Source of the DNA: Zhihengliuella halotolerans | Lineage (GTDB): Bacteria > Actinomycetota > Actinomycetes > Actinomycetales > Micrococcaceae | Reading direction: 5' to 3' | Length of the DNA stretch: 64,000 bases | NCBI RefSeq assembly: GCF_004217565.1 | Contig: NZ_SHLA01000001.1 | Coordinates: 2,914,001 to 2,978,000, forward strand | Program-made: the position numbers and the translations under genes | Notes under the pieces: generated by a model | The model's database searches: none | The model's input: the letters and a program-made list of their open reading frames with translations, nothing else | Told to the model about the DNA's origin: nothing | Shown: positions 1 through 64,000 of the stretch, one piece after another | Numbering within the stretch: the stretch's first letter is position 1 | How the letters are laid out: every line of letters begins with the position of its first letter

Positions 1-1704
1 GAGGAAAGCCCGGGCGATCGTGACGAGCTGGCGCTCTCCCGCGGAGACATTGGTGCCGCCGTCGTCGATCACCGTGTCGTAGCCCGCCGGCAGGGCGCGG
101 ACGAAGCGGTCGACGTAGGTCGCCTCGGCGGCCTTCTGCACCTCCTCGTCCGTCGCGTCGAGGCGCCCGTAGCGGATGTTCTCCCGGATGGAGCCGTTGA
201 ACAGCCACGCGTCCTGCAGCACCATGCCGACTTTCGATCGCAGTTCGGAACGCGACAGCGCGGTGACGTCGACCCCGTCGAGGGTGATCCGGCCGGCGTC
301 GAGCTCGTAGAACCGCATGACCAGATTGACCAGCGTGGTCTTGCCGGCACCTGTCGGGCCCACGATGGCGACCGTGTGGCCCGGATCCGCGTCGAAGGAG
401 AGGTCCTCGATGAGCGACGTCTCCTCCGAGTACGAGAAGGACACGTTGTGGAACTCGACGTGGCCGTCGGTCCGCTCGGGCAGGTGCTCGTCGGCCGTCT
501 CGGTCTCCTGCTCGTCGGCGTCGAGCAGCTCGAACGTGCGCTCGGCCGAGGCCACGCCGGACTGCAGCATGTTGGCCATACCCGCGATCTGGCCCAAAGG
601 CTGGGTGAACTCGCGCGAGTACTGAATGAACGCCGTCGCATCGCCGAGGCTCATCTGGCCGGACGCGACGCGCAGGCCCCCGACGACGGCGATGCCCACG
701 TAGGCCAGGTAGGAGATGAAGTTCATGACCGGGAAGATCATTCCCGAGACGAACTGGGCACCGAAGGAGGCCTTGAAGAGGTCCTCGTTCTTCTCGTCAT
801 ACTGCTTCAGGGCGTCGTCCTCGCGCCCGAAGACCTTCATCAGGTCGTGGCCGGAGAACGCCTCCTCGATCTGGCCGTTGAGTGATCCGGTGGCTTTCCA
901 CTGGCGCGTGAACAGCTTCTGCGAGCGCACGCCGATGAAGCCGGCGGCGACGGCGGACAGCGGCAGCGCGACGAGTGCAATGAGGGCCAGCTGCCACGAG
1001 ACGACGAACATCATGATGACAATGCCGATCACGGTCAGCGCCGACTGCACGAGCTGGGCGAAGGCCTGCTGCAGTGCGTTCTGGATGTTGTCGACGTCGT
1101 TGGTCACGCGCGAGAGCACGTCGCCGCGCTGGCGAGTATCGAAGTAGTTCAACGGTAGACGGTTGAGTTTGTTCTCGACGTCCCTGCGCAGGTTGTAGAC
1201 CACACGCATCACGAGCTTGTTCAGTAGGTAGCCCTGCGCCCACATGAAGACGTTGGAGACGAAGTACATCGCCAGCACGATCGCGATGATCAGCCCGAGC
1301 CGCTGGAAGTCGATGCCGGTGCCCGGCACCAGCTCCATGCCCGCGATCATTTCGGCCAGGTCGTTCTGGCCTTCGGCGCGGAGGCCTTCGACCATCTGCT
1401 CCTGGCTGACGCCCTCGGGCATCCTGGCCCCGACGAACCCGCCGAAGATGACGTCCATCGCCATGCCCAGGACCTTGGGGGCGATCACGTTGAGCACGAC
1501 GGCGACCGCGACGAAACCGAAGACGAGCGACAGCATCACCTTCTCCGGCGCCAGCAGGGCGAGCAAGCGCTTGGCCGAGGGCCAGAAGTGCTTGGGTTTG
1601 CGCGGGGCCGAGACTTCGCCGAAGCCGTCGTCGATCTTGAGGTTGAGCTCCTCCTCGGTCAACTCGACCTCGGGCTCCTTCTCCTTCTTGGTCTTGAAAG
1701 CCAT
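1..1704 (-). CDS. ABC exporter half-transporter, canonical subunit (3' end cut by window)
   Basis: 568 codons are present and there is no stop, so the C-terminus lies outside the window. An acidic cytosolic N-terminus (about 45 residues) leads into a six-helix ABC exporter membrane domain (about 50-350). The nucleotide-binding domain follows, with Walker A GPTGAGKTT near residue 447 and a signature region NVSAGERQ near 551. The window ends just before Walker B. The start ATG overlaps the stop of the upstream ABC gene (TGATG), which indicates translational coupling and one heterodimeric exporter. The substrate cannot be read; multidrug or lipid export is the family default. Confidence 0.93.
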   Translation of the reverse strand, partial: MAFKTKKEKEPEVELTEEELNLKIDDGFGEVSAPRKPKHFWPSAKRLLALLAPEKVMLSLVFGFVAVAVVLNVIAPKVLGMAMDVIFGGFVGARMPEGVSQEQMVEGLRAEGQNDLAEMIAGMELVPGTGIDFQRLGLIIAIVLAMYFVSNVFMWAQGYLLNKLVMRVVYNLRRDVENKLNRLPLNYFDTRQRGDVLSRVTNDVDNIQNALQQAFAQLVQSALTVIGIVIMMFVVSWQLALIALVALPLSAVAAGFIGVRSQKLFTRQWKATGSLNGQIEEAFSGHDLMKVFGREDDALKQYDEKNEDLFKASFGAQFVSGMIFPVMNFISYLAYVGIAVVGGLRVASGQMSLGDATAFIQYSREFTQPLGQIAGMANMLQSGVASAERTFELLDADEQETETADEHLPERTDGHVEFHNVSFSYSEETSLIEDLSFDADPGHTVAIVGPTGAGKTTLVNLVMRFYELDAGRITLDGVDVTALSRSELRSKVGMVLQDAWLFNGSIRENIRYGRLDATDEEVQKAAEATYVDRFVRALPAGYDTVIDDGGTNVSAGERQLVTIARAFL

Positions 1705-3446
1705 CAGGCCACCTCCTCCGCCGTCATCTGCGACTCGACGATCTGCTGGTAGGTCTCGCAGCTCTCAAGTAGTTGCTCGTGTGTACCGCGCCCGACGACG
1801 AATCCGTCATCGAGCACGATGATCTGGTCGGCCTCCGTAATGGTGGCGACGCGCTGGGCGACGACGATGATCGTTGCCTCCGCGATGTTCTCGGCCAGCG
1901 CCGCGCGCACGTTGGCGTCGGTCGTGACGTCGAGGGCCGAGAACGAATCGTCGAACAGGTACACCCAGGGACGCGCCACGAGTGCCCGGGCGATGCAGAG
2001 CCGCTGCCGCTGGCCGCCGGAGACATTGGTGCCGCCCTGGGAGATCGGCGCTTCCAGCCCGCCGTCCTTGTCCCGGACGAAGTCGGCCGCCTGCGCGATC
2101 GACAAGGCGTCCCACAGTTCCGCCTCGCTCGCGTCTGACTTGCCGTAGCGCAAGTTGGAGGCGACCGTCCCGGAGAACAGATAGGGCCGCTGGGGGACCG
2201 CGGCGACCGCACGCGAGAGGGTCTTGCGGTCCAGCGCCGCGACGTTCACGCCGTCGATGAGAACCTCTCCGTCGTCGGCGTCGTAGAGGCGCGGGACGAG
2301 GTTGAGCAGCGTCGACTTGCCGGCGCCCGTGGAGCCGATGATCGCCGTCGTCTGGCCCGGCTCGGCCGTGAACGAAAGTCCCTTGAGCACCGGCTCCTCA
2401 GCCCCGGGGTAGCCGAAGCTGACGTTCCGGAACTCGACCCGGCCGCGCTGCGCGCCGTCGTCGTCGAGGGTGGCGCCGACGGCGGGCTCGTGCAGGGACG
2501 GTTCGACGTCGAGGACCTCGCGGATGCGTTCGGCGCAGACCATCGCGCGCGGAACCATCATGGCCATGAACGTGCCCATCATGACGGCCATGAGGATCTG
2601 CAGCAGGTACTGCAGGAAGGCGGTGAGTGCGCCCGGCTCCATCTCGCCGGCGTCGACCCGCTGGCCGCCGAACCACATGACCGCGGCTGTGGCCAAGTGC
2701 AAGATGAGCCCGATGACCGGGAACATCAGGACGAACAGCTGGCCGACCTTCACGCCGGTCTCGGTCAGCTTCTCATTGGCCTCGCGGAAGCGCTGCGTCT
2801 CGTAGGGTTCACGGACGAAGGCGCGGATCACGCGGATGCCGGTGATCTGCTCGCGCAGCACCGAGTTGATCCCATCGATCCGATCCTGCATGGTGCGGAA
2901 GAGGGGCATGAGGCGCACTACGAGGAAGCCGACGACGAGGAGCAGTATCGGCACCGAGACCCAGACCAGCCACGACAGCCCGGGGTCCTCCTGCAGTGCC
3001 ATGATGACTCCGCCGACGCACATGATCGGCGCAGTCACCATGAAGTTCAGACCCATCAGCACGAGCATCTGGACCTGGTGCACGTCGTTGGTTCCGCGCG
3101 TGATGAGCGTCGGCGCGCCGAACCGGTTGACCTCCCGGGCGGAGAATCCGGCGACGGCGTGGAAGACCGAGCGGCGCACGTCCCGGCCAATGGCCATGGC
3201 CGTGCGTGCGCCGAAGTAGACCGCGCCGACGGCGGTGACGACCTGAATGAGCGCGACGACAAGCATGACGCCGCCGGTGCTCCAGATGTAGTCGACGTCC
3301 CCGTTGACGACGCCCTGGTCGATGATGCCCGCGTTGAGGCTAGGCAGGTACAGCGTGGCCATCGTGGTCGCCAGCTGCAGGAACAGGACAGCCGCGATCC
3401 ACCACTTGTAAGGTTTCGAATACTGCACGATCAGGCGCAAGAGCAT
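1704..3446 (-). CDS. ABC exporter half-transporter, degenerate-site subunit
   Basis: 580-residue fused membrane and ATPase half-transporter. The N-terminal six-helix domain is followed by Walker A GSTGAGKST near residue 367, signature NVSGGQRQR near 470 and Walker B LFDDSFSALD near 495. The residue after the Walker B Asp is Asp rather than the catalytic Glu. This is the usual mark of the degenerate nucleotide site in heterodimeric exporters of the TM287/288 or LmrCD type. ATG 3446 is preferred over an in-frame GTG 60 bases upstream because AAGGA lies about 10 bases before it. It is coupled by TGATG to the downstream partner at 1704. Confidence 0.93.
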   Translation of the reverse strand: MLLRLIVQYSKPYKWWIAAVLFLQLATTMATLYLPSLNAGIIDQGVVNGDVDYIWSTGGVMLVVALIQVVTAVGAVYFGARTAMAIGRDVRRSVFHAVAGFSAREVNRFGAPTLITRGTNDVHQVQMLVLMGLNFMVTAPIMCVGGVIMALQEDPGLSWLVWVSVPILLLVVGFLVVRLMPLFRTMQDRIDGINSVLREQITGIRVIRAFVREPYETQRFREANEKLTETGVKVGQLFVLMFPVIGLILHLATAAVMWFGGQRVDAGEMEPGALTAFLQYLLQILMAVMMGTFMAMMVPRAMVCAERIREVLDVEPSLHEPAVGATLDDDGAQRGRVEFRNVSFGYPGAEEPVLKGLSFTAEPGQTTAIIGSTGAGKSTLLNLVPRLYDADDGEVLIDGVNVAALDRKTLSRAVAAVPQRPYLFSGTVASNLRYGKSDASEAELWDALSIAQAADFVRDKDGGLEAPISQGGTNVSGGQRQRLCIARALVARPWVYLFDDSFSALDVTTDANVRAALAENIAEATIIVVAQRVATITEADQIIVLDDGFVVGRGTHEQLLESCETYQQIVESQMTAEEVA

Positions 3447-3596
3447 GGGCTTGGGGTCCTTCGGCGAGGCGCCCCGGACGCCGTGTGCAGACGGGGCAGA
3501 CAGCACCTTACTCCGGGGTACTCACGAAAAGATCCGCCTCAAGGATGATTCCGACCCTGGAAGCCGGGACCGCTTTGAAGACGGAGGCGCACCGGA

Positions 3597-3836
3597 TCAC
3601 AGGTCTCGCGCGGCATCGACGACCTCCTGCGGTGCCGGAGTGCCCGCGGCTTCGTGCGCACGGAGCACGCGGAGGGCGCGCTCGTGCTTGAGCTTTTCCA
3701 GCGGATTCAGGTGCGGCTGCACGTCCGCCGGACCGAAGAAGGTGTAGCCCACATACTTGGCCCACCACCGGAACCGATAGGACCGACTGAGCCCCGTCGT
3801 GTCCCGGATGATCGGGCGTTTCTCGTCGCTGTACAT
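3597..3836 (-). CDS. Small conserved protein, paralogue of the gene at 4498-4734
   Basis: 79 residues, soluble, unknown function. It is clearly paralogous to the 78-residue product of 4498-4734. Shared blocks are DTTGLSR.YRF.W near the N-terminus, FGPAD in the middle and ERALRVLRAHE near the C-terminus, then PQ.VVDA.R.L at the end. The aromatic middle segment (WWAKYVGYTFFG) is too short and polar to be a confident membrane helix. ATG 3836 is chosen because GGAGG lies 4 bases upstream; a GTG 18 bases further out has no such site. It is divergent from the MarR gene at 4030. No family name can be assigned. Confidence 0.7.
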   Translation of the reverse strand: MYSDEKRPIIRDTTGLSRSYRFRWWAKYVGYTFFGPADVQPHLNPLEKLKHERALRVLRAHEAAGTPAPQEVVDAARDL

Positions 3837-4029
3837 CGCGCCTCCGTGATTCACCTCACAGCTAGGAGAACGGCACCGCGCCCGCGATTATTCCGCGCGG
3901 ACCAGTGCCCAAACGGCGACGACCGCCGCGACGACTAATATCCGAGTCGCGACCGCGCGGCCGTAGAATCGGATGACGGAAGAGTCGGTCGATCCGGCGC
4001 GGAGACATCGGCGAACGGGAGGGACACAG

Positions 4030-4467
4030 ATGGAAGCTCGGGATCCCCTGGCCCTCGAGAGCCAGGTCTGCTTCGCCCTGGCAGTCGCTTCGCGATCCGT
4101 GATCGCCGCCTACAGGCCCGTCCTCGAACCCCTGCGCCTGACGCATCCGCAGTACCTGGTAATGCTGGCTCTCTGGGAGAGTGCCCCCTTGTCACTCAAG
4201 GAGATCGGGTCCCTCCTCAAGTTGGACCCCGGCACGGTCTCTCCCCTAGTGAAGCGACTCGAGACGCTCGGCTACATCGACCGTCTCCGCGATCCGGACG
4301 ACGAACGCTCCCTGGCCATCACCCTCACACGGCGCGGAGCCAACTTGCGCGCAGAGGCCGAGAAAGTACCCGTAGAGATGATGAAACGACTGGGGCTGGA
4401 TGAGGAGGAGCTGGTTACCCTGCACCGGGCGATGACCCGACTCATTTTAGCGTCGGAGAGCGGCTGA
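4030..4467 (+). CDS. OhrR-like MarR-family transcriptional regulator
   Basis: 145-residue winged-helix regulator. The N-terminal block QVCFALAVASR followed by LTHPQYLVMLALWE matches the OhrR branch of MarR, where a Cys near residue 15 senses organic hydroperoxides; here it is Cys14. The DNA-binding region is near LKLDPGTVSPLVKRLE, followed by the wing DPDDERSLAITLT. ATG 4030 has GGGAGG about 7 bases upstream. A longer ATG start at 3973 sits right behind a TAGAAT -10-like hexamer and is less likely. No ohr peroxidase gene is adjacent; the neighbours are the two paralogous small genes on either side, which are probable targets. Confidence 0.88.
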   Translation: MEARDPLALESQVCFALAVASRSVIAAYRPVLEPLRLTHPQYLVMLALWESAPLSLKEIGSLLKLDPGTVSPLVKRLETLGYIDRLRDPDDERSLAITLTRRGANLRAEAEKVPVEMMKRLGLDEEELVTLHRAMTRLILASESG

Positions 4468-4497
4468 TCCGTCACCACGCCCGCCCCTGAACAGGGC

Positions 4498-4734
4498 TCA
4501 GAGCTCCCTCGAGGCGTCGACGACGTCCTGCGGCGCCTCGGTGCCGTTGGTCTCGTGCGCGCGGAGCACTCGGAGGGCTCGCTCGCGCTTGAGTTTCTCG
4601 AAAGGACTCCGGAAGGGCAGCTGGTCCGCGGGCCCGAAGATCGAAAAGCCCAGGTACTGGAGCCTCCATTGGAACCGGTAGCCGCGGCTGAGCCCCGTGG
4701 TGTCTTTGACGATCGGCAATGGCTTGTCGCTCAT
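4498..4734 (-). CDS. Small conserved protein, paralogue of the gene at 3597-3836
   Basis: 78 residues. It shares DTTGLSRGYRFQW, FGPAD, ERALRVLRAHE and the PQDVVDASREL tail with the gene on the other side of the MarR regulator. ATG 4734 has AGGA 6 bases upstream. The likely promoter has a TAGGCT -10 at 4790-4795, and a perfect 20-bp palindrome (4801-4820) overlaps its -35 region, so repression by a dimeric regulator is expected. It converges on the MarR gene. Function unknown. Confidence 0.72.
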   Translation of the reverse strand: MSDKPLPIVKDTTGLSRGYRFQWRLQYLGFSIFGPADQLPFRSPFEKLKRERALRVLRAHETNGTEAPQDVVDASREL

Positions 4735-4800
4735 GGTGTTCCTGTCGTGACGAGATCTGGTTTGGAGGCGCTTCGCTCCCGGTAGAACAAGCCTATCCGA

Positions 4801-4820
4801 TTAGTTGGTGCACCAACTAA
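4801..4820. promoter_or_regulatory. Perfect 20-bp palindromic operator
   Basis: TTAGTTGGTGCACCAACTAA is a perfect palindrome. It lies 67-86 bases upstream of the small gene starting at 4734 and overlaps the expected -35 of its promoter (-10 TAGGCT at 4790-4795 on the minus strand). The size and symmetry suit a MarR or TetR dimer. Which regulator binds it is not shown by the sequence; the adjacent OhrR-like protein is one candidate. Confidence 0.6.
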
Positions 4821-4839
4821 ATTGGTCGCATGTGCTGTT

Positions 4840-5127
4840 CCGCCCGCTCCGGACTTGCGGAAATCCGGAGGCGACACGCCGAACCGCGCCCTGAGGGCCT
4901 TGGCCAGCCCCCTCTCAAACAAACTCTGCACGGTGCGGGCCGACATCAGCGGAATCCGAGCCGTTGCTGCAGGGTCGGGCAGGGCCGCACAGACGCTCAG
5001 AAACTGATCCAGTAGTCCCCCGGGGCGGCGGTAGACACCAAGCTCGCCGGGCCCGTCGAGAACGACAGCCAGCTGCTCGCGGGGCCACGCCTGAAGATCG
5101 AGACTGCCCGCGGGATCCGCGCCGGCA
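4840..5127 (-). pseudogene. Possible decayed AraC-type regulator fragment
   Basis: One minus-strand frame reads through this gap with AraC-like C-terminal features. It contains SARTVQSLF, like the first helix-turn-helix, and then ALRARFGVSPPDFR, like the end of the second, but the roughly 50 residues that normally separate them are missing. The frame has no proper start and runs on into the palindrome region. A relic with an internal deletion explains this best, but GC-rich non-coding DNA gives long open frames, so support is weak. The remaining gap to 5289 shows no intact gene. Confidence 0.3.
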
Positions 5128-5289
5128 TGACCCGCCTCATCGAGATGCCGTCCAGACCGAGGCCCATGTCGTGTTCGGAGGTGAGAACATCTCGGGCCTG
5201 GGCCACTTCACCGGCGACCACACGATCGGCGTCAAGCGCCTCCACGCCGCGTGCTACTGGGGCATCGGACAGCTTCCGAGGAGCCCGCC

Positions 5290-6174
5290 TCATCCGCCCC
5301 GGAACTGGTGGCGAAATGCTGAGGGGGTGACGCCAGCACGCTCGGTGAAGTACTTGACGAAGTTGCTCGCATCGTCGAAGCCAAGTCGGGTGGCGACGCG
5401 GTTGACGGGGTCTCCTCCGTGGACCAGGAGCCGACGGGCCTCCAGGACGACCCGCCGATCGATGAACTCCTTGGCGCCCATACCAGCAGCGGATGTGGTG
5501 GCGCGGGTGAGGGTTCGAGGGGAGTATCCCAGCATCCGGGCATAGTCGCTGACGTGACGGGTCCGGGCGAACCGCTCCTCGACTGCGGATCGGAACCGCA
5601 GAAACGTCTCGTTCTGCACGAAGGCGGGACTGCCGACCGGTGCAGCCTGGTGTGTCAGTCGCAGCATGACGACGGCCAGTAAGTGCGTGAGGATGCGGGA
5701 ACGCAGCGATGCGCCCAGAGGACCGGTGGCCGTGTATTCGTGGACGAGGTGGTGCAGCGCCTCCTCCATGGACGTCACATCGTCCCCGGCCAGGTCCCAC
5801 TGAACGCGGCCGAACGGGTCGTCCAGCCGCGCCTGGTCGGAGGTCGCCGGGTCCATGACACCGGGCTGGAAGAGGACGAGCCATCCTGATCCGGTGGTGA
5901 GGTCCCGGAACTGCTGGACCTGCCCCGGACGCACCCACAACCACGCGCCGGGCGTCGCGGTGTAGTCGGTGAAGTCGACCATGTGCCGAAGCATCCCGTG
6001 CTCCACGGTGAGCAGCTGATGGAAATCGAGCCGTTGCGCCTGTCCCGTACTCGTCTGGTTCTGCATCCGCTGCCGCAGTTGGTCGAGCGATAGCACCTCG
6101 ATGCCGCCTGCATCGCCGCCCGGGGGTTCATAGTGAACCTTGTGAACGTCAACGTGTCCTTTTTTCACCATCAT
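5290..6174 (-). CDS. AraC-family transcriptional regulator
   Basis: 294 residues. An N-terminal cupin-like effector domain (about 25-190, with TPGAWLWVRPGQVQQF) is followed by a C-terminal AraC DNA-binding domain of two helix-turn-helix motifs: ARMLGYSPRTLTRA near residue 215 and RVATRLGFDDASNFVKYF near 260, ending in GVTPSAFRHQF. It is divergent from the DsbA-like gene at 6309, with about 130 bp between, and probably controls that gene and the NAD(P)-binding gene behind it. The start is uncertain: ATG 6174, ATG 6171 and GTG 6168 are in frame and none has a strong ribosome site. Confidence 0.88.
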   Translation of the reverse strand: MMVKKGHVDVHKVHYEPPGGDAGGIEVLSLDQLRQRMQNQTSTGQAQRLDFHQLLTVEHGMLRHMVDFTDYTATPGAWLWVRPGQVQQFRDLTTGSGWLVLFQPGVMDPATSDQARLDDPFGRVQWDLAGDDVTSMEEALHHLVHEYTATGPLGASLRSRILTHLLAVVMLRLTHQAAPVGSPAFVQNETFLRFRSAVEERFARTRHVSDYARMLGYSPRTLTRATTSAAGMGAKEFIDRRVVLEARRLLVHGGDPVNRVATRLGFDDASNFVKYFTERAGVTPSAFRHQFRGG

Positions 6175-6308
6175 GAGTCGCCACTGTACCTCGACCTTCC
6201 ATCCGAGTCACCCCAAAATTAGAGGGTAACCACAGCGACTCGTCACCGCCTAGCGCGGGCGGCGCATCGCGGACTGTGACCAGAAACAACTATCGACAGG
6301 AGACGTCC

Positions 6309-6947
6309 GTGACTCGAATCGAGCTAACCTACGCATTCGATGCCTATTGCGGGTGGTGCTACGGGTTTTCCCCCGCGCTGCATGACTTCGCCGCGGCCAA
6401 TGCCGACCGAATTCGCCTGCGGGTGCTGTCCGGGGGCTTGTTCTCCGGCACGGCTGCAGGACCCATCAGCGCCTACCCGCACATCCCGGAGGCCAACGAA
6501 CGCATCACCCGACTGACTGGGGTGACCTTCGGCGACCGGTACGTGCAGATGCTCGCCGACGGCACCACGGTGATGGACTCCACAGCCGCGGCCGCCGGCT
6601 TGGCGGCGCTGCGCCGGCAGGCACCGGAGCGGGTTCTGGAATTCACCGCAGCCATTCAGAACGCCTGGTATCAGCAGGGTTGCGACCTGCGAGATGCGGC
6701 AGTCTATCGAGCCATCGCCGCCGAGCACGGGCTCGATGTCGAGGCCGTCGCCGAAGCCTGGAACGACCGCAGCGCCTTGGTAGAGGCCGAATCCGATTTC
6801 CGAACCGTGCGCCAGCTGGACGTTCACCAGTACCCGACCCTGCTAGTGCACACCGCCACCGGGACGCACCGGCTGGGCGGGCCGGCCACATCCGCCGAGG
6901 CACTCACCAGGGCCCTCGACGCCCACATGGCGCCCATCGCTCATTGA
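6309..6947 (+). CDS. DsbA-family thioredoxin-like oxidoreductase
   Basis: 212-residue thioredoxin-fold protein. The active site CGWC lies near the N-terminus in FDAYCGWCYGFSP, followed by an inserted helical domain and a C-terminal segment with the cis-proline-type VHQYPTLLV. This matches the cytosolic DsbA-like group COG3531. No signal peptide is visible, so it probably acts in the cytoplasm as a thiol oxidoreductase or isomerase. GTG 6309 is chosen because AGGAGA lies 6 bases upstream; an in-frame start 33 bases earlier has no such site. It is followed after 49 bases by the NAD(P)-binding gene. Confidence 0.85.
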   Translation: MTRIELTYAFDAYCGWCYGFSPALHDFAAANADRIRLRVLSGGLFSGTAAGPISAYPHIPEANERITRLTGVTFGDRYVQMLADGTTVMDSTAAAAGLAALRRQAPERVLEFTAAIQNAWYQQGCDLRDAAVYRAIAAEHGLDVEAVAEAWNDRSALVEAESDFRTVRQLDVHQYPTLLVHTATGTHRLGGPATSAEALTRALDAHMAPIAH

Positions 6948-6996
6948 TCCCCTCACTCATTACGTCACAACTAGTTCCTCCGAAAGGACAACCCTC

Positions 6997-7647
6997 ATGG
7001 TCAACATCACTGTCTTCGGCGCCGCCGGCACCATTGGCTCCCGCATCGTCACCGAAGCCCTGGGGCGCGGCCACACTGTCACCGCAGTGGTCCGCGACCC
7101 CGCCAAAATCGCTGACCCCGACCCGCGCCTGACCGTCACGACCGGAGACGTCCTGGACCCGGCGTCGGTCACCAGCGCAGCCGCTGGCCAGGACGTGGTG
7201 GTCAGCGCGGTCGGCGGAGGGGACGGGCCCGGCCACTTGGCCACCATCGCCCCGGCCGCCCGCTCGCTCGTCGACGGTCTGCGTGCCCTCCCGCAACCGG
7301 CGCCGCGGCTGGTGGCAGTCGGCGGCGCCGGCTCCCTGGGGACTCCCGACGGCCGCCAGGTCTGGGACTCGCCGGGGCTGCCGGAGCCCCTACTGCAGAT
7401 CATGCACGCCCACGGCGACGCCCTGGATTACTTCCGAACCGTCACCGATGTGGACTGGACCAATCTCAGCCCCGCCGCGCAGATCGCGCCGGGCGAGCGC
7501 ACCGGCCGCTACCGCACCTCGCTGGACGAGTTGCTCACCGACGCGGCAGGCAACAGCTACATCTCGGTCGAGGACTACGCCGTGGCCGTGCTCGATGAGA
7601 TCGAGACCCCGGCCCACTCCCGGCAGCGGTTCGCCGTCGCCTACTGA
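6997..7647 (+). CDS. NAD(P)-binding atypical short-chain reductase (NmrA/YwnB-like)
   Basis: 216 residues with an N-terminal Rossmann motif FGAAGTIGSRIV and the conserved second strand VVRDP. The central GGAGSLG and the later DWTNLSPAAQI motifs are typical of NAD(P)H-binding NmrA/SDR-a5 proteins. The usual catalytic Tyr-x-x-x-Lys of classical SDRs is not evident. ATG 6997 has AAAGGA about 8 bases upstream. It is probably co-transcribed with the DsbA-like gene, which suggests a redox or electrophile response role. The substrate is unknown. Confidence 0.85.
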   Translation: MVNITVFGAAGTIGSRIVTEALGRGHTVTAVVRDPAKIADPDPRLTVTTGDVLDPASVTSAAAGQDVVVSAVGGGDGPGHLATIAPAARSLVDGLRALPQPAPRLVAVGGAGSLGTPDGRQVWDSPGLPEPLLQIMHAHGDALDYFRTVTDVDWTNLSPAAQIAPGERTGRYRTSLDELLTDAAGNSYISVEDYAVAVLDEIETPAHSRQRFAVAY

Positions 7648-7661
7648 TATCAACTAGCAAT

Positions 7662-7703
7662 GCGGGGGCGGTGCAGCCCTAAATTCTTGCTCCGCCCCCC
7701 CGC
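7662..7703 (+). terminator. Possible terminator hairpin after the DsbA/reductase pair
   Basis: A G-rich arm (7662-7671) can pair with a C-rich arm (7692-7703) across a 20-base loop, 15 bases after the stop at 7647. There is no U-tract, and the second arm has two extra C residues, so support is modest. Confidence 0.35.
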
Positions 7704-7736
7704 TGCCCCAGTTAGGAAGGTCCCCGAAACGTTCAG

Positions 7737-7975
7737 CGCCCCGTATACGAGGACCTGCTGCGGGAAGTCCTCGAGTGCGGCACCCCGGTCTCGGGCCGGG
7801 CAGACTTTCATGCCAGCTCTACCAGCGCAGCGCGGACATGTTCTTGGGCGTCCCATTCAACATCGCCGCCTACTCCCTGCTCGCCCACATGATGGCTCAC
7901 CAATTCGACCTCGAGGTCGGAGAGTTCATCTGGCAGGACATCCGCATTGTCTACGTCATCGATAAACTCCATTGA
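7737..7975 (+). pseudogene. thyA: Thymidylate synthase relic with large internal deletion
   Basis: Two pieces of ThyA are readable. The first frame from 7737 gives [19 protein letters not shown], the N-terminal region of thymidylate synthase. After a frame change near 7810 it gives [20 protein letters not shown], then [10 protein letters not shown] and DLEVGEFIW, the conserved folate/dUMP-binding segment. The catalytic Cys region and most of the central protein between the two blocks are missing, and the C-terminal active-site tail is replaced by unrelated residues to a stop at 7975. It cannot be functional. Confidence 0.8.
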
Positions 7976-8076
7976 CAGAGATTCGCGCACGGCACACCAG
8001 CGGCCCGACCCCTCGTCGTCGGGCGAAGCACCAATTCGCGACGATGAGTGGCCGGGCCTTCCCTGGCGAAAGGGTT

Positions 8077-8110
8077 CCGGTGCCCGCCCGCTCCAACGGA
8101 CGGGCACCGG
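8077..8110. terminator. Inverted repeat between thyA relic and allantoinase
   Basis: Arms CCGGTGCCCG (8077-8086) and CGGGCACCGG (8101-8110) pair perfectly around a 14-base loop. It lies about 115 bases beyond the stop of the minus-strand allantoinase gene (8226) and could end that transcript, although no T-tract follows. The rest of 7976-8225 shows no gene. Confidence 0.4.
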
Positions 8111-8225
8111 TCGGGCGGCACCGCTCGCAGCGGGCCGCACGCTTGCCCCCGGGGCCGGACCGGCCGCGGCGCGAATCGCCACTGATTCGCCGCCGTCGGC
8201 CCGTCCCCGGGAATCTAGTGGGCCG

Positions 8226-9614
8226 TCAGGCCTCCCCGCGGCGGATGAGCTTCCCGCGCGGCGTCTCGAAATCGACCTGCTCACCGCGGACCCAGGCGGA
8301 GGCGACGACGCCGGTCAGCTCGCGGCCGTCGTAGGGGGTCACCGGGTTGCGGTGGTGCAGCTGCGCAGCGTCGACGCGGAGCGCGGTCTCCGGTTCGAAG
8401 ACCGCGAAGTCGGCGTCTGCACCGACGCCGATCCGGCCCTTGTTCTCGAGACCGACGAGCCGCGAGGTGTTGGTTGCCATCCAGTCCACGACGCGCTCCA
8501 GCGCGATGCCGCGGCGCTTCGCCTCGTCCCAGATCAGCGAGAGCCCCAGCTGCAGCGAGGACACGCCGCCCCAGGCCTGGCCGAAGTCGCCCCCGCCGGC
8601 GAGCTTGAGCTCCACGGTGGACGGCGAGTGGTCGGAGACGATGCAGTCGATCGTCCCGTCGGCCAGCGCCTCCCACAGCAGATCGCGGTTGGCGCGCTCG
8701 CGGATCGGCGGGCAGCACTTGTACGCGGTGGCCCCGTCGGGGATCGCCTCGGCCTCGAGCGTCAGGTAGTGCGGGCACGTCTCCACGGTGATGCGCACGC
8801 CGTCGGCCTTCGCGGCGCGGATCGCGTCGAGGGCGTCCGACGACGACAGGTGCAGGATGTGCGCGCGGGCGCCGGTGCGCCGAGCGGCCTCGATCACGGC
8901 CTGGATCGCCGTGTCCTCCGCGGAGCGGGGGCGTGAGGCCAGGAAGCCGGCGTAGCCCGTGCCGGAAGGCTCCGGGGCGGCGTCGATCGTCCCCGCGTCC
9001 TCGGCGTGCACGATCATGAGCGAATCGAACTCGGCCAGGATCGCCATATCGGCCTCCATCGCCTCGGGCGTCAACGGCGCGAACTCGTCCACACCCGAGT
9101 GCAGCAGGAAGCACTTGAACCCGAAGGCGCCGGCGTCGTGCAGCGGCCGCAGGTCCGCCTCGTTGCCGGGCACCGCCCCGCCCCAGAAGCCCACGTCGAT
9201 GTGCGCCTTGGCGGCGGCGACCTCCTGCTTGGTCTCCAGCGCGGCGACGTCGATGGTCGGCGGGATCGAGTTCAGCGGCATGTCGATCAGCGTGGTCACG
9301 CCGCCGGCAGCGGCCGCGCGGGTCGCCGAGTCGAAGCCCTCCCACTCCGTGCGACCGGGCTCGTTGACGTGAACGTGCGTGTCGACGAGGCCCGGCAGCA
9401 GCACCTGGTGCTCCCCGAGCTCGACGACGCGCTCGCCCTCCAACGTCTCCTCGTAGGGGACGACGGCAGCGATGCGGCCGTCATTGACGCCCACCTGGCG
9501 GGGGGCGACGGTGCCGTCGACGAGGACGCGCGCCCCGCGCAGGACGACGTCGTAGGCGACCCCTTCGGCTGCGGTCGCGGTCGCGGCGGCGTGGGCTGCG
9601 CTGGTCGCTGTCAT
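8226..9614 (-). CDS. allB: Allantoinase
   Basis: 462-residue cyclic amidohydrolase that hydrolyses allantoin to allantoate. Visible metal-binding features are the HxH in [19 protein letters not shown], the carboxylated Lys in [10 protein letters not shown], His in [11 protein letters not shown] and Asp in CIVSDHSPS. The length fits AllB. ATG 9614 is chosen because AAGGAG lies 7 bases upstream and the start overlaps the glycerate kinase stop by ATGA, so the two are coupled. It is the last gene of the hyi-glxR-gcl-glycerate kinase-allB operon, linking allantoin breakdown to use of its glyoxylate. Confidence 0.95.
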
Positions 9615-10786
9615 GAGGTGAGCTCCTTCGTTCGGGTCGATGTGCCGATGGTAGCGCCGACGTTCTCGGCGAGGTGCTGGGCGATGGTGCGCCCGGCCTC
9701 GCGGGCGAGGACGGCGGCCTCGCGCATGCACACCTCCGGGTCGGGTTCGAGGTCGGTGAGCGCGAGGACGGAGGCGAAGCCGGCGGCCGCGCGCGCGTCG
9801 TCGTCCAGGAGGCTGCGGCCGCAGACCGCGTGGGCGGGGATCCCTGCGGCGATGGCGGCCGCCGCGACCCCGGCCGGGGCCTTGCCGCCGAGGGTCTGCT
9901 CGTCGAGGCTGCCCTCGCCCGTGACGACCGCGTCCGCCCCGGCGATCGCGGCGTGCAGGCCGACGAGCTCGGCGACGACCTGGAAGCCGCTGCGGCGGCG
10001 CGCTCCCAGCAGCGCCAGCGCCGCGAAGCCCACGCCGCCGGCCGCCCCGGCCCCGGGCTGCCCGGCCAGGCCGGCGCAGTCGGTGCCGGCGACCCGGTCG
10101 AGGACCTCGACGAACTGCGCGAGGGCGGCGTCGAGCTCCACGACCTGTGCCTCGTCCGCACCCTTCTGCGGCCCGAACACCGCCGCCGCGCCACGGTCAC
10201 CGAGCAGGGGGTTGTCAACGTCTGCGGCGAGGGTGAACGAGGTGGTGACGATGCGCGGATCGAGCCCGGAGAGGTCGACGCACGCGAGCCGCGCGAGGGC
10301 GGCGCCGCCGTCGGGCAGGACCGTCCCGGAGGCGTCCAGCAGCCGGGCGCCGAGCCCGACGAGCATGCCGGCCCCGCCGTCGGTCGAGGCGCTGCCGCCG
10401 ACACCGAGCACGATCGTGCGCGCCCCCGCGTCGAGGGCGGCGCGGATCGCGTCCCCGGTGCCCCGGCTCGTCGCGCCCATCGGGTCGGGCCCGGCGGGCA
10501 GCGCGTCGAGTCCGGACGCGGCGGCCAGCTCGACGACGGCGGTGGCCCCGCGCAGCGCGAACACCGCCTGATGGTCGACGCCCGTCGGCCCGGCGACCGT
10601 CGTCGTGTGCTCCTCGAAGCCGGCGGCGACCGCCGCGGCGACCGTGCCCTCTCCGCCGTCGGCGACGGGGAGGGTCACGATCTCGGCGTCGGCGAAGATC
10701 TCGCGCACGCCGGCGGCGATCGCCGCGGCCGCCTCGGCGCCCGTGAGCGAGCCCTTGAACTTGTCGGGTGCCACCACCACTCGCAT
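9611..10786 (-). CDS. glxK: Glycerate kinase
   Basis: 391 residues of the GarK/GlxK glycerate kinase family, starting with the characteristic [16 protein letters not shown] and containing PVADGGEGT near residue 46, [10 protein letters not shown] and GKAPAGVA towards the C-terminus. It phosphorylates D-glycerate made by the tartronate semialdehyde route, delivering glyoxylate carbon to glycolysis. It starts 8 bases after the gcl stop, with a GGAG lying in the end of gcl. It ends in an ATGA overlap with allB. It is mid-operon in the glyoxylate branch. Confidence 0.94.
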
Positions 10787-10794
10787 GGCCGGCC

Positions 10795-12603
<1,809 letters not shown>

Positions 12604-12652
12604 GATTGCTCCTTTGAAGTCATGATGGGGGCGGCGGGGCCGCCCGTGGCCG

Positions 12653-13570
12653 TCAGGCCGTGGTGGTTGCGGCGGCCTCTGCGGTGGTGTCGGAGCCGCC
12701 GAGGCGCTGGACGCCGCGGAAGAGGCCCGAGTGGTCCAACCCGCCGTCGCCGCTGGCGACGGTCGAGGCCACGAGCTGCGCGACGAGGCCGCCGAGCGGG
12801 AGGACGACGCCGGCCTCGCGGGCCGCCGCGGTCACGATCCCCATGTCCTTGTGGTGCAGGGCGAGGCGGAAGCCGGGGGCGAAGTCGCGGTCCAGCATCT
12901 TCTGCCCCTTCTGGTCCAGGACCTTCGAGCCGGCGAGGCCGCCGCCGAGGACCTCGAGCGCCGCCGTCGTATCGACGCCGTAGGCCTCGAGGAAGGCCAC
13001 ACCCTCGGCGAGTGCCTGGATGTTGGCGGCCACGATGAGCTGGTTCGCGGCCTTGACGGTCTGACCGGATCCGGCCGGGCCGACGTGCACGATCGTCTTG
13101 CCGACGGCCGCGAAGACGTCCGCGGCTGCGGCGAAGTCCGCGGCGTCGCCGCCGACCATGATGGACAGGGCGCCCGAGATGGCGCCCGCCTCGCCGCCGG
13201 AGACCGGTGCGTCGAGGGCGCGCAGGCCGACCGCCCGCGCCTCCTCGGCCAGCGCCACGGCGACGTCGGGACGGATCGTTGAGTTGTCGATCCAGAGCGC
13301 GCCGTCCTTTGCCTGGGCGAAGGCGCCGTTCTCGCCGATCACGACACCCTCGACGTCGGGCGAGTCGGGGACCATCGTGATGATGACGTCGGCCTCGGCC
13401 ACCGCCTCGCCGATCGTCCCGGCGGCCGTGCCGCCGGCTGCGACGAGCTCGGCGGTCTTCTCCGGGCTGCGGTTGTAGCCGGCGACGGAGAACCCGGCCG
13501 CGACGAGGTTCTTGGCCATCGGCAGGCCCATGATGCCGAGTCCGATGAAGGCGATTTTCTGCTGTGCCAT
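12653..13570 (-). CDS. glxR: 2-hydroxy-3-oxopropionate (tartronate semialdehyde) reductase
   Basis: 305-residue beta-hydroxyacid dehydrogenase reducing tartronate semialdehyde to D-glycerate. The N-terminal signature [15 protein letters not shown] binds NAD(P); [11 protein letters not shown] is the substrate motif and [14 protein letters not shown] carries the catalytic Lys. ATG 13570 with AAGGAG 8 bases upstream is chosen; the frame stays open further upstream but has no homology there. It lies between hyi (56 bases upstream) and gcl (49 bases downstream) in the same operon. Confidence 0.95.
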
Positions 13571-13626
13571 GGTGCGTGCTCCTTGCGTGAGGTCTACGTT
13601 GACTGTTCGGTGCGGCGGCGGGAGGC

Positions 13627-14418
13627 TCAGGCCGGCTGGCGGATGAGCCAGGTGAAGGCGTCCTCGCGGGCGGCCTTGTATTCGAGGCCCACGGGGCCGG
13701 CGTAGCCGAGTTCGCGGGACCGGGTGATCCACTCGCCGAGCGGGAGGTCGCCCGTACTTGGGGCCCCACGGCCCGGGTTGTCGGCGATCTGGATGTGGCC
13801 GAAGTCCTTAGCGTGGGACTCGACGACGGCGGCGACGTCGTCTCCGTTGACGGACAGGTGATAGAAGTCGGCCAGCAGCTTGACGTTGTCGGCCCCGGCG
13901 GCAGCGACGCGGTCGATGACGCCGAGGGCGTCGGACGCGGTCTTGAGCGGGTAGGCGGGCGCACCCGAGACCGGCTCGAGCAGCACGGTACCGCCGATCC
14001 TGCCGACCCCGGCCGCGGCTGCGGCGAGGTTCTCGACGGCCAGTTCGTCCTGTGCGGCGGCGGTGGAGGACTCCAGCCGGTTGCCGTAGAGCGCGTTGAA
14101 GTGACGGCATCCCGTGGATTCGCCGATCCCTGCGACCACATCGACGTTGTCGCGGAACTCGATCTCGCGGCCCGTCCAGGAGACCAGACCGCGGTCACCG
14201 CCCGGCATGTCGCCGGCGAGGAAGTTCAAGCCGGTCAGCTTCACACCCGCGTCGTCCAGGGCGGTGATGAAGCGGTCCACCTCGGCATCGGCCGGAACGG
14301 CCTCCGCGAAGGGCCACCAGAACTCGACCTGATCGAAGCCGGCGGCCTTGGCCGCAGCCGGTCGTTCCAGCAGGGGCAGTTCGGTCAGCAGGATCGAGCA
14401 GTTCACTGTGTAGGACAT
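13627..14418 (-). CDS. hyi: Hydroxypyruvate isomerase
   Basis: 263-residue xylose-isomerase-like TIM-barrel protein. It has the Hyi opening (YTVNCSILLTELPLLERPAAA), FDQVEFWWPF, LNFLAGDMPGGDRGL, VLLEPVSG and a late PGRGAPSTG. It interconverts hydroxypyruvate and tartronate semialdehyde. ATG 14418 has GAGGAGGG 5 bases upstream. It is the first gene of the minus-strand glyoxylate operon. Its promoter faces that of the YfcC-type transporter across 285 bp, and a TTCC-N7-GGAA operator sits only 21 bases before its start. Confidence 0.93.
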   Translation of the reverse strand: MSYTVNCSILLTELPLLERPAAAKAAGFDQVEFWWPFAEAVPADAEVDRFITALDDAGVKLTGLNFLAGDMPGGDRGLVSWTGREIEFRDNVDVVAGIGESTGCRHFNALYGNRLESSTAAAQDELAVENLAAAAAGVGRIGGTVLLEPVSGAPAYPLKTASDALGVIDRVAAAGADNVKLLADFYHLSVNGDDVAAVVESHAKDFGHIQIADNPGRGAPSTGDLPLGEWITRSRELGYAGPVGLEYKAAREDAFTWLIRQPA

Positions 14419-14438
14419 GAGGCCCTCCTCGTCGTTGA

Positions 14439-14453
14439 TTCCATATTGCGGAA
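14439..14453. promoter_or_regulatory. AllR-like palindromic box, hyi promoter side
   Basis: TTCCATATTGCGGAA, a perfect match to the TTCCR-N5-YGGAA palindrome seen at seven places in the purine island. It is 21 bases upstream of the hyi start, so a bound regulator would block the promoter or early transcript of the glyoxylate operon. Confidence 0.65.
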
Positions 14454-14608
14454 GAAAACTATTGCTTGCTGAAAATACTAGATGTGGTGCGAGACACCTG
14501 TCAAGGAACTTTCCACTTATCGGCGCCGAACTACCGCGATGCGGTATTTAACCTTGACAGGGCTGCGTGTGATGGGCGTTACTTAATCAGCGCTTTGCGG
14601 AATTTTTC

Positions 14609-14623
14609 TTCCGCAGAATGGAA
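14609..14623. promoter_or_regulatory. AllR-like palindromic box, YfcC promoter side
   Basis: TTCCGCAGAATGGAA, a perfect TTCCR-N5-YGGAA match 81 bases upstream of the YfcC-type transporter start. It overlaps a second inverted repeat, TGCGGAA-N6-TTCCGCA (14596-14615). The 14419-14703 gap otherwise holds only the divergent promoters. Confidence 0.65.
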
Positions 14624-14703
14624 CTCACGGCTTCTCATCAGAGCCGAGGCAAACCATCGGACGCCCCTTCAGGGGCCAGCCGCAATCACAATGGAGGCCC
14701 GAC

Positions 14704-16158
14704 ATGAACTCACGCACCGACAAGTCGACCCGCGAACAAGGGGACGTCGCAGCGAAGAGGAGGTGGCGCTTCGGCGTCCCCCACATCTACATCATCCTTT
14801 TCAGCTTCATCGCGCTGGGCGCACTCGCCACGTACCTCGTACCCGGGGGCAGCTACGAGCGCATCGATGGACCCGACGGGCGCACGACGATCGACCCGGA
14901 GAGCTTCCAGTTCATCGCGTCGCAGCCGACGACCCTCGTAGACTTCATGCTGGCGATCCCCCGCGGCATGGTCTCCGCCGCGGAAGTCGTCATCTTCACG
15001 CTCATGATCGGCGGGCTCTTCGGCGTACTGAAGGCCACCGGGCTGGTCGAACACGCGGTCGAGGCCCTCAGCAAACGCTTCTCCAACCGTGGACCGGTGC
15101 TGATCGCCGTCCTCATGGGCACGTTCTCGCTCGTCGCGACGCTCATCGGCACCCAGGAGCTCGCCCTGGTGTATGTGCCGGTGATCCTCCCGTTGATCAT
15201 CGCCTTGAAGTACGACTCGATCGTCGCGGCCGCCATCGCATTGTGTGCGACGACGGCGGGGTTCACCTCCGGCATCCTCAACCCGATCAACACCGGCCTC
15301 GGGCAGAAGCTCGCCGGCGTCCCGCTGTGGTCCGGATTCGGCCTGCGCGCGGTCATTTTCGTCGTCACCGTGACCATCGCGATCGTCTTCGTGATCCGCT
15401 ACGCGAACAAGGTGCGTCGCGACCAGACGCTCAGCCTCATGCACGGCAGCCCCGCGGAGATGGAGAAGCGCCGCGACTACACCGAGGCCTCGCGGGACGA
15501 GCCGTCGCACAAGATGACCAAGCGCCAGCGTGCGGCCGCCGTCGTCGCCCTCGGCTTCTTCGCGGTTCTGGTGTTCGGTGTCCTCAAATTGGGCTGGTTC
15601 ATGATGGAGATGGCCGGTCTGTTCATCCTCGTGGGCGCCATCGTCGGCGTGATCTCCGGGTTGCGCGGCGCGGAGCTCGCCGAGGCCTTCAACGACGGCT
15701 TCCGTGCGGTCCTCGTCGGCGCCCTGATCGCGGGCATCGCCCGCGGCGTCGCCGTCGTGCTGGAGGACGGCCAGATCCTCGACACGATCGTCTACGCCCT
15801 CGGCGAGGCCGTCGGCGGCCTGCCCGCCGCGCTGGCCGCCGTCGGAATGTTCGTCGGCCAGATGGGCCTGAACTTCATCATCCCCTCGGGCAGCGGCCAG
15901 GCCCTCGTGACCATGCCCATCATGGCTCCGCTGGCCGACATTCTCGGCGTGACCCGCCAGACCGCCGTGCTGGCCTACCAGCTGGGCGACGGGTTCGGAA
16001 ACATTCTCTTCCCGACGTCGGGATACTTCATGGCCACCCTGGCCATCGCCGGCGTCCCGTGGCAGAAATGGGTGAAATTCTTCATCCCGCTGTTCCTGAT
16101 CTGGTTCGTGATCGCGCTGATCTTCCTGGTCTTCGCGCAGGTCACGGGCTGGTCGTAG
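14704..16158 (+). CDS. YfcC-family basic C4-dicarboxylate/amino-acid type transporter
   Basis: 484 residues with about 12 membrane segments. The first is IYIILFSFIALGALATYLVPGG; GTQELALVYVPVI, SGILNPINTGLGQ and FIIPSGSGQALVTMPIM are conserved intramembrane motifs of the YfcC/ArcD-like carrier family. The location, divergent from the glyoxylate operon and sharing its TTCC-N7-GGAA control region, suggests uptake of a ureide such as allantoin or allantoate, or of a related carboxylate. That substrate is inferred from context only. A terminator-bearing repeat element follows at 16275. Confidence 0.87.
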   Translation: MNSRTDKSTREQGDVAAKRRWRFGVPHIYIILFSFIALGALATYLVPGGSYERIDGPDGRTTIDPESFQFIASQPTTLVDFMLAIPRGMVSAAEVVIFTLMIGGLFGVLKATGLVEHAVEALSKRFSNRGPVLIAVLMGTFSLVATLIGTQELALVYVPVILPLIIALKYDSIVAAAIALCATTAGFTSGILNPINTGLGQKLAGVPLWSGFGLRAVIFVVTVTIAIVFVIRYANKVRRDQTLSLMHGSPAEMEKRRDYTEASRDEPSHKMTKRQRAAAVVALGFFAVLVFGVLKLGWFMMEMAGLFILVGAIVGVISGLRGAELAEAFNDGFRAVLVGALIAGIARGVAVVLEDGQILDTIVYALGEAVGGLPAALAAVGMFVGQMGLNFIIPSGSGQALVTMPIMAPLADILGVTRQTAVLAYQLGDGFGNILFPTSGYFMATLAIAGVPWQKWVKFFIPLFLIWFVIALIFLVFAQVTGWS

Positions 16159-16274
16159 ACATCGCGCCGCCGTATCGACTGGAGTTCGCTCCCGGGCGAC
16201 GCGGCATCGCAACTGACAGGTATCGATCACAGATAACACAGCGTCCTCCCAGAATCGATGTCTAATGTTGGTAG

Positions 16275-16339
16275 CACCTCATGAAGGTGCGAGTGATGAG
16301 GCGAAGGCCCCCAGCCAGTGGTTTGGGGGCCTTCGTTTT
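16275..16339 (+). ncRNA. Repeated hairpin-terminator element, copy 1
   Basis: A small hairpin (CACCTC-ATGA-AGGTG) is followed by the linker CGAGTGATGAGG and a strong terminator stem (arms 16302-16312 and 16325-16335) ending in TTTT. Bases 16283-16317 are identical to 21869-21903 over 35 nt, including linker and stem. TAATGT at 16263 could be a -10. It is either a small RNA or the terminator of the transporter transcript carrying a conserved upstream motif. It also lies just outside the stop of the minus-strand permease at 16351. Confidence 0.5.
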
Positions 16340-16350
16340 GCCCCGGCGGA

Positions 16351-17877
16351 CTACGGCTCGCGTGTCTCGGTGCGGTCCGGCACCTTGACGACGTCGATGC
16401 TCGACGTGATGGGGACCTCGCGGCCCTCGCGGTCGATCAGCTTGCCGTCTTCGAAGTGGTCGCCGTCGGCCAGGCACGCGACGTCCTGGTCGGTGACCGA
16501 GCGTTCAGTCCCGGCGACGAACACCGACTGGTTCTCGGTGTTGCCCTTCTTCACGTGGTTGAACATGATGTTCAGCAGGATCGCCGCGATGGCCGCCGAG
16601 CTGATGCCCGAGTGGAAGATCGTGGCGAACCAGGCCGGGAACTGGTCGTAGAAGTGCGGTGCCGCGATCGGGATCATGCCGAACCCGATCGAGGCGGCCA
16701 CGATGATCAGGTTCATGTTGCCCCGGTACTCGACCTTTGCCAGGGTGCGGATGCCGCTGGCAGCGACGGTCCCGAAGAGGACGACGCCGGCACCGCCGAG
16801 CACGGGCGTCGGCACGGCCGCCACGACCCGGCCGAGGATCGGCAGCAGCCCCAGGACCACGAGGATCAAGCCGCCCGCGCTGACCACGAAGCGGCTCTTG
16901 ATGCCGGTGATCGCGACGAGGCCAACGTTCTGGGCGAAGGCGCTCTGGGTGAAGGAGTTGAAGACCGGCGAGAGCGCGCTCGAGAGCATGTCGGCCCGAA
17001 GACCGTCGCCAATGCGCCTGGCGTCGACCTTGGACTTGGTGATCTCGCCGACGGCGATGATGTCGGCCGAGGTCTCCGTCAGCGTCACGAGGATGACGAT
17101 CAGCATGGAGATGATCGCCGCGATCTCGAAGGTCGGTGCGCCGAAGGCGAACGGCGTCGGGAAAGCCACGACGTCGCCCTCGCCGACCTTGGAGAAGTCC
17201 GCCTTGCCGACGGCCAGGGCGATGAGCGTGCCGACGACCATGGCCAGCAGGATGGAAAGGCGCGAGATCGCCGAGCTGCCGACCTTGCTCAGCAGCAGCA
17301 CGACGGCCATCGTCGCGGCCGCGAGGCCGATGTTCGAGACGCTTCCATAGTCTTCAGCCTGGGAATTGCCGCCCATGGCCCAGTTAGCGGCAACCGGCAT
17401 GAGCGTCAGGCCGATCGTCGTGATGACCGTTCCGGTCACGACCGGCGGGAAGAATCTGATGATCTTGGAGAACACCGGGGTGATGGCCAGACCGATGAGC
17501 GAGGCGACGATCACCGACCCGAAGACCGACTGGATCCCGCCGCCCCCGTGCACGATGGCGACCATCGTGGAGACGCCGGCAAAGGAGACACCCTGGACCA
17601 GCGGGAGCTGGGAACCGAAGAAGGGCACGCCGATCGTCTGCAGAATCGTGGCCAAACCACCCACGAAGAGGCAAGCCGCGATGAGCAGGCCGATGTCCTG
17701 GGAGTCCATACCCGCGGCGGCACCGATGATGAGCGGCGGCGCGATGATGCCGCCGTACATCGTGAGGACGTGCTGGAAGCCGTACGCGAACGTACTGCCC
17801 AGGGGCAGCCGCTCGTCCTCCGGTCGTGCGGGGCCGGAGCGGGAGGCCCCGGGCCGGGATTTCTTCTTGAGGATCAT
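16351..17877 (-). CDS. NCS2 xanthine/uracil permease, copy 1
   Basis: 508-residue NCS2 transporter with about 14 membrane segments. ANWAMGG, NVGLVAITGIKSRFVV and the GSQLPLVQG region are typical of bacterial xanthine/uric-acid permeases. It is close to the second permease (28364-29965) throughout, including PARPEDERLPLG at the N-terminus. Alignment with that paralogue and AGGAAG 7 bases upstream fix the start at ATG 17877; the longer frame to 17979 runs into the leader. A terminator hairpin and an AllR-like box lie upstream, so expression is probably controlled twice. Likely imports xanthine, urate or 8-oxopurine. Confidence 0.92.
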   Translation of the reverse strand: MILKKKSRPGASRSGPARPEDERLPLGSTFAYGFQHVLTMYGGIIAPPLIIGAAAGMDSQDIGLLIAACLFVGGLATILQTIGVPFFGSQLPLVQGVSFAGVSTMVAIVHGGGGIQSVFGSVIVASLIGLAITPVFSKIIRFFPPVVTGTVITTIGLTLMPVAANWAMGGNSQAEDYGSVSNIGLAAATMAVVLLLSKVGSSAISRLSILLAMVVGTLIALAVGKADFSKVGEGDVVAFPTPFAFGAPTFEIAAIISMLIVILVTLTETSADIIAVGEITKSKVDARRIGDGLRADMLSSALSPVFNSFTQSAFAQNVGLVAITGIKSRFVVSAGGLILVVLGLLPILGRVVAAVPTPVLGGAGVVLFGTVAASGIRTLAKVEYRGNMNLIIVAASIGFGMIPIAAPHFYDQFPAWFATIFHSGISSAAIAAILLNIMFNHVKKGNTENQSVFVAGTERSVTDQDVACLADGDHFEDGKLIDREGREVPITSSIDVVKVPDRTETREP

Positions 17878-17979
17878 GGCAGTCTTCCTGATTCGTTCCG
17901 ACAGCTGAGCCGGAGGAGTGGTGACGTGACTGTTGGTGCGAGAAATCTGGCGTCGATGAGGTTGTGGGGTTCGCGGCAT

Positions 17980-18068
17980 AAAAAATGAGCCGACATCGAG
18001 TGATGTCAGCTCATTACGACCCTGCCTGCTGCTCCCAGGTTACGTGACCTGCGTCACGAGATGTAGCC
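17980..18068 (-). ncRNA. Candidate attenuator leader of permease copy 1
   Basis: The minus-strand leader contains a perfect intrinsic terminator: arms AATGAGC-x-GACATC (RNA 5' arm at 18002-18015, 3' arm at 17984-17997) with a 4-base loop, followed by six U residues (17980-17985). It lies about 100 bases before the permease start codon. Upstream, GGCUACAUC (18060-18068) can pair with the 3' arm of the terminator as an alternative, giving a plausible antiterminator. CGTGAC-GCAG-GTCACG forms a further hairpin between them. A possible -10 TAGGGT is at 18070-18075. I do not recognise a known riboswitch class. Confidence 0.6.
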
Positions 18069-18116
18069 CACCCTAGTCCGCTTTTCGGCCGAGCGGAAGG
18101 GTTTGTGAGAAATTTT

Positions 18117-18131
18117 TTCCGTCTCTCGGAA
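18117..18131. promoter_or_regulatory. AllR-like palindromic box upstream of permease 1
   Basis: TTCCGTCTCTCGGAA, a perfect TTCCR-N5-YGGAA match. It lies upstream of the candidate attenuator leader and about 240 bases from the permease start, between the permease and the 8-oxoguanine deaminase stop at 18190. Confidence 0.6.
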
Positions 18132-18189
18132 TACACGCACGTCGGAGCGGGTCCGCGCTCGTCACTGGAGCCCGGACCCGCTGCACCCC

Positions 18190-19548
18190 CTACCCGGCGA
18201 CGAGCCGACGGGCTGCCTCCGAGTGCCGCGCCGCGAGGGACTCGACGTCCAGGCCCGGCACGGCGCCGTCCACGACGCGCCACACCCCGCCGATCATCAC
18301 CCGGTCCGCTCGGTCCGCGCCGCAGAGCAGGAGCGCGGCGAGCGGATCGTGGCTGCCGGAGAAGCGCAGCCCGTCCAGGGTGAACATCGCGAGGTCGGCC
18401 TGCATCCCGGGGGCCAGCTGGCCGATGTCGGTGCGCCCGAGCACCGCCGCCGAACCGCGCGTCGCCCAGCCGAGCGCCCGCGTCACCGGCACGTCGGCCC
18501 CGTAGCGCAGCCGCTGCAGGTAGACGGCCTGCCGGGCCTCGAGGATCATGTTCGACGCGTCGTTCGAGGCCGATCCGTCCACGCCGAGCCCCACCGGCAC
18601 CCCGGCCGCCTCCAGGTCCAGCACCCGCGCCGTCCCGGAGGCGAGCCGCATGTTCGACGTCGGGCAGTGGGCCACCGCGGTCCCTGCCGCGCCTAGCCGG
18701 GCGATTTCGGCGTCGTCGAAGTGGATGCCGTGGCCGAGCCACGTGCGGTCCCCGAGCCAGCCGACGCTTTCCAGATAATCGACCGTGCGCAGGCCGTACT
18801 TCTCGCGGCAGAAGTCCTCCTCGTCGAGCGTCTCGGCGAGATGCGTGTGCAGCCGGACGTCGTGCCGCTCGGCGAGCGCCGCGCTCTCCTTCATGACCTC
18901 GCTCGTCACGGAGAACGGCGAGCACGGCGCCAGCGCGATCTGCACGACGGCGCCCGCGCCCGCCTCGTGATGTTCGCGGATGAGCCGCTCGCTGTCAGCG
19001 AGGACGACGTCGGCCCGCTGGACGGTCGAGCGCGGCGGCAGGCCGCCGTCGTCCTCGCCGAGGGTCATGGACCCGCGGGTGAGCGTCGCGCGCATCCCCA
19101 TGCGCCGGACCACGGACGCCTCGATGTCTACGGCGTCCTGCAGTCCGTCCGGGAAGAGGTAATGGTGGTCGGCGGCGGTCGTGCAGCCGGAGAGCAGCAG
19201 CTCGGCGAGCGCGACTTCGACGGCGAGCTCGAGCGCGTCCGGAGTCAGCCGCGCCCAGACGGGGTAGAGGTTCTGCAGCCACGGGAACAGGGGCACGTCG
19301 GCGGCAGGACCCCACGCGCGGGTGAGGGTCTGGTAGAAGTGGTGGTGCGTGTTGATCAGGCCCGGCAGCAGGACGTGGCGGCCGGCGTCGTAGACCTCCT
19401 CGCACGGCTGCTGTGGCCGTCCGCCGGCGGGGACGAGCTCGGCGATCCGGTCCCCACACACGACGACGCCGCCGCCGGCGTCGAGATCGTTGGCGGTGAA
19501 GACGGCGAGCGGGTTCTTGATCCAGAGCCTGGGCGCGGTGGTGTTCAC
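18190..19548 (-). CDS. 8-oxoguanine deaminase (amidohydrolase)
   Basis: 452-residue metal-dependent deaminase of the ATZ/TRZ-like branch. LINTHHHFYQTLTRAWG carries the first metal ligands, HTHLAET the next, then GHGIHFDD and GLGVDGSASNDASNM with the conserved Asp. The SASNDASN block and the length fit characterised 8-oxoguanine deaminases, which make urate and ammonia. This supplies uricase directly. GTG 19548 is chosen because AGGAGG lies 5 bases upstream. Other guanine- or cytosine-type deaminases of the same branch are possible. Confidence 0.85.
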   Translation of the reverse strand: MNTTAPRLWIKNPLAVFTANDLDAGGGVVVCGDRIAELVPAGGRPQQPCEEVYDAGRHVLLPGLINTHHHFYQTLTRAWGPAADVPLFPWLQNLYPVWARLTPDALELAVEVALAELLLSGCTTAADHHYLFPDGLQDAVDIEASVVRRMGMRATLTRGSMTLGEDDGGLPPRSTVQRADVVLADSERLIREHHEAGAGAVVQIALAPCSPFSVTSEVMKESAALAERHDVRLHTHLAETLDEEDFCREKYGLRTVDYLESVGWLGDRTWLGHGIHFDDAEIARLGAAGTAVAHCPTSNMRLASGTARVLDLEAAGVPVGLGVDGSASNDASNMILEARQAVYLQRLRYGADVPVTRALGWATRGSAAVLGRTDIGQLAPGMQADLAMFTLDGLRFSGSHDPLAALLLCGADRADRVMIGGVWRVVDGAVPGLDVESLAARHSEAARRLVAG

Positions 19549-19723
19549 GGGGTCCTCCTGAAGTGGTTCGACTAGTGACGAGCCAGCTCAGTTACACCCT
19601 GTCTGCTGATCCAGGGGCACCTCGGCGGTGCGGGCGGGCGCGGAGCCTCGGCGGCGCACCCGTTGCCCCTACAGTATTCACCGCGGAGCGCTCTGCCAAG
19701 ACCCGAATCGCGGAATGGCCGTT

Positions 19724-20974
19724 CTAGTCGGCTCGGAACGCGCAGATCGCGGCGCCGGCCAGGAGCCCGACGAACAGCACCAGAACCCATTCCGTCCCGA
19801 CCGCGCCCCCGAGTGCGCCACCGAAGACGCTGCCGACGAGGATCGAAGCCATGGTGGCCGTCCGCCGCGTCGCGATGACGCGGCCGACGGCGGACTCGGG
19901 CACGATCTCGACAACCAGCGCGGCCACCTGCACGTTGTTTGCGACCACGAAGACGCCCCAGAGGAGAAACTGCAGCGCGAGCACCGGAACGGCGGCGCGG
20001 GGATACATCAGGGGGACAAAGAGCAGCAGTGCGCACATTATCGTGAGGACGAAGGTCATGCGAGTCAGTCGCAGCCGCCCGAAGCAGCGGGCGAATGGAC
20101 CGGAAACGAGACTGCCGATCAGGCCGCCTGCAGCCCCGGCCGAGACGATTATTCCGAAATCGACGACGGCGACACGGAGGTCCCGCAGGACGTAGATGGC
20201 CTCGATCGCCGAGTACGCTGCGAGACCGCAGCCGAGGAGGAATGAGGCCCCCGTCAGATACCGCAGGCGGCGGATCCTCCAGATGACGGCGAACCCCTCT
20301 CCGGCCTCCCGGGCGAACGCCGCGGGGCCGGTCATCGAAGATTTCGCGTCGGCTATCTCACCGACCTGGGTCTTCGACGACCACGCGCGTGTCAGGAGCG
20401 CCGCGCCGCCGACGAGTGCCAACGCCGCGGAGACGGCCAGTGCGGTGGGCGCACCCGCCTGCGCCAGAAGCACGCCCGCAGCGGCGGGAACGACAATGCC
20501 GGCAGCCGAGTCGGTCGCCTGGAGCACACCGTAGGCCCCTCCGGCGCGCCCCGGATCGGAAGCACGCAGCACGGCCTTGGCCTGCCCCGCCTCGGCGAAG
20601 GTCGCGAGGAGCCCCGAAAGCAGCACGAACGCCGCAATCCACGTCAGCGTGAGGGCATCGGCACTCGCGACGAACACAAGGACCGCGACGACGATCGCCC
20701 TGAGGATCTGCGATCCGATGAGTGGACCGCTCGTCGGTCGGCGGTCGATCAGGACTCCGATTGGAACCGCCAGCAGCATCATGGGCAGGGTCTGCAGGAT
20801 GTTCAGAGCGCCCATCTGCATGGCGGTCGCCCCGAGCATGGTGACCGCCACGACGTCGACGATGTAGTCGGCGAGGGACCGACCGGCGATGTCTGCGCCG
20901 TTGGAGACGTAGAGCCGCCTGAGGAGTGACGGGCGCGCTTGCCTGCCGGTCGCCGTATCCGCCGCGCTAGCCAA
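19724..20974 (-). CDS. MFS transporter (enterobactin-exporter-like)
   Basis: 416 residues with 12 predicted membrane segments in two halves separated by a polar loop near residue 200. The motif GVLIDRRPTSGP after helix 2-3 resembles the MFS motif A. The layout fits the MFS_3 drug or siderophore export group. TTG 20974 is the only start giving the full first helix and has no strong ribosome site; the exact start is uncertain. It interrupts the purine island and has no evident link to it. The 175-base gap on its 3' side shows nothing recognisable. Confidence 0.8.
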   Translation of the reverse strand: MASAADTATGRQARPSLLRRLYVSNGADIAGRSLADYIVDVVAVTMLGATAMQMGALNILQTLPMMLLAVPIGVLIDRRPTSGPLIGSQILRAIVVAVLVFVASADALTLTWIAAFVLLSGLLATFAEAGQAKAVLRASDPGRAGGAYGVLQATDSAAGIVVPAAAGVLLAQAGAPTALAVSAALALVGGAALLTRAWSSKTQVGEIADAKSSMTGPAAFAREAGEGFAVIWRIRRLRYLTGASFLLGCGLAAYSAIEAIYVLRDLRVAVVDFGIIVSAGAAGGLIGSLVSGPFARCFGRLRLTRMTFVLTIMCALLLFVPLMYPRAAVPVLALQFLLWGVFVVANNVQVAALVVEIVPESAVGRVIATRRTATMASILVGSVFGGALGGAVGTEWVLVLFVGLLAGAAICAFRAD

Positions 20975-21207
20975 GGCTCGCCATCGGCCGGGCAGGCGCC
21001 GGGAACGATGCCGCTGTCGACCGCATCACTCCGTCCATCCTCCTCTGTGAGTTCTCTCGCGCGAGTCGCGCCGCGTCTTCCGGGAATTCCCCGCCGGCCG
21101 CCGCGCGAACAGGCACTGTCGTGCCCTCATCCTGACAGAAGAACGTGGAGAAGACGCGCGGTCAGCGCGCCCACGTTCCTCGCCTGACGGAGGCTGGATG
21201 TACCACT

Positions 21208-21242
21208 TGTGTACACACTTGGAATTAAGCGTAGTATGTACA
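21208..21242 (+). promoter_or_regulatory. TA operator and leaderless promoter
   Basis: The palindrome TGTGTACACA (21208-21217) and a second TGTACA (21237-21242) flank the -35/-10 region. The -10 is TAGTAT at 21232-21237 and the antitoxin ATG begins 6 bases later at 21244, so the mRNA is probably leaderless. Paired TGTACA palindromes are the known arrangement for autorepression by YefM-type antitoxins. Confidence 0.6.
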
Positions 21243-21243
21243 C

Positions 21244-21507
21244 ATGGAGACCGTCACTAGTGAGATCACGACCCGCGAGCTGCGAAGCCAACTCTCCGAC
21301 GTGCTCGGCCGTGCGATGTACGCAGGAGAACGCATCGGCATTACCCGCCACGGCAGGCTTGCCGCCGTCGTCGTGAGCGTTGAAGACCTCGAGGCTCTGG
21401 AGGAGTTCGAGATGACTCGCGACGTCGCGGCCTACGACGAAGCCAAGGCTGAGGACGACGGCACACGAATCAGCCATGCTGACCTCGTGGCCGACCTCGA
21501 TGCATGA
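21244..21507 (+). CDS. Phd/YefM-family antitoxin
   Basis: 87-residue antitoxin. The N-terminal DNA-binding half has the Phd/YefM pattern TTRELRSQLSDVLGRA, then GERIGITRHGRLAAVVVSVEDLEALEE; the acidic C-terminal half would wrap the toxin. The ATG sits within the operator region, 6 bases from a TAGTAT -10, with no ribosome site, so it is probably leaderless. Its stop overlaps the toxin start by ATGA. The pair most likely represses its own promoter through the TGTACA palindromes. Confidence 0.88.
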   Translation: METVTSEITTRELRSQLSDVLGRAMYAGERIGITRHGRLAAVVVSVEDLEALEEFEMTRDVAAYDEAKAEDDGTRISHADLVADLDA

Positions 21508-21761
21508 GCTACCGGATCGAATACACCGCCGCCGCCAGTCGTCTGATCCAAAAGGTGCCTCCGCCCGAACGCAAGAGGGTGCTGGATCTGACCGCGTCGC
21601 TGGCTGACAATCCGCGCCCGCATGGTTGCAAGAAGCTCACCGGGCGTGAAGCCTGGAGGGTGCGCAGCGGCAACTACCGCGTCATCTACGAAATCGACGA
21701 CGGCCGCCTCCTTGTCACGGTCGTACGCGCCGGACACCGCCGGGACATCTACGACCAGTGA
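21504..21761 (+). CDS. RelE/ParE-superfamily toxin
   Basis: 85-residue RelE-like toxin: YRIEYTAAASRLIQKVP at the start, LTGREAWRVRSGNYRVIYEI in the centre and VRAGHRRDIYD at the end. The Arg residues of WRVRSGNYR and the terminal HRRDIY are those expected to contact RNA in the RelE mRNA-interferase group. It is translationally coupled to the antitoxin by ATGA. The module looks intact and lies between an MFS gene and the allE operon, so it is probably an insertion into the purine island. Confidence 0.9.
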   Translation: MSYRIEYTAAASRLIQKVPPPERKRVLDLTASLADNPRPHGCKKLTGREAWRVRSGNYRVIYEIDDGRLLVTVVRAGHRRDIYDQ

Positions 21762-21862
21762 TGCCCGACCCGAGCTGTTCGACGTCGCGCCCGAAACAGC
21801 ACGCCAGCAAACCAGCAGGTCATGTCCAGTTTAATTTCAGACTCGACCCGTAGTGTCGTAGT

Positions 21863-21922
21863 CACCTCGAAGGTGCGAGTGATGAGGCGAAGGCCCCCAG
21901 CCAATGGCTGGGGGCCTTCGTT
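21863..21922 (+). ncRNA. Repeated hairpin-terminator element, copy 2
   Basis: Same architecture as 16275-16339: the mini-hairpin CACCT-CGA-AGGTG, linker CGAGTGATGAGG, then a terminator stem with arms 21888-21902 and 21906-21920. Bases 21869-21903 are identical to copy 1. A TAGTGT hexamer at 21851 occupies the position of TAATGT in copy 1. It lies 102 bases past the toxin stop and 20 bases from the stop of the convergent allE gene. Both copies therefore sit between convergent genes. Confidence 0.5.
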
Positions 21923-21941
21923 CGTCGCGGACCGCTATCGC

Positions 21942-22781
21942 CTACAGCGCGATCTGGCGGTTCACGTCCTTGTAGAGGAGGTAGCGGAACTTCGACGGCC
22001 CGCCCGCGTAGCAGGCCTGTGGGCAGAAGGCTCGCAGGGACATGTAGTCGCCGGCCTCGACCTCGACCCAGTCCTCGTTCAGACGGTATACCGCCTTGCC
22101 TTCGAGGACGTACAGGCCGTGCTCCATGACGTGGGTCTCGGCGAACGGGATCGACGCGCCAGGCTCGAAGGTCACGACGTTCACGTGCATGTCGAACGCC
22201 AGGTCCTCCGGGTCGAGCATGCGCGTGGTGCGCCAGGCCCCGTCGGTGTCCGGCATCGGGCTGGGCTCGATGTCGCGCTCGTTGCCGACGACGACGCGCG
22301 GCGCGTGCCCGGCCAGCGGGACGTAGCGCTTGCGCAGCCACTGGAACTGGGTCGGGTCGACGCCGTTGTTCGCGGCGCTCCAGTCGGTGCCGGCCGGCAG
22401 GAAAGCGAACCCGCCCTCCGTAAGCACGTGTTCCGTGCCGTCGATGATCACGGTCAGGCTGCCGGAGAGCACGAAGACGAACCCCTCGACCTCGGCCTGC
22501 GGCTCGGGACGCTTGGACCCGCCGCCGGGGGCGACCTCGACGATCGACTGGGCGAACGTCGTCGCACCGCCGGAGACCGGACGGTTGAGCACCCAGGCGC
22601 GCGCGCCGGTCCACTCCGGGAAGACGGAGGTGACGATGTCGCGCAGCACGCCGCGCGGGATGACGGTGTAGGCCTCGGTGACGACGGCGCGGTCGCTCAG
22701 CAGGTTCGACTGCGGCGGCAGGCCGCCGATCGCGCCTTGGTAGGCGGGCGCCGAAGCGCGGGCGGTGGCTAGCTCAGACAT
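21942..22781 (-). CDS. allE: (S)-ureidoglycine aminohydrolase
   Basis: 279-residue bicupin. The N-terminal cupin includes VEGFVFVLSGSLTVIIDG and the C-terminal one FAETHVMEHGLYVLEGKAVYRL with Glu/His metal ligands, then YMSLRAFCPQACYAGG. This matches AllE/YlbA, which converts (S)-ureidoglycine to ureidoglycolate and ammonia after allantoate breakdown. ATG 22781 has GAAGG about 6 bases upstream and lies inside the end of the preceding aldolase-like gene (8-base overlap), so the two are coupled. Confidence 0.93.
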   Translation of the reverse strand: MSELATARASAPAYQGAIGGLPPQSNLLSDRAVVTEAYTVIPRGVLRDIVTSVFPEWTGARAWVLNRPVSGGATTFAQSIVEVAPGGGSKRPEPQAEVEGFVFVLSGSLTVIIDGTEHVLTEGGFAFLPAGTDWSAANNGVDPTQFQWLRKRYVPLAGHAPRVVVGNERDIEPSPMPDTDGAWRTTRMLDPEDLAFDMHVNVVTFEPGASIPFAETHVMEHGLYVLEGKAVYRLNEDWVEVEAGDYMSLRAFCPQACYAGGPSKFRYLLYKDVNRQIAL

Positions 22782-24098
22782 GGGTACCTTCTTCTGCATC
22801 GATGGGTCGGTTCAGCGCGAGGGAGTCGAGGGTCGCGGCGTCGACGCCGGCGGCCTCGACGATCTCGTCGGCCGTCAGGGCGCCGCAGACGAGTCCGCGG
22901 CGGATGAAGGCCGCGAGGGCGCGTGCCGTCGCCGGTTCGTCCATGACGGACGACTCGATCTCGTGCACGTAGTTGCGCAGGCGGGCCGCGGCAGCCGCGA
23001 ACCCGTCCCGGTAGAACGCGTAGGTGGCCAGGTGGCGCGTGGGCAGCTGCGCGGGGTGCAGGTCCCACCCCTGGTAGATGCCCCGCTCGAGGTGGCGGCG
23101 GACGAGGCGCGCGTGCAGCCGCCACGCGGCCACCGCGTTCTCGGGGTCGCCGACGGGCAGGATGTTGGTCGAGCCGTCGGAGAGGTGCACGCCGGTACCC
23201 GCAACCGCGACCTGCATCGCGTTCTTCGCGAAGTCCGCGGCCGGGTGCTCCATCGACTGGTACGCGGCCGCGATCCCGAGCGACGCCGAGTAGTCGTAGG
23301 TGCCGTAGTGCAGGCTCGACACGCGGCCAGCGCCGGCGTGGATCAGGCGGGCGCTCGGGACCGTCCCGTCCGCCGCGAGGATCAGCTGCGGGGTCTCCAT
23401 CTGCACCTCGAAGCGCAGCCGGCCGGCGGCCAGGCCGTGCGCGGCCTCGAGGCGCTCGACGACGTCGACCATCGCCTCCACCTGCTCCACCGAGGTGACC
23501 TTCGGCAGCGTGAGGACGAGGCCCTCCGGCAGCCGGTCCCCCGGCAGCCCGTGCTCGGCCCCTGCGGCGATGAGTGCGGAGACGAACAGGTCGAGCGTGC
23601 GCAGGCCGCGGCGGCGGGTCGGCGCCTCGAAGGACTTGAAGCGGATGCCGATGAACGGCGGAGCCGTGCCGGCCGCGACCGCCCGGGCCACGGCATCCGC
23701 GGCCGCCACAGCGTCGGCGTCCTCCTGCTCGTCGCCACGGTCGCCGTACCCGTCCTCGAAGTCCAGGCGCAGGTCCTCGATCGGTTCGGCGGCGAGCTTC
23801 GCCTGAACGAGCTCGGCCAGCACGGCCGCGCGGGAGTTCCCGCCGCCGTCGGCCCCGCCGAGGCCGATGGTCTCAGCGAGGGACTGCAGGCCGCCGGCGG
23901 CGCGCGCCGCCTCGAGGCCGCGGGCGCCCCAGTCGGCCGCCAGCTCCGGCGTGAATCGCTCGGCCGAGACGTACACGGTATGCACGGGCTGGCGGCGGCC
24001 GTCCTCGCCCGGGTAGCGGGTGGCGAGCTCGTGGTCGGCGGCGGCGAGACGGGCGTCGAGCGCCGTGGCAGCCTCCTGCCCGAGAACGGGTCCGATCG

Positions 24099-24102
<4 letters not shown>
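22774..24102 (-). CDS. HpcH/HpaI-like aldolase of the DUF6986 group
   Basis: 442 residues resembling the CitE/HpcH aldolase TIM barrel. LRLDFEDGYGDRGDEQEDAD carries acidic metal-ligand-type residues, and RFEVQMETPQLILAADG the Glu that normally binds Mg. SSLHYGTYDYSASLGI and YQGWDLHPAQLPTRH follow near the C-terminus. It is longer than a simple CitE protein. It is fused by ATGA overlap to malate synthase upstream and overlaps allE downstream, so it belongs to purine/glyoxylate metabolism. The reaction is unknown; a C-C lyase or condensing role on a glyoxylate-derived compound is inferred. Confidence 0.8.
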
Positions 24103-25724
<1,622 letters not shown>

Positions 25725-25751
25725 CTCTGGTGCTCCTTTGTCGACGGGTGA

Positions 25752-27155
25752 CTAGTTGGCGGTGGCCGGGGCGGGTGCCGAGGCGACCGCGACGATCGCG
25801 GCGGCCACCTCGGTGGCGACCTTCGGGTCGAACACGCTCGGAATGATGAAGCCGGGGTTGAGCTCGGCGTCACTCACGCGGGAGGCGATGGCCTCGGCCG
25901 CTGCCACCAGCATCTCATCGGTGATCTCGGATGTCTGCGCGTCCAGCAGACCGCGGAAGACGCCCGGGAACGCCAGGACGTTGTTGATCTGGTTCGGGAA
26001 GTCCGAACGCCCTGTGGCGACGACGGCGGCGTGCCGACCAGCGGCGGCGGGGTCGACCTCCGGGTCCGGGTTCGCCATCGCGAAGACGATCGAGTCCTTC
26101 GCCATGGAGGCCACGTGCTCCTCAGCCAGGATGTTCGGTCCGGAGACGCCGATGAAGACGTCCGCGCCGACGATGGCCTCGTGCAGGGACCCGGTGAAGC
26201 CCTCGGGGTTCGTGTTCTCCGCGATCCAGACGCGGTGCGCGTCCGTGTGCTCCTGGCCGCGGGCGATCGCGCCATTGCGGCCGCAGGCGACGATGTTCGT
26301 CGCCCCGCTGGCCTGCAGCAGCCCGATGATGGCGTGGCCCGCGGCGCCGACACCGGAGACCACGATCTTGACGTCGCCGATCTGCTTGCCGACGACCTTG
26401 AGCGCGTTGACGAGGGCCGCCAGGGTGACGATCGCCGTGCCGTGCTGGTCGTCATGGAAAACGGGGATGTCGAGCTCGTCGCGCAGGCGGCGCTCGATCT
26501 CGAAGCAGCGCGGGGCCGCGATGTCCTCGAGGTTCACGCCGCCGTAGACCGGGGCGATGGCCTTGACGACGGCGATGATCTCCTCGGTGTCCTGCGTATC
26601 CAGGCAGACGGGCCACGCGTCGACGCCGGCGAACTGCTTGAAGAGGGCCGCTTTGCCCTCCATGACGGGCAGGGCGGCTTCGGGGCCGATGTTGCCCAGA
26701 CCCAGCACGGCGGACCCGTCTGAGACCACGGCGATGGTGTTGCGCTTGACCGTCAGTCGGCGCGCGTCGTCCTTGTTCGCGGCGATGGCCTGGCAGACGC
26801 GGGCGACGCCGGGGGTGTAGGCGCGGGAGAGGTCGTCGCGGTTGCGCAGGGCGACCTTGGGGTTGATCTCGAGCTTGCCGCCGAGGTGCATGAGGAGGGT
26901 GCGGTCGGAGACCTTGCGCACGTGCACACCCTCGAGGTCGTCGAGCGCCCCGCGGATCTGTTCCGCGTGGGAGGTGTCCGTGGTGTTGCAGCTGACGTCC
27001 ACGACGACGTTGTCGTGACCCGACTCGACGACGTCGAGCGCCGTGACCGAACCGCCCGCGGCGCCGACGGCGGCGGCGAGCTCGCTGGTCGCGGTGATGG
27101 TGGCTGGGGCTTCGACGCGGATCGTCAGCGAGTAGCCGGGGCTGGGTGCTCCCAT
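25752..27155 (-). CDS. NAD(P)-dependent malic enzyme with N-terminal ACT-like domain
   Basis: 467 residues. An ACT-like domain (about 8-80, [22 protein letters not shown]) precedes the malic enzyme core. Core motifs are [55 protein letters not shown] and the dinucleotide motif [11 protein letters not shown]. It oxidatively decarboxylates malate to pyruvate, completing a glyoxylate-to-pyruvate route with malate synthase 27 bases downstream. ATG 27155 has AGGAGG 8 bases upstream and is preferred to an in-frame start 48 bases out. Its promoter region faces the IclR gene and has AllR-like boxes. Confidence 0.94.
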
Positions 27156-27226
27156 GTTCCGTACCTCCTTGTAGGCCTCGTCGTGCAAAGCGACGGGTGG
27201 CAATCCTCCGATTGCCGAGAACTTCT

Positions 27227-27241
27227 TTCCGTATAGTGGAT
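27227..27241. promoter_or_regulatory. AllR-like palindromic box, malic enzyme side
   Basis: TTCCGTATAGTGGAT, one mismatch from TTCCR-N5-YGGAA, 72 bases upstream of the malic enzyme start. A weaker half-site, ATTTACATCATGGAA, follows at 27248-27262. Confidence 0.5.
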
Positions 27242-27297
27242 ACTATGATTTACATCATGGAATTTCAAGGCCCAAGACTCAGTTCCGTGCGAAAAAA

Positions 27298-27312
27298 TTT
27301 CGTTGGGCGGAA
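27298..27312. promoter_or_regulatory. AllR-like palindromic box, iclR side
   Basis: TTTCGTTGGGCGGAA, one mismatch from TTCCR-N5-YGGAA, 86 bases upstream of the IclR-family start. It suggests autoregulation of the regulator and shared control with malic enzyme. Confidence 0.5.
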
Positions 27313-27397
27313 AAACCGTTCGGCGATGCGATAGCCTGACAAGTGGGTCACAAGCCCCTGTGACATCGAGAATGCGACCACATCGCGAGGAGTGCAC

Positions 27398-28159
27398 ATG
27401 ACCGCCAAGACCAGTTCGGGCGTCCAATCCGTTGAGCGGGCCTTCGACCTGCTCGAGCTCATCGCGCGCGCCGGCGGCGAATGCACCCTGAGCGAACTCG
27501 CCGAACAGACCCCGCTGCCGCTGCCGACGATCCACCGCCTGCTGCGCACTCTCGTCGGAATCGGCCACGTACGCCAGCTGCCCAACCGCCGCTACGCCCT
27601 GGGCCCGCGCCTGATCCGCCTCGGCGAGGTCGCCAACCGCCAGCTCGGCGCCCTCGCGGCCCCGGTGCTGCGCTCGCTGGTCCAGGAGCTCGGCGAGTCC
27701 GCCAACCTGGCGGTGCTCGACGGCGACATGGTCACGTACACGGGCCAGGTCCCCTCCCCGCACAGCATGCGGATGAACACCGAGGTGGGCCGCCGCGCCA
27801 ACCTGCACAACTCCGGCGTCGGCAAGGCGATCCTCGCCACGCTCGACGACGAGCGCATCACCCGCCTGGTCCTGCAGGCCGGCATGCCGGCCGCCACCGA
27901 ACACTCGATCTCCACGTTGCCGGCCCTCATGGCCGAGGTGGAGCAGATCCGCGCGCAGGGTTACGCGGTCGACGAGGAGGAGCAGGAGATCGGCGTCCGC
28001 TGCTTCGCGATGCCCGTCTCGGGCGCCCCGACCCCCATGGCCCTGTCCATCTCGGGCCCCATCTCGCGCGTCGGCGAGGATTTCGCAGTCAAGGCGGTCG
28101 ACGCCCTCAAGCGGGCCACCGGCACCATCTCGGAAGCCCTCACCGGCGTCAGCGCCTGA
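27398..28159 (+). CDS. IclR-family regulator, probable AllR-type control of purine/glyoxylate genes
   Basis: 253 residues. The N-terminal winged helix contains VERAFDLLELIA, CTLSELAEQTPLPLPTIHRLLRTL and the wing RQLPNRRYALG. The C-terminal IclR effector domain has VGRRANLHNSGVGKAILA and GVRCFAMPVSG. E. coli AllR of this family senses glyoxylate and allantoin, and the location fits that role. ATG 27398 has GAGGAG 6 bases upstream. The recurring TTCCR-N5-YGGAA box in this window, including before this gene, is its probable site. A long hairpin terminator follows at 28275. Confidence 0.9.
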   Translation: MTAKTSSGVQSVERAFDLLELIARAGGECTLSELAEQTPLPLPTIHRLLRTLVGIGHVRQLPNRRYALGPRLIRLGEVANRQLGALAAPVLRSLVQELGESANLAVLDGDMVTYTGQVPSPHSMRMNTEVGRRANLHNSGVGKAILATLDDERITRLVLQAGMPAATEHSISTLPALMAEVEQIRAQGYAVDEEEQEIGVRCFAMPVSGAPTPMALSISGPISRVGEDFAVKAVDALKRATGTISEALTGVSA

Positions 28160-28274
28160 TCGGCCCCGGGCGCGCAGTCCGGTGCGCCCGGCGGCAACGA
28201 CCGCTGGACCCGGACCCGGACCCGGCCGCGGTCGGCCATTCACGCAACGGCCCCGACCGCGCCACCACCGAAAT

Positions 28275-28328
28275 GGATGGCGAAAGCCGGGGGAATACCT
28301 GTTGGTATTCCCCCGGCTTTCGCCATCC
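28275..28328. terminator. Perfect 25-bp-arm bidirectional terminator
   Basis: Arms 28275-28299 and 28304-28328 are perfectly complementary over 25 bp around a 4-base loop (TGTT). The hairpin lies between the convergent IclR gene (stop 28159) and permease copy 2 (stop 28364), so it can end both transcripts. There is no long U-tract on either strand. Confidence 0.75.
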
Positions 28329-28363
28329 GTTCAGCTATCCCGTAGTCCCCGGGACCCGCCGGT

Positions 28364-29965
28364 TCACGTGCTCCGGACGTGGTCCTGGCGCGCCGACTGC
28401 TCGGCATCCTGGAGCACCTCGCGGCGGTCGACGCCGTCGGGCAGCTCCGGCTCGATGCCCGCCTCGTCGCAGGCCTTGAGGTGTTGCGCCAATGCCACTG
28501 TGAACTGCTCGGCGGTCACCACGGGGACCTCGTCGCCCTTGGCGTCGATGAGCTTGCCCGCCTCGTAGTGGTCCCCCTCGCGCAGGCTGCGGATTTCCTC
28601 CGTCTTGACCATGCGCGGCGGGGCCGCGTGGAACACCGAGCCCCCCTTGGAGTTTCCGGCCTTGATCTCGTTGAAGACGATGTTCAGTGCCACGGCCATG
28701 ACGGCTGCCGAACTGATGCCCGAGTGGAAGATCGTCCCGACCCACGCCGGGAAGTGCTCGTAGAAGCCCTCCGCCACGACGGGGATCATGCCGAACGCGA
28801 TCGACGCGGAGACGATGATCAGGTTCTGCCCGCTGAACTGGACCTTGGAGAGCGTCCGGATCCCGGACGCGGCCACGGTCCCGAAGAGAACGATTCCGGC
28901 GCCGCCGAGCACGGGCAGCGGGATCGACGCGACCACGCGCCCCAGGACCGGCAGGAGGCCGAGGATCAGCAGGATCACGCCGCCGGCGGTGACGACGAAC
29001 CGGCTCTTCACACCGGTGATCGCCACGAGGCCGACGTTCTGGGCGAACGCGCTCTGCGTGAACGTGTTGAATACCGGCGCCGCGATCGAGGAGATCATAT
29101 CCGCCCGCAGCCCGTCGGCGATGCGCCGGGAGTCGACGCGGGTCTTGGCGATCTCCCCGACGGCCAGAATGTCCGCCGTCGTCTCCGTGAGGATGACCAG
29201 CACCACGATGACCATCGAGATGATGGCGCCGGCGTGGAACGTCGGCGGGCCGAAAGCGAACGGCTGCGGCAGGGCGAAGAACGCACCCTGCCCGACCTGC
29301 GAGAAGTCGGCCATGCCGATCCCCCACGCGACCAGCGTGCCGATGACGATGGCCAGCAGGATCGAAAGCCGCGAGATCGCCGCGTTGCCGACCTTGCTCA
29401 GCGCCAGCACGATGACCAGGGTCATCGCGGCGAGGCCGATGTTCTCCAGGCTCGCGTAGTCCGCGGCCGAAGAGTTCCCGCCCATGGCCCAGTTCGCGGC
29501 GACGGGTGTCAACGACAGCCCGATCATCGTGATGACCACGCCCGTCACGACCGGCGGGAAGAAGCGGACGATCCTGGCGAAGAACGGGGCGATCAGGAAC
29601 CCGATGACGGCGGCCGTCAACACCGCCCCGAACACGGCCTGGATTCCCCCTCCGTCCTGCGCGATCGCCACGAGCGTGGCGACGGACGCGAAGGACGTGC
29701 CCTGCACGAGCGGCAGCTGGCACCCGAAGAACGGGATGCCGACGGTTTGCAGGATCGTCGCGAGCCCGCCGACGAACAGGCAGCAGGCGACCAGGACCGC
29801 CTGCTCGCCGGGCCCGAGCCCGGCCGCGGCGCCGATGATCAGCGGCGGCGCGATGATGCCGCCGTACATCGTCAGGACGTGCTGGAGCCCGTAGGCGAAC
29901 GTCCGCCCCAGTGGCAGGCGCTCGTCCTCCGGCCGCGCGGGTCTACTCTTGCGTGCAACTGTCAC
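28364..29965 (-). CDS. NCS2 xanthine/uracil permease, copy 2
   Basis: 533-residue NCS2 transporter closely related to the copy at 16351-17877, with ANWAMGG, NVGLVAITGVKSRFVV and the conserved opening RPARPEDERLPLG. It has about 25 more C-terminal residues (charged, EPELPDGVDRREV). GTG 29965 has AGGAGG about 7 bases upstream. It starts 37 bases after the uricase stop, in the OHCU decarboxylase-HIU hydrolase-uricase operon, so urate or xanthine is the likely substrate. Unlike copy 1 it has no leader of its own. Confidence 0.93.
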   Translation of the reverse strand: MTVARKSRPARPEDERLPLGRTFAYGLQHVLTMYGGIIAPPLIIGAAAGLGPGEQAVLVACCLFVGGLATILQTVGIPFFGCQLPLVQGTSFASVATLVAIAQDGGGIQAVFGAVLTAAVIGFLIAPFFARIVRFFPPVVTGVVITMIGLSLTPVAANWAMGGNSSAADYASLENIGLAAMTLVIVLALSKVGNAAISRLSILLAIVIGTLVAWGIGMADFSQVGQGAFFALPQPFAFGPPTFHAGAIISMVIVVLVILTETTADILAVGEIAKTRVDSRRIADGLRADMISSIAAPVFNTFTQSAFAQNVGLVAITGVKSRFVVTAGGVILLILGLLPVLGRVVASIPLPVLGGAGIVLFGTVAASGIRTLSKVQFSGQNLIIVSASIAFGMIPVVAEGFYEHFPAWVGTIFHSGISSAAVMAVALNIVFNEIKAGNSKGGSVFHAAPPRMVKTEEIRSLREGDHYEAGKLIDAKGDEVPVVTAEQFTVALAQHLKACDEAGIEPELPDGVDRREVLQDAEQSARQDHVRST

Positions 29966-30002
29966 AGCTGACCTCCTTGTCAGACAGATTCCGTGCGGCG
30001 GT

Positions 30003-30929
30003 TTAGCAGAATCCGGAAGAGTTCTCCCAGATCGGGTGGGTGTCCGGAACGCCGTCGCGCTTGATCGCCGCCTCGATCAGGCCGTAGGGGCGGTCGGCAG
30101 CGAAGAAGACCTCGTTGGGGTTGTCCTGCCCGAACGGGGTCAGGTCGACGAGGAAGTGGTGGTTGTTGGGCAGGCTCATGCGGATCTCGTCGATCTCCGG
30201 GTGCGCCTCGAGCACGGCCTCGCCCATCTTGAACATCGTCTGCTGCAGCGCGAGCGAGTGGGTGTCGGCGAAGGCGCCCAGCAGCAGGCGGCGCACGGAG
30301 GCGTAGACGTCGTCGAACCGGATCCCGCCGCCGGCGACGGCGTCCGTGTTGTACCGCCAGCGGGCGGTGACGTCGGTCGCGAGGATACGGTCCGTGGTCT
30401 CCTTCAGGGTCGTGTAACGGTCCCGCGGGAAGCCGTGGAACTCGCTGCCCGTGGACTTCAGAACGGTCAGGCCCTCGATGCCAGCGACGATGTTGTTCTG
30501 ACCGTCGGCGATCTCCAGGATCGCGGTGCGGATCTCGGACTTGTTCGCGGAGAACGCGTGGTCGTGGTCCTCGATCCGGTCCCAGAAGAACTGCTGCCCG
30601 GCCCAGCGGCCGCCCGTGACCCACTCGAACTCGGTCGTGAAGTGGTCGCCGAGGCGCGTGAGGAAACCCTCGAGGGTGCCCACGCCGTCGCGGGCGAACG
30701 CGTAGACCGTGTTCTTCTGGGTGTCCGTGGCCACGACGGCGGCGTTGTCGCCCTCCGTGTGCGCGGCGGTGAAATCGCCGTGCAGCTGGGACGTGATGTT
30801 CAGGTCCTCGATCTGGTGGCGCGCGGTGTCGCGGGTGATCTTGACGAGTCGGACCTCGGCCTTGCCGTACTGGTTGCGCCCCAGCACGATCTTGGTGCCG
30901 GTGGAGGTTTCGGATGCGGTCAGAGTCAT
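30003..30929 (-). CDS. uox: Urate oxidase (uricase)
   Basis: 308-residue cofactor-free uricase, close to the length of Arthrobacter uricases. IVLGRNQYGKAEVRLVKI carries the catalytic Lys, and VVATDTQKNTVYAFA the catalytic Thr and substrate loop. EFHGFPRDRYTTL and MSLPNNHHFLVDL complete the site. It oxidises urate to 5-hydroxyisourate and H2O2. No peroxisomal or signal sequence is seen. ATG 30929 has GAGGAAG upstream and lies only 4 bases after the HIU hydrolase stop, so the two are coupled. Confidence 0.97.
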   Translation of the reverse strand: MTLTASETSTGTKIVLGRNQYGKAEVRLVKITRDTARHQIEDLNITSQLHGDFTAAHTEGDNAAVVATDTQKNTVYAFARDGVGTLEGFLTRLGDHFTTEFEWVTGGRWAGQQFFWDRIEDHDHAFSANKSEIRTAILEIADGQNNIVAGIEGLTVLKSTGSEFHGFPRDRYTTLKETTDRILATDVTARWRYNTDAVAGGGIRFDDVYASVRRLLLGAFADTHSLALQQTMFKMGEAVLEAHPEIDEIRMSLPNNHHFLVDLTPFGQDNPNEVFFAADRPYGLIEAAIKRDGVPDTHPIWENSSGFC

Positions 30930-30933
30930 GGTT

Positions 30934-31287
30934 CTAGCTTCCTCGGTAGGTTGAATAGGCGAACGGGCTGATGAGCAGGGGCACGTGGTAGTGCGCGTCC
31001 ACGTCGGTGACGCGGAAGGCGATGACGACCTCCGGGAAGAAGGAGTCCGTGTCCTGCGCGGCGAAGTAGTCGCCGGTGCTGAAGGTGACGCGGTAGGTGC
31101 CCTGCTCCACGGCGGGCGGGCTCAGGTCGGTGATTCGGCCGTCGTCGTCGGTTCTCCCGTCGCCGATGGCCGTCCACTCATCGCCCGCGAGCTGTTCGAG
31201 CTTCGCGGCGACCCCGGAGGCCGGTCGCCCGGCCGCAGTGTCGAGGACGTGGGTGGTGATGTGGCTCGTGTGTCCACTAGCGCTCAT
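30934..31287 (-). CDS. uraH: 5-Hydroxyisourate hydrolase (transthyretin-like)
   Basis: 117 residues. The family features are SHITTHVLDTAAGRPA near the N-terminus (catalytic His), the central TDDDGRI with its Arg, and the diagnostic C-terminal YRGS. It hydrolyses 5-hydroxyisourate to OHCU, the second step after uricase. ATG 31287 has AAGGAG 8 bases upstream; the frame stays open further out but without homology. It lies between the OHCU decarboxylase gene and uricase in pathway-complete order. Confidence 0.95.
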   Translation of the reverse strand: MSASGHTSHITTHVLDTAAGRPASGVAAKLEQLAGDEWTAIGDGRTDDDGRITDLSPPAVEQGTYRVTFSTGDYFAAQDTDSFFPEVVIAFRVTDVDAHYHVPLLISPFAYSTYRGS

Positions 31288-31369
31288 CGAGTCTCTCCTT
31301 TGCACTTGTCTGCAGGTGTCCCCCGGTGCGGGCCCGACGACGGCCGCGCCAGCACCGGCGTGTGGTTCG

Positions 31370-31891
31370 TCAGGGGTGCTGCGCGCCGGCGGCAGCCGGT
31401 TCGGCAACGGCGCCGTGCAGGCGCAGCAGGGCGATCTGCCGCAGCTGGTCGGCCGTCTCCGCGGCCTCGGCCTCGTCAGTGTTCTGCACGCGGCGGGTGG
31501 CCTCGGAGAGGATCTCCTCGGCGCTGCGCCCGGCGGCGCGGATCAGAAAGACCCGGCCGAAGCGCTTCTCGTAGGCCTGATTGGCTTCAACGAGGCGGGC
31601 GGCCGTTTCGGCGGCGGGGTCGAGGGCGGCCTGTTCGCCGCGGCTGAGGCACGCCTCGGCCCCCGAGCCCTCGGCGCGTTCGCCAATGCGGGGATGGTGT
31701 GCGAGCGCGGCGTCGACTTCGGCGTCGGTGAAGGGGTTCGCGGCACTGGAGGCGGCGGCGGCGAGCGATTCGGCATCAGCGTAGGGCCGGCCGGCGACCA
31801 GCTCGTCGACCCAGCGGTCGACGTCGAGGCAGGGCCGCACGGCGGCACGGGCCTCGTCGGGAGTCAGTGAATTGAAGGTGCTCAGGTTCAT
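31370..31891 (-). CDS. uraD: 2-Oxo-4-hydroxy-4-carboxy-5-ureidoimidazoline decarboxylase
   Basis: 173 residues. FNSLTPDEARAAVRPCLDVDRWV at the N-terminus, LAHHPRIGER with the catalytic His and the following LSRGEQAAL with the conserved Ser/Glu match OHCU decarboxylases. ANQAYEKRFGRVFLIRAAGRSAEEIL is also diagnostic. It yields S-allantoin. It is first in the uraD-uraH-uox-permease operon. The ribosome site (AAGAG) is weak. An AllR-like half-conserved box lies 97-111 bases upstream of the start. Confidence 0.95.
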   Translation of the reverse strand: MNLSTFNSLTPDEARAAVRPCLDVDRWVDELVAGRPYADAESLAAAASSAANPFTDAEVDAALAHHPRIGERAEGSGAEACLSRGEQAALDPAAETAARLVEANQAYEKRFGRVFLIRAAGRSAEEILSEATRRVQNTDEAEAAETADQLRQIALLRLHGAVAEPAAAGAQHP

Positions 31892-31987
31892 GGGAGTTCA
31901 GCTCTTTCGTCGTCTAGACAACGTCCACCTCAATGCTGAACACCCTTGACCATTGGCGGGCGGACCCGCATCAACTTGATTCGATGT

Positions 31988-32002
31988 TTTTGTATGGTGG
32001 AA
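31988..32002. promoter_or_regulatory. Degenerate AllR-like box before uraD
   Basis: TTTTGTATGGTGGAA keeps the R/Y and GGAA positions of TTCCR-N5-YGGAA but has two mismatches. It lies 97 bases upstream of uraD. The 365-base gap 31892-32256 otherwise holds promoters and the perfect box at 32211. Confidence 0.4.
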
Positions 32003-32210
32003 CTTCTCTTCCATCAATGTAACGCCGGTCACGTCGAGCCTGTCAACCCCGTGGTCGAAAATTCTTGGGAACGACCTGTCCCCGCCCTTCGTCGCCACAC
32101 AGGGGCGGACGAAGGCCGCACGTGGAACCAGGCCTCGAATCCGTCCGCCGACACCCCTTGCCACCACCGCACGCAGGACGCATACTAGTTTTCAGGATTC
32201 AGAATTTAGA

Positions 32211-32225
32211 TTCCACATTATGGAA
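32211..32225. promoter_or_regulatory. AllR-like palindromic box before the 68-residue gene
   Basis: TTCCACATTATGGAA, a perfect TTCCR-N5-YGGAA match, 32 bases upstream of the small gene at 32257. A weaker copy, TTTCAGGATTCAGAA, lies in tandem at 32190-32204. Confidence 0.65.
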
Positions 32226-32256
32226 TGCAGGAGAACTTTCGATACGAGGAGACAAC

Positions 32257-32463
32257 ATGAACACCACGACCGGCCCCCGCACCCCGGACCACTCCGCGGA
32301 CTCCTCCCCGCGCGCCGCAGCCGAACGAGCGGCGACAGTCGCTCCGACATTGTTCTACGCCCCCGTGGGCCTGGACCCGGACTTCGTTCCGCGCTCGTAT
32401 TCGACGGGCGCCCCGCGCCGGTCACTGTGGGGTCGACTGACGGGCCTGATCGCCCGCGATTGA
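32257..32463 (+). CDS. 68-residue protein of unknown function, probable purine-regulon member
   Basis: A short reading frame with a strong AGGAGA 6 bases before ATG 32257 and a perfect AllR-like box 32 bases before it. The first 28 residues are Ala/Ser/Pro-rich and look disordered. The rest (APTLFYAPVGLDPDF, then WGRLTGLIARD) has an amphipathic, basic C-terminal segment that might bind a membrane or partner. I recognise no family. It is not a shadow of another gene, since the other frames here carry nothing conserved. The beta-propeller gene starts 58 bases downstream. Confidence 0.6.
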   Translation: MNTTTGPRTPDHSADSSPRAAAERAATVAPTLFYAPVGLDPDFVPRSYSTGAPRRSLWGRLTGLIARD

Positions 32464-32521
32464 TCCTCGCTACCGGTCGGTAACTATTGCCAGCACGGGC
32501 CCTCGGTGTTGGAATGTGGGC

Positions 32522-33688
32522 ATGAGCGCACCAGAAACGGCTGCGGCCGACACCATGGTTCTGCTGGCGATCGGAACCAAGAAGGGCCTGTGGCTCGCCG
32601 CGAGCGAGGACCGCGAGCACTGGACCCTGTCCGATCCGCACTTCCTCATTCTCGAGGCCTCGTCCGTCGCAATCGACACCCGCAACGGGGCCCCGCGCGT
32701 CCTCGCCGGGCTGCTGGACTGGCACTGGGGCCCGACGGTCGTCACGAGCGACGACCTCGGTGCCACCTGGACCGACCCCGAGCAGGGGGCCATCAAGTTC
32801 CCGCCGGACACCGGCGCCGCGCTCGAGCGCGTCTGGCACCTGCGCCCGGACGCGGCCTCGCGCCCCGGCATCGTGTGGGCCGGCGCCGAGCCGCACTCGC
32901 TGTGGCGCTCCGAGGACGGCGGCGAGACCTTCAAACTCAACCGCGGCCTGTGGGACCACCCGCAGCGGGCGAGCTGGGAACCCGGCGGCGGCGGACCCTG
33001 CCTGCACACCGTGGACCCCGACCCGGACAGCGAGCAGATCCACATCGCCGCCTCGGCGGCGGGCGTCTACCGCTCCGACGACGGCGGCGCCACGTGGGAG
33101 CCCGCGAACCGCGGCATCGCCGCCGGCTTCCTGCCCGGCGAAGAGCCCGAGTACGGCCAGTGCGTGCACCGGATCGCCCGCGACGCGGAGCAGCCCGGGC
33201 GCCTGTACGCCCAGAACCACGGGGGCGTGTACCGCTCGGACGACGCCGGCGGGACATGGGTCTCGATCGCCGACGGGCTGCCGGGCGACTTCGGATTCAC
33301 GTTCCTCACGCACCCGCGGATCGGCGGCACCGGCTGGGTCATTCCGATGGCCGCGGATATCGACCGGATCCCGGCCGGCGCGCGCGTCTCCGTCTACAAG
33401 ACCGAGGACGGCGGCGACACCTGGACGGAGAACCACGCCGGCCTGCCGGACAAGGATTTCAACACCATCCTGCGCGACGCCTCCGCAGTCGACGACCACC
33501 CGGAGTCCACGGGGGTCTACTTCGGAACGCGCGCGGGCGAGGTGTTCGCGAGCGCCGACGAGGGCGCGACCTTCACTCGGGTCGCGCACCGGCTGCCGGA
33601 CGTGCTGAGCGTGCGGGCCGCCGTCGTGCCGAAGACCGCCCTGCCCCAGGGATCGGCGAAGTACGTCCCTCAGTTCCCGGAGGAGTAG
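32522..33688 (+). CDS. BNR/sialidase-fold beta-propeller protein
   Basis: 388 residues containing several BNR (Asp-box) repeats of the type S-D-D-G-G-x-T-W: TSDDLGATW, SEDGGETF, SDDGGATW, SDDAGGTW, TEDGGDTW and SADEGATF. Such repeats build a sialidase-like six-blade propeller. No signal peptide is visible, so it is probably cytosolic. The catalytic Arg triad of sialidases cannot be confirmed by eye, and exo-alpha-sialidase activity should not be assumed. A MoaD-like gene starts 4 bases after its stop, so the two probably act together. Function unknown. Confidence 0.85.
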   Translation: MSAPETAAADTMVLLAIGTKKGLWLAASEDREHWTLSDPHFLILEASSVAIDTRNGAPRVLAGLLDWHWGPTVVTSDDLGATWTDPEQGAIKFPPDTGAALERVWHLRPDAASRPGIVWAGAEPHSLWRSEDGGETFKLNRGLWDHPQRASWEPGGGGPCLHTVDPDPDSEQIHIAASAAGVYRSDDGGATWEPANRGIAAGFLPGEEPEYGQCVHRIARDAEQPGRLYAQNHGGVYRSDDAGGTWVSIADGLPGDFGFTFLTHPRIGGTGWVIPMAADIDRIPAGARVSVYKTEDGGDTWTENHAGLPDKDFNTILRDASAVDDHPESTGVYFGTRAGEVFASADEGATFTRVAHRLPDVLSVRAAVVPKTALPQGSAKYVPQFPEE

Positions 33689-33692
33689 GGGC

Positions 33693-33986
33693 GTGGGCGA
33701 GGTCATCGTGGACGTCCCGCAGGTGCTCGCGGCGTCGGTGGACGGGGCGCGCGAGCTGCGCGTCGAGGTGGACGACGGCGCCGACCCGAGCATCGGGGCG
33801 GTGCTCGACGTGCTCGCCGAACGCCACCCCAGGTTCGGCCGCAAGATCCGCAACGAGCTCGGCGAGGTGCGGCGTTACGCCAATGTGTTCATCGGGCAGG
33901 ACAACATCCGCGACCTGGCCGGGCAGGACACTCCGATTCCGGCCGGCACGCGGGTCATGATCGTGCAGTCGGTCGCCGGCGGCTGA
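33693..33986 (+). CDS. MoaD/ThiS-family ubiquitin-like protein with C-terminal Gly-Gly
   Basis: 97 residues predicted to adopt the beta-grasp fold of MoaD/ThiS, with [18 protein letters not shown] in the central helix region and [17 protein letters not shown] at the end. The terminal Gly-Gly is the feature needed for adenylation and thiocarboxylation or for conjugation to a protein. GTG 33693 has GGAGGAG upstream, within the end of the propeller gene. No E1-like MoeB/ThiF gene is in the window, so the activating enzyme must lie elsewhere if it is a sulfur carrier. Confidence 0.85.
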
Positions 33987-34003
33987 GAGCCCAGTCCGGC
34001 GCA

Positions 34004-34009
34004 TAGACT
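34004..34009 (+). promoter_or_regulatory. -10 element of kynureninase
   Basis: TAGACT, 32 bases upstream of the kynureninase ATG and just after the MoaD-like stop. It matches the actinobacterial TAnnnT pattern and suggests kynureninase has its own promoter. Confidence 0.4.
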
Positions 34010-34041
34010 TGCTGGGCACACCCGCTCAGACAAGGACGATG

Positions 34042-35355
34042 ATGACCCAGATCCTGCAGCCCACCGGCGATCGCGTGACCCGCGAAGACTGCGTGGCGGC
34101 CGATGCGGCGAACCCGCTCGCCGGCTTCCGCGACCGCTTCCGCCTGCCCGAATCCGTGATCTACCTCGACGGCAACTCGCTCGGCGCCCTGCCCGTCGGC
34201 TCGGCCGAACGCGCGGCCGAGGTCGTCGAGAAGGAATGGGGCACGGGCCTGATCCGCTCGTGGAACACGGCCGGCTGGTTCGATCTCCCGCGCACCCTCG
34301 GTGACAAGGTCGCCCGGCTCATCGGCGGCAACGAGGGCGAATGCGTCGTCACCGATACCACCACCCTGAACCTCTTCAAGGCGCTCGCCTCGGCCGTGCG
34401 CATCCAGCAGGCCGAGCACCCGGCCAAGCGCGTCATCCTGACCGAACGCGACAACTTCCCCACCGACGTCTACATCGCCGAGGGTCTGGCCGACTTCCTC
34501 AACAGCGCGATCGAGCGCGTCTCCGCCGAGACGGGCACCGCCTACGAGGTGCGCCTCATCGACGAGGACCTCCCCCTCGAGGCCGCGCTGGACGACGACG
34601 TCGCCGTCGTCGCGCTCTCCCACGTCAACTATCGCACCGGCGCCATGTGGGACATGGCGGCCGTGACGGCCGCAGCGCACGACGCCGGGGCCCTAGCGAT
34701 CTGGGACCTCGCCCACTCGGCGGGCGCGGTCGAGGTCGACCTCAACGACGCAGACGCCGACTACGCCGTCGGCTGCACCTACAAGTACCTCAACGGCGGC
34801 CCCGGCTCCCCCGCCTTCGTCTGGGTGAACGAACGCCACCAGGCGCGCTTCTGGCAGCCGCTCTCGGGCTGGTGGTCGCACGCGAGCCCGTTCGCGATGG
34901 CCGACTCCTACACGCCGGCCGACGACATCCGCCGGTTCATGTGCGGCACGCAGCCCGTCACGTCGCTCGCGATGGTCGAGAACGGCCTGGACATCGCCCT
35001 CGCCGCGGACATGACCACCGTTCGGGCGGTCTCGCTCGAGCTGACGGACCTCTTCATCCGGCTCGTGCGCGAGCGCTGCGGCGAACACCCGCTCACCCTC
35101 GTCACACCCGAGGAGCACGCGCGCCGCGGCAGCCACGCGAGTTTCCTGCACCCGGAGGGCTACGCGGTCATGGCGGCCCTGATCGAGCGCGGCGTCATCG
35201 GCGACTACCGCGAGCCGCACGTCCTGCGCTTCGGCGTCACCCCGCTGTACGTGGGCTTCGCCGACGTCTACGATGCGGTCGAGGCGCTGCGCGACATCCT
35301 TGACACGCGCGCATGGGACGCCGCAGAGTTCAAGGTACGAAACGCCGTCACCTAG
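34042..35355 (+). CDS. kynU: Kynureninase
   Basis: 437-residue PLP enzyme cleaving kynurenine to anthranilate and alanine. [13 protein letters not shown] at the N-terminus, [14 protein letters not shown] with the PLP-binding Asp and [15 protein letters not shown] with the PLP Lys are diagnostic. ATG 34042 has AAGGA 5 bases upstream; ATG 34039 just before it is the alternative. No tryptophan dioxygenase or formamidase is in the window, so it may take kynurenine from elsewhere. The GyrI-like gene starts 23 bases downstream. Confidence 0.95.
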
Positions 35356-35378
35356 CAGGAAGAGGGCAGGAGAGTGCC

Positions 35379-35894
35379 GTGATTCATTCAGAACCGCACA
35401 CCGAACCGGTGATCGTTCAGGTCTCCGAGGCCCGGACGGCCGTGGTGAGGGGCCAGGACGTGGCCCTCGCCGACCTGACGTCCTTCTACGACGCCGCCTT
35501 CGCGGCGCTGGGCGAGGTGCTCGCCGAGCGGAACCTGACACCCGTGGGCCCGGCGTTCGGACTCATGACGCGCCCGCCGACCGAGACGATGGACCTGGAA
35601 GTCGGCTTCGCGATCGACCACCCGCTCGAGGGCGCGCACACCGCGAGCTCCGGCGTCGTCGTCGAACCCTCCATCCTGCCCGAGGGGACGACGGCGGCCG
35701 CCTCCCACCTGGGCGCCTACGACGCCCTGGGCGACGCGTGGGAGGCGTTCATGGCCTGGATCGCGGAGCAGGGCTACGCCCCGCAGCTGCCCTTCTGGGA
35801 GGTTTACGTGACCGAGCCGAGCCCCGACGCCGACCCGGCCTCGATGCGCACGGACCTGTTCGTGCCCGTCGCCAAGAACGCCGGCGTCGCATGA
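35379..35894 (+). CDS. GyrI-like (AraC effector-binding) domain protein
   Basis: 171 residues forming a stand-alone GyrI-like fold: an alternating beta/alpha pattern with FGLMTRPPTETMDLEVGFAI, AASHLGAYDALGDAWEAFMAWI and PFWEVYVTEPS. No DNA-binding domain is attached. Proteins of this kind bind small molecules or hydrolyse some electrophiles. GTG 35379 has AGGAGA 6 bases upstream. Its stop overlaps the serine acetyltransferase start by ATGA. Its role is unknown. Confidence 0.85.
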   Translation: MIHSEPHTEPVIVQVSEARTAVVRGQDVALADLTSFYDAAFAALGEVLAERNLTPVGPAFGLMTRPPTETMDLEVGFAIDHPLEGAHTASSGVVVEPSILPEGTTAAASHLGAYDALGDAWEAFMAWIAEQGYAPQLPFWEVYVTEPSPDADPASMRTDLFVPVAKNAGVA

Positions 35895-36487
35895 TCGCGC
35901 TGCTGCGCCTGCTGCGCGAGGACCTCAAGGCGGCGCGTGCCCAGGACCCGGCCGCCCGCAACGACCTCGAGGTGGCGCTCGCGTACTCCGGGGTGCACGC
36001 GATCTGGGCGTACCGGATCGCGCACGCGCTCTGGCAGCGGCCCCCGTTCCGGCCGGCGGCGCGCGTGCTGAGCCAGTTGGCCCGCTTCTTCACCGGCGTG
36101 GAGATCCATCCGGGGGCGACCATCGGCCGGCGACCGTTCATCGACCACGGCTCGGAGATCGTTATCGGCGAGACCACCGTAATGGGCGACGACATCATGA
36201 TGTACCAGGGAACCACGGTCGGCGGCCGCACGCTCCAGGTGCCGTGCGACGTCAACGAGCGCCGCCACGCGATCATCGGCGACCGCGTCATGCTCGGCGC
36301 CGGCTGCCGCATCATCGGGCCCCTCACGATCGGCGACGACACCGCGATCGGCGCGAACGCCGTCGTCGTGCGGGACGTGCCCGCGGACTCGATCGCGATC
36401 GGCATGCCCGCCGTGCACCGACACAAGGACAGCGACTACCCGCTGGACCCGCGCACGGACCTCATCGACCCGGCGGTGCTGCTCTAG
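35891..36487 (+). CDS. cysE: Serine O-acetyltransferase
   Basis: 198 residues. An N-terminal helical segment (RLLREDLKAARAQDPAA, GVHAIWAYRIAHALW) is followed by left-handed beta-helix hexapeptide repeats. GVEIHPGATIGRRPFIDHG carries the catalytic His and Asp, then VMGDDIMMYQGTTVGG. The short form matches EpsC-type enzymes, which make O-acetylserine for cysteine synthesis. ATG 35891 overlaps the GyrI-like stop by ATGA. No cysK is adjacent. Confidence 0.94.
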   Translation: MIALLRLLREDLKAARAQDPAARNDLEVALAYSGVHAIWAYRIAHALWQRPPFRPAARVLSQLARFFTGVEIHPGATIGRRPFIDHGSEIVIGETTVMGDDIMMYQGTTVGGRTLQVPCDVNERRHAIIGDRVMLGAGCRIIGPLTIGDDTAIGANAVVVRDVPADSIAIGMPAVHRHKDSDYPLDPRTDLIDPAVLL

Positions 36488-36497
36488 TCCGGCCACG

Positions 36498-36710
36498 TCA
36501 GGGAAGTTCGCGGCTCAGCGCCGACGGCGGCACGTGCGCGGACTCCTGCACGTCGACGCGGCGCATGCCGCAGTCGCCGCACATCACGTAGAGCACACGC
36601 CCGGCCGACGTCGCGTGACTCGATTCGACGCGCCAGCCGTGTTCGTGCGCGGCGGGCAGGTCCGTTACGGCGGGGACGGGGCGGGCGGAGTGCTGTTCTC
36701 TGGTTCTCAT
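36498..36710 (-). CDS. Small zinc-ribbon-like protein
   Basis: 70 residues with a single MCGDCGMRR knuckle near residue 45 and a flexible polar N-terminus. ATG 36710 has GGTGG 5 bases upstream; an in-frame ATG at 36734 would overlap the promoter of the divergent CGNR gene. One CxxC pair could bind metal as a dimer. It is separated from the CGNR-type zinc-finger gene by 25 bp, so the two probably share control. Family unknown. Confidence 0.55.
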   Translation of the reverse strand: MRTREQHSARPVPAVTDLPAAHEHGWRVESSHATSAGRVLYVMCGDCGMRRVDVQESAHVPPSALSRELP

Positions 36711-36735
36711 GAATCCACCATGATGTAATGCCATT

Positions 36736-37272
36736 ATGCATCTCAACCCTTACGGAGAGTACGCGGTCCTCCTCGCCGCCTCCCTTGCGAACGACTGGCC
36801 GGAGGACCGCGCGGGCATCGAGGACAGGACCCGCGAGTTCGGCATGACCATGTCGTTCCCCACCGCCCAGGACGATCACGGGCAGACCCGCGCCGTGATC
36901 GACGCGTGGCTCGAGGTCGTCGACGCGGGTGACGACCAGGAGCGGGCGCGGCTGCTCAACGCGCACATGGCGGCGGTCGCGGCCTATCCGCGCCTCACCG
37001 ACCACGACACCGAGGGCTGGCACCTGCACTACCGCGACGACGAACAGGCCCTGCCCCATGTGCTGCGGGCCGTGATCAGCGTGGGTACCGCGCTGCACCT
37101 GACGACGCGCGGCATGCACCGCCTGTCCCGCTGCGCGGCCGGGCAGACGCCGGGCGACGAGTGCGACGCCGTCGTCGTGGACGTGACGCGCAACGGCCGC
37201 CAGCGCTACTGTTCGGTCCGCTGCGCCAATCGGGACGCGGTCCGCCGCCACCGGGCGCGCGGCGGGCGTTGA
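36736..37272 (+). CDS. ABATE/CGNR zinc-finger protein
   Basis: 178 residues. The N-terminal ABATE-like helical domain is followed by a C-terminal CGNR-type finger: C-x-A near residue 135, then YCSVRCANRDAVRRHRAR. This family is made of predicted stress-responsive transcription regulators. There is no ribosome site, and TGTAAT at 36724-36729 lies 6 bases before ATG, so the transcript may be leaderless. It is divergent from the small zinc-ribbon gene. Confidence 0.85.
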   Translation: MHLNPYGEYAVLLAASLANDWPEDRAGIEDRTREFGMTMSFPTAQDDHGQTRAVIDAWLEVVDAGDDQERARLLNAHMAAVAAYPRLTDHDTEGWHLHYRDDEQALPHVLRAVISVGTALHLTTRGMHRLSRCAAGQTPGDECDAVVVDVTRNGRQRYCSVRCANRDAVRRHRARGGR

Positions 37273-37290
37273 CGGGCCGCGGGGCCGATC

Positions 37291-38097
37291 TCAGCCGAAG
37301 AACCGCTCCAGGGTGGTGACCACGCCGTTCTCGGCGTTCGACGGGGCCCGGTGGCGCGCGGCCGCCAAGATGTCCGGGTGGGCGTTGGCCATGGCGTAGG
37401 AGTGCTCCGCCCGGCCCATCATCTCGAGGTCGTTGAGGTAGTCGCCGAAGACGATCGTCTGCGCCGGCGTGACGCCCAGCGCGGCCTGCAGGTCCTCGAG
37501 CGCGAGACCCTTGTTGACGTCGGGCCGCATGATGTCGACCCACTGCGGGCCGGAGACGACGACCCGGTTGCCGGGCGCGACCTCTTCGAGGACCGGTGCC
37601 ACGCGGTGGGCCGCGCCGTTGAGGTCGAACACGGCGACCTTCAGGAATTCGTCGTCGACCGCCAGCAGATCCGGCACGGGGGTGAGGCAGGCGTAGTATT
37701 TCTCGGCCTCCCCCAGGAACGCCGGCTCTCTCCGCTCGACGTAGGCCGACGCCTTGCCGCACAGCACGATCCCGAGGTCGTGCCGTTCGCGCGGCAGCGC
37801 CCGAACCCGGGCCACGATTTCGCGGGCGCGCTCGGTATCGAGCGTACGCGAGGAGACCTCGACGCCGTCGCGCATGACCAGGCCGCCGTTCTCGGCGATG
37901 ATGGCCAGCCCCTCGCCGGCGAAGTCGCGGACGAGGGTCGCGTACTGCCGGCCCGAAGCGGGGACGAAGGTCACCGCGGCCGCGCGCATACGCTCCAGGA
38001 CCGGCCAGAACGAGTCCGGCACGGTGCCGTCGGCCCCGAGGAGCGTGCCGTCCATGTCGGTGACGACGAGGCGGATCCCGGCCGCGACCTCGCCCAC
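37291..38097 (-). CDS. Cof-type HAD-family phosphatase
   Basis: 268-residue HAD hydrolase of the Cof/YbiV type. Motif I is VTDMDGTLLG with the nucleophile Asp, motif II FVPASGRQY, and motif III/IV Lys in PDVNKGLALEDLQ followed by FGDYLNDLEMM. The C2-type cap domain lies between. Likely a sugar phosphate or nucleotide cofactor phosphatase. GTG 38097 directly follows the dnaB stop with no gap, so it is probably co-transcribed with dnaB. Confidence 0.9.
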   Translation of the reverse strand: MGEVAAGIRLVVTDMDGTLLGADGTVPDSFWPVLERMRAAAVTFVPASGRQYATLVRDFAGEGLAIIAENGGLVMRDGVEVSSRTLDTERAREIVARVRALPRERHDLGIVLCGKASAYVERREPAFLGEAEKYYACLTPVPDLLAVDDEFLKVAVFDLNGAAHRVAPVLEEVAPGNRVVVSGPQWVDIMRPDVNKGLALEDLQAALGVTPAQTIVFGDYLNDLEMMGRAEHSYAMANAHPDILAAARHRAPSNAENGVVTTLERFFG

Positions 38098-39468
38098 CTA
38101 CATCCCGCCTTCGGCGGCCATGTTGGAGAAGCGCGAGTAGTGCCCCTGGAAGGCGACGGTGATGGTCTTGGTTGGACCGTTACGGTGCTTGGCGACGATG
38201 ACGTCGGCCTCGCCGGCGCGTGGGGACTCCTTGTCGTAGATGTCCTCACGGTGCAGGAGGATGACCATGTCGGCGTCCTGCTCGATCGAGCCGGACTCAC
38301 GCAGGTCGGAGACCATGGGCTTCTTGTCGGTGCGCTGCTCGGAACCACGGTTGAGCTGGGACAGCGCGATGACCGGGACATCCAGCTCCTTGGCCAGCAG
38401 CTTGAGGGCACGCGAGAACTCGGAGACCTCCTGCTGGCGCGACTCGACACGCTTGCCGGAGCTCATGAGCTGCAGGTAGTCGAGAACGACCATCTTGAGA
38501 TCGTGCTTCTGCTTCAGGCGGCGGCACTTGGCGCGGATTTCCATGAGCGACATGTTGGGCGAGTCGTCGATGTAGAGCGGCGCGTCGTTCAGCCGGCCCA
38601 TCGTGGTGGCGATCTTGCCCCACTGGTCGTCCTTCACGGTGCCCTTGCGCAGGTCCTGCAGTCCGATCGAGGCCTCCGCGGAGAGCAGGCGCATCGCGAT
38701 CTCGTTCCGCCCCATTTCGAGGGAGAAGAAAACCGTGGTCATGTTGTTCGCGATGGCCGCCGACCGGGCGAAGTCCAGTGCGAACGTCGACTTGCCGACC
38801 GCGGGGCGGGCGGCGATGACGATCATCTGGCCACCGTGCAGGCCCTGGGTGAGCTCGTCGAACTCGTAGAAGCCCGTGGGTACGCCGATGATTCCCTCGC
38901 CCCGGCTACCGGCGGACTCGATCTCGTCGACCGTGCCCTCGATGATGTCGCGCAGGGCCACATAGTCCTCGCCGCCCCGGCGCTCGGCCACGTTCATGAC
39001 CTCGGCCTGCGCGGTGTTGACGATGTCGTCGACCTCGCCATCCTGCGAGTAGCCGAGCTGGACAATCTTCGTCCCGGCGTCCACGAGCCGGCGAAGCACA
39101 CCGCGTTCTCGCACGATCTCGGCGTAGAAACCGGCGTTCGCGGCCGTCGGCACGGATTGGATGAGCGTGTGCAGATAAGCCGGGCCGCCGACGCGGGAAA
39201 TGTCGCCGCGCTTGGTCAGCAGGTCCGCCACCGTGACGGCATCGGCGGGCTCGCCGCGACCGTAGAGATCGATGATCGCTTCGTAGACGAGCTCGTGGGA
39301 CGGCCGGTAGAAGTCGGGGCCGCGCAGAACTTCGACGCAGTCGGCGATCGCATCCTTGGAGAGCATCATGCCGCCGAGCACTGACTGCTCGGCGACGATG
39401 TCCTGCGGCGGGGTGCGCCCGACGTCGGAGGAGCGGTTCTCGTCGATATCCGAGTGAGTCAGAGTCAC
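38098..39468 (-). CDS. dnaB: Replicative DNA helicase DnaB
   Basis: 456-residue hexameric helicase. The N-terminal domain (PPQDIVAEQSVLGGMMLS) is followed by a RecA-like domain with Walker A AARPAVGKSTFALDFA, FFSLEMGRNEI, Walker B MVVLDYLQLM, and SQLNRGSEQR and DLRESGSIEQDAD at the end. No intein is inserted. GTG 39468 has AAAGGAA 5 bases upstream. The 490-base region before it carries a DnaA-box cluster. It unwinds DNA at the fork and is loaded at the origin. Confidence 0.97.
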   Translation of the reverse strand: MTLTHSDIDENRSSDVGRTPPQDIVAEQSVLGGMMLSKDAIADCVEVLRGPDFYRPSHELVYEAIIDLYGRGEPADAVTVADLLTKRGDISRVGGPAYLHTLIQSVPTAANAGFYAEIVRERGVLRRLVDAGTKIVQLGYSQDGEVDDIVNTAQAEVMNVAERRGGEDYVALRDIIEGTVDEIESAGSRGEGIIGVPTGFYEFDELTQGLHGGQMIVIAARPAVGKSTFALDFARSAAIANNMTTVFFSLEMGRNEIAMRLLSAEASIGLQDLRKGTVKDDQWGKIATTMGRLNDAPLYIDDSPNMSLMEIRAKCRRLKQKHDLKMVVLDYLQLMSSGKRVESRQQEVSEFSRALKLLAKELDVPVIALSQLNRGSEQRTDKKPMVSDLRESGSIEQDADMVILLHREDIYDKESPRAGEADVIVAKHRNGPTKTITVAFQGHYSRFSNMAAEGGM

Positions 39469-39607
39469 TGCATTCCTTTCGCCACCGAACGCCGCCTGGC
39501 GCCGTCATCACCTCCATGATCCGCCGCCGCACCCGCAGAATGGGGCGCCCGACGTGCGCGCGCGAACGGATTCGCCACGGGAGGGATGTTGAAACAGTAG
39601 ACCTTGT

Positions 39608-39887
39608 TTATCCCCACTCCAACTAAGTTATCCACAGGTCTTGTGGAGAAGTTGTGGGCGATTGTGCACAGTCTGGGGACGGAGCTGTGGACAGGAGATT
39701 ATTTTTCACCGTTATTTGGCGTTGACTAGGCATTTCCTTGTTGCACAGGTGTGGACAGAAAGTTTTTCATCCCCAACCTTCAACCTTGCATTGCGTGTTC
39801 AGGCCCCGGAGGGCCCCGAAGCGCGACAAGTTATCCACAGGTTTTGTCCACTTACCCACAGACACGCCCGAGGTGGTCTGTGGGTGC
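39608..39887. promoter_or_regulatory. DnaA-box cluster upstream of dnaB
   Basis: Two perfect TTATCCACA boxes (39628-39636 and 39831-39839) are accompanied by one-mismatch or near boxes: TTATCCCCA 39608, TGTGGAGAA 39642, TTGTGCACA 39662, TGTGGACAG 39686 and 39750, TTGTCCACT 39844, TTACCCACA 39852 and TGTGGGTGC 39879. An AT-richer stretch (39697-39770) lies between them. This could be a DnaA-titrating or dnaB-regulating region, or origin DNA. dnaA and dnaN are not in the window. The rest of 39469-39959 holds the dnaB and ArsR promoters. Confidence 0.65.
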
Positions 39888-39959
39888 AGAAGCAAGGGGA
39901 AATGCAACGGGTGAGGTCAAGGCCTGCCGGCACGGGGATTAAACTGTTAGTCTCCGCGT

Positions 39960-40325
39960 ATGAATGCAGATAAGAAGGTTTGCGGACTCGATCCGTCGTC
40001 GGAGTTCGTCCACCTCGCCGCCGAGGTCTTCGGGATCCTCTCGGACCCCACGCGCATCCGGATCGTGCTGGCCCTGCGGGCGAGTCCCGAGCTCTCGGTC
40101 AACGCCATCGCCGAGGCCGTGGGCAAGAGCCCCTCGGGCGTCTCCCAGCACCTGGCGCGGCTGCGCATGGCGCGGATGGTGACGACCCGCCAGGACGGCA
40201 CGCGGGTGCTCTACCGCCTGGCCGACGAGCATGCTGCGGCCCTCGTCGCCGAGGCCGTCAAACAGGCCGAGCACGCCGTGGCCGGCGGAGCGGCGCCGCC
40301 GCACCATCACGCCCCGCAGGAGTGA
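39960..40325 (+). CDS. ArsR/SmtB-family metal-sensing repressor
   Basis: 121 residues. The winged helix LSDPTRIRIVLALRA, NAIAEAVGKSPSGVSQHLARLR and wing TTRQDGTRVLYRL are typical. The C-terminal helix DEHAAALVAEAVKQAEHAV carries D-x-H and E-H spaced as in the alpha-5 zinc/nickel site of CzrA/NmtR. A His-rich tail (PPHHHAPQE) follows. TAGTCT at 39948-39953 lies 6 bases before ATG with no ribosome site, so it is probably leaderless. It sits 4 bases before the MFS gene it likely represses. Confidence 0.88.
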   Translation: MNADKKVCGLDPSSEFVHLAAEVFGILSDPTRIRIVLALRASPELSVNAIAEAVGKSPSGVSQHLARLRMARMVTTRQDGTRVLYRLADEHAAALVAEAVKQAEHAVAGGAAPPHHHAPQE

Positions 40326-40329
40326 TCCG

Positions 40330-41559
40330 ATGCTCGCGGTCCTGAGCGACGGAGTGTACGCCCGGCTGTTCGGTGCCCAGGTGGTCGCCCTGCTGGGCAC
40401 CGGGCTGCTCACCGTCGCTCTGGGCCTGCTGGCCTTCGACGTGGCCGGCGGAGAGGCCGGCATCGTCATGGGCACGGCGATGACCATCAAGATGATCGCC
40501 TACGTGGCGGTCGCGCCGGTCGTGACCGCCCTGACCACCCGCGCCGGGCGCAAGCAGCTGCTCGTCACGGCCAACGTCGTCCGCACACTGATCGCGCTGT
40601 GCCTGCCACTGGTGGGCGAGGCCTGGCAGATCTACGTCCTGATCTTCCTGCTGCAGTCGGCCTCGGCCACGTTCACGCCGGCCTTCCAAGCCGTGATCCC
40701 GTCCGTGCTGCCCGACGAGCGCGACTACACGCGGGCGCTCTCCCTCTCTCGGCTCGCCTACGACCTCGAGTCCCTGCTCAGCCCCGCCATCGCCGCGCTG
40801 CTGCTGACGGTGGCGAGCTACCACGACTTGTTCGTCGGCACCGTCGTCGGATTCGCCGCGTCGGCGGCGCTCGTCGCCTCCGCCCGGCTCCCGGCCATCG
40901 AGGTGGCGTCCGGTACCGGCTTCCTCGATCGGCTTTCCCGTGGTGCCCGGCGATTCATCGGGCGGCGCGAGCTGCGCGGCCTGCTGGCTCTCGACCTCGT
41001 CGTCGCGAGCGGCACCGCCATGCTCATCGTCAATACGGTGGTCCTCGTCCAGGCCGATCTGGGCCGCGCCCAGTCGGACGTCGCCCTTCTGCTGGCGGCG
41101 GGCGGGGCCGGCTCGATGGCCGTCGCGCTGGTCGTGCCGCGGCTGCTGGACGCGATCGCCGACCGGACGCTCATGCTGGCGGGGGCGGCCCTCATGCCAG
41201 CCGCCCTCACCGCGATGGCTGCCACGATCCACTGGGGGTCCGGCCCCGCCCAATGGCTGGCCCTGATCGGTCTGTGGTTCGTCGTGGGCGCGGCGTCGTC
41301 GGCGATCCTCACCCCGTCTGCGCGCCTGCTGGCGCGAAACAGCGGCACGGAGACGCGGGGCGCGGTCTTCACAGCCCAGTTCTCCCTCTCACACGCGTGT
41401 TTCCTGCTGACGTACCCACTGGCCGGAGGCCTCGGTGCCGCGTACGGACTGTCGTCGGCCGCCGTCATCCTCGCGGGGACCGGTGCCGTCGGCACCGCGC
41501 TGGCGTTCGCTGCGTGGCGGGAGCCCGCGACGAGGAACCTCCGAACCTCGCCAAGGTGA
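40330..41559 (+). CDS. MFS transporter, probable metal exporter
   Basis: 409 residues with 12 predicted membrane helices in two halves; a loop after helix 6 (FLDRLSRGARRFIGRRELRG) separates them. ATG 40330 has AGGAG 8 bases upstream, within the end of the arsR gene. Pairing with a metal-sensor ArsR repressor suggests divalent metal efflux such as nickel, cobalt or zinc, as for NreB/NrsD-type exporters; this is inferred from context. It forms a two-gene unit inserted between dnaB and the ribosomal gene cluster. Confidence 0.85.
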   Translation: MLAVLSDGVYARLFGAQVVALLGTGLLTVALGLLAFDVAGGEAGIVMGTAMTIKMIAYVAVAPVVTALTTRAGRKQLLVTANVVRTLIALCLPLVGEAWQIYVLIFLLQSASATFTPAFQAVIPSVLPDERDYTRALSLSRLAYDLESLLSPAIAALLLTVASYHDLFVGTVVGFAASAALVASARLPAIEVASGTGFLDRLSRGARRFIGRRELRGLLALDLVVASGTAMLIVNTVVLVQADLGRAQSDVALLLAAGGAGSMAVALVVPRLLDAIADRTLMLAGAALMPAALTAMAATIHWGSGPAQWLALIGLWFVVGAASSAILTPSARLLARNSGTETRGAVFTAQFSLSHACFLLTYPLAGGLGAAYGLSSAAVILAGTGAVGTALAFAAWREPATRNLRTSPR

Positions 41560-41657
41560 TACTTCAGGCTGATGCGTCAGGCGGTGCCACCGGCGTAGAT
41601 TGGAGGGACGGGCGCACCGGGCGCCCGCGAACGGCCACGCGAGAAGGAATGATTGAC

Positions 41658-42110
41658 ATGTTCGAGGTCTCGATCGCCGAGGCGATCATCTTCCTGACTG
41701 TCTTCGGCATCATCGTCGGTGTCCTCTGGGCCATCTTCGTCTCGCGCCCCAAGACGGCCGTCAGCGAGGAGGAGCAGTACATCCAGCGCCTCAATTCGCA
41801 GTGGGCCCAGCAGCGCCACGAGGAGACCCAGCGGGCGGAACGGATCCGCCGCGAGACGGAGCAGCGCCTCCCGGCCAACCGCAGCACACCGGTCGCCTCG
41901 GTCAACGATCCCACCGCGGCCGCCGGCCCGTCCATGATGCACCCGTCGGGGACCATGCCCGGCGGCGCCGACGCGAACCCCGAGTACCACGCCGTCCTCG
42001 CGCTCGTGCAGCAGGGACGCATCGTCGAGGCCGTGAAGAAGGTCCGTCAGGACACCGGCATCGGCCTGGTCGATGCGAAGAAGTTCATCGACCAGATGTC
42101 CGGCCGTTAA
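41658..42110 (+). CDS. Membrane-anchored protein with ribosomal L7/L12-like C-terminal domain
   Basis: 150 residues. One N-terminal membrane helix (IAEAIIFLTVFGIIVGVLWA) leads to a charged, probably coiled segment (YIQRLNSQWAQQRHEETQ, AERIRRETEQRL). A Pro/Gly/Met-rich linker and a C-terminal block ALVQQGRIVEAVKKVRQ and TGIGLVDAKKFIDQM follow. The last block matches the L7/L12 C-terminal domain. ATG 41658 has GAAGGA 9 bases upstream; ATG 41649 is in frame. A strong terminator follows directly. Function unknown. Confidence 0.75.
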   Translation: MFEVSIAEAIIFLTVFGIIVGVLWAIFVSRPKTAVSEEEQYIQRLNSQWAQQRHEETQRAERIRRETEQRLPANRSTPVASVNDPTAAAGPSMMHPSGTMPGGADANPEYHAVLALVQQGRIVEAVKKVRQDTGIGLVDAKKFIDQMSGR

Positions 42111-42112
42111 GC

Positions 42113-42152
42113 CACGCGAGGCCCCCACCCGTGCGGGTGGGGGCCTCGCGTG
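42113..42152. terminator. 18-bp bidirectional terminator
   Basis: Arms 42113-42130 and 42135-42152 pair perfectly over 18 bp with a 4-base loop (GTGC). It lies 3 bases after the L7/L12-like stop and 38 bases from the rplI stop, so it separates the convergent transcripts. No clear T-tract. Confidence 0.75.
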
Positions 42153-42189
42153 CAGTGCGAAGAACGCGTGCGGCTGACGCCGCGCGCGA

Positions 42190-42651
42190 CTACTTCTTCT
42201 TCGCGGCCGGGACGACCTGCAGTGCGATGGTCGCCGAGACGTCCTCGTGCAGGCGCACGGTGGCCTCGTAGTTGCCGGTGGCCTTGATGTGCTCCGGCAG
42301 TTCGACCTTGCGCTTGTCGATGGCGCCGAGACCGGAGGCCTCGACGGCCTTCGCGACGTCGTCGACCTTGACGGTGCCGAACAGGCGACCGGACTCGCCG
42401 GTCTTCACCTGCACCTTCACCGGCTTGGAGGACAGCTTCGCAGCCAGTTCCTTGGCCTCTTCCAGCGAGGCGACAGCGCGTGCAGCACGCGCGGCCTTGA
42501 TGGACTCGACCTGCTTCTCGCCACCCTTGGACCAGGTGATGGCCACGCCGCGGGGCAGAAGGTAGTTACGGGCGTAACCGTTCTTCACCTCGACGATGTC
42601 GCCAGCGGTACCGAGACCGGTCACTTCGTGGGTCAGAATGAGCTTTGCCAT
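42190..42651 (-). CDS. rplI: 50S ribosomal protein L9
   Basis: 153 residues. The L9 signature [19 protein letters not shown] is near the N-terminus, followed by the long connecting helix and the C-terminal rRNA-binding domain ending in VVPAAKKK. It bridges the L1 stalk region to neighbouring ribosomes. Last gene of the rpsF-ssb-rpsR-rplI operon, 17 bases after rpsR. Confidence 0.97.
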
Positions 42652-42668
42652 GTTCTTTATCCCTTCCC

Positions 42669-42908
42669 TTAGCCGCGGCCAGCGCCGGAGTAAGGCAGCA
42701 GGGCGACCTCGCGGGCGTTCTTGATGGCCTGCGCGATCTTGCGCTGCTCCTGAACGGACACGCCGGTCACACGACGAGCACGGATCTTTCCGCGATCGGA
42801 AATGAACTTGCGCAGCAGGGCGACGTCCTTGTAGTCGATGACAGTGATGTCAGCGGCCTTCAAGGGGTTGGACTTTGGTTTGGGCTTACGGATATCAGCC
42901 TTAGCCAT
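42669..42908 (-). CDS. rpsR: 30S ribosomal protein S18, cysteine-free type
   Basis: 79 residues with the S18 core [25 protein letters not shown] and [11 protein letters not shown] at the end. There is no Cys, so it is the zinc-independent (C-minus) form even though it lies in the main rpsF-ssb operon; some actinobacteria keep a CxxC form here. It lies 63 bases downstream of ssb and 17 upstream of rplI. Confidence 0.96.
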
Positions 42909-42971
42909 CGTGGAGCTCCTTAGTTTTTGGAGCCCGCAGAATATTCTGCGGGATGGTGAATAGAAATGTTG

Positions 42972-43589
42972 TTAGAAAGGCGGTTCGTCGTTACCGGCTC
43001 CCCAGCCGCCACCGTTGTTTCCACCGTTGTTGCCTCCGGTGGACGGGGTGGACCAGGGGTCTTCGGCCGGGGCGCCCCAGCCTCCGCCGGCATTGTTTCC
43101 GCCGCCAGCATTGTTTCCGCCGCCGGCTGGTGCGGCGTTGCCGCCGCCGAACCCGGCATTACCGCCACCGAAGCCGCCTGCGTTGCCGCCGCCGAAGCCG
43201 CCCTGATTGCCACCAGCGTTGTTGCGCTGGGAGCGGGTGACCTTTGCAGAGGCGTATCGCAGGGAGGGGCCGATCTCGTCGACATCCAGCTCCATGACGG
43301 TGCGCCGTTCGCCTTCCTTGGTGTCAAACGAACGAGACTTCAACCGACCCTGGGCGACGACTCGCATGCCCTTGGTCAGCGTCTCGGCGACGTTCTCGGC
43401 AGCGTCGCGCCACACCGAAGAGCGCAGGAACAGCGTTTCGCCGTCCTTCCACTCATTGGTCTGGCGATCGAACGTCCGCGGAGTCGATGCGATGGTGAAG
43501 TTCGCCACCGCTGATCCCGACGGGGTGAAACGCAGTTCCGGGTCGCCGGTGAGATTTCCGACGACCGTGATGACGGTCTCTCCTGCCAT
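42972..43589 (-). CDS. ssb: Single-stranded DNA-binding protein
   Basis: 205 residues. The OB-fold (about 1-110) starts with [20 protein letters not shown] and includes [21 protein letters not shown]. It is followed by a long Gly/Asn-rich linker with imperfect GGFGGGNAG repeats, and the conserved acidic tip NDEPPF that binds partners. The linker DNA is repetitive. Second gene of the rpsF operon. Confidence 0.97.
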
Positions 43590-43640
43590 GAAGGTCTCTC
43601 TAACGTGTCGGTTCGAATGAAGTTCAAGCAGCCGCGAGGA

Positions 43641-43946
43641 CTACTTGGCGGAAACCTTCTGGTCCTCCGGGCGGGTGATCTTGGTGCGCAGGATCGTCTC
43701 GTTCAGAGACAGCTGGCGATCAAGCTCGGCAGAGGTTGCCGGGGTTGCGGTGAAGTTGACGACGGCGTAAATCGCCTCGGACTTCTTCTGGATCTCGTAG
43801 GCCAGACGACGGCGGCCCCAGATGTCGACGTTTTCGATGGTCCCGCCATCGTTGCGGACGACGTCCAGGAACTTGCCGAGGGTCGGCTCGACGGTGCGTT
43901 CGTCGACCTCGGGGTCGAGGAGCACCATGAGTTCGTAAGCACGCAT
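43641..43946 (-). CDS. rpsF: 30S ribosomal protein S6
   Basis: 101 residues: [19 protein letters not shown] at the start, [20 protein letters not shown] in the middle. ATG 43946 is chosen because AAAGGAGGT lies 7 bases upstream; the frame extends further out without homology. First gene of the rpsF-ssb-rpsR-rplI operon, 51 bases before ssb. Confidence 0.97.
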
Positions 43947-44133
43947 GTGAACCCACCTCCTTTGGGCTAAACGGTCACGGTCTTTCCGTAACAGGAGGTT
44001 CTTTGCGTTGGTCGTCCCGCCGTCCCGATTTTCGGGCAGGCTGAAGACAACCTCATCTATCCTACCCGATCCGCGCCGGCGACCGAGACGCCTCCGCTGA
44101 GGCATCGGTCACCGCTGGAGGGCACGCGAAAAA

Positions 44134-44182
44134 GGGTGCGGCGGGCGGTCGAATCCAAGTGATTCGACCGCCCGCCGCACCC
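44134..44182 (-). terminator. Terminator of the Rpf-like gene
   Basis: Arms 44134-44155 and 44161-44182 are perfectly complementary over 22 bp with a 5-base loop. On the minus strand the stem is followed by TTTTT, making a good intrinsic terminator 42 bases after the Rpf-like stop at 44224. Confidence 0.85.
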
Positions 44183-44223
44183 ACGACGCACCCTGACGGG
44201 GTGTAGAGCCTGGCAGGCCCGGG

Positions 44224-45180
<957 letters not shown>

Positions 45181-45261
45181 TCAGGGCATCGCCAGCACTT
45201 CGCCACCCTCGGCACAGTCCGCGCACAGCAGGCTGTGGACGCACCGGGCGCCACCCGTGGT

Positions 45262-46575
45262 TCAGCTGGAGAAGAGCCGCACGCCGACGCGGGCCAGCCG
45301 CCACGGATCGGCGACGCCGCACATCTCGCGCGCCGAGTGCATCGAGAGCAGCGGGATGCCGACGTCGACCGTGCGCACGCCGAGCCGCGTCGCCGTCAGC
45401 GGTCCGATCGTCGAGCCGCACGGCATCACGTTGTTGGAGACGAACTCTTGGTAGGGCACGCCCGCCTCGTCGCACCAGCGCGCCCAGAGCGCGGCCCCGA
45501 CGCCGTCGGTCGCATAGCGCTGGTTCGCGTTGATCTTCAGCAGCGGCCCGGCGCCGAGCAGCGGCTGGTTCGCCGGATCGTGACGCTCGGGGTAGTTCGG
45601 GTGGATCGAGTGCCCGGCGTCGGCGGAGACGCACACCGAGTCGGCGTACGCGCGGTAGCGGTCGGCGTCGGTGGCGCCGAGTCCGCCCGAAATCCGCTCC
45701 AGGATCTCCTGCAGGAACGGTCCGGCGGCACCGGAGCGCGAGCCGGATCCGATCTCCTCGTGATCGAACGCGGTCAGCATCGCGATGTGCTCGCCGCCGC
45801 CGGTGGCGGCGTGCTCGATGAGGGCGACCAGCGAAGCGTGCACGGAGGAGAGGTTGTCCAGCCGGCCCGAAGCGAAGAACGCCCCATCGCGGCCGAATTC
45901 GGCCGGGGCCTGCGCGTCAGCGACGACGACGTCGTAGCCGCCGATCCGCGCCGCCTCCACACCCGCGGCGTCCGCGAGCACCGCGAGCAGGTCCTCCTGC
46001 GCCGGCACCCCCGTGCCCCACACCGGGTTCATGTGGCGCTGCTTGTCCAGCGTCAGGCCGTCGTTGACCTGCCGGTCGAGATGAATGGCCAGCTGGGGGA
46101 AGCGCAGCAGCGGTTCGGTGCGCGTGAGCACCTCCGTGCCGTCCGTGAGCACGAGGCGGCCGGCGAGCAGCAGCTCGCGGTCGAGCCACGAATTCAGCAG
46201 CGGGCCGCCGTAGACCTCGACCCCGGCCTGCAGCCAGCCGTGAGCGCCCGTCGTCGGCTTGGGCTTGAGCTTGAACGACGGCGAATCCGTGTGCGAGCCG
46301 AGCATGTGGAAGCCGGTCCGCGGCCCCGCACCCTCCGGCACGACCCACGCGATGATCGCGCCATCGCGGACCACGAAGTAGGACCCGGGCCGAGTCGGCC
46401 AGTCAGCCGCCTCGTCGAGGCTCGTGAAGCCGGCCGCGGTCAGCCGGCGGGCAGCCTCGGCAGCCGCGTGATAGCTCGAGGGCGAGGCGGAGACGAAGTC
46501 CCCCAGGTCGCGGGTGTGGGCCCGGGCTTCGTCGCTGAACTCCCCTGCGGCACCCAACGTGCTCATGTCTGCCAA
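45262..46575 (-). CDS. M18-family aspartyl aminopeptidase
   Basis: 437-residue zinc aminopeptidase. FHMLGSHTDSPSFKLKP carries the first metal His/Asp, GRLDNLSSVHASL the bridging Asp, and FDHEEIGSGSRSGAAGPFL the catalytic Glu pair. MPCGSTIGPLTATRLGVRTVDVG and the terminal His in LLSMHSARE complete the M18 site. TTG 46575 has GGAGG 5 bases upstream, so it is preferred to ATG 46566, which has no well-spaced site. It removes acidic N-terminal residues from peptides in the cytosol. Confidence 0.93.
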   Translation of the reverse strand: MADMSTLGAAGEFSDEARAHTRDLGDFVSASPSSYHAAAEAARRLTAAGFTSLDEAADWPTRPGSYFVVRDGAIIAWVVPEGAGPRTGFHMLGSHTDSPSFKLKPKPTTGAHGWLQAGVEVYGGPLLNSWLDRELLLAGRLVLTDGTEVLTRTEPLLRFPQLAIHLDRQVNDGLTLDKQRHMNPVWGTGVPAQEDLLAVLADAAGVEAARIGGYDVVVADAQAPAEFGRDGAFFASGRLDNLSSVHASLVALIEHAATGGGEHIAMLTAFDHEEIGSGSRSGAAGPFLQEILERISGGLGATDADRYRAYADSVCVSADAGHSIHPNYPERHDPANQPLLGAGPLLKINANQRYATDGVGAALWARWCDEAGVPYQEFVSNNVMPCGSTIGPLTATRLGVRTVDVGIPLLSMHSAREMCGVADPWRLARVGVRLFSS

Positions 46576-46648
46576 GCCGGCCTCCGTCGTCGTGCTGTCC
46601 GCGCGCGCGGACGCTGATGGTTTGCTTCGGTAACGATCTTAGCGGTGC

Positions 46649-46813
46649 TCACGTGCCCTGGCGGTAGCGGGCGTACCCCGTGAACGCCAGCCCGCAGATG
46701 ATCAGCCCCCAGCCGGGCACGGGCCACTGGGGCACCGCGAGCAGGAACGCGCCGGCGACGAGCAGCAGGACCGCGATCATGAACCACGGGCTGCGCAGGA
46801 ACTCGATGTTCAT
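46649..46813 (-). CDS. 54-residue membrane protein in two-component operon
   Basis: Reading the minus strand gives 54 residues with two membrane segments: WFMIAVLLLVAGAFLLAV and PGWGLIICGLAFTGY, joined by PQWPVP. GAGGTG lies 6 bases before ATG 46813, at the very end of the response regulator gene 9 bases away. It is therefore probably translated with the two-component system. It may be a membrane partner of the kinase or the ABC transporter; no family is recognised. Confidence 0.65.
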   Translation of the reverse strand: MNIEFLRSPWFMIAVLLLVAGAFLLAVPQWPVPGWGLIICGLAFTGYARYRQGT

Positions 46814-46822
46814 CGCCGCACC

Positions 46823-47530
46823 TCAGTAATCCAGGCCCTGGCTCGGGATGACGAGACCCGTCTCGTAGGCGTAGACGACGGCCTGCACGCGGTCGCGCAG
46901 GTGCAGCTTCGTCAGGATTCGGCGCACGTGCGTCTTCACCGTGGCCTCCGAGAGGAAGAACCGGTGCGCGATCTCCGCGTTGGAGAGGCCCTCGGAGATC
47001 GCCTCGAGCACCTCGCGCTCGCGCGGGGTCAGGTCGGCCAGCAGCGGATCTTCGGCCCGCTCCGCCGCGGACGACGACGGCGTCCCCGCTTCGCCGGTCG
47101 CGGGGCGCACGTAGGTCTCCAGCAGGCGCTGGGTCACGCGCGGGGCGACGACGGCGTCGCCGCTGGCCACGAGCTGCACCGCGTGCACGAGCTCCTCGGG
47201 CGCGACGTCTTTGAGCAGGAAGGCCGAAGCGCCCGCCCGCAGGCCGTCGAACGCGTACTCGTCGAGGTCGAACGTCGTCAGGATGATGACGCGCGTTCCG
47301 GGGTGCGCGGCGGTGATCCGGCGGGTCGCCTCGATCCCGTCCATGCGCGGCATGCGCACGTCCATGAGCACGACGTCGGGCGCGAACCGCTCGGTCTGCT
47401 CGATCGCCTCGATCCCGTCGGAGGCTTCGCCGCAGACCTCCATGGCCTCCTCGGCCTCGAGGATCAGCGAAAACCCCATGCGCAGCAGCGGCTGGTCATC
47501 GGCCAGCAGCACCTTCGTCTTCTTTGTCAT
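46823..47530 (-). CDS. NarL/LuxR-type response regulator
   Basis: 235 residues. The receiver domain has [14 protein letters not shown] with the acidic pocket, [13 protein letters not shown] with the phospho-Asp and [11 protein letters not shown] with the conserved Lys. A polar linker (about 145-170) leads to the LuxR helix-turn-helix [20 protein letters not shown], then [17 protein letters not shown] overlaps the kinase stop by ATGA. It probably controls the ABC-2 transporter genes at 48975-50758. Confidence 0.95.
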
Positions 47531-48882
47531 CGTCCGTCCTCCCCCATCTCTGCTTCGATACTCCCACTCCCGTGCGGTTCCGGCGAGGCGGGCCCGGTGC
47601 CCCCGCCCCCGGCGGAGTGATTCTGCCCGTTCACGTGCAGGCGTGCGTCGACGACCCAGCCGCCGCTGGGCCCCGGCCCGGCGACGAATTCGCCGTCGTA
47701 GATCGCCACGCGCTCGGCGATCCCCTTCAGGCCCTGGCCGCTGCCGACCGGCGACACGCGCGTCGTCGCACCCCGGCCGTCGTCGGTGATGCGCAGGGCG
47801 ATCTCGCCGTCGACCACCGTGCAGTCGACGGCGACCCGACGCACCTCGCGTCCGTAGCGCAGCACGTTGGTCAGGGACTCCTGGATGATCCGGTAGACGG
47901 TCAGGCGCAGGCCGGCATCCTCGGGCAGCGGCGCGCCGGTATGGGTGTAGGTCAGCGGCAGCCCGGCGACCCGGAATCCCTCGAGCAGCTCGGTCAGCGA
48001 GGAGCTCGCCGGCTGGGGCGCGAGCGGGGCCTGGGAGCCGTCGCGCAGCACGCCGATCACGCGCCGCATGTCACGCAACGCGGACCGACCGGTGATCGAG
48101 AGCTCGCGCAGGACGCCCTGCGCACGGTCGGGATCCCGGCGCATCACGACGCCGGCGCCGTCGGAGAGCGCGATCATGACCGAGAGCGAGTGCGCGACGA
48201 CGTCGTGCATCTCGCGGGCGATGCGGGTGCGTTCCTCGGTCTGCGCGAGGCGCGAGACGCGCAGCCCCCAGTTAGCCAGCTCCGCCTGGTGCAGGCGGTT
48301 GCTGCGCACGGCGGACCCGATGCCGGTCGAGATGAGGTTGGCGGCGAGCAGGATCACGGCGGCGACCACGAGCGCCGTCGTGCCCTCCCCGACGTCGAGG
48401 CCGGCGTGCGGGTCGTGGCGGGTCCCCTGCAGGTGCGGCACGACCCAGAGCGCCATCATCAACACCTGCGCGCCGCTCATGAGCACCGCGAGCACGAGCA
48501 TGCGGCGGGACGAGTATTTTGTGGCCGCGGTGTAGAGCGCGAACCAGAGGCCCGTACTCAACACTCCGTGGAAGGGGTCGACGATCATGAACGCGAGCGT
48601 CGTGACGCCGATGATGGAGAGGACGACGAACGGGGCACGGCGCCGGAACCAGAGCGTGACGGCGATGCCGAGGATCACGGCCAGAGGCCAGAGCGAATGC
48701 GCGTCGGCGACCATGACGAGCGCGATCGCGTTGGAGAGCAGGTAGGCCGCCACGACCAGGCCATCGCCGATCCTGGGGTGCCGGTGCAGGTACCGCCGCA
48801 CGGGCCCGCGCCGGCGCTCGGCGAGCTCGGCGAAGCTGACCCGCACCGATTCGGCGGTGCCGCGCGCGGGGCTGTGGTCCAT
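47527..48882 (-). CDS. Sensor histidine kinase (NarL-partner, HisKA_3)
   Basis: 451 residues. About five to six membrane segments in the first half, then HisKA_3 with the phospho-His in RTRIAREMHDVVAHSLSVM near residue 235 and an ATP-binding domain with ITDDGRGATTR and GSGQGLKGIAERVAIYDG. The polar C-terminal tail is Gly/Pro-rich. It is a DesK/LiaS-like sensor; the signal is unknown. It is coupled to the response regulator by ATGA. A terminator on the far side separates it from the ABC genes. Confidence 0.94.
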   Translation of the reverse strand: MDHSPARGTAESVRVSFAELAERRRGPVRRYLHRHPRIGDGLVVAAYLLSNAIALVMVADAHSLWPLAVILGIAVTLWFRRRAPFVVLSIIGVTTLAFMIVDPFHGVLSTGLWFALYTAATKYSSRRMLVLAVLMSGAQVLMMALWVVPHLQGTRHDPHAGLDVGEGTTALVVAAVILLAANLISTGIGSAVRSNRLHQAELANWGLRVSRLAQTEERTRIAREMHDVVAHSLSVMIALSDGAGVVMRRDPDRAQGVLRELSITGRSALRDMRRVIGVLRDGSQAPLAPQPASSSLTELLEGFRVAGLPLTYTHTGAPLPEDAGLRLTVYRIIQESLTNVLRYGREVRRVAVDCTVVDGEIALRITDDGRGATTRVSPVGSGQGLKGIAERVAIYDGEFVAGPGPSGGWVVDARLHVNGQNHSAGGGGTGPASPEPHGSGSIEAEMGEDGR

Positions 48883-48929
48883 AGCACGATCCTACCGCGA
48901 AAACACAGGGTGTTTGGAATAAAAAAAGG

Positions 48930-48971
48930 GCGTTCGCCGGGGCAGCCGTTCGTTTCTGCCCCGGCGAACGC
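48930..48971 (-). terminator. Intrinsic terminator of the ABC-2 operon
   Basis: Arms 48930-48944 and 48957-48971 pair perfectly over 15 bp. On the minus strand the stem is followed by TTTTTTT (48921-48927), 4 bases past the ABC permease stop at 48975. It is a textbook intrinsic terminator. Confidence 0.92.
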
Positions 48972-48974
48972 GGT

Positions 48975-49850
48975 CTAGATGTCGCGGTGGCGCAGGAGCG
49001 CGCCAGCCGCGAGGATCGGGAGGAGCGTCCAGCCACCAAGGGTGAGCCAGCCCTGCCAGGGCTCGAGCGACGGCTGCATGCCCATCGCCTCGGCCTCGGC
49101 CGGGTCAAGTCCGGTGCCCGAAACCGCCGCGTACGCCGCGTCCGGCAGGTAGGTCGCCATCGTGTTCAGCAGATCGCTCGGGACCATGGTCAGGACCGTC
49201 GGCAGCACGAAGAGCAGCGCCGCGAGGATCACAATGCCCCCGGCCGCGTTGCGCAGCAGGATCCCCAACGCGAGGCCGATCAGCGCCACGGCCGCCAGGT
49301 AGGCCGTCGTCGTCCAGAGTCCTTGCAGGCTCTCCGCGTCCCACATCTCGAAGCCGAGCTCGTAGCTCTCAGCGATCGGCCAAACCGAGGCGGCCGAAAT
49401 CAGGGCGCCGACGGCCGTGACGACGGCGACTGCTACGGCGAGGACAACAATCTTCGCGCCGAGCACGCTCAGACGGCGCGGGACAGCGGTGAACGTCGTG
49501 CGGGCCATACCCGTCGTGAACTCGCTGCTGCCGATGATGACGCCGAGTGAACCGACGATCAGCTGCGCGAAGCCGACCCCTGCGAACACCGTCATGGCAG
49601 CCGTCATGGTCGGAACTCCGGCCATCTCAGGGTCGTCGGCGGCCATCTCGGACATGCTGCCGGTCAGGAAAGCCATGAGGACGGCGAGGCCGACCATCAC
49701 GACGATCGTGCAGAGCATCAGGACCAACGGTGAAGGGATCGTGAGGAACTTGAGGGTCTCCGAGCGCACCACGCGCAGGAAACTCGTGGGGTGCGCCACG
49801 CCGCGCCCGCGGTCGCGGTTCCGCAGCGGCTTGTCGGCGGTGACGGTCAT
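48975..49850 (-). CDS. ABC-2 type transporter permease
   Basis: 291 residues with six predicted membrane helices. The first contains LVLMLCTIVVMVGLAVLMAF, followed by a short exoloop (MSEMAADDPEMAG). VGSLGVIIGSSEFTTGMART near residue 105 is typical of ABC-2 permeases. The last two helices flank a large exoloop (DAAYAAVSGTGLDPAEAEAM). It overlaps the ATPase gene by ATGA. The substrate is unknown; such pairs next to a NarL-type system often export antimicrobials. Confidence 0.92.
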   Translation of the reverse strand: MTVTADKPLRNRDRGRGVAHPTSFLRVVRSETLKFLTIPSPLVLMLCTIVVMVGLAVLMAFLTGSMSEMAADDPEMAGVPTMTAAMTVFAGVGFAQLIVGSLGVIIGSSEFTTGMARTTFTAVPRRLSVLGAKIVVLAVAVAVVTAVGALISAASVWPIAESYELGFEMWDAESLQGLWTTTAYLAAVALIGLALGILLRNAAGGIVILAALLFVLPTVLTMVPSDLLNTMATYLPDAAYAAVSGTGLDPAEAEAMGMQPSLEPWQGWLTLGGWTLLPILAAGALLRHRDI

Positions 49851-50758
49851 GCGATCCCTCCGGAGACGTATTCGACCTCGGCCTTGGTCAGTTCCATGTA
49901 GGCGTCCTCCAGGCTGGAAGAGCGCGGGGTGAGCTCGTAGATCAGGATCCGGGCCTCGAGCGCCGCGGCGGCGATCTCGCGCGGCGGCAGTCCCAGGACC
50001 TCGAGGGTGTTGGGCGCGGTCACGGTGCAGCGCACGCCGTCGGCGGCGAGCGTGCGCAAGAGCGCCTCGACGTCGTCGGTCCGCACGAGCGAGACCTGCT
50101 CCTCGGTGGAGGCGAGGACGTCCTCGATACTGGCGTCGGCGAGGATGCGCCCGCGGCCGATCACGATCAGGTGGTGGGCGGTCTGTGCCATCTCGCTCAT
50201 CAGGTGAGAGGACAGGAAGACCGTCCGCCCCTCGGAGGCGAGGTGGCGGGAGAGGTTGCGCACCCAGAGCACACCCTCGGGGTCGAGCCCGTTAACCGGC
50301 TCGTCGAGGATCAGCGTCTGCGGGTCGCCGAGCAGCGCGGCCGCGATGCCGAGGCGCTGGCCCATGCCGAGCGAGAATCCGCCGACGCGCTTTCGCGCCA
50401 CGGAGCCGAGCCCGGTCAGCTCGATCACCTCGTCGACGCGCTTGGTCGAAATGCCGTGCGTCGCGGCGATCACGCGCAGGTGGTTCCGTGCGCTGCGGGA
50501 CTTGTGCACCCCCTTGGCCTCGAGCAGCGCGGCGGCGACGCCCAGCGGCGCAGCGTGCTGCGCGAGCCGCTTGCCGCCCACAGTGGCCGTGCCGCTCGAG
50601 GGCGTATCGAGACCCATGATCATCCGCATGGTCGTCGACTTGCCCGCGCCGTTCGGCCCGAGGAACCCGGTCACGCGGCCTGGCTGGACGGTGAAGGTCA
50701 CGTTGTCGACGGCACGCTTGCTGCCGTAGTCCTTGGTGAGCCCTTGTACTTCGATCAT
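49847..50758 (-). CDS. ABC transporter ATP-binding protein
   Basis: 303 residues. Walker A GPNGAGKST near residue 37, signature FSLGMGQRLGIA near 130, and Walker B TLILDEPVNGLDPEG near 155 with the catalytic Glu, then the H-loop SSHLMSEM. A C-terminal domain (about 215-303) follows. ATG 50758 has GGAG 4 bases upstream and is preferred to an in-frame GTG. First gene of the ABC-2 pair. Confidence 0.95.
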   Translation of the reverse strand: MIEVQGLTKDYGSKRAVDNVTFTVQPGRVTGFLGPNGAGKSTTMRMIMGLDTPSSGTATVGGKRLAQHAAPLGVAAALLEAKGVHKSRSARNHLRVIAATHGISTKRVDEVIELTGLGSVARKRVGGFSLGMGQRLGIAAALLGDPQTLILDEPVNGLDPEGVLWVRNLSRHLASEGRTVFLSSHLMSEMAQTAHHLIVIGRGRILADASIEDVLASTEEQVSLVRTDDVEALLRTLAADGVRCTVTAPNTLEVLGLPPREIAAAALEARILIYELTPRSSSLEDAYMELTKAEVEYVSGGIA

Positions 50759-50836
50759 GCTCTCCACCCTAGGCGCGGTTCGGCTCGCGCGCGCCGCCCT
50801 TCCGGATGATCTTTCGCCCCCGCCGGCCGGCTCGCC

Positions 50837-52414
50837 TCAGCCCTGAGGAGGATACGCGTCGGCGATCGCGGCGCGCGCGGCGAGGTGACCGGCCATGCCG
50901 TGCACGGCCGGCCCGGGCGCCGCCGAGCTCGAGGCGAGGTAGACGCCCGGCACGGGAGTGCGCCACGGCGCCCCTGACAGTGTGGGGCGGGAGAAGACCG
51001 GGCGGGCGAGCATTCCGCGCAGGTCGACGGCACCGCCGGTGATGTCCCCGCCGACGAGTGCGGGGTTCTCCCGCTCGAGCTGTCGCGGGCCCTGCGCCCA
51101 GGAGCGCACGATCGTGTCCCGGAAGCCGGGTGCGCTGCGCTCGACCTGCCCGACCACTGCGTCGATCACCGCCGCTTCTCCCCCGATCTCGGCCAGCTCG
51201 ACACCGTGTGGGACGTGTGTGTACGCCCAGACCACGTGCTGTCCGGCCGGCGCGCGGGCGGGGTCGAAGCGGCTCGGCTGGCTGAGCAGCACGTACGGGT
51301 TCGCCGGATCGAAGCGCCGACTCGAGGCCCGCTCCCCTGCGACGATCTCGGCCGCGGACCCGCCGAGGTGCACGGTCCCGGCTGCGTCCAGCCGAGGGTC
51401 GGCCCACGGGATGGGGGCGTTGGTCAGCAGGTGCACGACGGCGCTGCCGGGCCCCCGGCGGGTGTCTCGCAGGGCGGCGCGGTACCGTTCGGGCATCCGA
51501 GCCACGGCGGAGGCGACGTGTTCGGCGGAGGTCGCGAAGAGGACGATCGGCTCGTCGAGCTCTGCCCTGTCGGCCACCGGGTGCCCGAGCTCGAGCCACG
51601 CACGACCGCGGCCGTTCGCCGGCGCGCGGGCCGCCCCGCCGGCGGACTCCTCGGCCCGGGGTCGCGGCGTGCCGGCCAGCGCGGCGTCGATCATCGCCGC
51701 GAGGGCCGCGGTGATCGCCCCGGATCCGCCCCTCGGGATGGGCCAGCCGTGATGGGCGAGCGCGCCGAGGAACAGCCCGGCCCCCTGGGCCGCGGGTCCG
51801 CATGAACCGCCGGGCATATGTCCGCGCAGCCCGGCGAGTACCGCGGATACCGCTTCCGGCATGTATCGATTCGGCAGGCCCGCTGCAACGGCCGAGCTGC
51901 CTGCGGCGGCGGCGAGCGTGGCGACGCCGAGGCGCACGGCCGCCGTCGTGCCGGAGAACGTCGGCGGGGCGAGCGCAGGCGGAACGGGCAACAGCGGCCG
52001 CAGCAGCAGCTCGCCCAGCGCCACTCCGCGATGGGCGAGCGGCGCGATGAGGCGCCGGTAGGCGGCCGCGTCCGCGCGTGAGTGCTGTTCGAGCCCGGCG
52101 AGCGTGCGTTCGAGCGAGCGCCAGATCAGGGCGGTTTCGCCCCCGGGCAGCGGATGCGCGTAGGAGAGGTCCGGGACGGCGAAGTCGACGGCGTCGGCGA
52201 GGCCGATCGCGCGGAAGAACGGCGAGACCAGGGCGGTCGGGTGCACGGCCGAGCCCGTGTCGTGCAGCGCGCCGTCGACGCGGATCGTGGACGCGGCGCC
52301 GCCGAGATGCTCGGCGGCCTCGTAGACGCGCACGCTCAGCCCGGCGCGAGCGAGCGTCAAGGCTGCGGAGAGCCCGTTGGGTCCCGATCCGACGACGGCG
52401 GCGTCCGCGGTCAC
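50837..52414 (-). CDS. CrtI-like FAD-dependent oxidoreductase
   Basis: 525 residues. The N-terminal FAD motif AAVVGSGPNGLSAALTLARAG and VYEAAEHLGGAAST are those of phytoene-desaturase-like and NAD(P)/FAD oxidoreductases. HDTGSAVHPTALVSPFFRAI follows. The C-terminal GVYLASSSAAPGPAVHGMAG closes the FAD site. It is of the COG1233 type, whose members act on carotenoids, retinoids or other lipids. GTG 52414 overlaps the GT87-like stop by GTGA. No other carotenoid genes are near, so phytoene is not the assured substrate. Confidence 0.88.
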   Translation of the reverse strand: MTADAAVVGSGPNGLSAALTLARAGLSVRVYEAAEHLGGAASTIRVDGALHDTGSAVHPTALVSPFFRAIGLADAVDFAVPDLSYAHPLPGGETALIWRSLERTLAGLEQHSRADAAAYRRLIAPLAHRGVALGELLLRPLLPVPPALAPPTFSGTTAAVRLGVATLAAAAGSSAVAAGLPNRYMPEAVSAVLAGLRGHMPGGSCGPAAQGAGLFLGALAHHGWPIPRGGSGAITAALAAMIDAALAGTPRPRAEESAGGAARAPANGRGRAWLELGHPVADRAELDEPIVLFATSAEHVASAVARMPERYRAALRDTRRGPGSAVVHLLTNAPIPWADPRLDAAGTVHLGGSAAEIVAGERASSRRFDPANPYVLLSQPSRFDPARAPAGQHVVWAYTHVPHGVELAEIGGEAAVIDAVVGQVERSAPGFRDTIVRSWAQGPRQLERENPALVGGDITGGAVDLRGMLARPVFSRPTLSGAPWRTPVPGVYLASSSAAPGPAVHGMAGHLAARAAIADAYPPQG

Positions 52415-53865
52415 GACTCGTGCGACCCGTCTCCCCGGCGAGAGGTTGCGGCGCGCGTGAGGGTCGAGCGCAGGCGCTCGATCCAGGCCGCATCCCCGGC
52501 GCCGGCGAAGGCGCCGCCTGTCGGGTCGTCCTGGCCCACGCGCCGCACGGGGTCCGCGTGCGGGTCCCACATGCTGTGCACCACTCGGCCCATGAGATAG
52601 AGGACCATGCCCATGTGGGCGAACACGGCGAGCACGTAGGCGGCCGGGGCGAGCGCGTGCTGCGCGTCCAGGTCGGCGGTCATCTGGTAGAGGAAGGCCC
52701 AGATCGCGAAGAAGTGCAGGACTTCCACGAGCTGCCACACCAGGAAGTCCCGCCACCGGGGCCAGGCCAGGGCGACGAGCGGGATCAACCAGATCACGAA
52801 CTGCGGCGAGTAGACCTTGTTGAAGAGGACGAAGGACGCCACGATCAGGAACACGAGTTGAATCAGGCGGGGGCGCTGCGGGGCGATGACCCCGAGGACG
52901 GCGATGCCCGCGCAGCAGAGGAGGAACGCGAGAAACCCGGCCGTGTTGATGGTCTCCGCGCTCAGCCCTCCGGCCCCGACCGCGTCGGCGATCGTGTTCC
53001 AGGCGTGCCAGAGCGAGGACCAGCCGGCCTCCCGCTCGCGCGTGAACGTCCAGAAGACCTTCCACCCCTCGAAGCTCACGAGCATCGCGGGCAGGTTCAC
53101 GGCGATCCATGCGGCGGCGGCCGCGGCCGTCGTCGTGCCGAACGCGCGCCAGCGTCCCGTGCGCAGGGCGAGGACGACGACGGCCCCGAGGAACAGGATG
53201 GGGAAGAGTTTGGTGGCCGTGCCGACGCCGATGAGCACCCCGGCGAGCACGGTCCGATTCCGGGAGAACGCGAGCACCGCGCCGGCCAGCGCGGCGACGG
53301 CCCAAATGTCCCAGTTGATCGTCGAGGCCAGAATCATGCCCGGCGCGATCGCGACCATCGCCGCGTCCCACGGGCGCCGCCCGGCGGAGCGGGAGGTCAT
53401 AAGCACGACGGCGATCCACAGCGCCGCGATCAGCAGCACGTTGAGGTCGAAGTACGCGAGGGAACGGTTGTAGTCGCCCGGGACGATCGGCAGCGCCGTG
53501 ATCGAGGCGACGAACGACATCAGCACCGGGTACTCGAAGTTCGCGCCCGCGACGAATGGCGCGAACGGGTTCTCAGCGAACCCGCGGGCGTGGAAGAGCG
53601 GCGGCAGATCCGAGTAGCAGGCCCACACGTAGGGGTTCACGCCGCCCCAGCCGCCCACGCGGCACGCGTTCTTTGCCGCGACGGCGGCGAGGGCCCCGAT
53701 GATCGTCAGCGCGACGAGCACGCGCTCGAGGGTGAAGAAGCCGGGCTCGGTGCGGCCGGGCTCGGTGTGCCGGCCGAGCGGTCCGCCGAGCACTTCGGTG
53801 AAGCGGCGCAGGAGCGGGTCCTCGCGCGACGGGACCGTGATGCGCTTCGGCGTTCGTGGGGCCAT
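52411..53865 (-). CDS. GT87-like integral membrane glycosyltransferase
   Basis: 484 residues with about 11 predicted membrane helices. A large loop after the first helix (PYVWACYSDLPPLFHARGF, ENPFAPFVAGANFEYPVLM) holds the acidic residues expected in GT-C/GT87 enzymes. TATKLFPILFLGA and NKVYSPQFVIWLIPLV are typical of this group. It would use a polyprenyl-linked sugar donor outside the membrane. The start is uncertain: ATG 53865 has no good ribosome site. It overlaps the CrtI-like gene by GTGA. Confidence 0.8.
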   Translation of the reverse strand: MAPRTPKRITVPSREDPLLRRFTEVLGGPLGRHTEPGRTEPGFFTLERVLVALTIIGALAAVAAKNACRVGGWGGVNPYVWACYSDLPPLFHARGFAENPFAPFVAGANFEYPVLMSFVASITALPIVPGDYNRSLAYFDLNVLLIAALWIAVVLMTSRSAGRRPWDAAMVAIAPGMILASTINWDIWAVAALAGAVLAFSRNRTVLAGVLIGVGTATKLFPILFLGAVVVLALRTGRWRAFGTTTAAAAAAWIAVNLPAMLVSFEGWKVFWTFTREREAGWSSLWHAWNTIADAVGAGGLSAETINTAGFLAFLLCCAGIAVLGVIAPQRPRLIQLVFLIVASFVLFNKVYSPQFVIWLIPLVALAWPRWRDFLVWQLVEVLHFFAIWAFLYQMTADLDAQHALAPAAYVLAVFAHMGMVLYLMGRVVHSMWDPHADPVRRVGQDDPTGGAFAGAGDAAWIERLRSTLTRAATSRRGDGSHES

Positions 53866-53921
53866 GCAAGACACCCTAGCGCCCGGGTGCCGTACGCGGG
53901 AAAGCGCCGACTACGGCGGCG

Positions 53922-54884
53922 TCAGCGGTGGGTGCGCGCCAGGTCTCCAGCGCCGACCAGGCCGGCCGCAGCGCCCAGCTGCGCGCGGGCCACCCGGGCG
54001 AAGGGCCGGTACCCGCGGCCGCTGAGCGATTTGCGGTAGCTCGCTTCCGCGGTCTCGATGAGCTCGGGAGAGGCCGAGCCGAGGCCCCCGCCGATCACGA
54101 ACACGCCGGGGTCCAGCACCGCGGCGAGGTTGGCCAGTCCGAGACCGAGCCATTCGCCCATCTCGACGATGAGGTCAGCGCAGGCGGGATCTCCCTCGGC
54201 CGCCAGCCGGGTGACGAGGGCACCCGTCACGAGTGCCGGATCGTCGTCGACGGCGGCGCGCAGGGCGTGCGCGACGGGCGACTTGGCGGCGACGAGCCCG
54301 CGGCCCTCGCGACCGAGCGCGTTGCCGGAGGCGTACTGCTCCCAGCAGCCGCGGTTTCCGCACGCGCAGCGATGACCGCCGGGGACGATGCTCTGGTGTC
54401 CGAACTCCCCGGCGACGCCGAACCGGCCGCGGCGCAGTTCTCCACCCATGACGATCGCCCCGCCGATCCCGGTGCCGAGCGTCAGGCAGACGACGTGGCT
54501 CTCGCCGCGCGCCGCGCCGAACCGGTACTCCGCCCAGGCGGCCGCGTCGGCGTCGTTCGTGAGCATGACCGGGCGGGAGAGCGCCTCCTCGAGGCGGGCC
54601 TGCAGCGGCTCGTTGCGCCACGCCAGGTGCGGGCTGAAGAGCACCTCGCTGCCGTCGAGGTTCATCCACCCGGCGGCGCCCACCCCGACGGGGGCGTCGG
54701 GGGCGTCGGCGCCCAGCTCGCGGACGACGTCGACGACGGCGGCCTCGACTGCGACGGCGTCGTGGCGCGGGGTCTCGCGGCGGACCTCGCGCACGATCCG
54801 ACCGTCGTGGTCGATGAGTCCGGCGGCGATCTTGGTGCCGCCGATGTCGATGCCGATCGCCGGCTCGGGTGCGTGCTCAGACAT
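53922..54884 (-). CDS. ROK-family sugar kinase, probable glucokinase
   Basis: 320 residues. The ATP site IGIDIGGTKIAAGLID is near the N-terminus and LTLGTGIGGAIVMGGEL in the middle. The zinc motif CACGNRGCWEQYASGNALGR follows. Catalytic Asp in LTNDADAAAWAEYRFG is present. No N-terminal DNA-binding domain, so it is a kinase and not a ROK repressor. It is divergent from ino1, so glucose-6-phosphate produced here could supply inositol phosphate synthesis. Confidence 0.92.
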   Translation of the reverse strand: MSEHAPEPAIGIDIGGTKIAAGLIDHDGRIVREVRRETPRHDAVAVEAAVVDVVRELGADAPDAPVGVGAAGWMNLDGSEVLFSPHLAWRNEPLQARLEEALSRPVMLTNDADAAAWAEYRFGAARGESHVVCLTLGTGIGGAIVMGGELRRGRFGVAGEFGHQSIVPGGHRCACGNRGCWEQYASGNALGREGRGLVAAKSPVAHALRAAVDDDPALVTGALVTRLAAEGDPACADLIVEMGEWLGLGLANLAAVLDPGVFVIGGGLGSASPELIETAEASYRKSLSGRGYRPFARVARAQLGAAAGLVGAGDLARTHR

Positions 54885-54949
54885 GCGTTCCAGCGTAGCC
54901 GTCCCGGCCGCACGGGCGCGCGCGGGAATACCCGGGCGGCTCCGTCACT

Positions 54950-54955
54950 TAGACT
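54950..54955 (+). promoter_or_regulatory. -10 element of ino1
   Basis: TAGACT, matching the TAnnnT pattern; start of transcription is expected about 7 bases later, giving a leader of about 87 bases before the ino1 TTG. Confidence 0.4.
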
Positions 54956-55048
54956 CGTAGGAGTTTTGCCGCGCCCTCCGTTCTGCGATGCGCGGCCGCT
55001 TCCGCGTGAAGATGATCCCCCGCAGTACATGAGTTTCTAGGAGTCGAG

Positions 55049-56140
55049 TTGTCGGGTAACCCCATCCGGGTCGCAATCGTAGGCGTGGGCAACTGCGCCG
55101 CTTCGCTGGTTCAAGGCGTCGAGTACTACAAGGACGCCGCGCCGGAGAGCACCGTGCCCGGCCTGATGCACGTGCAGTTCGGCGATTACCACGTGAACGA
55201 CGTCGAGTTCGCGGCAGCGTTCGACGTCGACGGCAAGAAAGTCGGCATGGACCTGGCCGACGCCATCGGCGCGTCCGAGAACAATACGATCAAGATCGCA
55301 GACGTGCCCGTGACCGGCGTCAACGTGCAGCGCGGCCCGACCCTCGACGGCCTGGGCAAGTACTACAGCGAGACGATCGACGAGTCCGCTGCGGAACCGG
55401 TCGACGTCGTGCAGGCCCTCAAGGACGCCCGCGTCGACGTCATGGTCTGCTACCTGCCGGTCGGTTCGGAAGACGCCGCGAAGTTCTACGCGCAGTGCGC
55501 GATCGACGCCGGCGTGGCCTTCGTCAACGCCCTCCCGGTGTTCATCGCCGGCACGAAGGAGTGGGCGGACAAGTTCACCGCGGCCGGAGTGCCGATCGTC
55601 GGCGACGACATCAAGTCCCAGATCGGGGCCACCATCACCCACCGCGTGATGGCCAAGCTGTTCGAGGACCGCGGCGTGACCTTGGACCGAACGTACCAGC
55701 TGAACGTCGGCGGCAACATGGACTTCAAGAACATGCTCGAACGCGAGCGCCTGGAGTCGAAGAAGACGTCCAAGACGCAGGCCGTCACGTCCAACCTCAA
55801 GGGCGAGCTGGCCGACAAGCTCGACGACCGCAACGTGCACATCGGCCCGTCCGACTACGTAGCGTGGCTCGACGACCGCAAGTGGGCGTTCGTGCGACTC
55901 GAGGGCCGCAACTTCGGCGACGCCCCGGTCTCGCTCGAGTACAAGCTGGAGGTCTGGGACTCCCCGAACTCCGCCGGCGTCATCATCGACGCCGTGCGCG
56001 CCGCCAAGATCGCCAAGGACCGCGGCATCGGCGGTCCGATCCTCTCCGCGTCGAGTTACTTCATGAAGTCCCCGCCCGAGCAGTACGACGACGACACCGC
56101 GCGCAACAAGGTTGAGGCCTTCATCCGCGGCGACGCCTAA
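55049..56140 (+). CDS. ino1: Myo-inositol-1-phosphate synthase
   Basis: 363 residues of the actinobacterial-type enzyme, converting glucose-6-phosphate to inositol-1-phosphate for phosphatidylinositol and mycothiol. NAD motif [18 protein letters not shown] is near the N-terminus, with [27 protein letters not shown] and Lys-rich [15 protein letters not shown] in the active site. TTG 55049 has AGGAG 6 bases upstream. A 14-bp terminator follows. Confidence 0.96.
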
Positions 56141-56194
56141 CGCCGGCTCCGCCCGAGTTCGGCCGCACGCGGTCCTGCATCACGCAGCGACACA

Positions 56195-56225
56195 CGAAAT
56201 GCCTCCCCACCGGGGAGGCATTTCG
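56195..56225 (+). terminator. Terminator after ino1
   Basis: Arms CGAAATGCCTCCCC (56195-56208) and GGGGAGGCATTTCG (56212-56225) pair perfectly with a 3-base loop, 54 bases after the ino1 stop. It also lies 26 bases from the stop of the convergent HAAS-domain gene. Confidence 0.85.
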
Positions 56226-56250
56226 CGTTGAGAGGCGGAACGCGCCCGTT

Positions 56251-57225
56251 TCAGCCCTCCGCTACGTCGACGCCGCGTGCACGCGCTGTCTTCCTCCATC
56301 CGTCGACGATGTCCCAGACGCTGATGCCCACGATGGCGAATCCCGTGACGATTCCGAGAACGTCGAAAGTGTCACGTTCGACTCCGTGCTGCGCCTCGGC
56401 GTACGCGATGACTTCGGAATTGATCAGCTGGTCGTTGCCCAGAAGCGTCACGAGGATGCTCATGATGAGCACGGCCAGGATCGTGTTCATCACGGCGAGG
56501 TCCGTGGTCCACCGTTTGCGCGCGTACAGCGCGATCGCCAGCGCCGCCTCGAACCCCATCAAGACGAGTAGGCTACCGATCCACCAGGGCCAGAGGGCTG
56601 GGTTCAGGATCGGGAGAGCCTGACCGTCTCCTGAGATGAGCCCTCGAAAGTGGTCCCAGAAAACTGCGCCGGTTGCCAGCGCCAGGAAAGCCAGAGAGGC
56701 GATGAGCTCCCCTTTTCCAGCCCCGTCGACTGACGGTTCGGGCAACTGGCCCACATCCCAGTCCGTTCCGGTGTCCGCGCCAGTGCGTTCCAGCATGACG
56801 AAGACGAGAGTCACCCAGAAGCACAGGTGGACGACTGTCGATGCGCCGACGGCGGCGACCTCGCCGATGGTCTGGCCCACGGACGCACCGGCCAGGGTCT
56901 GTGCCAGCGCCACACCGCCGACGACGCAGAGGGGAACAATGATCAGGAGCGTCTTCAGGAGCCGCAGCCATGTCAGGTAGTACCGGGGGCCGAGCAAGTG
57001 CAAGGGTCGGTCCGCGTAGCCGGCGGCCAGAATGTCGGGGTCCCCGAGTTCGGTGAGCACTGCGCGTTCCGCGGCCTCACGTGATTCCCCGTGTTCGAGC
57101 CGCGCTTCGATCGCATCGGCGATCGAAGCCTGCAACTCGGATCGAACGTCCTCTTGCGCCGCGGGCTTGAGACTCCTCACCGTGGCGCTGACGTACCTCT
57201 CGGTCAGTGGCGTCGGGGTGCTCAT
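56251..57225 (-). CDS. HAAS-domain membrane protein (permease prefix type)
   Basis: 324 residues. The cytosolic N-terminus (TERYVSATVRSLKPAAQEDV, then REAAERAVLTELGDPDILAAGY) is a HAAS-type signalling domain usually found beside PadR regulators. It is followed by about seven membrane helices, the first LLKTLLIIVPLCVVGGVALA. It starts 1 base after the PadR gene, so the two are coupled. Role unknown; envelope stress or transporter control is the usual guess for such pairs. Confidence 0.85.
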   Translation of the reverse strand: MSTPTPLTERYVSATVRSLKPAAQEDVRSELQASIADAIEARLEHGESREAAERAVLTELGDPDILAAGYADRPLHLLGPRYYLTWLRLLKTLLIIVPLCVVGGVALAQTLAGASVGQTIGEVAAVGASTVVHLCFWVTLVFVMLERTGADTGTDWDVGQLPEPSVDGAGKGELIASLAFLALATGAVFWDHFRGLISGDGQALPILNPALWPWWIGSLLVLMGFEAALAIALYARKRWTTDLAVMNTILAVLIMSILVTLLGNDQLINSEVIAYAEAQHGVERDTFDVLGIVTGFAIVGISVWDIVDGWRKTARARGVDVAEG

Positions 57226-57226
57226 A

Positions 57227-57559
57227 TCAGTCCTCCGCTTCGGTGAGAGTGGCGATTGCCGTGGTCAGCAACCGCCACTCTTCTGTCATGGTGTCGGCGA
57301 GCCGGATCCCGGCCTCCGCCGTGCGATAGAACTTGCGCGGCCGGGCCTCGTCGGTGTTCCACTCGCTTGTCAGGTACTCCTGCTTCTCCAACCGCCGCAG
57401 GAGCGGATACAACGTGTTGGCATCCGTGGCAAAGCCACGGCTTTCCAGTTGCTCGAGCAGCCGATAGCCGTACTCCGCGGTTCGCAGTAGCCGCAGACAG
57501 GCCAACACCACGGTTCCGCGCCGCAGTTCCTGCAGGTGGGTTTCCAGGACATCACTCAC
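57227..57559 (-). CDS. PadR-family transcriptional regulator
   Basis: 110 residues. The winged helix has LRRGTVVLACLRLLRTAEYG, YRLLEQLESRGFATDANTLY and PLLRRLEKQEYLTSEW, with the wing PRKFYRTAEAG. A promoter TTGACT (57591-57596) with 16-base spacing to AGTAAT (57569-57574) places transcription start within a few bases of GTG 57559, so the mRNA is nearly leaderless. This is preferred over GTG 57583, which would lie upstream of the -10. It is probably autoregulated with the HAAS gene. Confidence 0.88.
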   Translation of the reverse strand: MSDVLETHLQELRRGTVVLACLRLLRTAEYGYRLLEQLESRGFATDANTLYPLLRRLEKQEYLTSEWNTDEARPRKFYRTAEAGIRLADTMTEEWRLLTTAIATLTEAED

Positions 57560-57740
57560 ACGTGGGACATTACTGTGCCTCACACACTATAGTCAACAAC
57601 GCTGCTGCCTGGCGTGCATCTTCCTGACGGGTCGCCGTATCCCCAGTCTTCATCTGCAGTTTTGAGTCACGTTGGAGTTCCCCCGTAGATTCGTGGATAC
57701 AGCGGATCGCGTCAGCGCGGCTGTGCGGAGGAAGGGGACC

Positions 57741-58217
57741 ATGGAGGTGACCTCAGGCGTCGTCCTGTTCCAGGTTTCTACCGCACTCTTCGCCCTCACC
57801 CTCGGACCGTTCCAGTTCCTTCGCCGAACGAGAGACAGAGTTCACCGATACCTCGGTCGGGCCTGGCTGGGAGCCGCCAGCCTGACCTGCCTGTCGAATG
57901 TCGCGATCGTCCCAGCGGGTTTCGATTGGACCCAGGGCCTCACCCTCTCCGCGCTTTTCTGCTTCACTGCGGGGTGGATCCACGCGAGGCGCCGTCGGTG
58001 GATCGCGCACGCCTGGTGGATGATCGGCGCCTATGTCGGCACAGGTGCCTCATGGCTGGCCAGTCTCCTGTCGCCAGGGCGCGTCGCCCAGGAGGTGCTG
58101 GCAAACCACTTCTTCGTCGCCCTGATCTTGGCCATCGCCGCGGCGGCATTCGCCGTGGGGCTCTTCATGATCCTGCGCCGCAGCGTGGAACACGCCGCCT
58201 CTCAGGCTGACGACTAG
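57741..58217 (+). CDS. DUF2306-like small membrane protein
   Basis: 158 residues with four or five membrane helices: GVVLFQVSTALFALTLGPFQ, AWLGAASLTCLSNVAIV, GLTLSALFCFTAGWIHAR, WWMIGAYVGTGASWLASLL and FFVALILAIAAAAFAVGLFM. His residues in RVHRYLGRAW and WIHARRRRWIAHAWWM could bind haem, as suggested for DUF2306 proteins. ATG 57741 has GGAGGAAGG upstream; the frame stays open 69 bases further without homology. Function unknown. Confidence 0.75.
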   Translation: MEVTSGVVLFQVSTALFALTLGPFQFLRRTRDRVHRYLGRAWLGAASLTCLSNVAIVPAGFDWTQGLTLSALFCFTAGWIHARRRRWIAHAWWMIGAYVGTGASWLASLLSPGRVAQEVLANHFFVALILAIAAAAFAVGLFMILRRSVEHAASQADD

Positions 58218-58282
58218 CGGCGCCCAATCCCACGGCGCCGGGTCGGGCCCGGCGGGCGTGGAGGCCCCGCGGTCGACGTGCA

Positions 58283-59941
58283 CTAGAAGAGCCCGGCGAC
58301 CGTCCCGTCGTCGTGCACGTCCATGCGCTCGGCGGCCGGAGCGGCGGGCAGGCCCGGCATCGTCATGACCGTGCCGGTCAGGGCCACGACGAATCCGGCC
58401 CCGGTCTTCGGCACGAGTTCGCGCACGCGGACGGTGAACCCGGAGGGGGCGCCGAGGAGCGACGGGTCGTCGCTGAACGAGTACTGCGTCTTCGCGATGC
58501 ACACCGGCAGCCGCTCCCAGCCGTGCGCGCGGATCCGCTCGAGCTGGGCGCGCGCCTCGGGGGCGAATTCGACGCCGTCCCCGCCGTAGACCTGGCGCAC
58601 GATCGCCTCGATCTGCTCCTCCACGTCCGCGCCCGGCGGGTAAATCCCGCGGTACGACGGCGTCTGCCCGAGCAGCGCTCCCACGTGGCGCGCCAGCTCG
58701 GCCCCGCCAGCGGCGCCCCTGGCGTGCACCTCGGTGATCGCGCAGCGCACGCCGTTGTCCGCGCAGTAGTTCTCGACGACCGCGAGCTCCTCGTCGCCGT
58801 CCGTGCCGAAGCGGTTCAGAGCCACCACGGGCTCATACCCGTACCGGCGCACGTTCCGCACGTGCCGCGCCAGGTTCGGCAACCCGGCCGCGACAGCGGT
58901 CGGGTCACTACCGGCGAGGTCGGCTTTGTCCCGTCCGCCGTGCATCTTGAGCGCGCGGACCGTCGCCACGAGCACGACGACGGTCGGTGCGCAGTCGGCG
59001 GCCCTCGCCTTGATGTCGAGGAACTTCTCGGCCCCCAGGTCGGCACCGAAGCCGGCCTCGGTCACCACCACGTCTGCGAGCCTGCGGGCGGTGTCGGTAG
59101 CGATCGCCGAATTGCAGCCGTGGGCGATGTTCGCGAACGGCCCGCCGTGGACGAGCGCCGGGGTGCCGGCGATGGTCTGCACGAGGTTGGGTTTGAGCGC
59201 GTCGCGCAGCAGCATCGCCATGGCGCCGGACGCCTCCAGGTCTCCGGCCGTCACGGGCAGGCCGCTGCGGGTGAAACCAACCGTGATCCGGCCAAGCCTG
59301 GCTTTCAAATCACCCATGTCACGAGCCAAACACAGGACGGCCATGACCTCGCTGGCGGCGGTGATGTCGAACCCCGTCTCGCGGCCGCCGCCGGAATCGA
59401 GTCGAATCCGGCGCAGGGCGCGGTCGTTGACGTCGAGCACGCGCTTGAACGAGATCGACTCCGGGTCGAGGTCCAAGGCGTTGCCGTGATGGAGGTGGTT
59501 GTCGACCATCGCAGCCAGGAGATTGTTGGCGCTCGTGATGGCGTGGAAGTCACCCGTGAAATGCAGGTTGATACTGACCATCGGCACGATCTGGGCGTTT
59601 CCGCCGCCGGTGGCGCCGCCCTTCAAGCCGAAGACCGGCCCGAGTGAGGGCTCGCGCAGTGCGATCATCGTGCGATGCCCGGCCGCGGCCAGGGCGTCCC
59701 CGAGGCCGACGGTCACTGTGGATTTCCCCTCCCCCGCCGGGGTGGGCGACATCGCGCTGACGAGCACGACAGCCCCAGTGGGTTCGCCCCCGCCGAGGCA
59801 GGCCACATCGATCTTGCCTTGGTGTCGTCCGTAGGGTTCGAGGGCTTCATCCGGGACCCCCGCGGCGGCGGCGATCTCGGCGATGGGCTTGAGATGGGCC
59901 GTCGCGGCGATGCTCGCGTCGTCGAGAGCTTCATTGTTCAC
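58283..59941 (-). CDS. fhs: Formate-tetrahydrofolate ligase
   Basis: 552 residues. The N-terminal IAEIAAAAGVPDEALEPYG is followed by the ATP motif TPAGEGKSTVTVGLGDAL, then REPSLGPVFGLKGGATGGG, FTGDFHAITSANNLL and GGPFANIAHGCNSA. It makes 10-formyl-THF from formate and feeds purine and formyl-methionine synthesis. GTG 59941 has no ribosome site, and TAGCCT at 59949-59954 lies 7 bases before it, so it may be leaderless. Confidence 0.95.
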   Translation of the reverse strand: MNNEALDDASIAATAHLKPIAEIAAAAGVPDEALEPYGRHQGKIDVACLGGGEPTGAVVLVSAMSPTPAGEGKSTVTVGLGDALAAAGHRTMIALREPSLGPVFGLKGGATGGGNAQIVPMVSINLHFTGDFHAITSANNLLAAMVDNHLHHGNALDLDPESISFKRVLDVNDRALRRIRLDSGGGRETGFDITAASEVMAVLCLARDMGDLKARLGRITVGFTRSGLPVTAGDLEASGAMAMLLRDALKPNLVQTIAGTPALVHGGPFANIAHGCNSAIATDTARRLADVVVTEAGFGADLGAEKFLDIKARAADCAPTVVVLVATVRALKMHGGRDKADLAGSDPTAVAAGLPNLARHVRNVRRYGYEPVVALNRFGTDGDEELAVVENYCADNGVRCAITEVHARGAAGGAELARHVGALLGQTPSYRGIYPPGADVEEQIEAIVRQVYGGDGVEFAPEARAQLERIRAHGWERLPVCIAKTQYSFSDDPSLLGAPSGFTVRVRELVPKTGAGFVVALTGTVMTMPGLPAAPAAERMDVHDDGTVAGLF

Positions 59942-60032
59942 GTTGCCGAGGCTACCAACGGTCGGGCCTCACGGGGAGACATTGCCTTCATTCCTCGCGG
60001 CCCCGTGTCCGAAGCAACGACCGTTAAAGGCG

Positions 60033-60061
60033 GCAGCCCGCCGACGTAGCCGGCGGGCTGC
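60033..60061 (-). terminator. Terminator of the tiny-gene operon
   Basis: Arms GCAGCCCGCC (60033-60042) and GGCGGGCTGC (60052-60061) pair perfectly with a 9-base loop. On the minus strand it is followed by CGCCTTTAA, a weak T-run, 64 bases after the last tiny gene stop at 60126. Confidence 0.6.
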
Positions 60062-60125
60062 TCTGCGGATCGAATGTGAATGAATCCCATGATGCTCCTT
60101 GCTGATCGGGACCGTCCGGTCCGGA

Positions 60126-60266
60126 TCAGCGGACCCGGAACCACATCTCCTGCGGGATGTTGGCGTCCAGGCGCGCGTGCTGCTTGCGGCGCGCAGCCTC
60201 GGCATCGTAGAACTCGTGGCGCCGGCGCTTGGCGCTGGCCTTGGGGTTGCTCTTGTTGCGCTTCAT
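60126..60266 (-). CDS. 46-residue basic protein of unknown function
   Basis: Very basic: MKRNKSNPKASAKRRRHEF at the start, then EAARRKQHARLDANIPQEMW. GAGGAGGTGACC lies 8 bases before ATG 60266 and the start overlaps the preceding tiny gene's stop by TGATG. The size and charge resemble small ribosomal or nucleic-acid-binding proteins, but no family match can be named. Third gene of a three-gene unit. Confidence 0.65.
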   Translation of the reverse strand: MKRNKSNPKASAKRRRHEFYDAEAARRKQHARLDANIPQEMWFRVR

Positions 60267-60439
60267 CAGAGGGTCACCTCCTCTCGCTCGAGAAGGGCGT
60301 CCACGAAGTCGGTGTGCGTCGTCTTGTGCGAACGCGGGGTGATGACTTCGGGGCCGGAGAAATAGAACTCGGCGCCGTGGCCGGTAGCCAACTGTGCGGC
60401 GAGATGGCGGGTGGACTGGGGCGAATACTTCGCGGACAT
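60266..60439 (-). CDS. 57-residue protein of unknown function
   Basis: Starts MSAKYSPQSTRHLAAQLATG, contains GAEFYFSGPEVITPRSHKTT and ends ALLEREEVTL. AGGAAGAG lies 5 bases before ATG 60439. Its stop overlaps the next start (TGATG), the coupling expected of real genes. No family is recognised. Middle gene of the tiny-gene operon. Confidence 0.65.
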   Translation of the reverse strand: MSAKYSPQSTRHLAAQLATGHGAEFYFSGPEVITPRSHKTTHTDFVDALLEREEVTL

Positions 60440-60506
60440 CGCTGCTCTTCCTGGTGGTCTGCCTCGGTATGGAGGCCCCCGGCGGCTGCAGCGGTGCGAT
60501 GATTCG

Positions 60507-60662
60507 CTAGTGGCGGCTGCTCCGGAGGCGGGCGGTGAAATTGTTCGGACGGCGTCGCTTGGACGTGCCGGTGCCTGTGACGGTCTTGGTTGCGCCCGTA
60601 AACGGAACGCCCCAGCCGAGTGCATCAGCGGCGATTGCCTGCGTCTGATTCATGTTGTTCAC
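60507..60662 (-). CDS. 51-residue protein of unknown function
   Basis: Starts (GTG 60662) NNMNQTQAIAADALGWGVPF and ends SKRRRPNNFTARLRSSRH, giving a hydrophobic N-terminal half and a very basic C-terminal half. AGGAGGTGG lies 5 bases before GTG; this is one of the strongest ribosome sites in the window, so GTG is preferred to the longer frame. First gene of the tiny-gene operon; the 289 bases upstream hold its promoter and that of the DUF418 gene. Confidence 0.65.
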   Translation of the reverse strand: MNNMNQTQAIAADALGWGVPFTGATKTVTGTGTSKRRRPNNFTARLRSSRH

Positions 60663-60951
60663 GTATCCCACCTCCTCATTCGATCGGCCACCGCGGTCTC
60701 CCGCAGTGGCAAAGCCTGTGGCCCTCGGGCCAGATGTCCCGATTGATCCCGTTCCCGACGCTTCGTCGGTTGACATTTCTCAATCGCAATATAGAGCCTA
60801 CTCGCGCCGGTGGCCGCGCGCCAGTGGATGACAGGAATTTCTTCCCCGTGTTTCAAGATCATCCTTAAGGAGGACGCTGCGGGCCCCGCCCGCGAAATTC
60901 TCAGCTTCACGGCCGACGCCGGGGGCGCCCGTCCGGCACTAGTCTGAATTT

Positions 60952-62145
60952 ATGACCCACGAGGACACCCCACACCCCCAGGCCGCCGCGCCTGCGCCCG
61001 CGCCGTCACGAGTGCTCGATCTGGACGCCTTGCGCGCGTTCGCCCTGCTCGGCATCTTCCTAGTCAACGTGCAGTTCTTCGTCGACCCGGGCATGATTGT
61101 CAACCAACGTGCGGAGACCGACGCACTGGGCGACGTCGTCAACGCCGTGACGGCGGCTGTCTTCATGGGCAAGTTCTACCTGCTGTTCTCGTTCCTCTTC
61201 GGCTACAGCTTCGTCCTGCTCTGGGACGCGAGCGCGCGCCGCGGCGCGAACGTCACCCGCGTCGCCCTCCGGCGCTTCCTGGGTCTGTTCGTCCTCGGCC
61301 TGGCGCACGGACTGCTGCTCTTCACGGGCGACATCCTGGTCACCTACGCCCTCTGCGGGCTGATCCTGCTGGCGGCTCGCCACGCGAGCGTCGCCGCCGC
61401 GCGCACCACGGCGATCGTGCTGACCGTGGTCATCGGGCTCGGGGTACTCGCGCTGGCGGCGATGATGTTCGCAATGGAGTCGTTCATGGACTTCGACTCG
61501 CTCGTAGCCGAGGAGGCCGGCGGGCTCGAGGGACTGCTCGAGGGCCCGTATCTACACCTCCTGCTCGGGATGTACCCGATGACTCTCGCCAACGTGTTGT
61601 TCATCCAGGGGCCGGTCGCGCTGGCGATGTTCTTCGTCGGTCTGGCCGCAGCCAAGTCGCGCTGGATCGAGAACGCGACGACGACGCGCCTGCGCCGGAT
61701 CCTGATCGTCGGCCTCGCGGTGGGCCTGCCGGGTGCCGTCGCCACGGGCTGGCTGCAGGTGTACGCCGGTTCGCTGCCCGCCGAGCTCTTCGCGTTCGGA
61801 ATCGCGACGCTCACGGGCCCTTTCCTGACGGCCGCGTACGTGACCGCCCTGCTGCTGGCGTTCCGCTCCGGGGCGGGCGCGAAGCTAAGGGCCGCCCTCG
61901 CCCCGGCCGGGCGTATGGCACTGACCAACTACCTGACCCAGTCGGCGGTCATGGCGCTGGTCTACACCGATTACGGTCTCGACCTGGGCGGGCGAGTCCA
62001 CCCGGGGGCGGCCGTGCTCATCTGCCTCGGCGTGTTCGCCGCGCAGCTGGCCTTCAGCGCCTTCTGGATGCGCCGCTTCGAGCGCGGTCCGCTCGAAGGG
62101 CTGTTCCGGGCGTTCACCTACTGGCGCGCGCCCAGCTGGCGCTAG
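60952..62145 (+). CDS. DUF418-domain membrane protein
   Basis: 397 residues with about 10 predicted membrane helices. The N-terminal LDLDALRAFALLGIFLVNVQ and the GKFYLLFSFLFGYSFVLLWD block are diagnostic of the DUF418 group (YeiB-like). The DUF418 domain proper includes AALAPAGRMALTNYLTQS. TAGTCT at 60940-60945 lies 6 bases before ATG with no ribosome site, so it is probably leaderless. Its stop overlaps that of the convergent phosphatase by 4 bases. Function unknown; acyltransferase-3-like architecture. Confidence 0.9.
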   Translation: MTHEDTPHPQAAAPAPAPSRVLDLDALRAFALLGIFLVNVQFFVDPGMIVNQRAETDALGDVVNAVTAAVFMGKFYLLFSFLFGYSFVLLWDASARRGANVTRVALRRFLGLFVLGLAHGLLLFTGDILVTYALCGLILLAARHASVAAARTTAIVLTVVIGLGVLALAAMMFAMESFMDFDSLVAEEAGGLEGLLEGPYLHLLLGMYPMTLANVLFIQGPVALAMFFVGLAAAKSRWIENATTTRLRRILIVGLAVGLPGAVATGWLQVYAGSLPAELFAFGIATLTGPFLTAAYVTALLLAFRSGAGAKLRAALAPAGRMALTNYLTQSAVMALVYTDYGLDLGGRVHPGAAVLICLGVFAAQLAFSAFWMRRFERGPLEGLFRAFTYWRAPSWR

Positions 62146-62723
62146 AGGCCCCAGGCCTCCACGGCCGGCGTCGTCTTGTCCCAGCCGAGCTTCGATACCT
62201 TCGCCGTGCCCAGCAGAAAGTGCCGGCCCGTATCGGCCGGCAGCCCGAGCCAGCGAGCTACCATGACCCGGCTGAAGTGGCCGTGGGAGAAGAGGATCGC
62301 GTTCTCGCCCTCCCCCAGTTCGGCGCGCACGCGCTCGACGATGCCGTCGGCGCGCGCCGCGACCTGGGCGAGCGTCTCGCCGCCGGGCACGCCGTCGTTC
62401 CAGATCCGGTAGGACGGGTCCTTGGCGCGCACGTCGGCGCTGGCCACGCCCTCGTAGTCGCCGTAGTCCCACTCGTGCGCGGTCGGCACGCGTTCGACGT
62501 CGGCGAAACCCGCCAGCTCGGCCGTGCGCCAGGCGCGCTGCAGCGGGCTGGAGAGCACCAGATCGAATTCGACGCCGGTCGCGGCCAGGGTGCGTCCGGC
62601 ATCGACGGCCTGCGCCTCGCCCTCGGGCAGCAGCGGCAGGTCGGTCAGGCCGGTGTACTGGCCGGAACGCGACCATTCCGTCTCGCCGTGGCGCACGAGC
62701 CACAGGGTCGGTCGATTCGTCAT
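62142..62723 (-). CDS. Histidine phosphatase family protein
   Basis: 193 residues. The catalytic LVRHGETEWSRSGQYTGLTD holds the phospho-His motif RHG; SSPLQRAWRTAEL and FSHGHFSRVMVARWLG carry the other conserved Arg and His. It resembles phosphoglycerate-mutase-like broad phosphatases. ATG 62723 has AGGAGA 5 bases upstream. The stop codon overlaps the convergent DUF418 stop. Confidence 0.93.
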   Translation of the reverse strand: MTNRPTLWLVRHGETEWSRSGQYTGLTDLPLLPEGEAQAVDAGRTLAATGVEFDLVLSSPLQRAWRTAELAGFADVERVPTAHEWDYGDYEGVASADVRAKDPSYRIWNDGVPGGETLAQVAARADGIVERVRAELGEGENAILFSHGHFSRVMVARWLGLPADTGRHFLLGTAKVSKLGWDKTTPAVEAWGL

Positions 62724-62742
62724 GATTCTCCTCGCGTCGCGC

Positions 62743-64000
62743 TCAGTCGCCGGTTGCGGCCGGGGCTGTGGTGCTCTCCGGCTGGGAGGCCCACCAGGCG
62801 CGCAGGGCGGCGACGGCGTCGTCGTGTTCCATCGGCCCGTTATCGAGCCGAAGTTCGAGCATGTGCTTGTAGGCGCGGCCCACCACGGGGCCCGGGCGGA
62901 TGCCCAACAGGTCCATGATCGCCTTGCCGTCCAGGTCAGGGCGGACGGAGGCGAGCTCCTCCTGCTCGGCGAGCTGCTCGATGCGGCGCTCCAGATCATC
63001 GTAGGCGTGCGCCAGGCGCTCGGCCTTGCGCCGATTACGCGTGGTGACGTCCGAACGAGTGAGCCGGTGCAGGAATTCGAGCAGGTCGCCGGCGTCGTTC
63101 ACGTACCGGCGTACGGCCGAGTCCGACCACCCGGCCTCCCCGTACCCGTAGAAGCGCATGTGCAGCTCGACGAGGCGGGCCACCGCCTTGATCGAGTCGT
63201 TGTCGAAGCGCAGGGCGCGCATGCGCTTCTTGACGAGCTTGGAGCCGACGACGTCGTGGTGGCGGAAGGAGACCGACCCCGAGGGTTCGAAGCGGCGCGT
63301 CGCCGGTTTGCCGACGTCGTGCATGAGGGCGGCGAAACGCAGGACGAAGCTCGGACCCGGCACCGGCCCGTCGGCGTCCGTCTCCAACCCGGCGGCCTGC
63401 TCGAGGACCTGCAGACTGTGCTGGTAGACGTCCTTGTGGCGGTGGTGCTCGTCGGTCTCGAGCTGCAGCGCGGAGACTTCGGGCAGCACCCGGTCGGCCA
63501 GACCCGTCTCGACGAGCAGGTCGACGCCGGCGCGCGGGTGCGCGCCGCAGATGAGCTTGACGAGCTCGTCGCGGACCCGCTCGGCCGAGATGATCGAGAT
63601 CCGCTCGGCCATGTCGACCATGGCGGTGCGGACGTCGTCGTGCACGTCGACGCCCAGCTGGGAGGCGAAACGCGCCGCGCGCATCATGCGCAGCGGATCG
63701 TCGGAGAAGGACGACGACGGCGCGCCCGGAGTGCGGATCACGCCCGCTTCGAGGTCGGTGTAGCCGCCGAAGGGATCGACCAGTTCGAGCTTCGGCAGCC
63801 GCAGCGCCATCGCGTTCATCGAGAAGTCGCGGCGGAAGAGGTCGTCTTCGAGGCTCGTGCCGAACGCCACGATCGGCTTGCGGGAGGCCGGATCGTAGGC
63901 CTCGGCCCGGTAGGTGGTGACCTCGATCGTGTCGCGGCCGACGCGGAAGGCGATGGTGCCGAACTCGCGCCCGACTTCCCACACCGCGTCCGCGAAGCCG
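62743..64000 (-). CDS. CCA-adding tRNA nucleotidyltransferase (5' end cut by window)
   Basis: About 419 codons are present and the start lies beyond the window. The nucleotidyltransferase domain continues with FGTIAF, VTTYRAEAYD, DFSMNAMALRLP and FGGYTDLEAGVIRTP, and the RNA-binding helices follow (RAARFASQLG, SAERVRDEL). A C-terminal HD domain has LMHDVGKPATRRF and a further His in VELHMRFYG. It repairs or adds the tRNA 3' CCA. The missing N-terminus would contain the catalytic GxxD motif. Confidence 0.94.
   Translation of the reverse strand, partial: GFADAVWEVGREFGTIAFRVGRDTIEVTTYRAEAYDPASRKPIVAFGTSLEDDLFRRDFSMNAMALRLPKLELVDPFGGYTDLEAGVIRTPGAPSSSFSDDPLRMMRAARFASQLGVDVHDDVRTAMVDMAERISIISAERVRDELVKLICGAHPRAGVDLLVETGLADRVLPEVSALQLETDEHHRHKDVYQHSLQVLEQAAGLETDADGPVPGPSFVLRFAALMHDVGKPATRRFEPSGSVSFRHHDVVGSKLVKKRMRALRFDNDSIKAVARLVELHMRFYGYGEAGWSDSAVRRYVNDAGDLLEFLHRLTRSDVTTRNRRKAERLAHAYDDLERRIEQLAEQEELASVRPDLDGKAIMDLLGIRPGPVVGRAYKHMLELRLDNGPMEHDDAVAALRAWWASQPESTTAPAATGD

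Follow-up and report, generated by a model that had tools for sequence, protein, structure and literature searches.

A conserved pseudoknot RNA ahead of purine-oxidation genes is a likely riboswitch for oxidised purines

Introduction

What decides whether RNA polymerase reads through the leader of the xanthine permease gene in Zhihengliuella halotolerans? The gene encodes an NCS2 permease, PbuX (16351-17877, minus strand; TIGR03173, 505.8 bits against a cut-off of 414; PF00860), and lies in a 64,000-nucleotide stretch of contig NZ_SHLA01000001.1, hereafter the window. Positions 10795-30929 form a purine catabolic cluster with genes for glyoxylate carboligase, tartronate semialdehyde reductase, hydroxypyruvate isomerase, xanthine permease, 8-oxoguanine deaminase, ureidoglycine aminohydrolase, malate synthase, malic enzyme, a second NCS2 permease and uricase. 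A preliminary description of this DNA had read the permease leader as a transcription attenuator and had raised the possibility of a new purine-responsive RNA. Our analysis points to a leader that is likely an ON riboswitch of an undescribed class for oxidised purines.

A terminator and a pseudoknot compete in the permease leader

The permease leader has both the GC-containing stem and the U tract of an intrinsic terminator. The hairpin (17984-18015, minus strand) has 14 bp, AAUGAGCUGACAUC/GAUGUCGGCUCAUU, with a 4-nt loop ACUC; the U tract UUUUUU (17980-17985) follows it directly, 103 nt upstream of the permease ATG at 17877, in agreement with the perfect terminator and six U residues previously placed about 100 bases before the start. 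Between terminator and gene, a Shine-Dalgarno-like AGGAAGA is found at 17889-17883 (minus). Among homologues the terminator stem covaries, with two-sided changes in four pairs and a covariation score reached by 0 of 500 shuffles. Folding of the leader (84-94 nt) gave z = -3.9 and -4.4 against dinucleotide shuffles, none of 200 being as good, and its G+C content is 54%, compared with a window average of 69%.

Upstream of the terminator lies a core of constant order: a variable hairpin, P1, then a helix, P2 (CCUG/CAGG), around GAKCAGCRGR, then a conserved UGAGCUG. In the permease leader, where all of these are on the minus strand, folding gives P1 as CGUGAC-GCAG-GUCACG (18043-18058), and homologous hairpins of unrelated sequence occupy the same place in other copies. 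The P2 strands CCUG (18036-18039) and CAGG (18021-18024) pair 18039-18036 with 18024-18021. They enclose an extra nucleotide at 18035, recognised by comparing copies, and the loop GAGCAGCAGG (18034-18025), in which CAGC (18028-18031) can pair with the GCUG (18010-18007) of UGAGCUG (18007-18013). Aligned homologues share ACCUG-N-GAGCAGCAGG-CAGGG-N-AAUGAGCUGGC, followed by the terminator. As UGAGCUG is kept even in copies that have no terminator, it is part of the aptamer in its own right. The same GCUG is both the 3' strand of the pseudoknot and the middle of the terminator 5' arm, and because both structures need it they are mutually exclusive.

The attenuator logic is therefore sound, a real terminator being set against a conserved pseudoknot, while the competing strand has to be reassigned. 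The preliminary description had given this role to GGCUACAUC (18068-18060). The complementarity of this segment to the terminator 3' arm is limited to ACAUC (5 nt), its place is that of the predicted transcription start, and homologues lack it. The strand that does compete is CAGC at 18031-18028.

The putative -10 element TAGGGT (18070-18075, minus) stands just ahead of GGCUACAUC, and TANNNT hexamers are similarly spaced from P1 in homologues; TTCCGC at 18098-18093 (minus) is a possible weak -35. Because a strict sigma-70 scan gave no promoter for the permease leader, we only infer this -10 element, and with it a transcription start near 18062. The outcome of the scan would also suit a different arrangement, in which the hairpin is a plain terminator of the upstream deaminase gene, whose stop codon lies about 175 nt before it on the same strand, and the permease promoter lies downstream of the hairpin. 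However, the whole element, with a TANNNT box ahead of P1, precedes uricase in other genera, the core ahead of the terminator is strongly conserved whereas the spacer behind it is not, and UGAGCUG persists in copies without a terminator. We consider this arrangement highly improbable.

Compensatory changes support the core structure

For the structural test, loci were retrieved by their deaminase protein and the upstream DNA was inspected, a procedure that avoids picking sequences by the helices under test. The sequence of P1 is unrelated between copies (locus L047, for example, has GGGCAG/CUGCCC). Taken as a hairpin 0-3 nt before P2, it has a mean stem score of 10.2 in 171 copies, compared with 6.3 in shuffles, and a score of at least 10 in 66% of these copies but in only 14% of shuffles. 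P2 is complementary in 165 of 165 unique contexts chosen without a P2 requirement. Three of its four pairs show two-sided compensatory changes: in about 30 loci, nearly all from one Micrococcales family, CCUG/CAGG has become GGCG/CGCC with the loop kept (CGGCG-GAGCAGCAGA-CGCCG). The pseudoknot changes likewise in nine loci of other Micrococcales, where CCUG-GAUCGGCAGA-CAGG is followed by UGAGCCG and CAGC:GCUG is replaced by CGGC:GCCG; one G-U variant was found besides.

An alignment of 34 distinct cores (P2 plus pseudoknot), pre-filtered for P2 complementarity and kept in register by an N inserted in the loop of short-loop sequences, has 272 of 272 cells paired and four pairs with two-sided changes. 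None of 500 shuffles scored as high for covariation, and slid controls were 14-51% paired. The covariation goes back to few independent events, about one each for P2 and the pseudoknot, in about two lineages. At the level of sequence comparison, the compensatory changes show hairpin P1 and, after it, a P2 hairpin closed by CAGC:GCUG into an H-type pseudoknot. The element thus has general features of a riboswitch, being a structured RNA that is conserved in the leaders of mRNAs and whose helices covary, and it is almost certainly a real, widespread and covariation-supported cis-regulatory RNA. The preliminary description had staked its reading on conservation of the leader in relatives and had proposed covariation across leaders of homologous NCS2 genes as a check; the leader proved to be conserved, with compensatory changes in P2, the pseudoknot and the terminator stem.

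These changes also bear on whether the conserved stretch acts as DNA. In Micrococcaceae type 1 copies (defined below), CGTGACGCAGGTCACG matches GTGA-N6-TCAC, as it would if P1 were a CRP/GlxR-like operator and the conserved DNA a transcription-factor site. Elsewhere, though, P1 is swapped for unrelated hairpins, and P2, the pseudoknot and the terminator covary as RNA, which leaves very little room for a DNA site as the whole explanation. An operator at P1 could be an addition to the RNA mechanism, not a replacement for it.

A second copy and two types of core

The leader had been taken as peculiar to the first permease. In fact the same RNA precedes the adjacent 8-oxoguanine deaminase gene, and elsewhere uricase and other genes. 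This second copy (19631-19584), missed in the preliminary description, was matched by a second covariance model at 19616-19577 (minus), 1.6 kb from the copy in the permease leader. Its P1 hairpin, GCACC-GCCGA-GGUGC (19617-19631, minus), differs in sequence from that of the permease leader. The core that follows, CCUG-GAUCAGCAGA-CAGG-GUGUAAC-UGAGCUG (19584-19615, minus), belongs to type 2; P2 pairs 19615-19612 with 19601-19598, the pseudoknot pairs CAGC at 19608-19605 with GCUG at 19587-19584, and the extended 3' segment after GUGUAAC reads UGAGCUGGC. No terminator was found downstream of this core. The deaminase gene behind it (18190-19548, minus; NF006055 (PRK08203), 680 bits against a cut-off of 532) starts with GTG at 19548, preceded by the Shine-Dalgarno sequence AGGAGG at 19559-19554 (minus).

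When the whole genome was searched with the core-only model R3, exactly two copies were recovered (E = 2.9e-9 and 5.2e-8), before adjacent genes of the same pathway. The same search placed no core at the window's uricase (30003-30929) or at the second NCS2 permease (28364-29965, minus; PF00860), which had rightly been described as having no such leader.

Across genomes, 210 unique copies precede 157 deaminase genes, 36 uricase genes, six small ORFs, five pbuX genes, two genes for BMP-type ABC lipoproteins and one xanthine dehydrogenase gene, with three at contig ends; 201 of the 210 thus stand before deaminase, uricase, pbuX, xdh or a BMP-type transporter. A single nucleotide after CCUG divides them. 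It is present in 50 of 50 copies before other genes (type 1, like the permease leader) and in 0 of 157 copies before deaminase (type 2), a split whose statistical weight is reduced by shared descent within each gene group. Both types occur together at several loci, the window included, and this side-by-side occurrence suggests different ligands, so that types 1 and 2 may represent two ligand subtypes.

The type 1 copies with a small ORF behind them (L044, L046, L057, L080, L175, L186) are from Arthrobacter/Pseudarthrobacter, and most are without a terminator. The ORF has about 85-115 aa and the motif ...RHPR..VG..V.FAEGT..GTGVVDA...W.W.DEG.G; it gave no confident Pfam or NCBIfam match.

Comparison of the two types also speaks to ribosome-mediated attenuation. 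Attenuators with terminators are often of the leader-peptide kind, and the permease leader could be read as one. The start codon is not shared between types, however, AUGAGC in type 1 corresponding to CUGAGC in type 2, and copies differ by one to three bases in their joining segment, which breaks the frame; neither start codon nor frame of a translated leader ORF is conserved across copies. Of all the alternatives, this one we credit least.

The RNA is spread patchily and travels with its gene

When the DNA of 39 relatives was searched, the leader turned up at 85-93% identity over 80-110 nt in congeners and in two other genera; in these other genera it precedes uricase and not the permease. 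The first covariance model matched in 44 of 298 genomes of the family, a few of these being weak false hits; the weak matches at L055, L056, L059-L063 and L072-L077 proved to be unrelated terminator-like hairpins. Scanning with a degenerate pattern gave at least 120 loci, where chance alone would give about 0.2 across the collection as a whole. Among the matches listed are Micrococcales (Arthrobacter and relatives, Microbacterium, Agromyces, Occultella, Kocuria) and Gammaproteobacteria (Pseudomonas, Stutzerimonas, Alteromonadaceae, Marinomonas, Serratia, Rahnella, Rouxiella, Citrobacter, Buttiauxella), and most of the pattern loci listed have 8-oxoguanine deaminase directly downstream. At E <= 0.001 the core is detected in 88 of 199 Pseudomonadaceae genomes (86-88/199, as two of the matches are weak). 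The spread is patchy, since an even draw over Gammaproteobacteria gave only one strong match besides the seed; viral contigs gave no core match. Pantoea plasmid pPAT9B01 (NC_014838.1, L323) carries the RNA at 1420-1495 together with an 8-oxoguanine deaminase gene, which fits joint horizontal transfer of gene and switch.

Could the conserved RNA, instead of being a metabolite aptamer, be bound by a protein acting in trans that regulates purine catabolism through antitermination or at translation? A hairpin and knot with an invariant loop could serve as such a binding site, and P1 hardly varies in sequence among Arthrobacter type 1 copies. But P1 is otherwise sequence-free, the conserved letters are those of loops and joining segments, as in aptamers, and one core serves genes with different products. 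The motif moreover travels with the gene that it controls, over two phyla and on a plasmid, with no need for a partner protein, and this patchy joint spread fits a self-contained switch. We consider a protein site unlikely and the cis-regulatory RNA very probably a metabolite riboswitch. Gene context, which is the basis for the ligand, makes an oxidised purine a probable one.

Expression platforms and a proposed mechanism

The core overlaps an expression platform in both arrangements that we found. Most type 1 copies have a terminator. Many gammaproteobacterial type 2 copies have a ribosome-binding-site stem in its place: in many terminator-free gammaproteobacterial copies GCUGGCU has a possible pairing partner, AGCCGGC, at the ribosome-binding site, and in Enterobacterales both sides of this stem are changed, GCUGACU facing AGUCAG or AGUUAG. 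Some Micrococcaceae deaminase (type 2) copies (L050-L054) have a terminator, and the platform type is thus not tied to the aptamer type. No clear platform was seen in the second copy of the window or in the Arthrobacter type 2 copies; in minimum-free-energy (MFE) folding of the former, CUGAG pairs with UUCAG before the ribosome-binding site.

MFE folding, which leaves out the knot, strongly favours the terminator, so that switching must be kinetic. We propose that P1 and P2 would form first in the nascent RNA, after which CAGC in the P2 loop would pair forward with GCUG to give the H-type pseudoknot. An oxidised purine would bind and stabilise the knot; with the knot held, GCUG would be kept from the terminator stem and RNA polymerase would read into the permease gene. 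When no ligand is bound, the 14-bp terminator would win and transcription would end about 80 nt into the leader. In terminator-free copies the GCUGGC strand would mask the ribosome-binding site, and ligand would turn translation on. Both platforms lead to the same predicted logic, in which the gene is on when the knot is formed. We infer both direct ligand binding by the leader RNA and the ON direction; switching on in the presence of substrate makes physiological sense for uricase and xanthine uptake.

Gene context would make urate or xanthine the most likely ligand of type 1, which precedes uricase, xanthine permease and xanthine dehydrogenase, and 8-oxoguanine that of type 2, which precedes 8-oxoguanine deaminase. 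The exact pairing of type 1 with urate (or xanthine) and of type 2 with 8-oxoguanine is a tentative assignment. Equally provisional is the fuller proposal of a new H-type pseudoknot aptamer class with two ligand subtypes split by one loop nucleotide, in which 8-oxoguanine might turn on the deaminase (type 2) and urate might turn on uricase and purine uptake (type 1).

Relation to known RNAs

The preliminary description had seen no known riboswitch core, and our searches concur. No Rfam family reached its gathering score in the window or in 14 homologue loci, and at E <= 10 nothing credible appeared in both window leaders and one Pseudomonas leader; SAM-Chlorobi and MIR171_2 matched the permease leader at E 3.7 and 6.9, far under the gathering score. 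The xanthine-I (NMT1) covariance model gave no match in the window, the 14 homologue loci or, at E <= 10, the three leaders, and purine-family models gave none in these sequences at any threshold used. No description of the motif was found in the literature searched, discovery surveys and reviews included, in which subscription journals were thinly covered and an earlier publication is possible. The small pseudoknot RNA family, present in numerous Pseudomonas as well as in soil actinobacteria, is apparently undescribed.

Small H-type pseudoknot riboswitches of the preQ1-I, guanidine-III and SAM-II type have a compact knot whose 3' strand doubles as expression platform. The present RNA shares this design but has other conserved sequence and another gene set, and no Rfam match. 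In ANTAR and BglG-type antiterminator RNAs, proteins recognise a hairpin. Antitermination before catabolic genes is common to them and to the present RNA, which differs in its covarying pseudoknot and sequence-free P1.

Closer in subject is the xanthine-I riboswitch (NMT1 motif), which binds xanthine and uric acid and is a translational OFF switch confined to Proteobacteria, a two-stem RNA with conserved bulged internal junctions (PMC7373994). Both RNAs accompany purine-oxidation genes, including 8-oxoguanine/guanine deaminase-like amidohydrolases (PMC7373994). In contrast to xanthine-I, the present RNA has a hairpin and an H-type pseudoknot with other conserved letters and no two-stem junction, occurs in Actinomycetota and Gammaproteobacteria, is predicted to be ON and in part uses terminators. 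The guanine-I riboswitch and its xanthine-II variant are three-way junctions with a loop-loop contact (PMC9295807), as is, in the part of the literature available to us, the 8-oxoguanine riboswitch, a guanine-I variant (paper cited in PMC11625349). Their likely ligand range overlaps with that proposed here (xanthine, 8-oxoguanine), but the present RNA matches no purine model and is without a three-way junction. The suggestion of a new purine-responsive RNA is thus well supported by a conserved core, covarying helices, purine-oxidation genes and the lack of an Rfam match.

If the proposal is true, the RNA would be a widespread addition to purine-sensing riboswitches. Its fold resembles neither that of NMT1 nor that of the guanine class, and its ON logic for oxidised purines would be the opposite of that of xanthine-I. 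It occurs in over 40% of the sampled Pseudomonadaceae genomes, yet has no Rfam model. We know of no other riboswitch dedicated to urate; the present RNA would be the first, and would add a second, unrelated fold for 8-oxoguanine. 8-Oxoguanine is a product of oxidative damage, and Arthrobacter uricase is a source of therapeutic enzyme. A natural urate or 8-oxoguanine ON switch could be a useful sensor (gout, oxidative damage), and the switch may account for the induction of Arthrobacter uricase. Deaminase and non-deaminase copies differ by one loop nucleotide and often occur next to each other in a genome, so that ligand specificity can be tested directly.

Further observations on related leaders

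Locus L047 and type 1 loci including L009, L012 and L016 have a palindrome of CRP/GlxR type, GTGATGTACA(C/T)CAC, some 40 nt ahead of P1, which is roughly the -40 region of the uricase promoters. An incomplete second core (CCCTGGATCAGCAGCGTGCC), possibly a tandem or decayed duplicate, stands immediately before a full type 2 core at locus L176 (about 500-560). In Alteromonadales, many genes for 8-oxoguanine deaminase have other conserved leaders in place of the core, such as CCCTGAAATGGCTGAGATGGCTAAGGA or GGCTCCTACATCCGGG...AATCCTGACAATTAGGAG (L258-L263, L267; L269, L273-L276; L261, L264, L265; L280-L285), which are possibly other regulatory RNAs.
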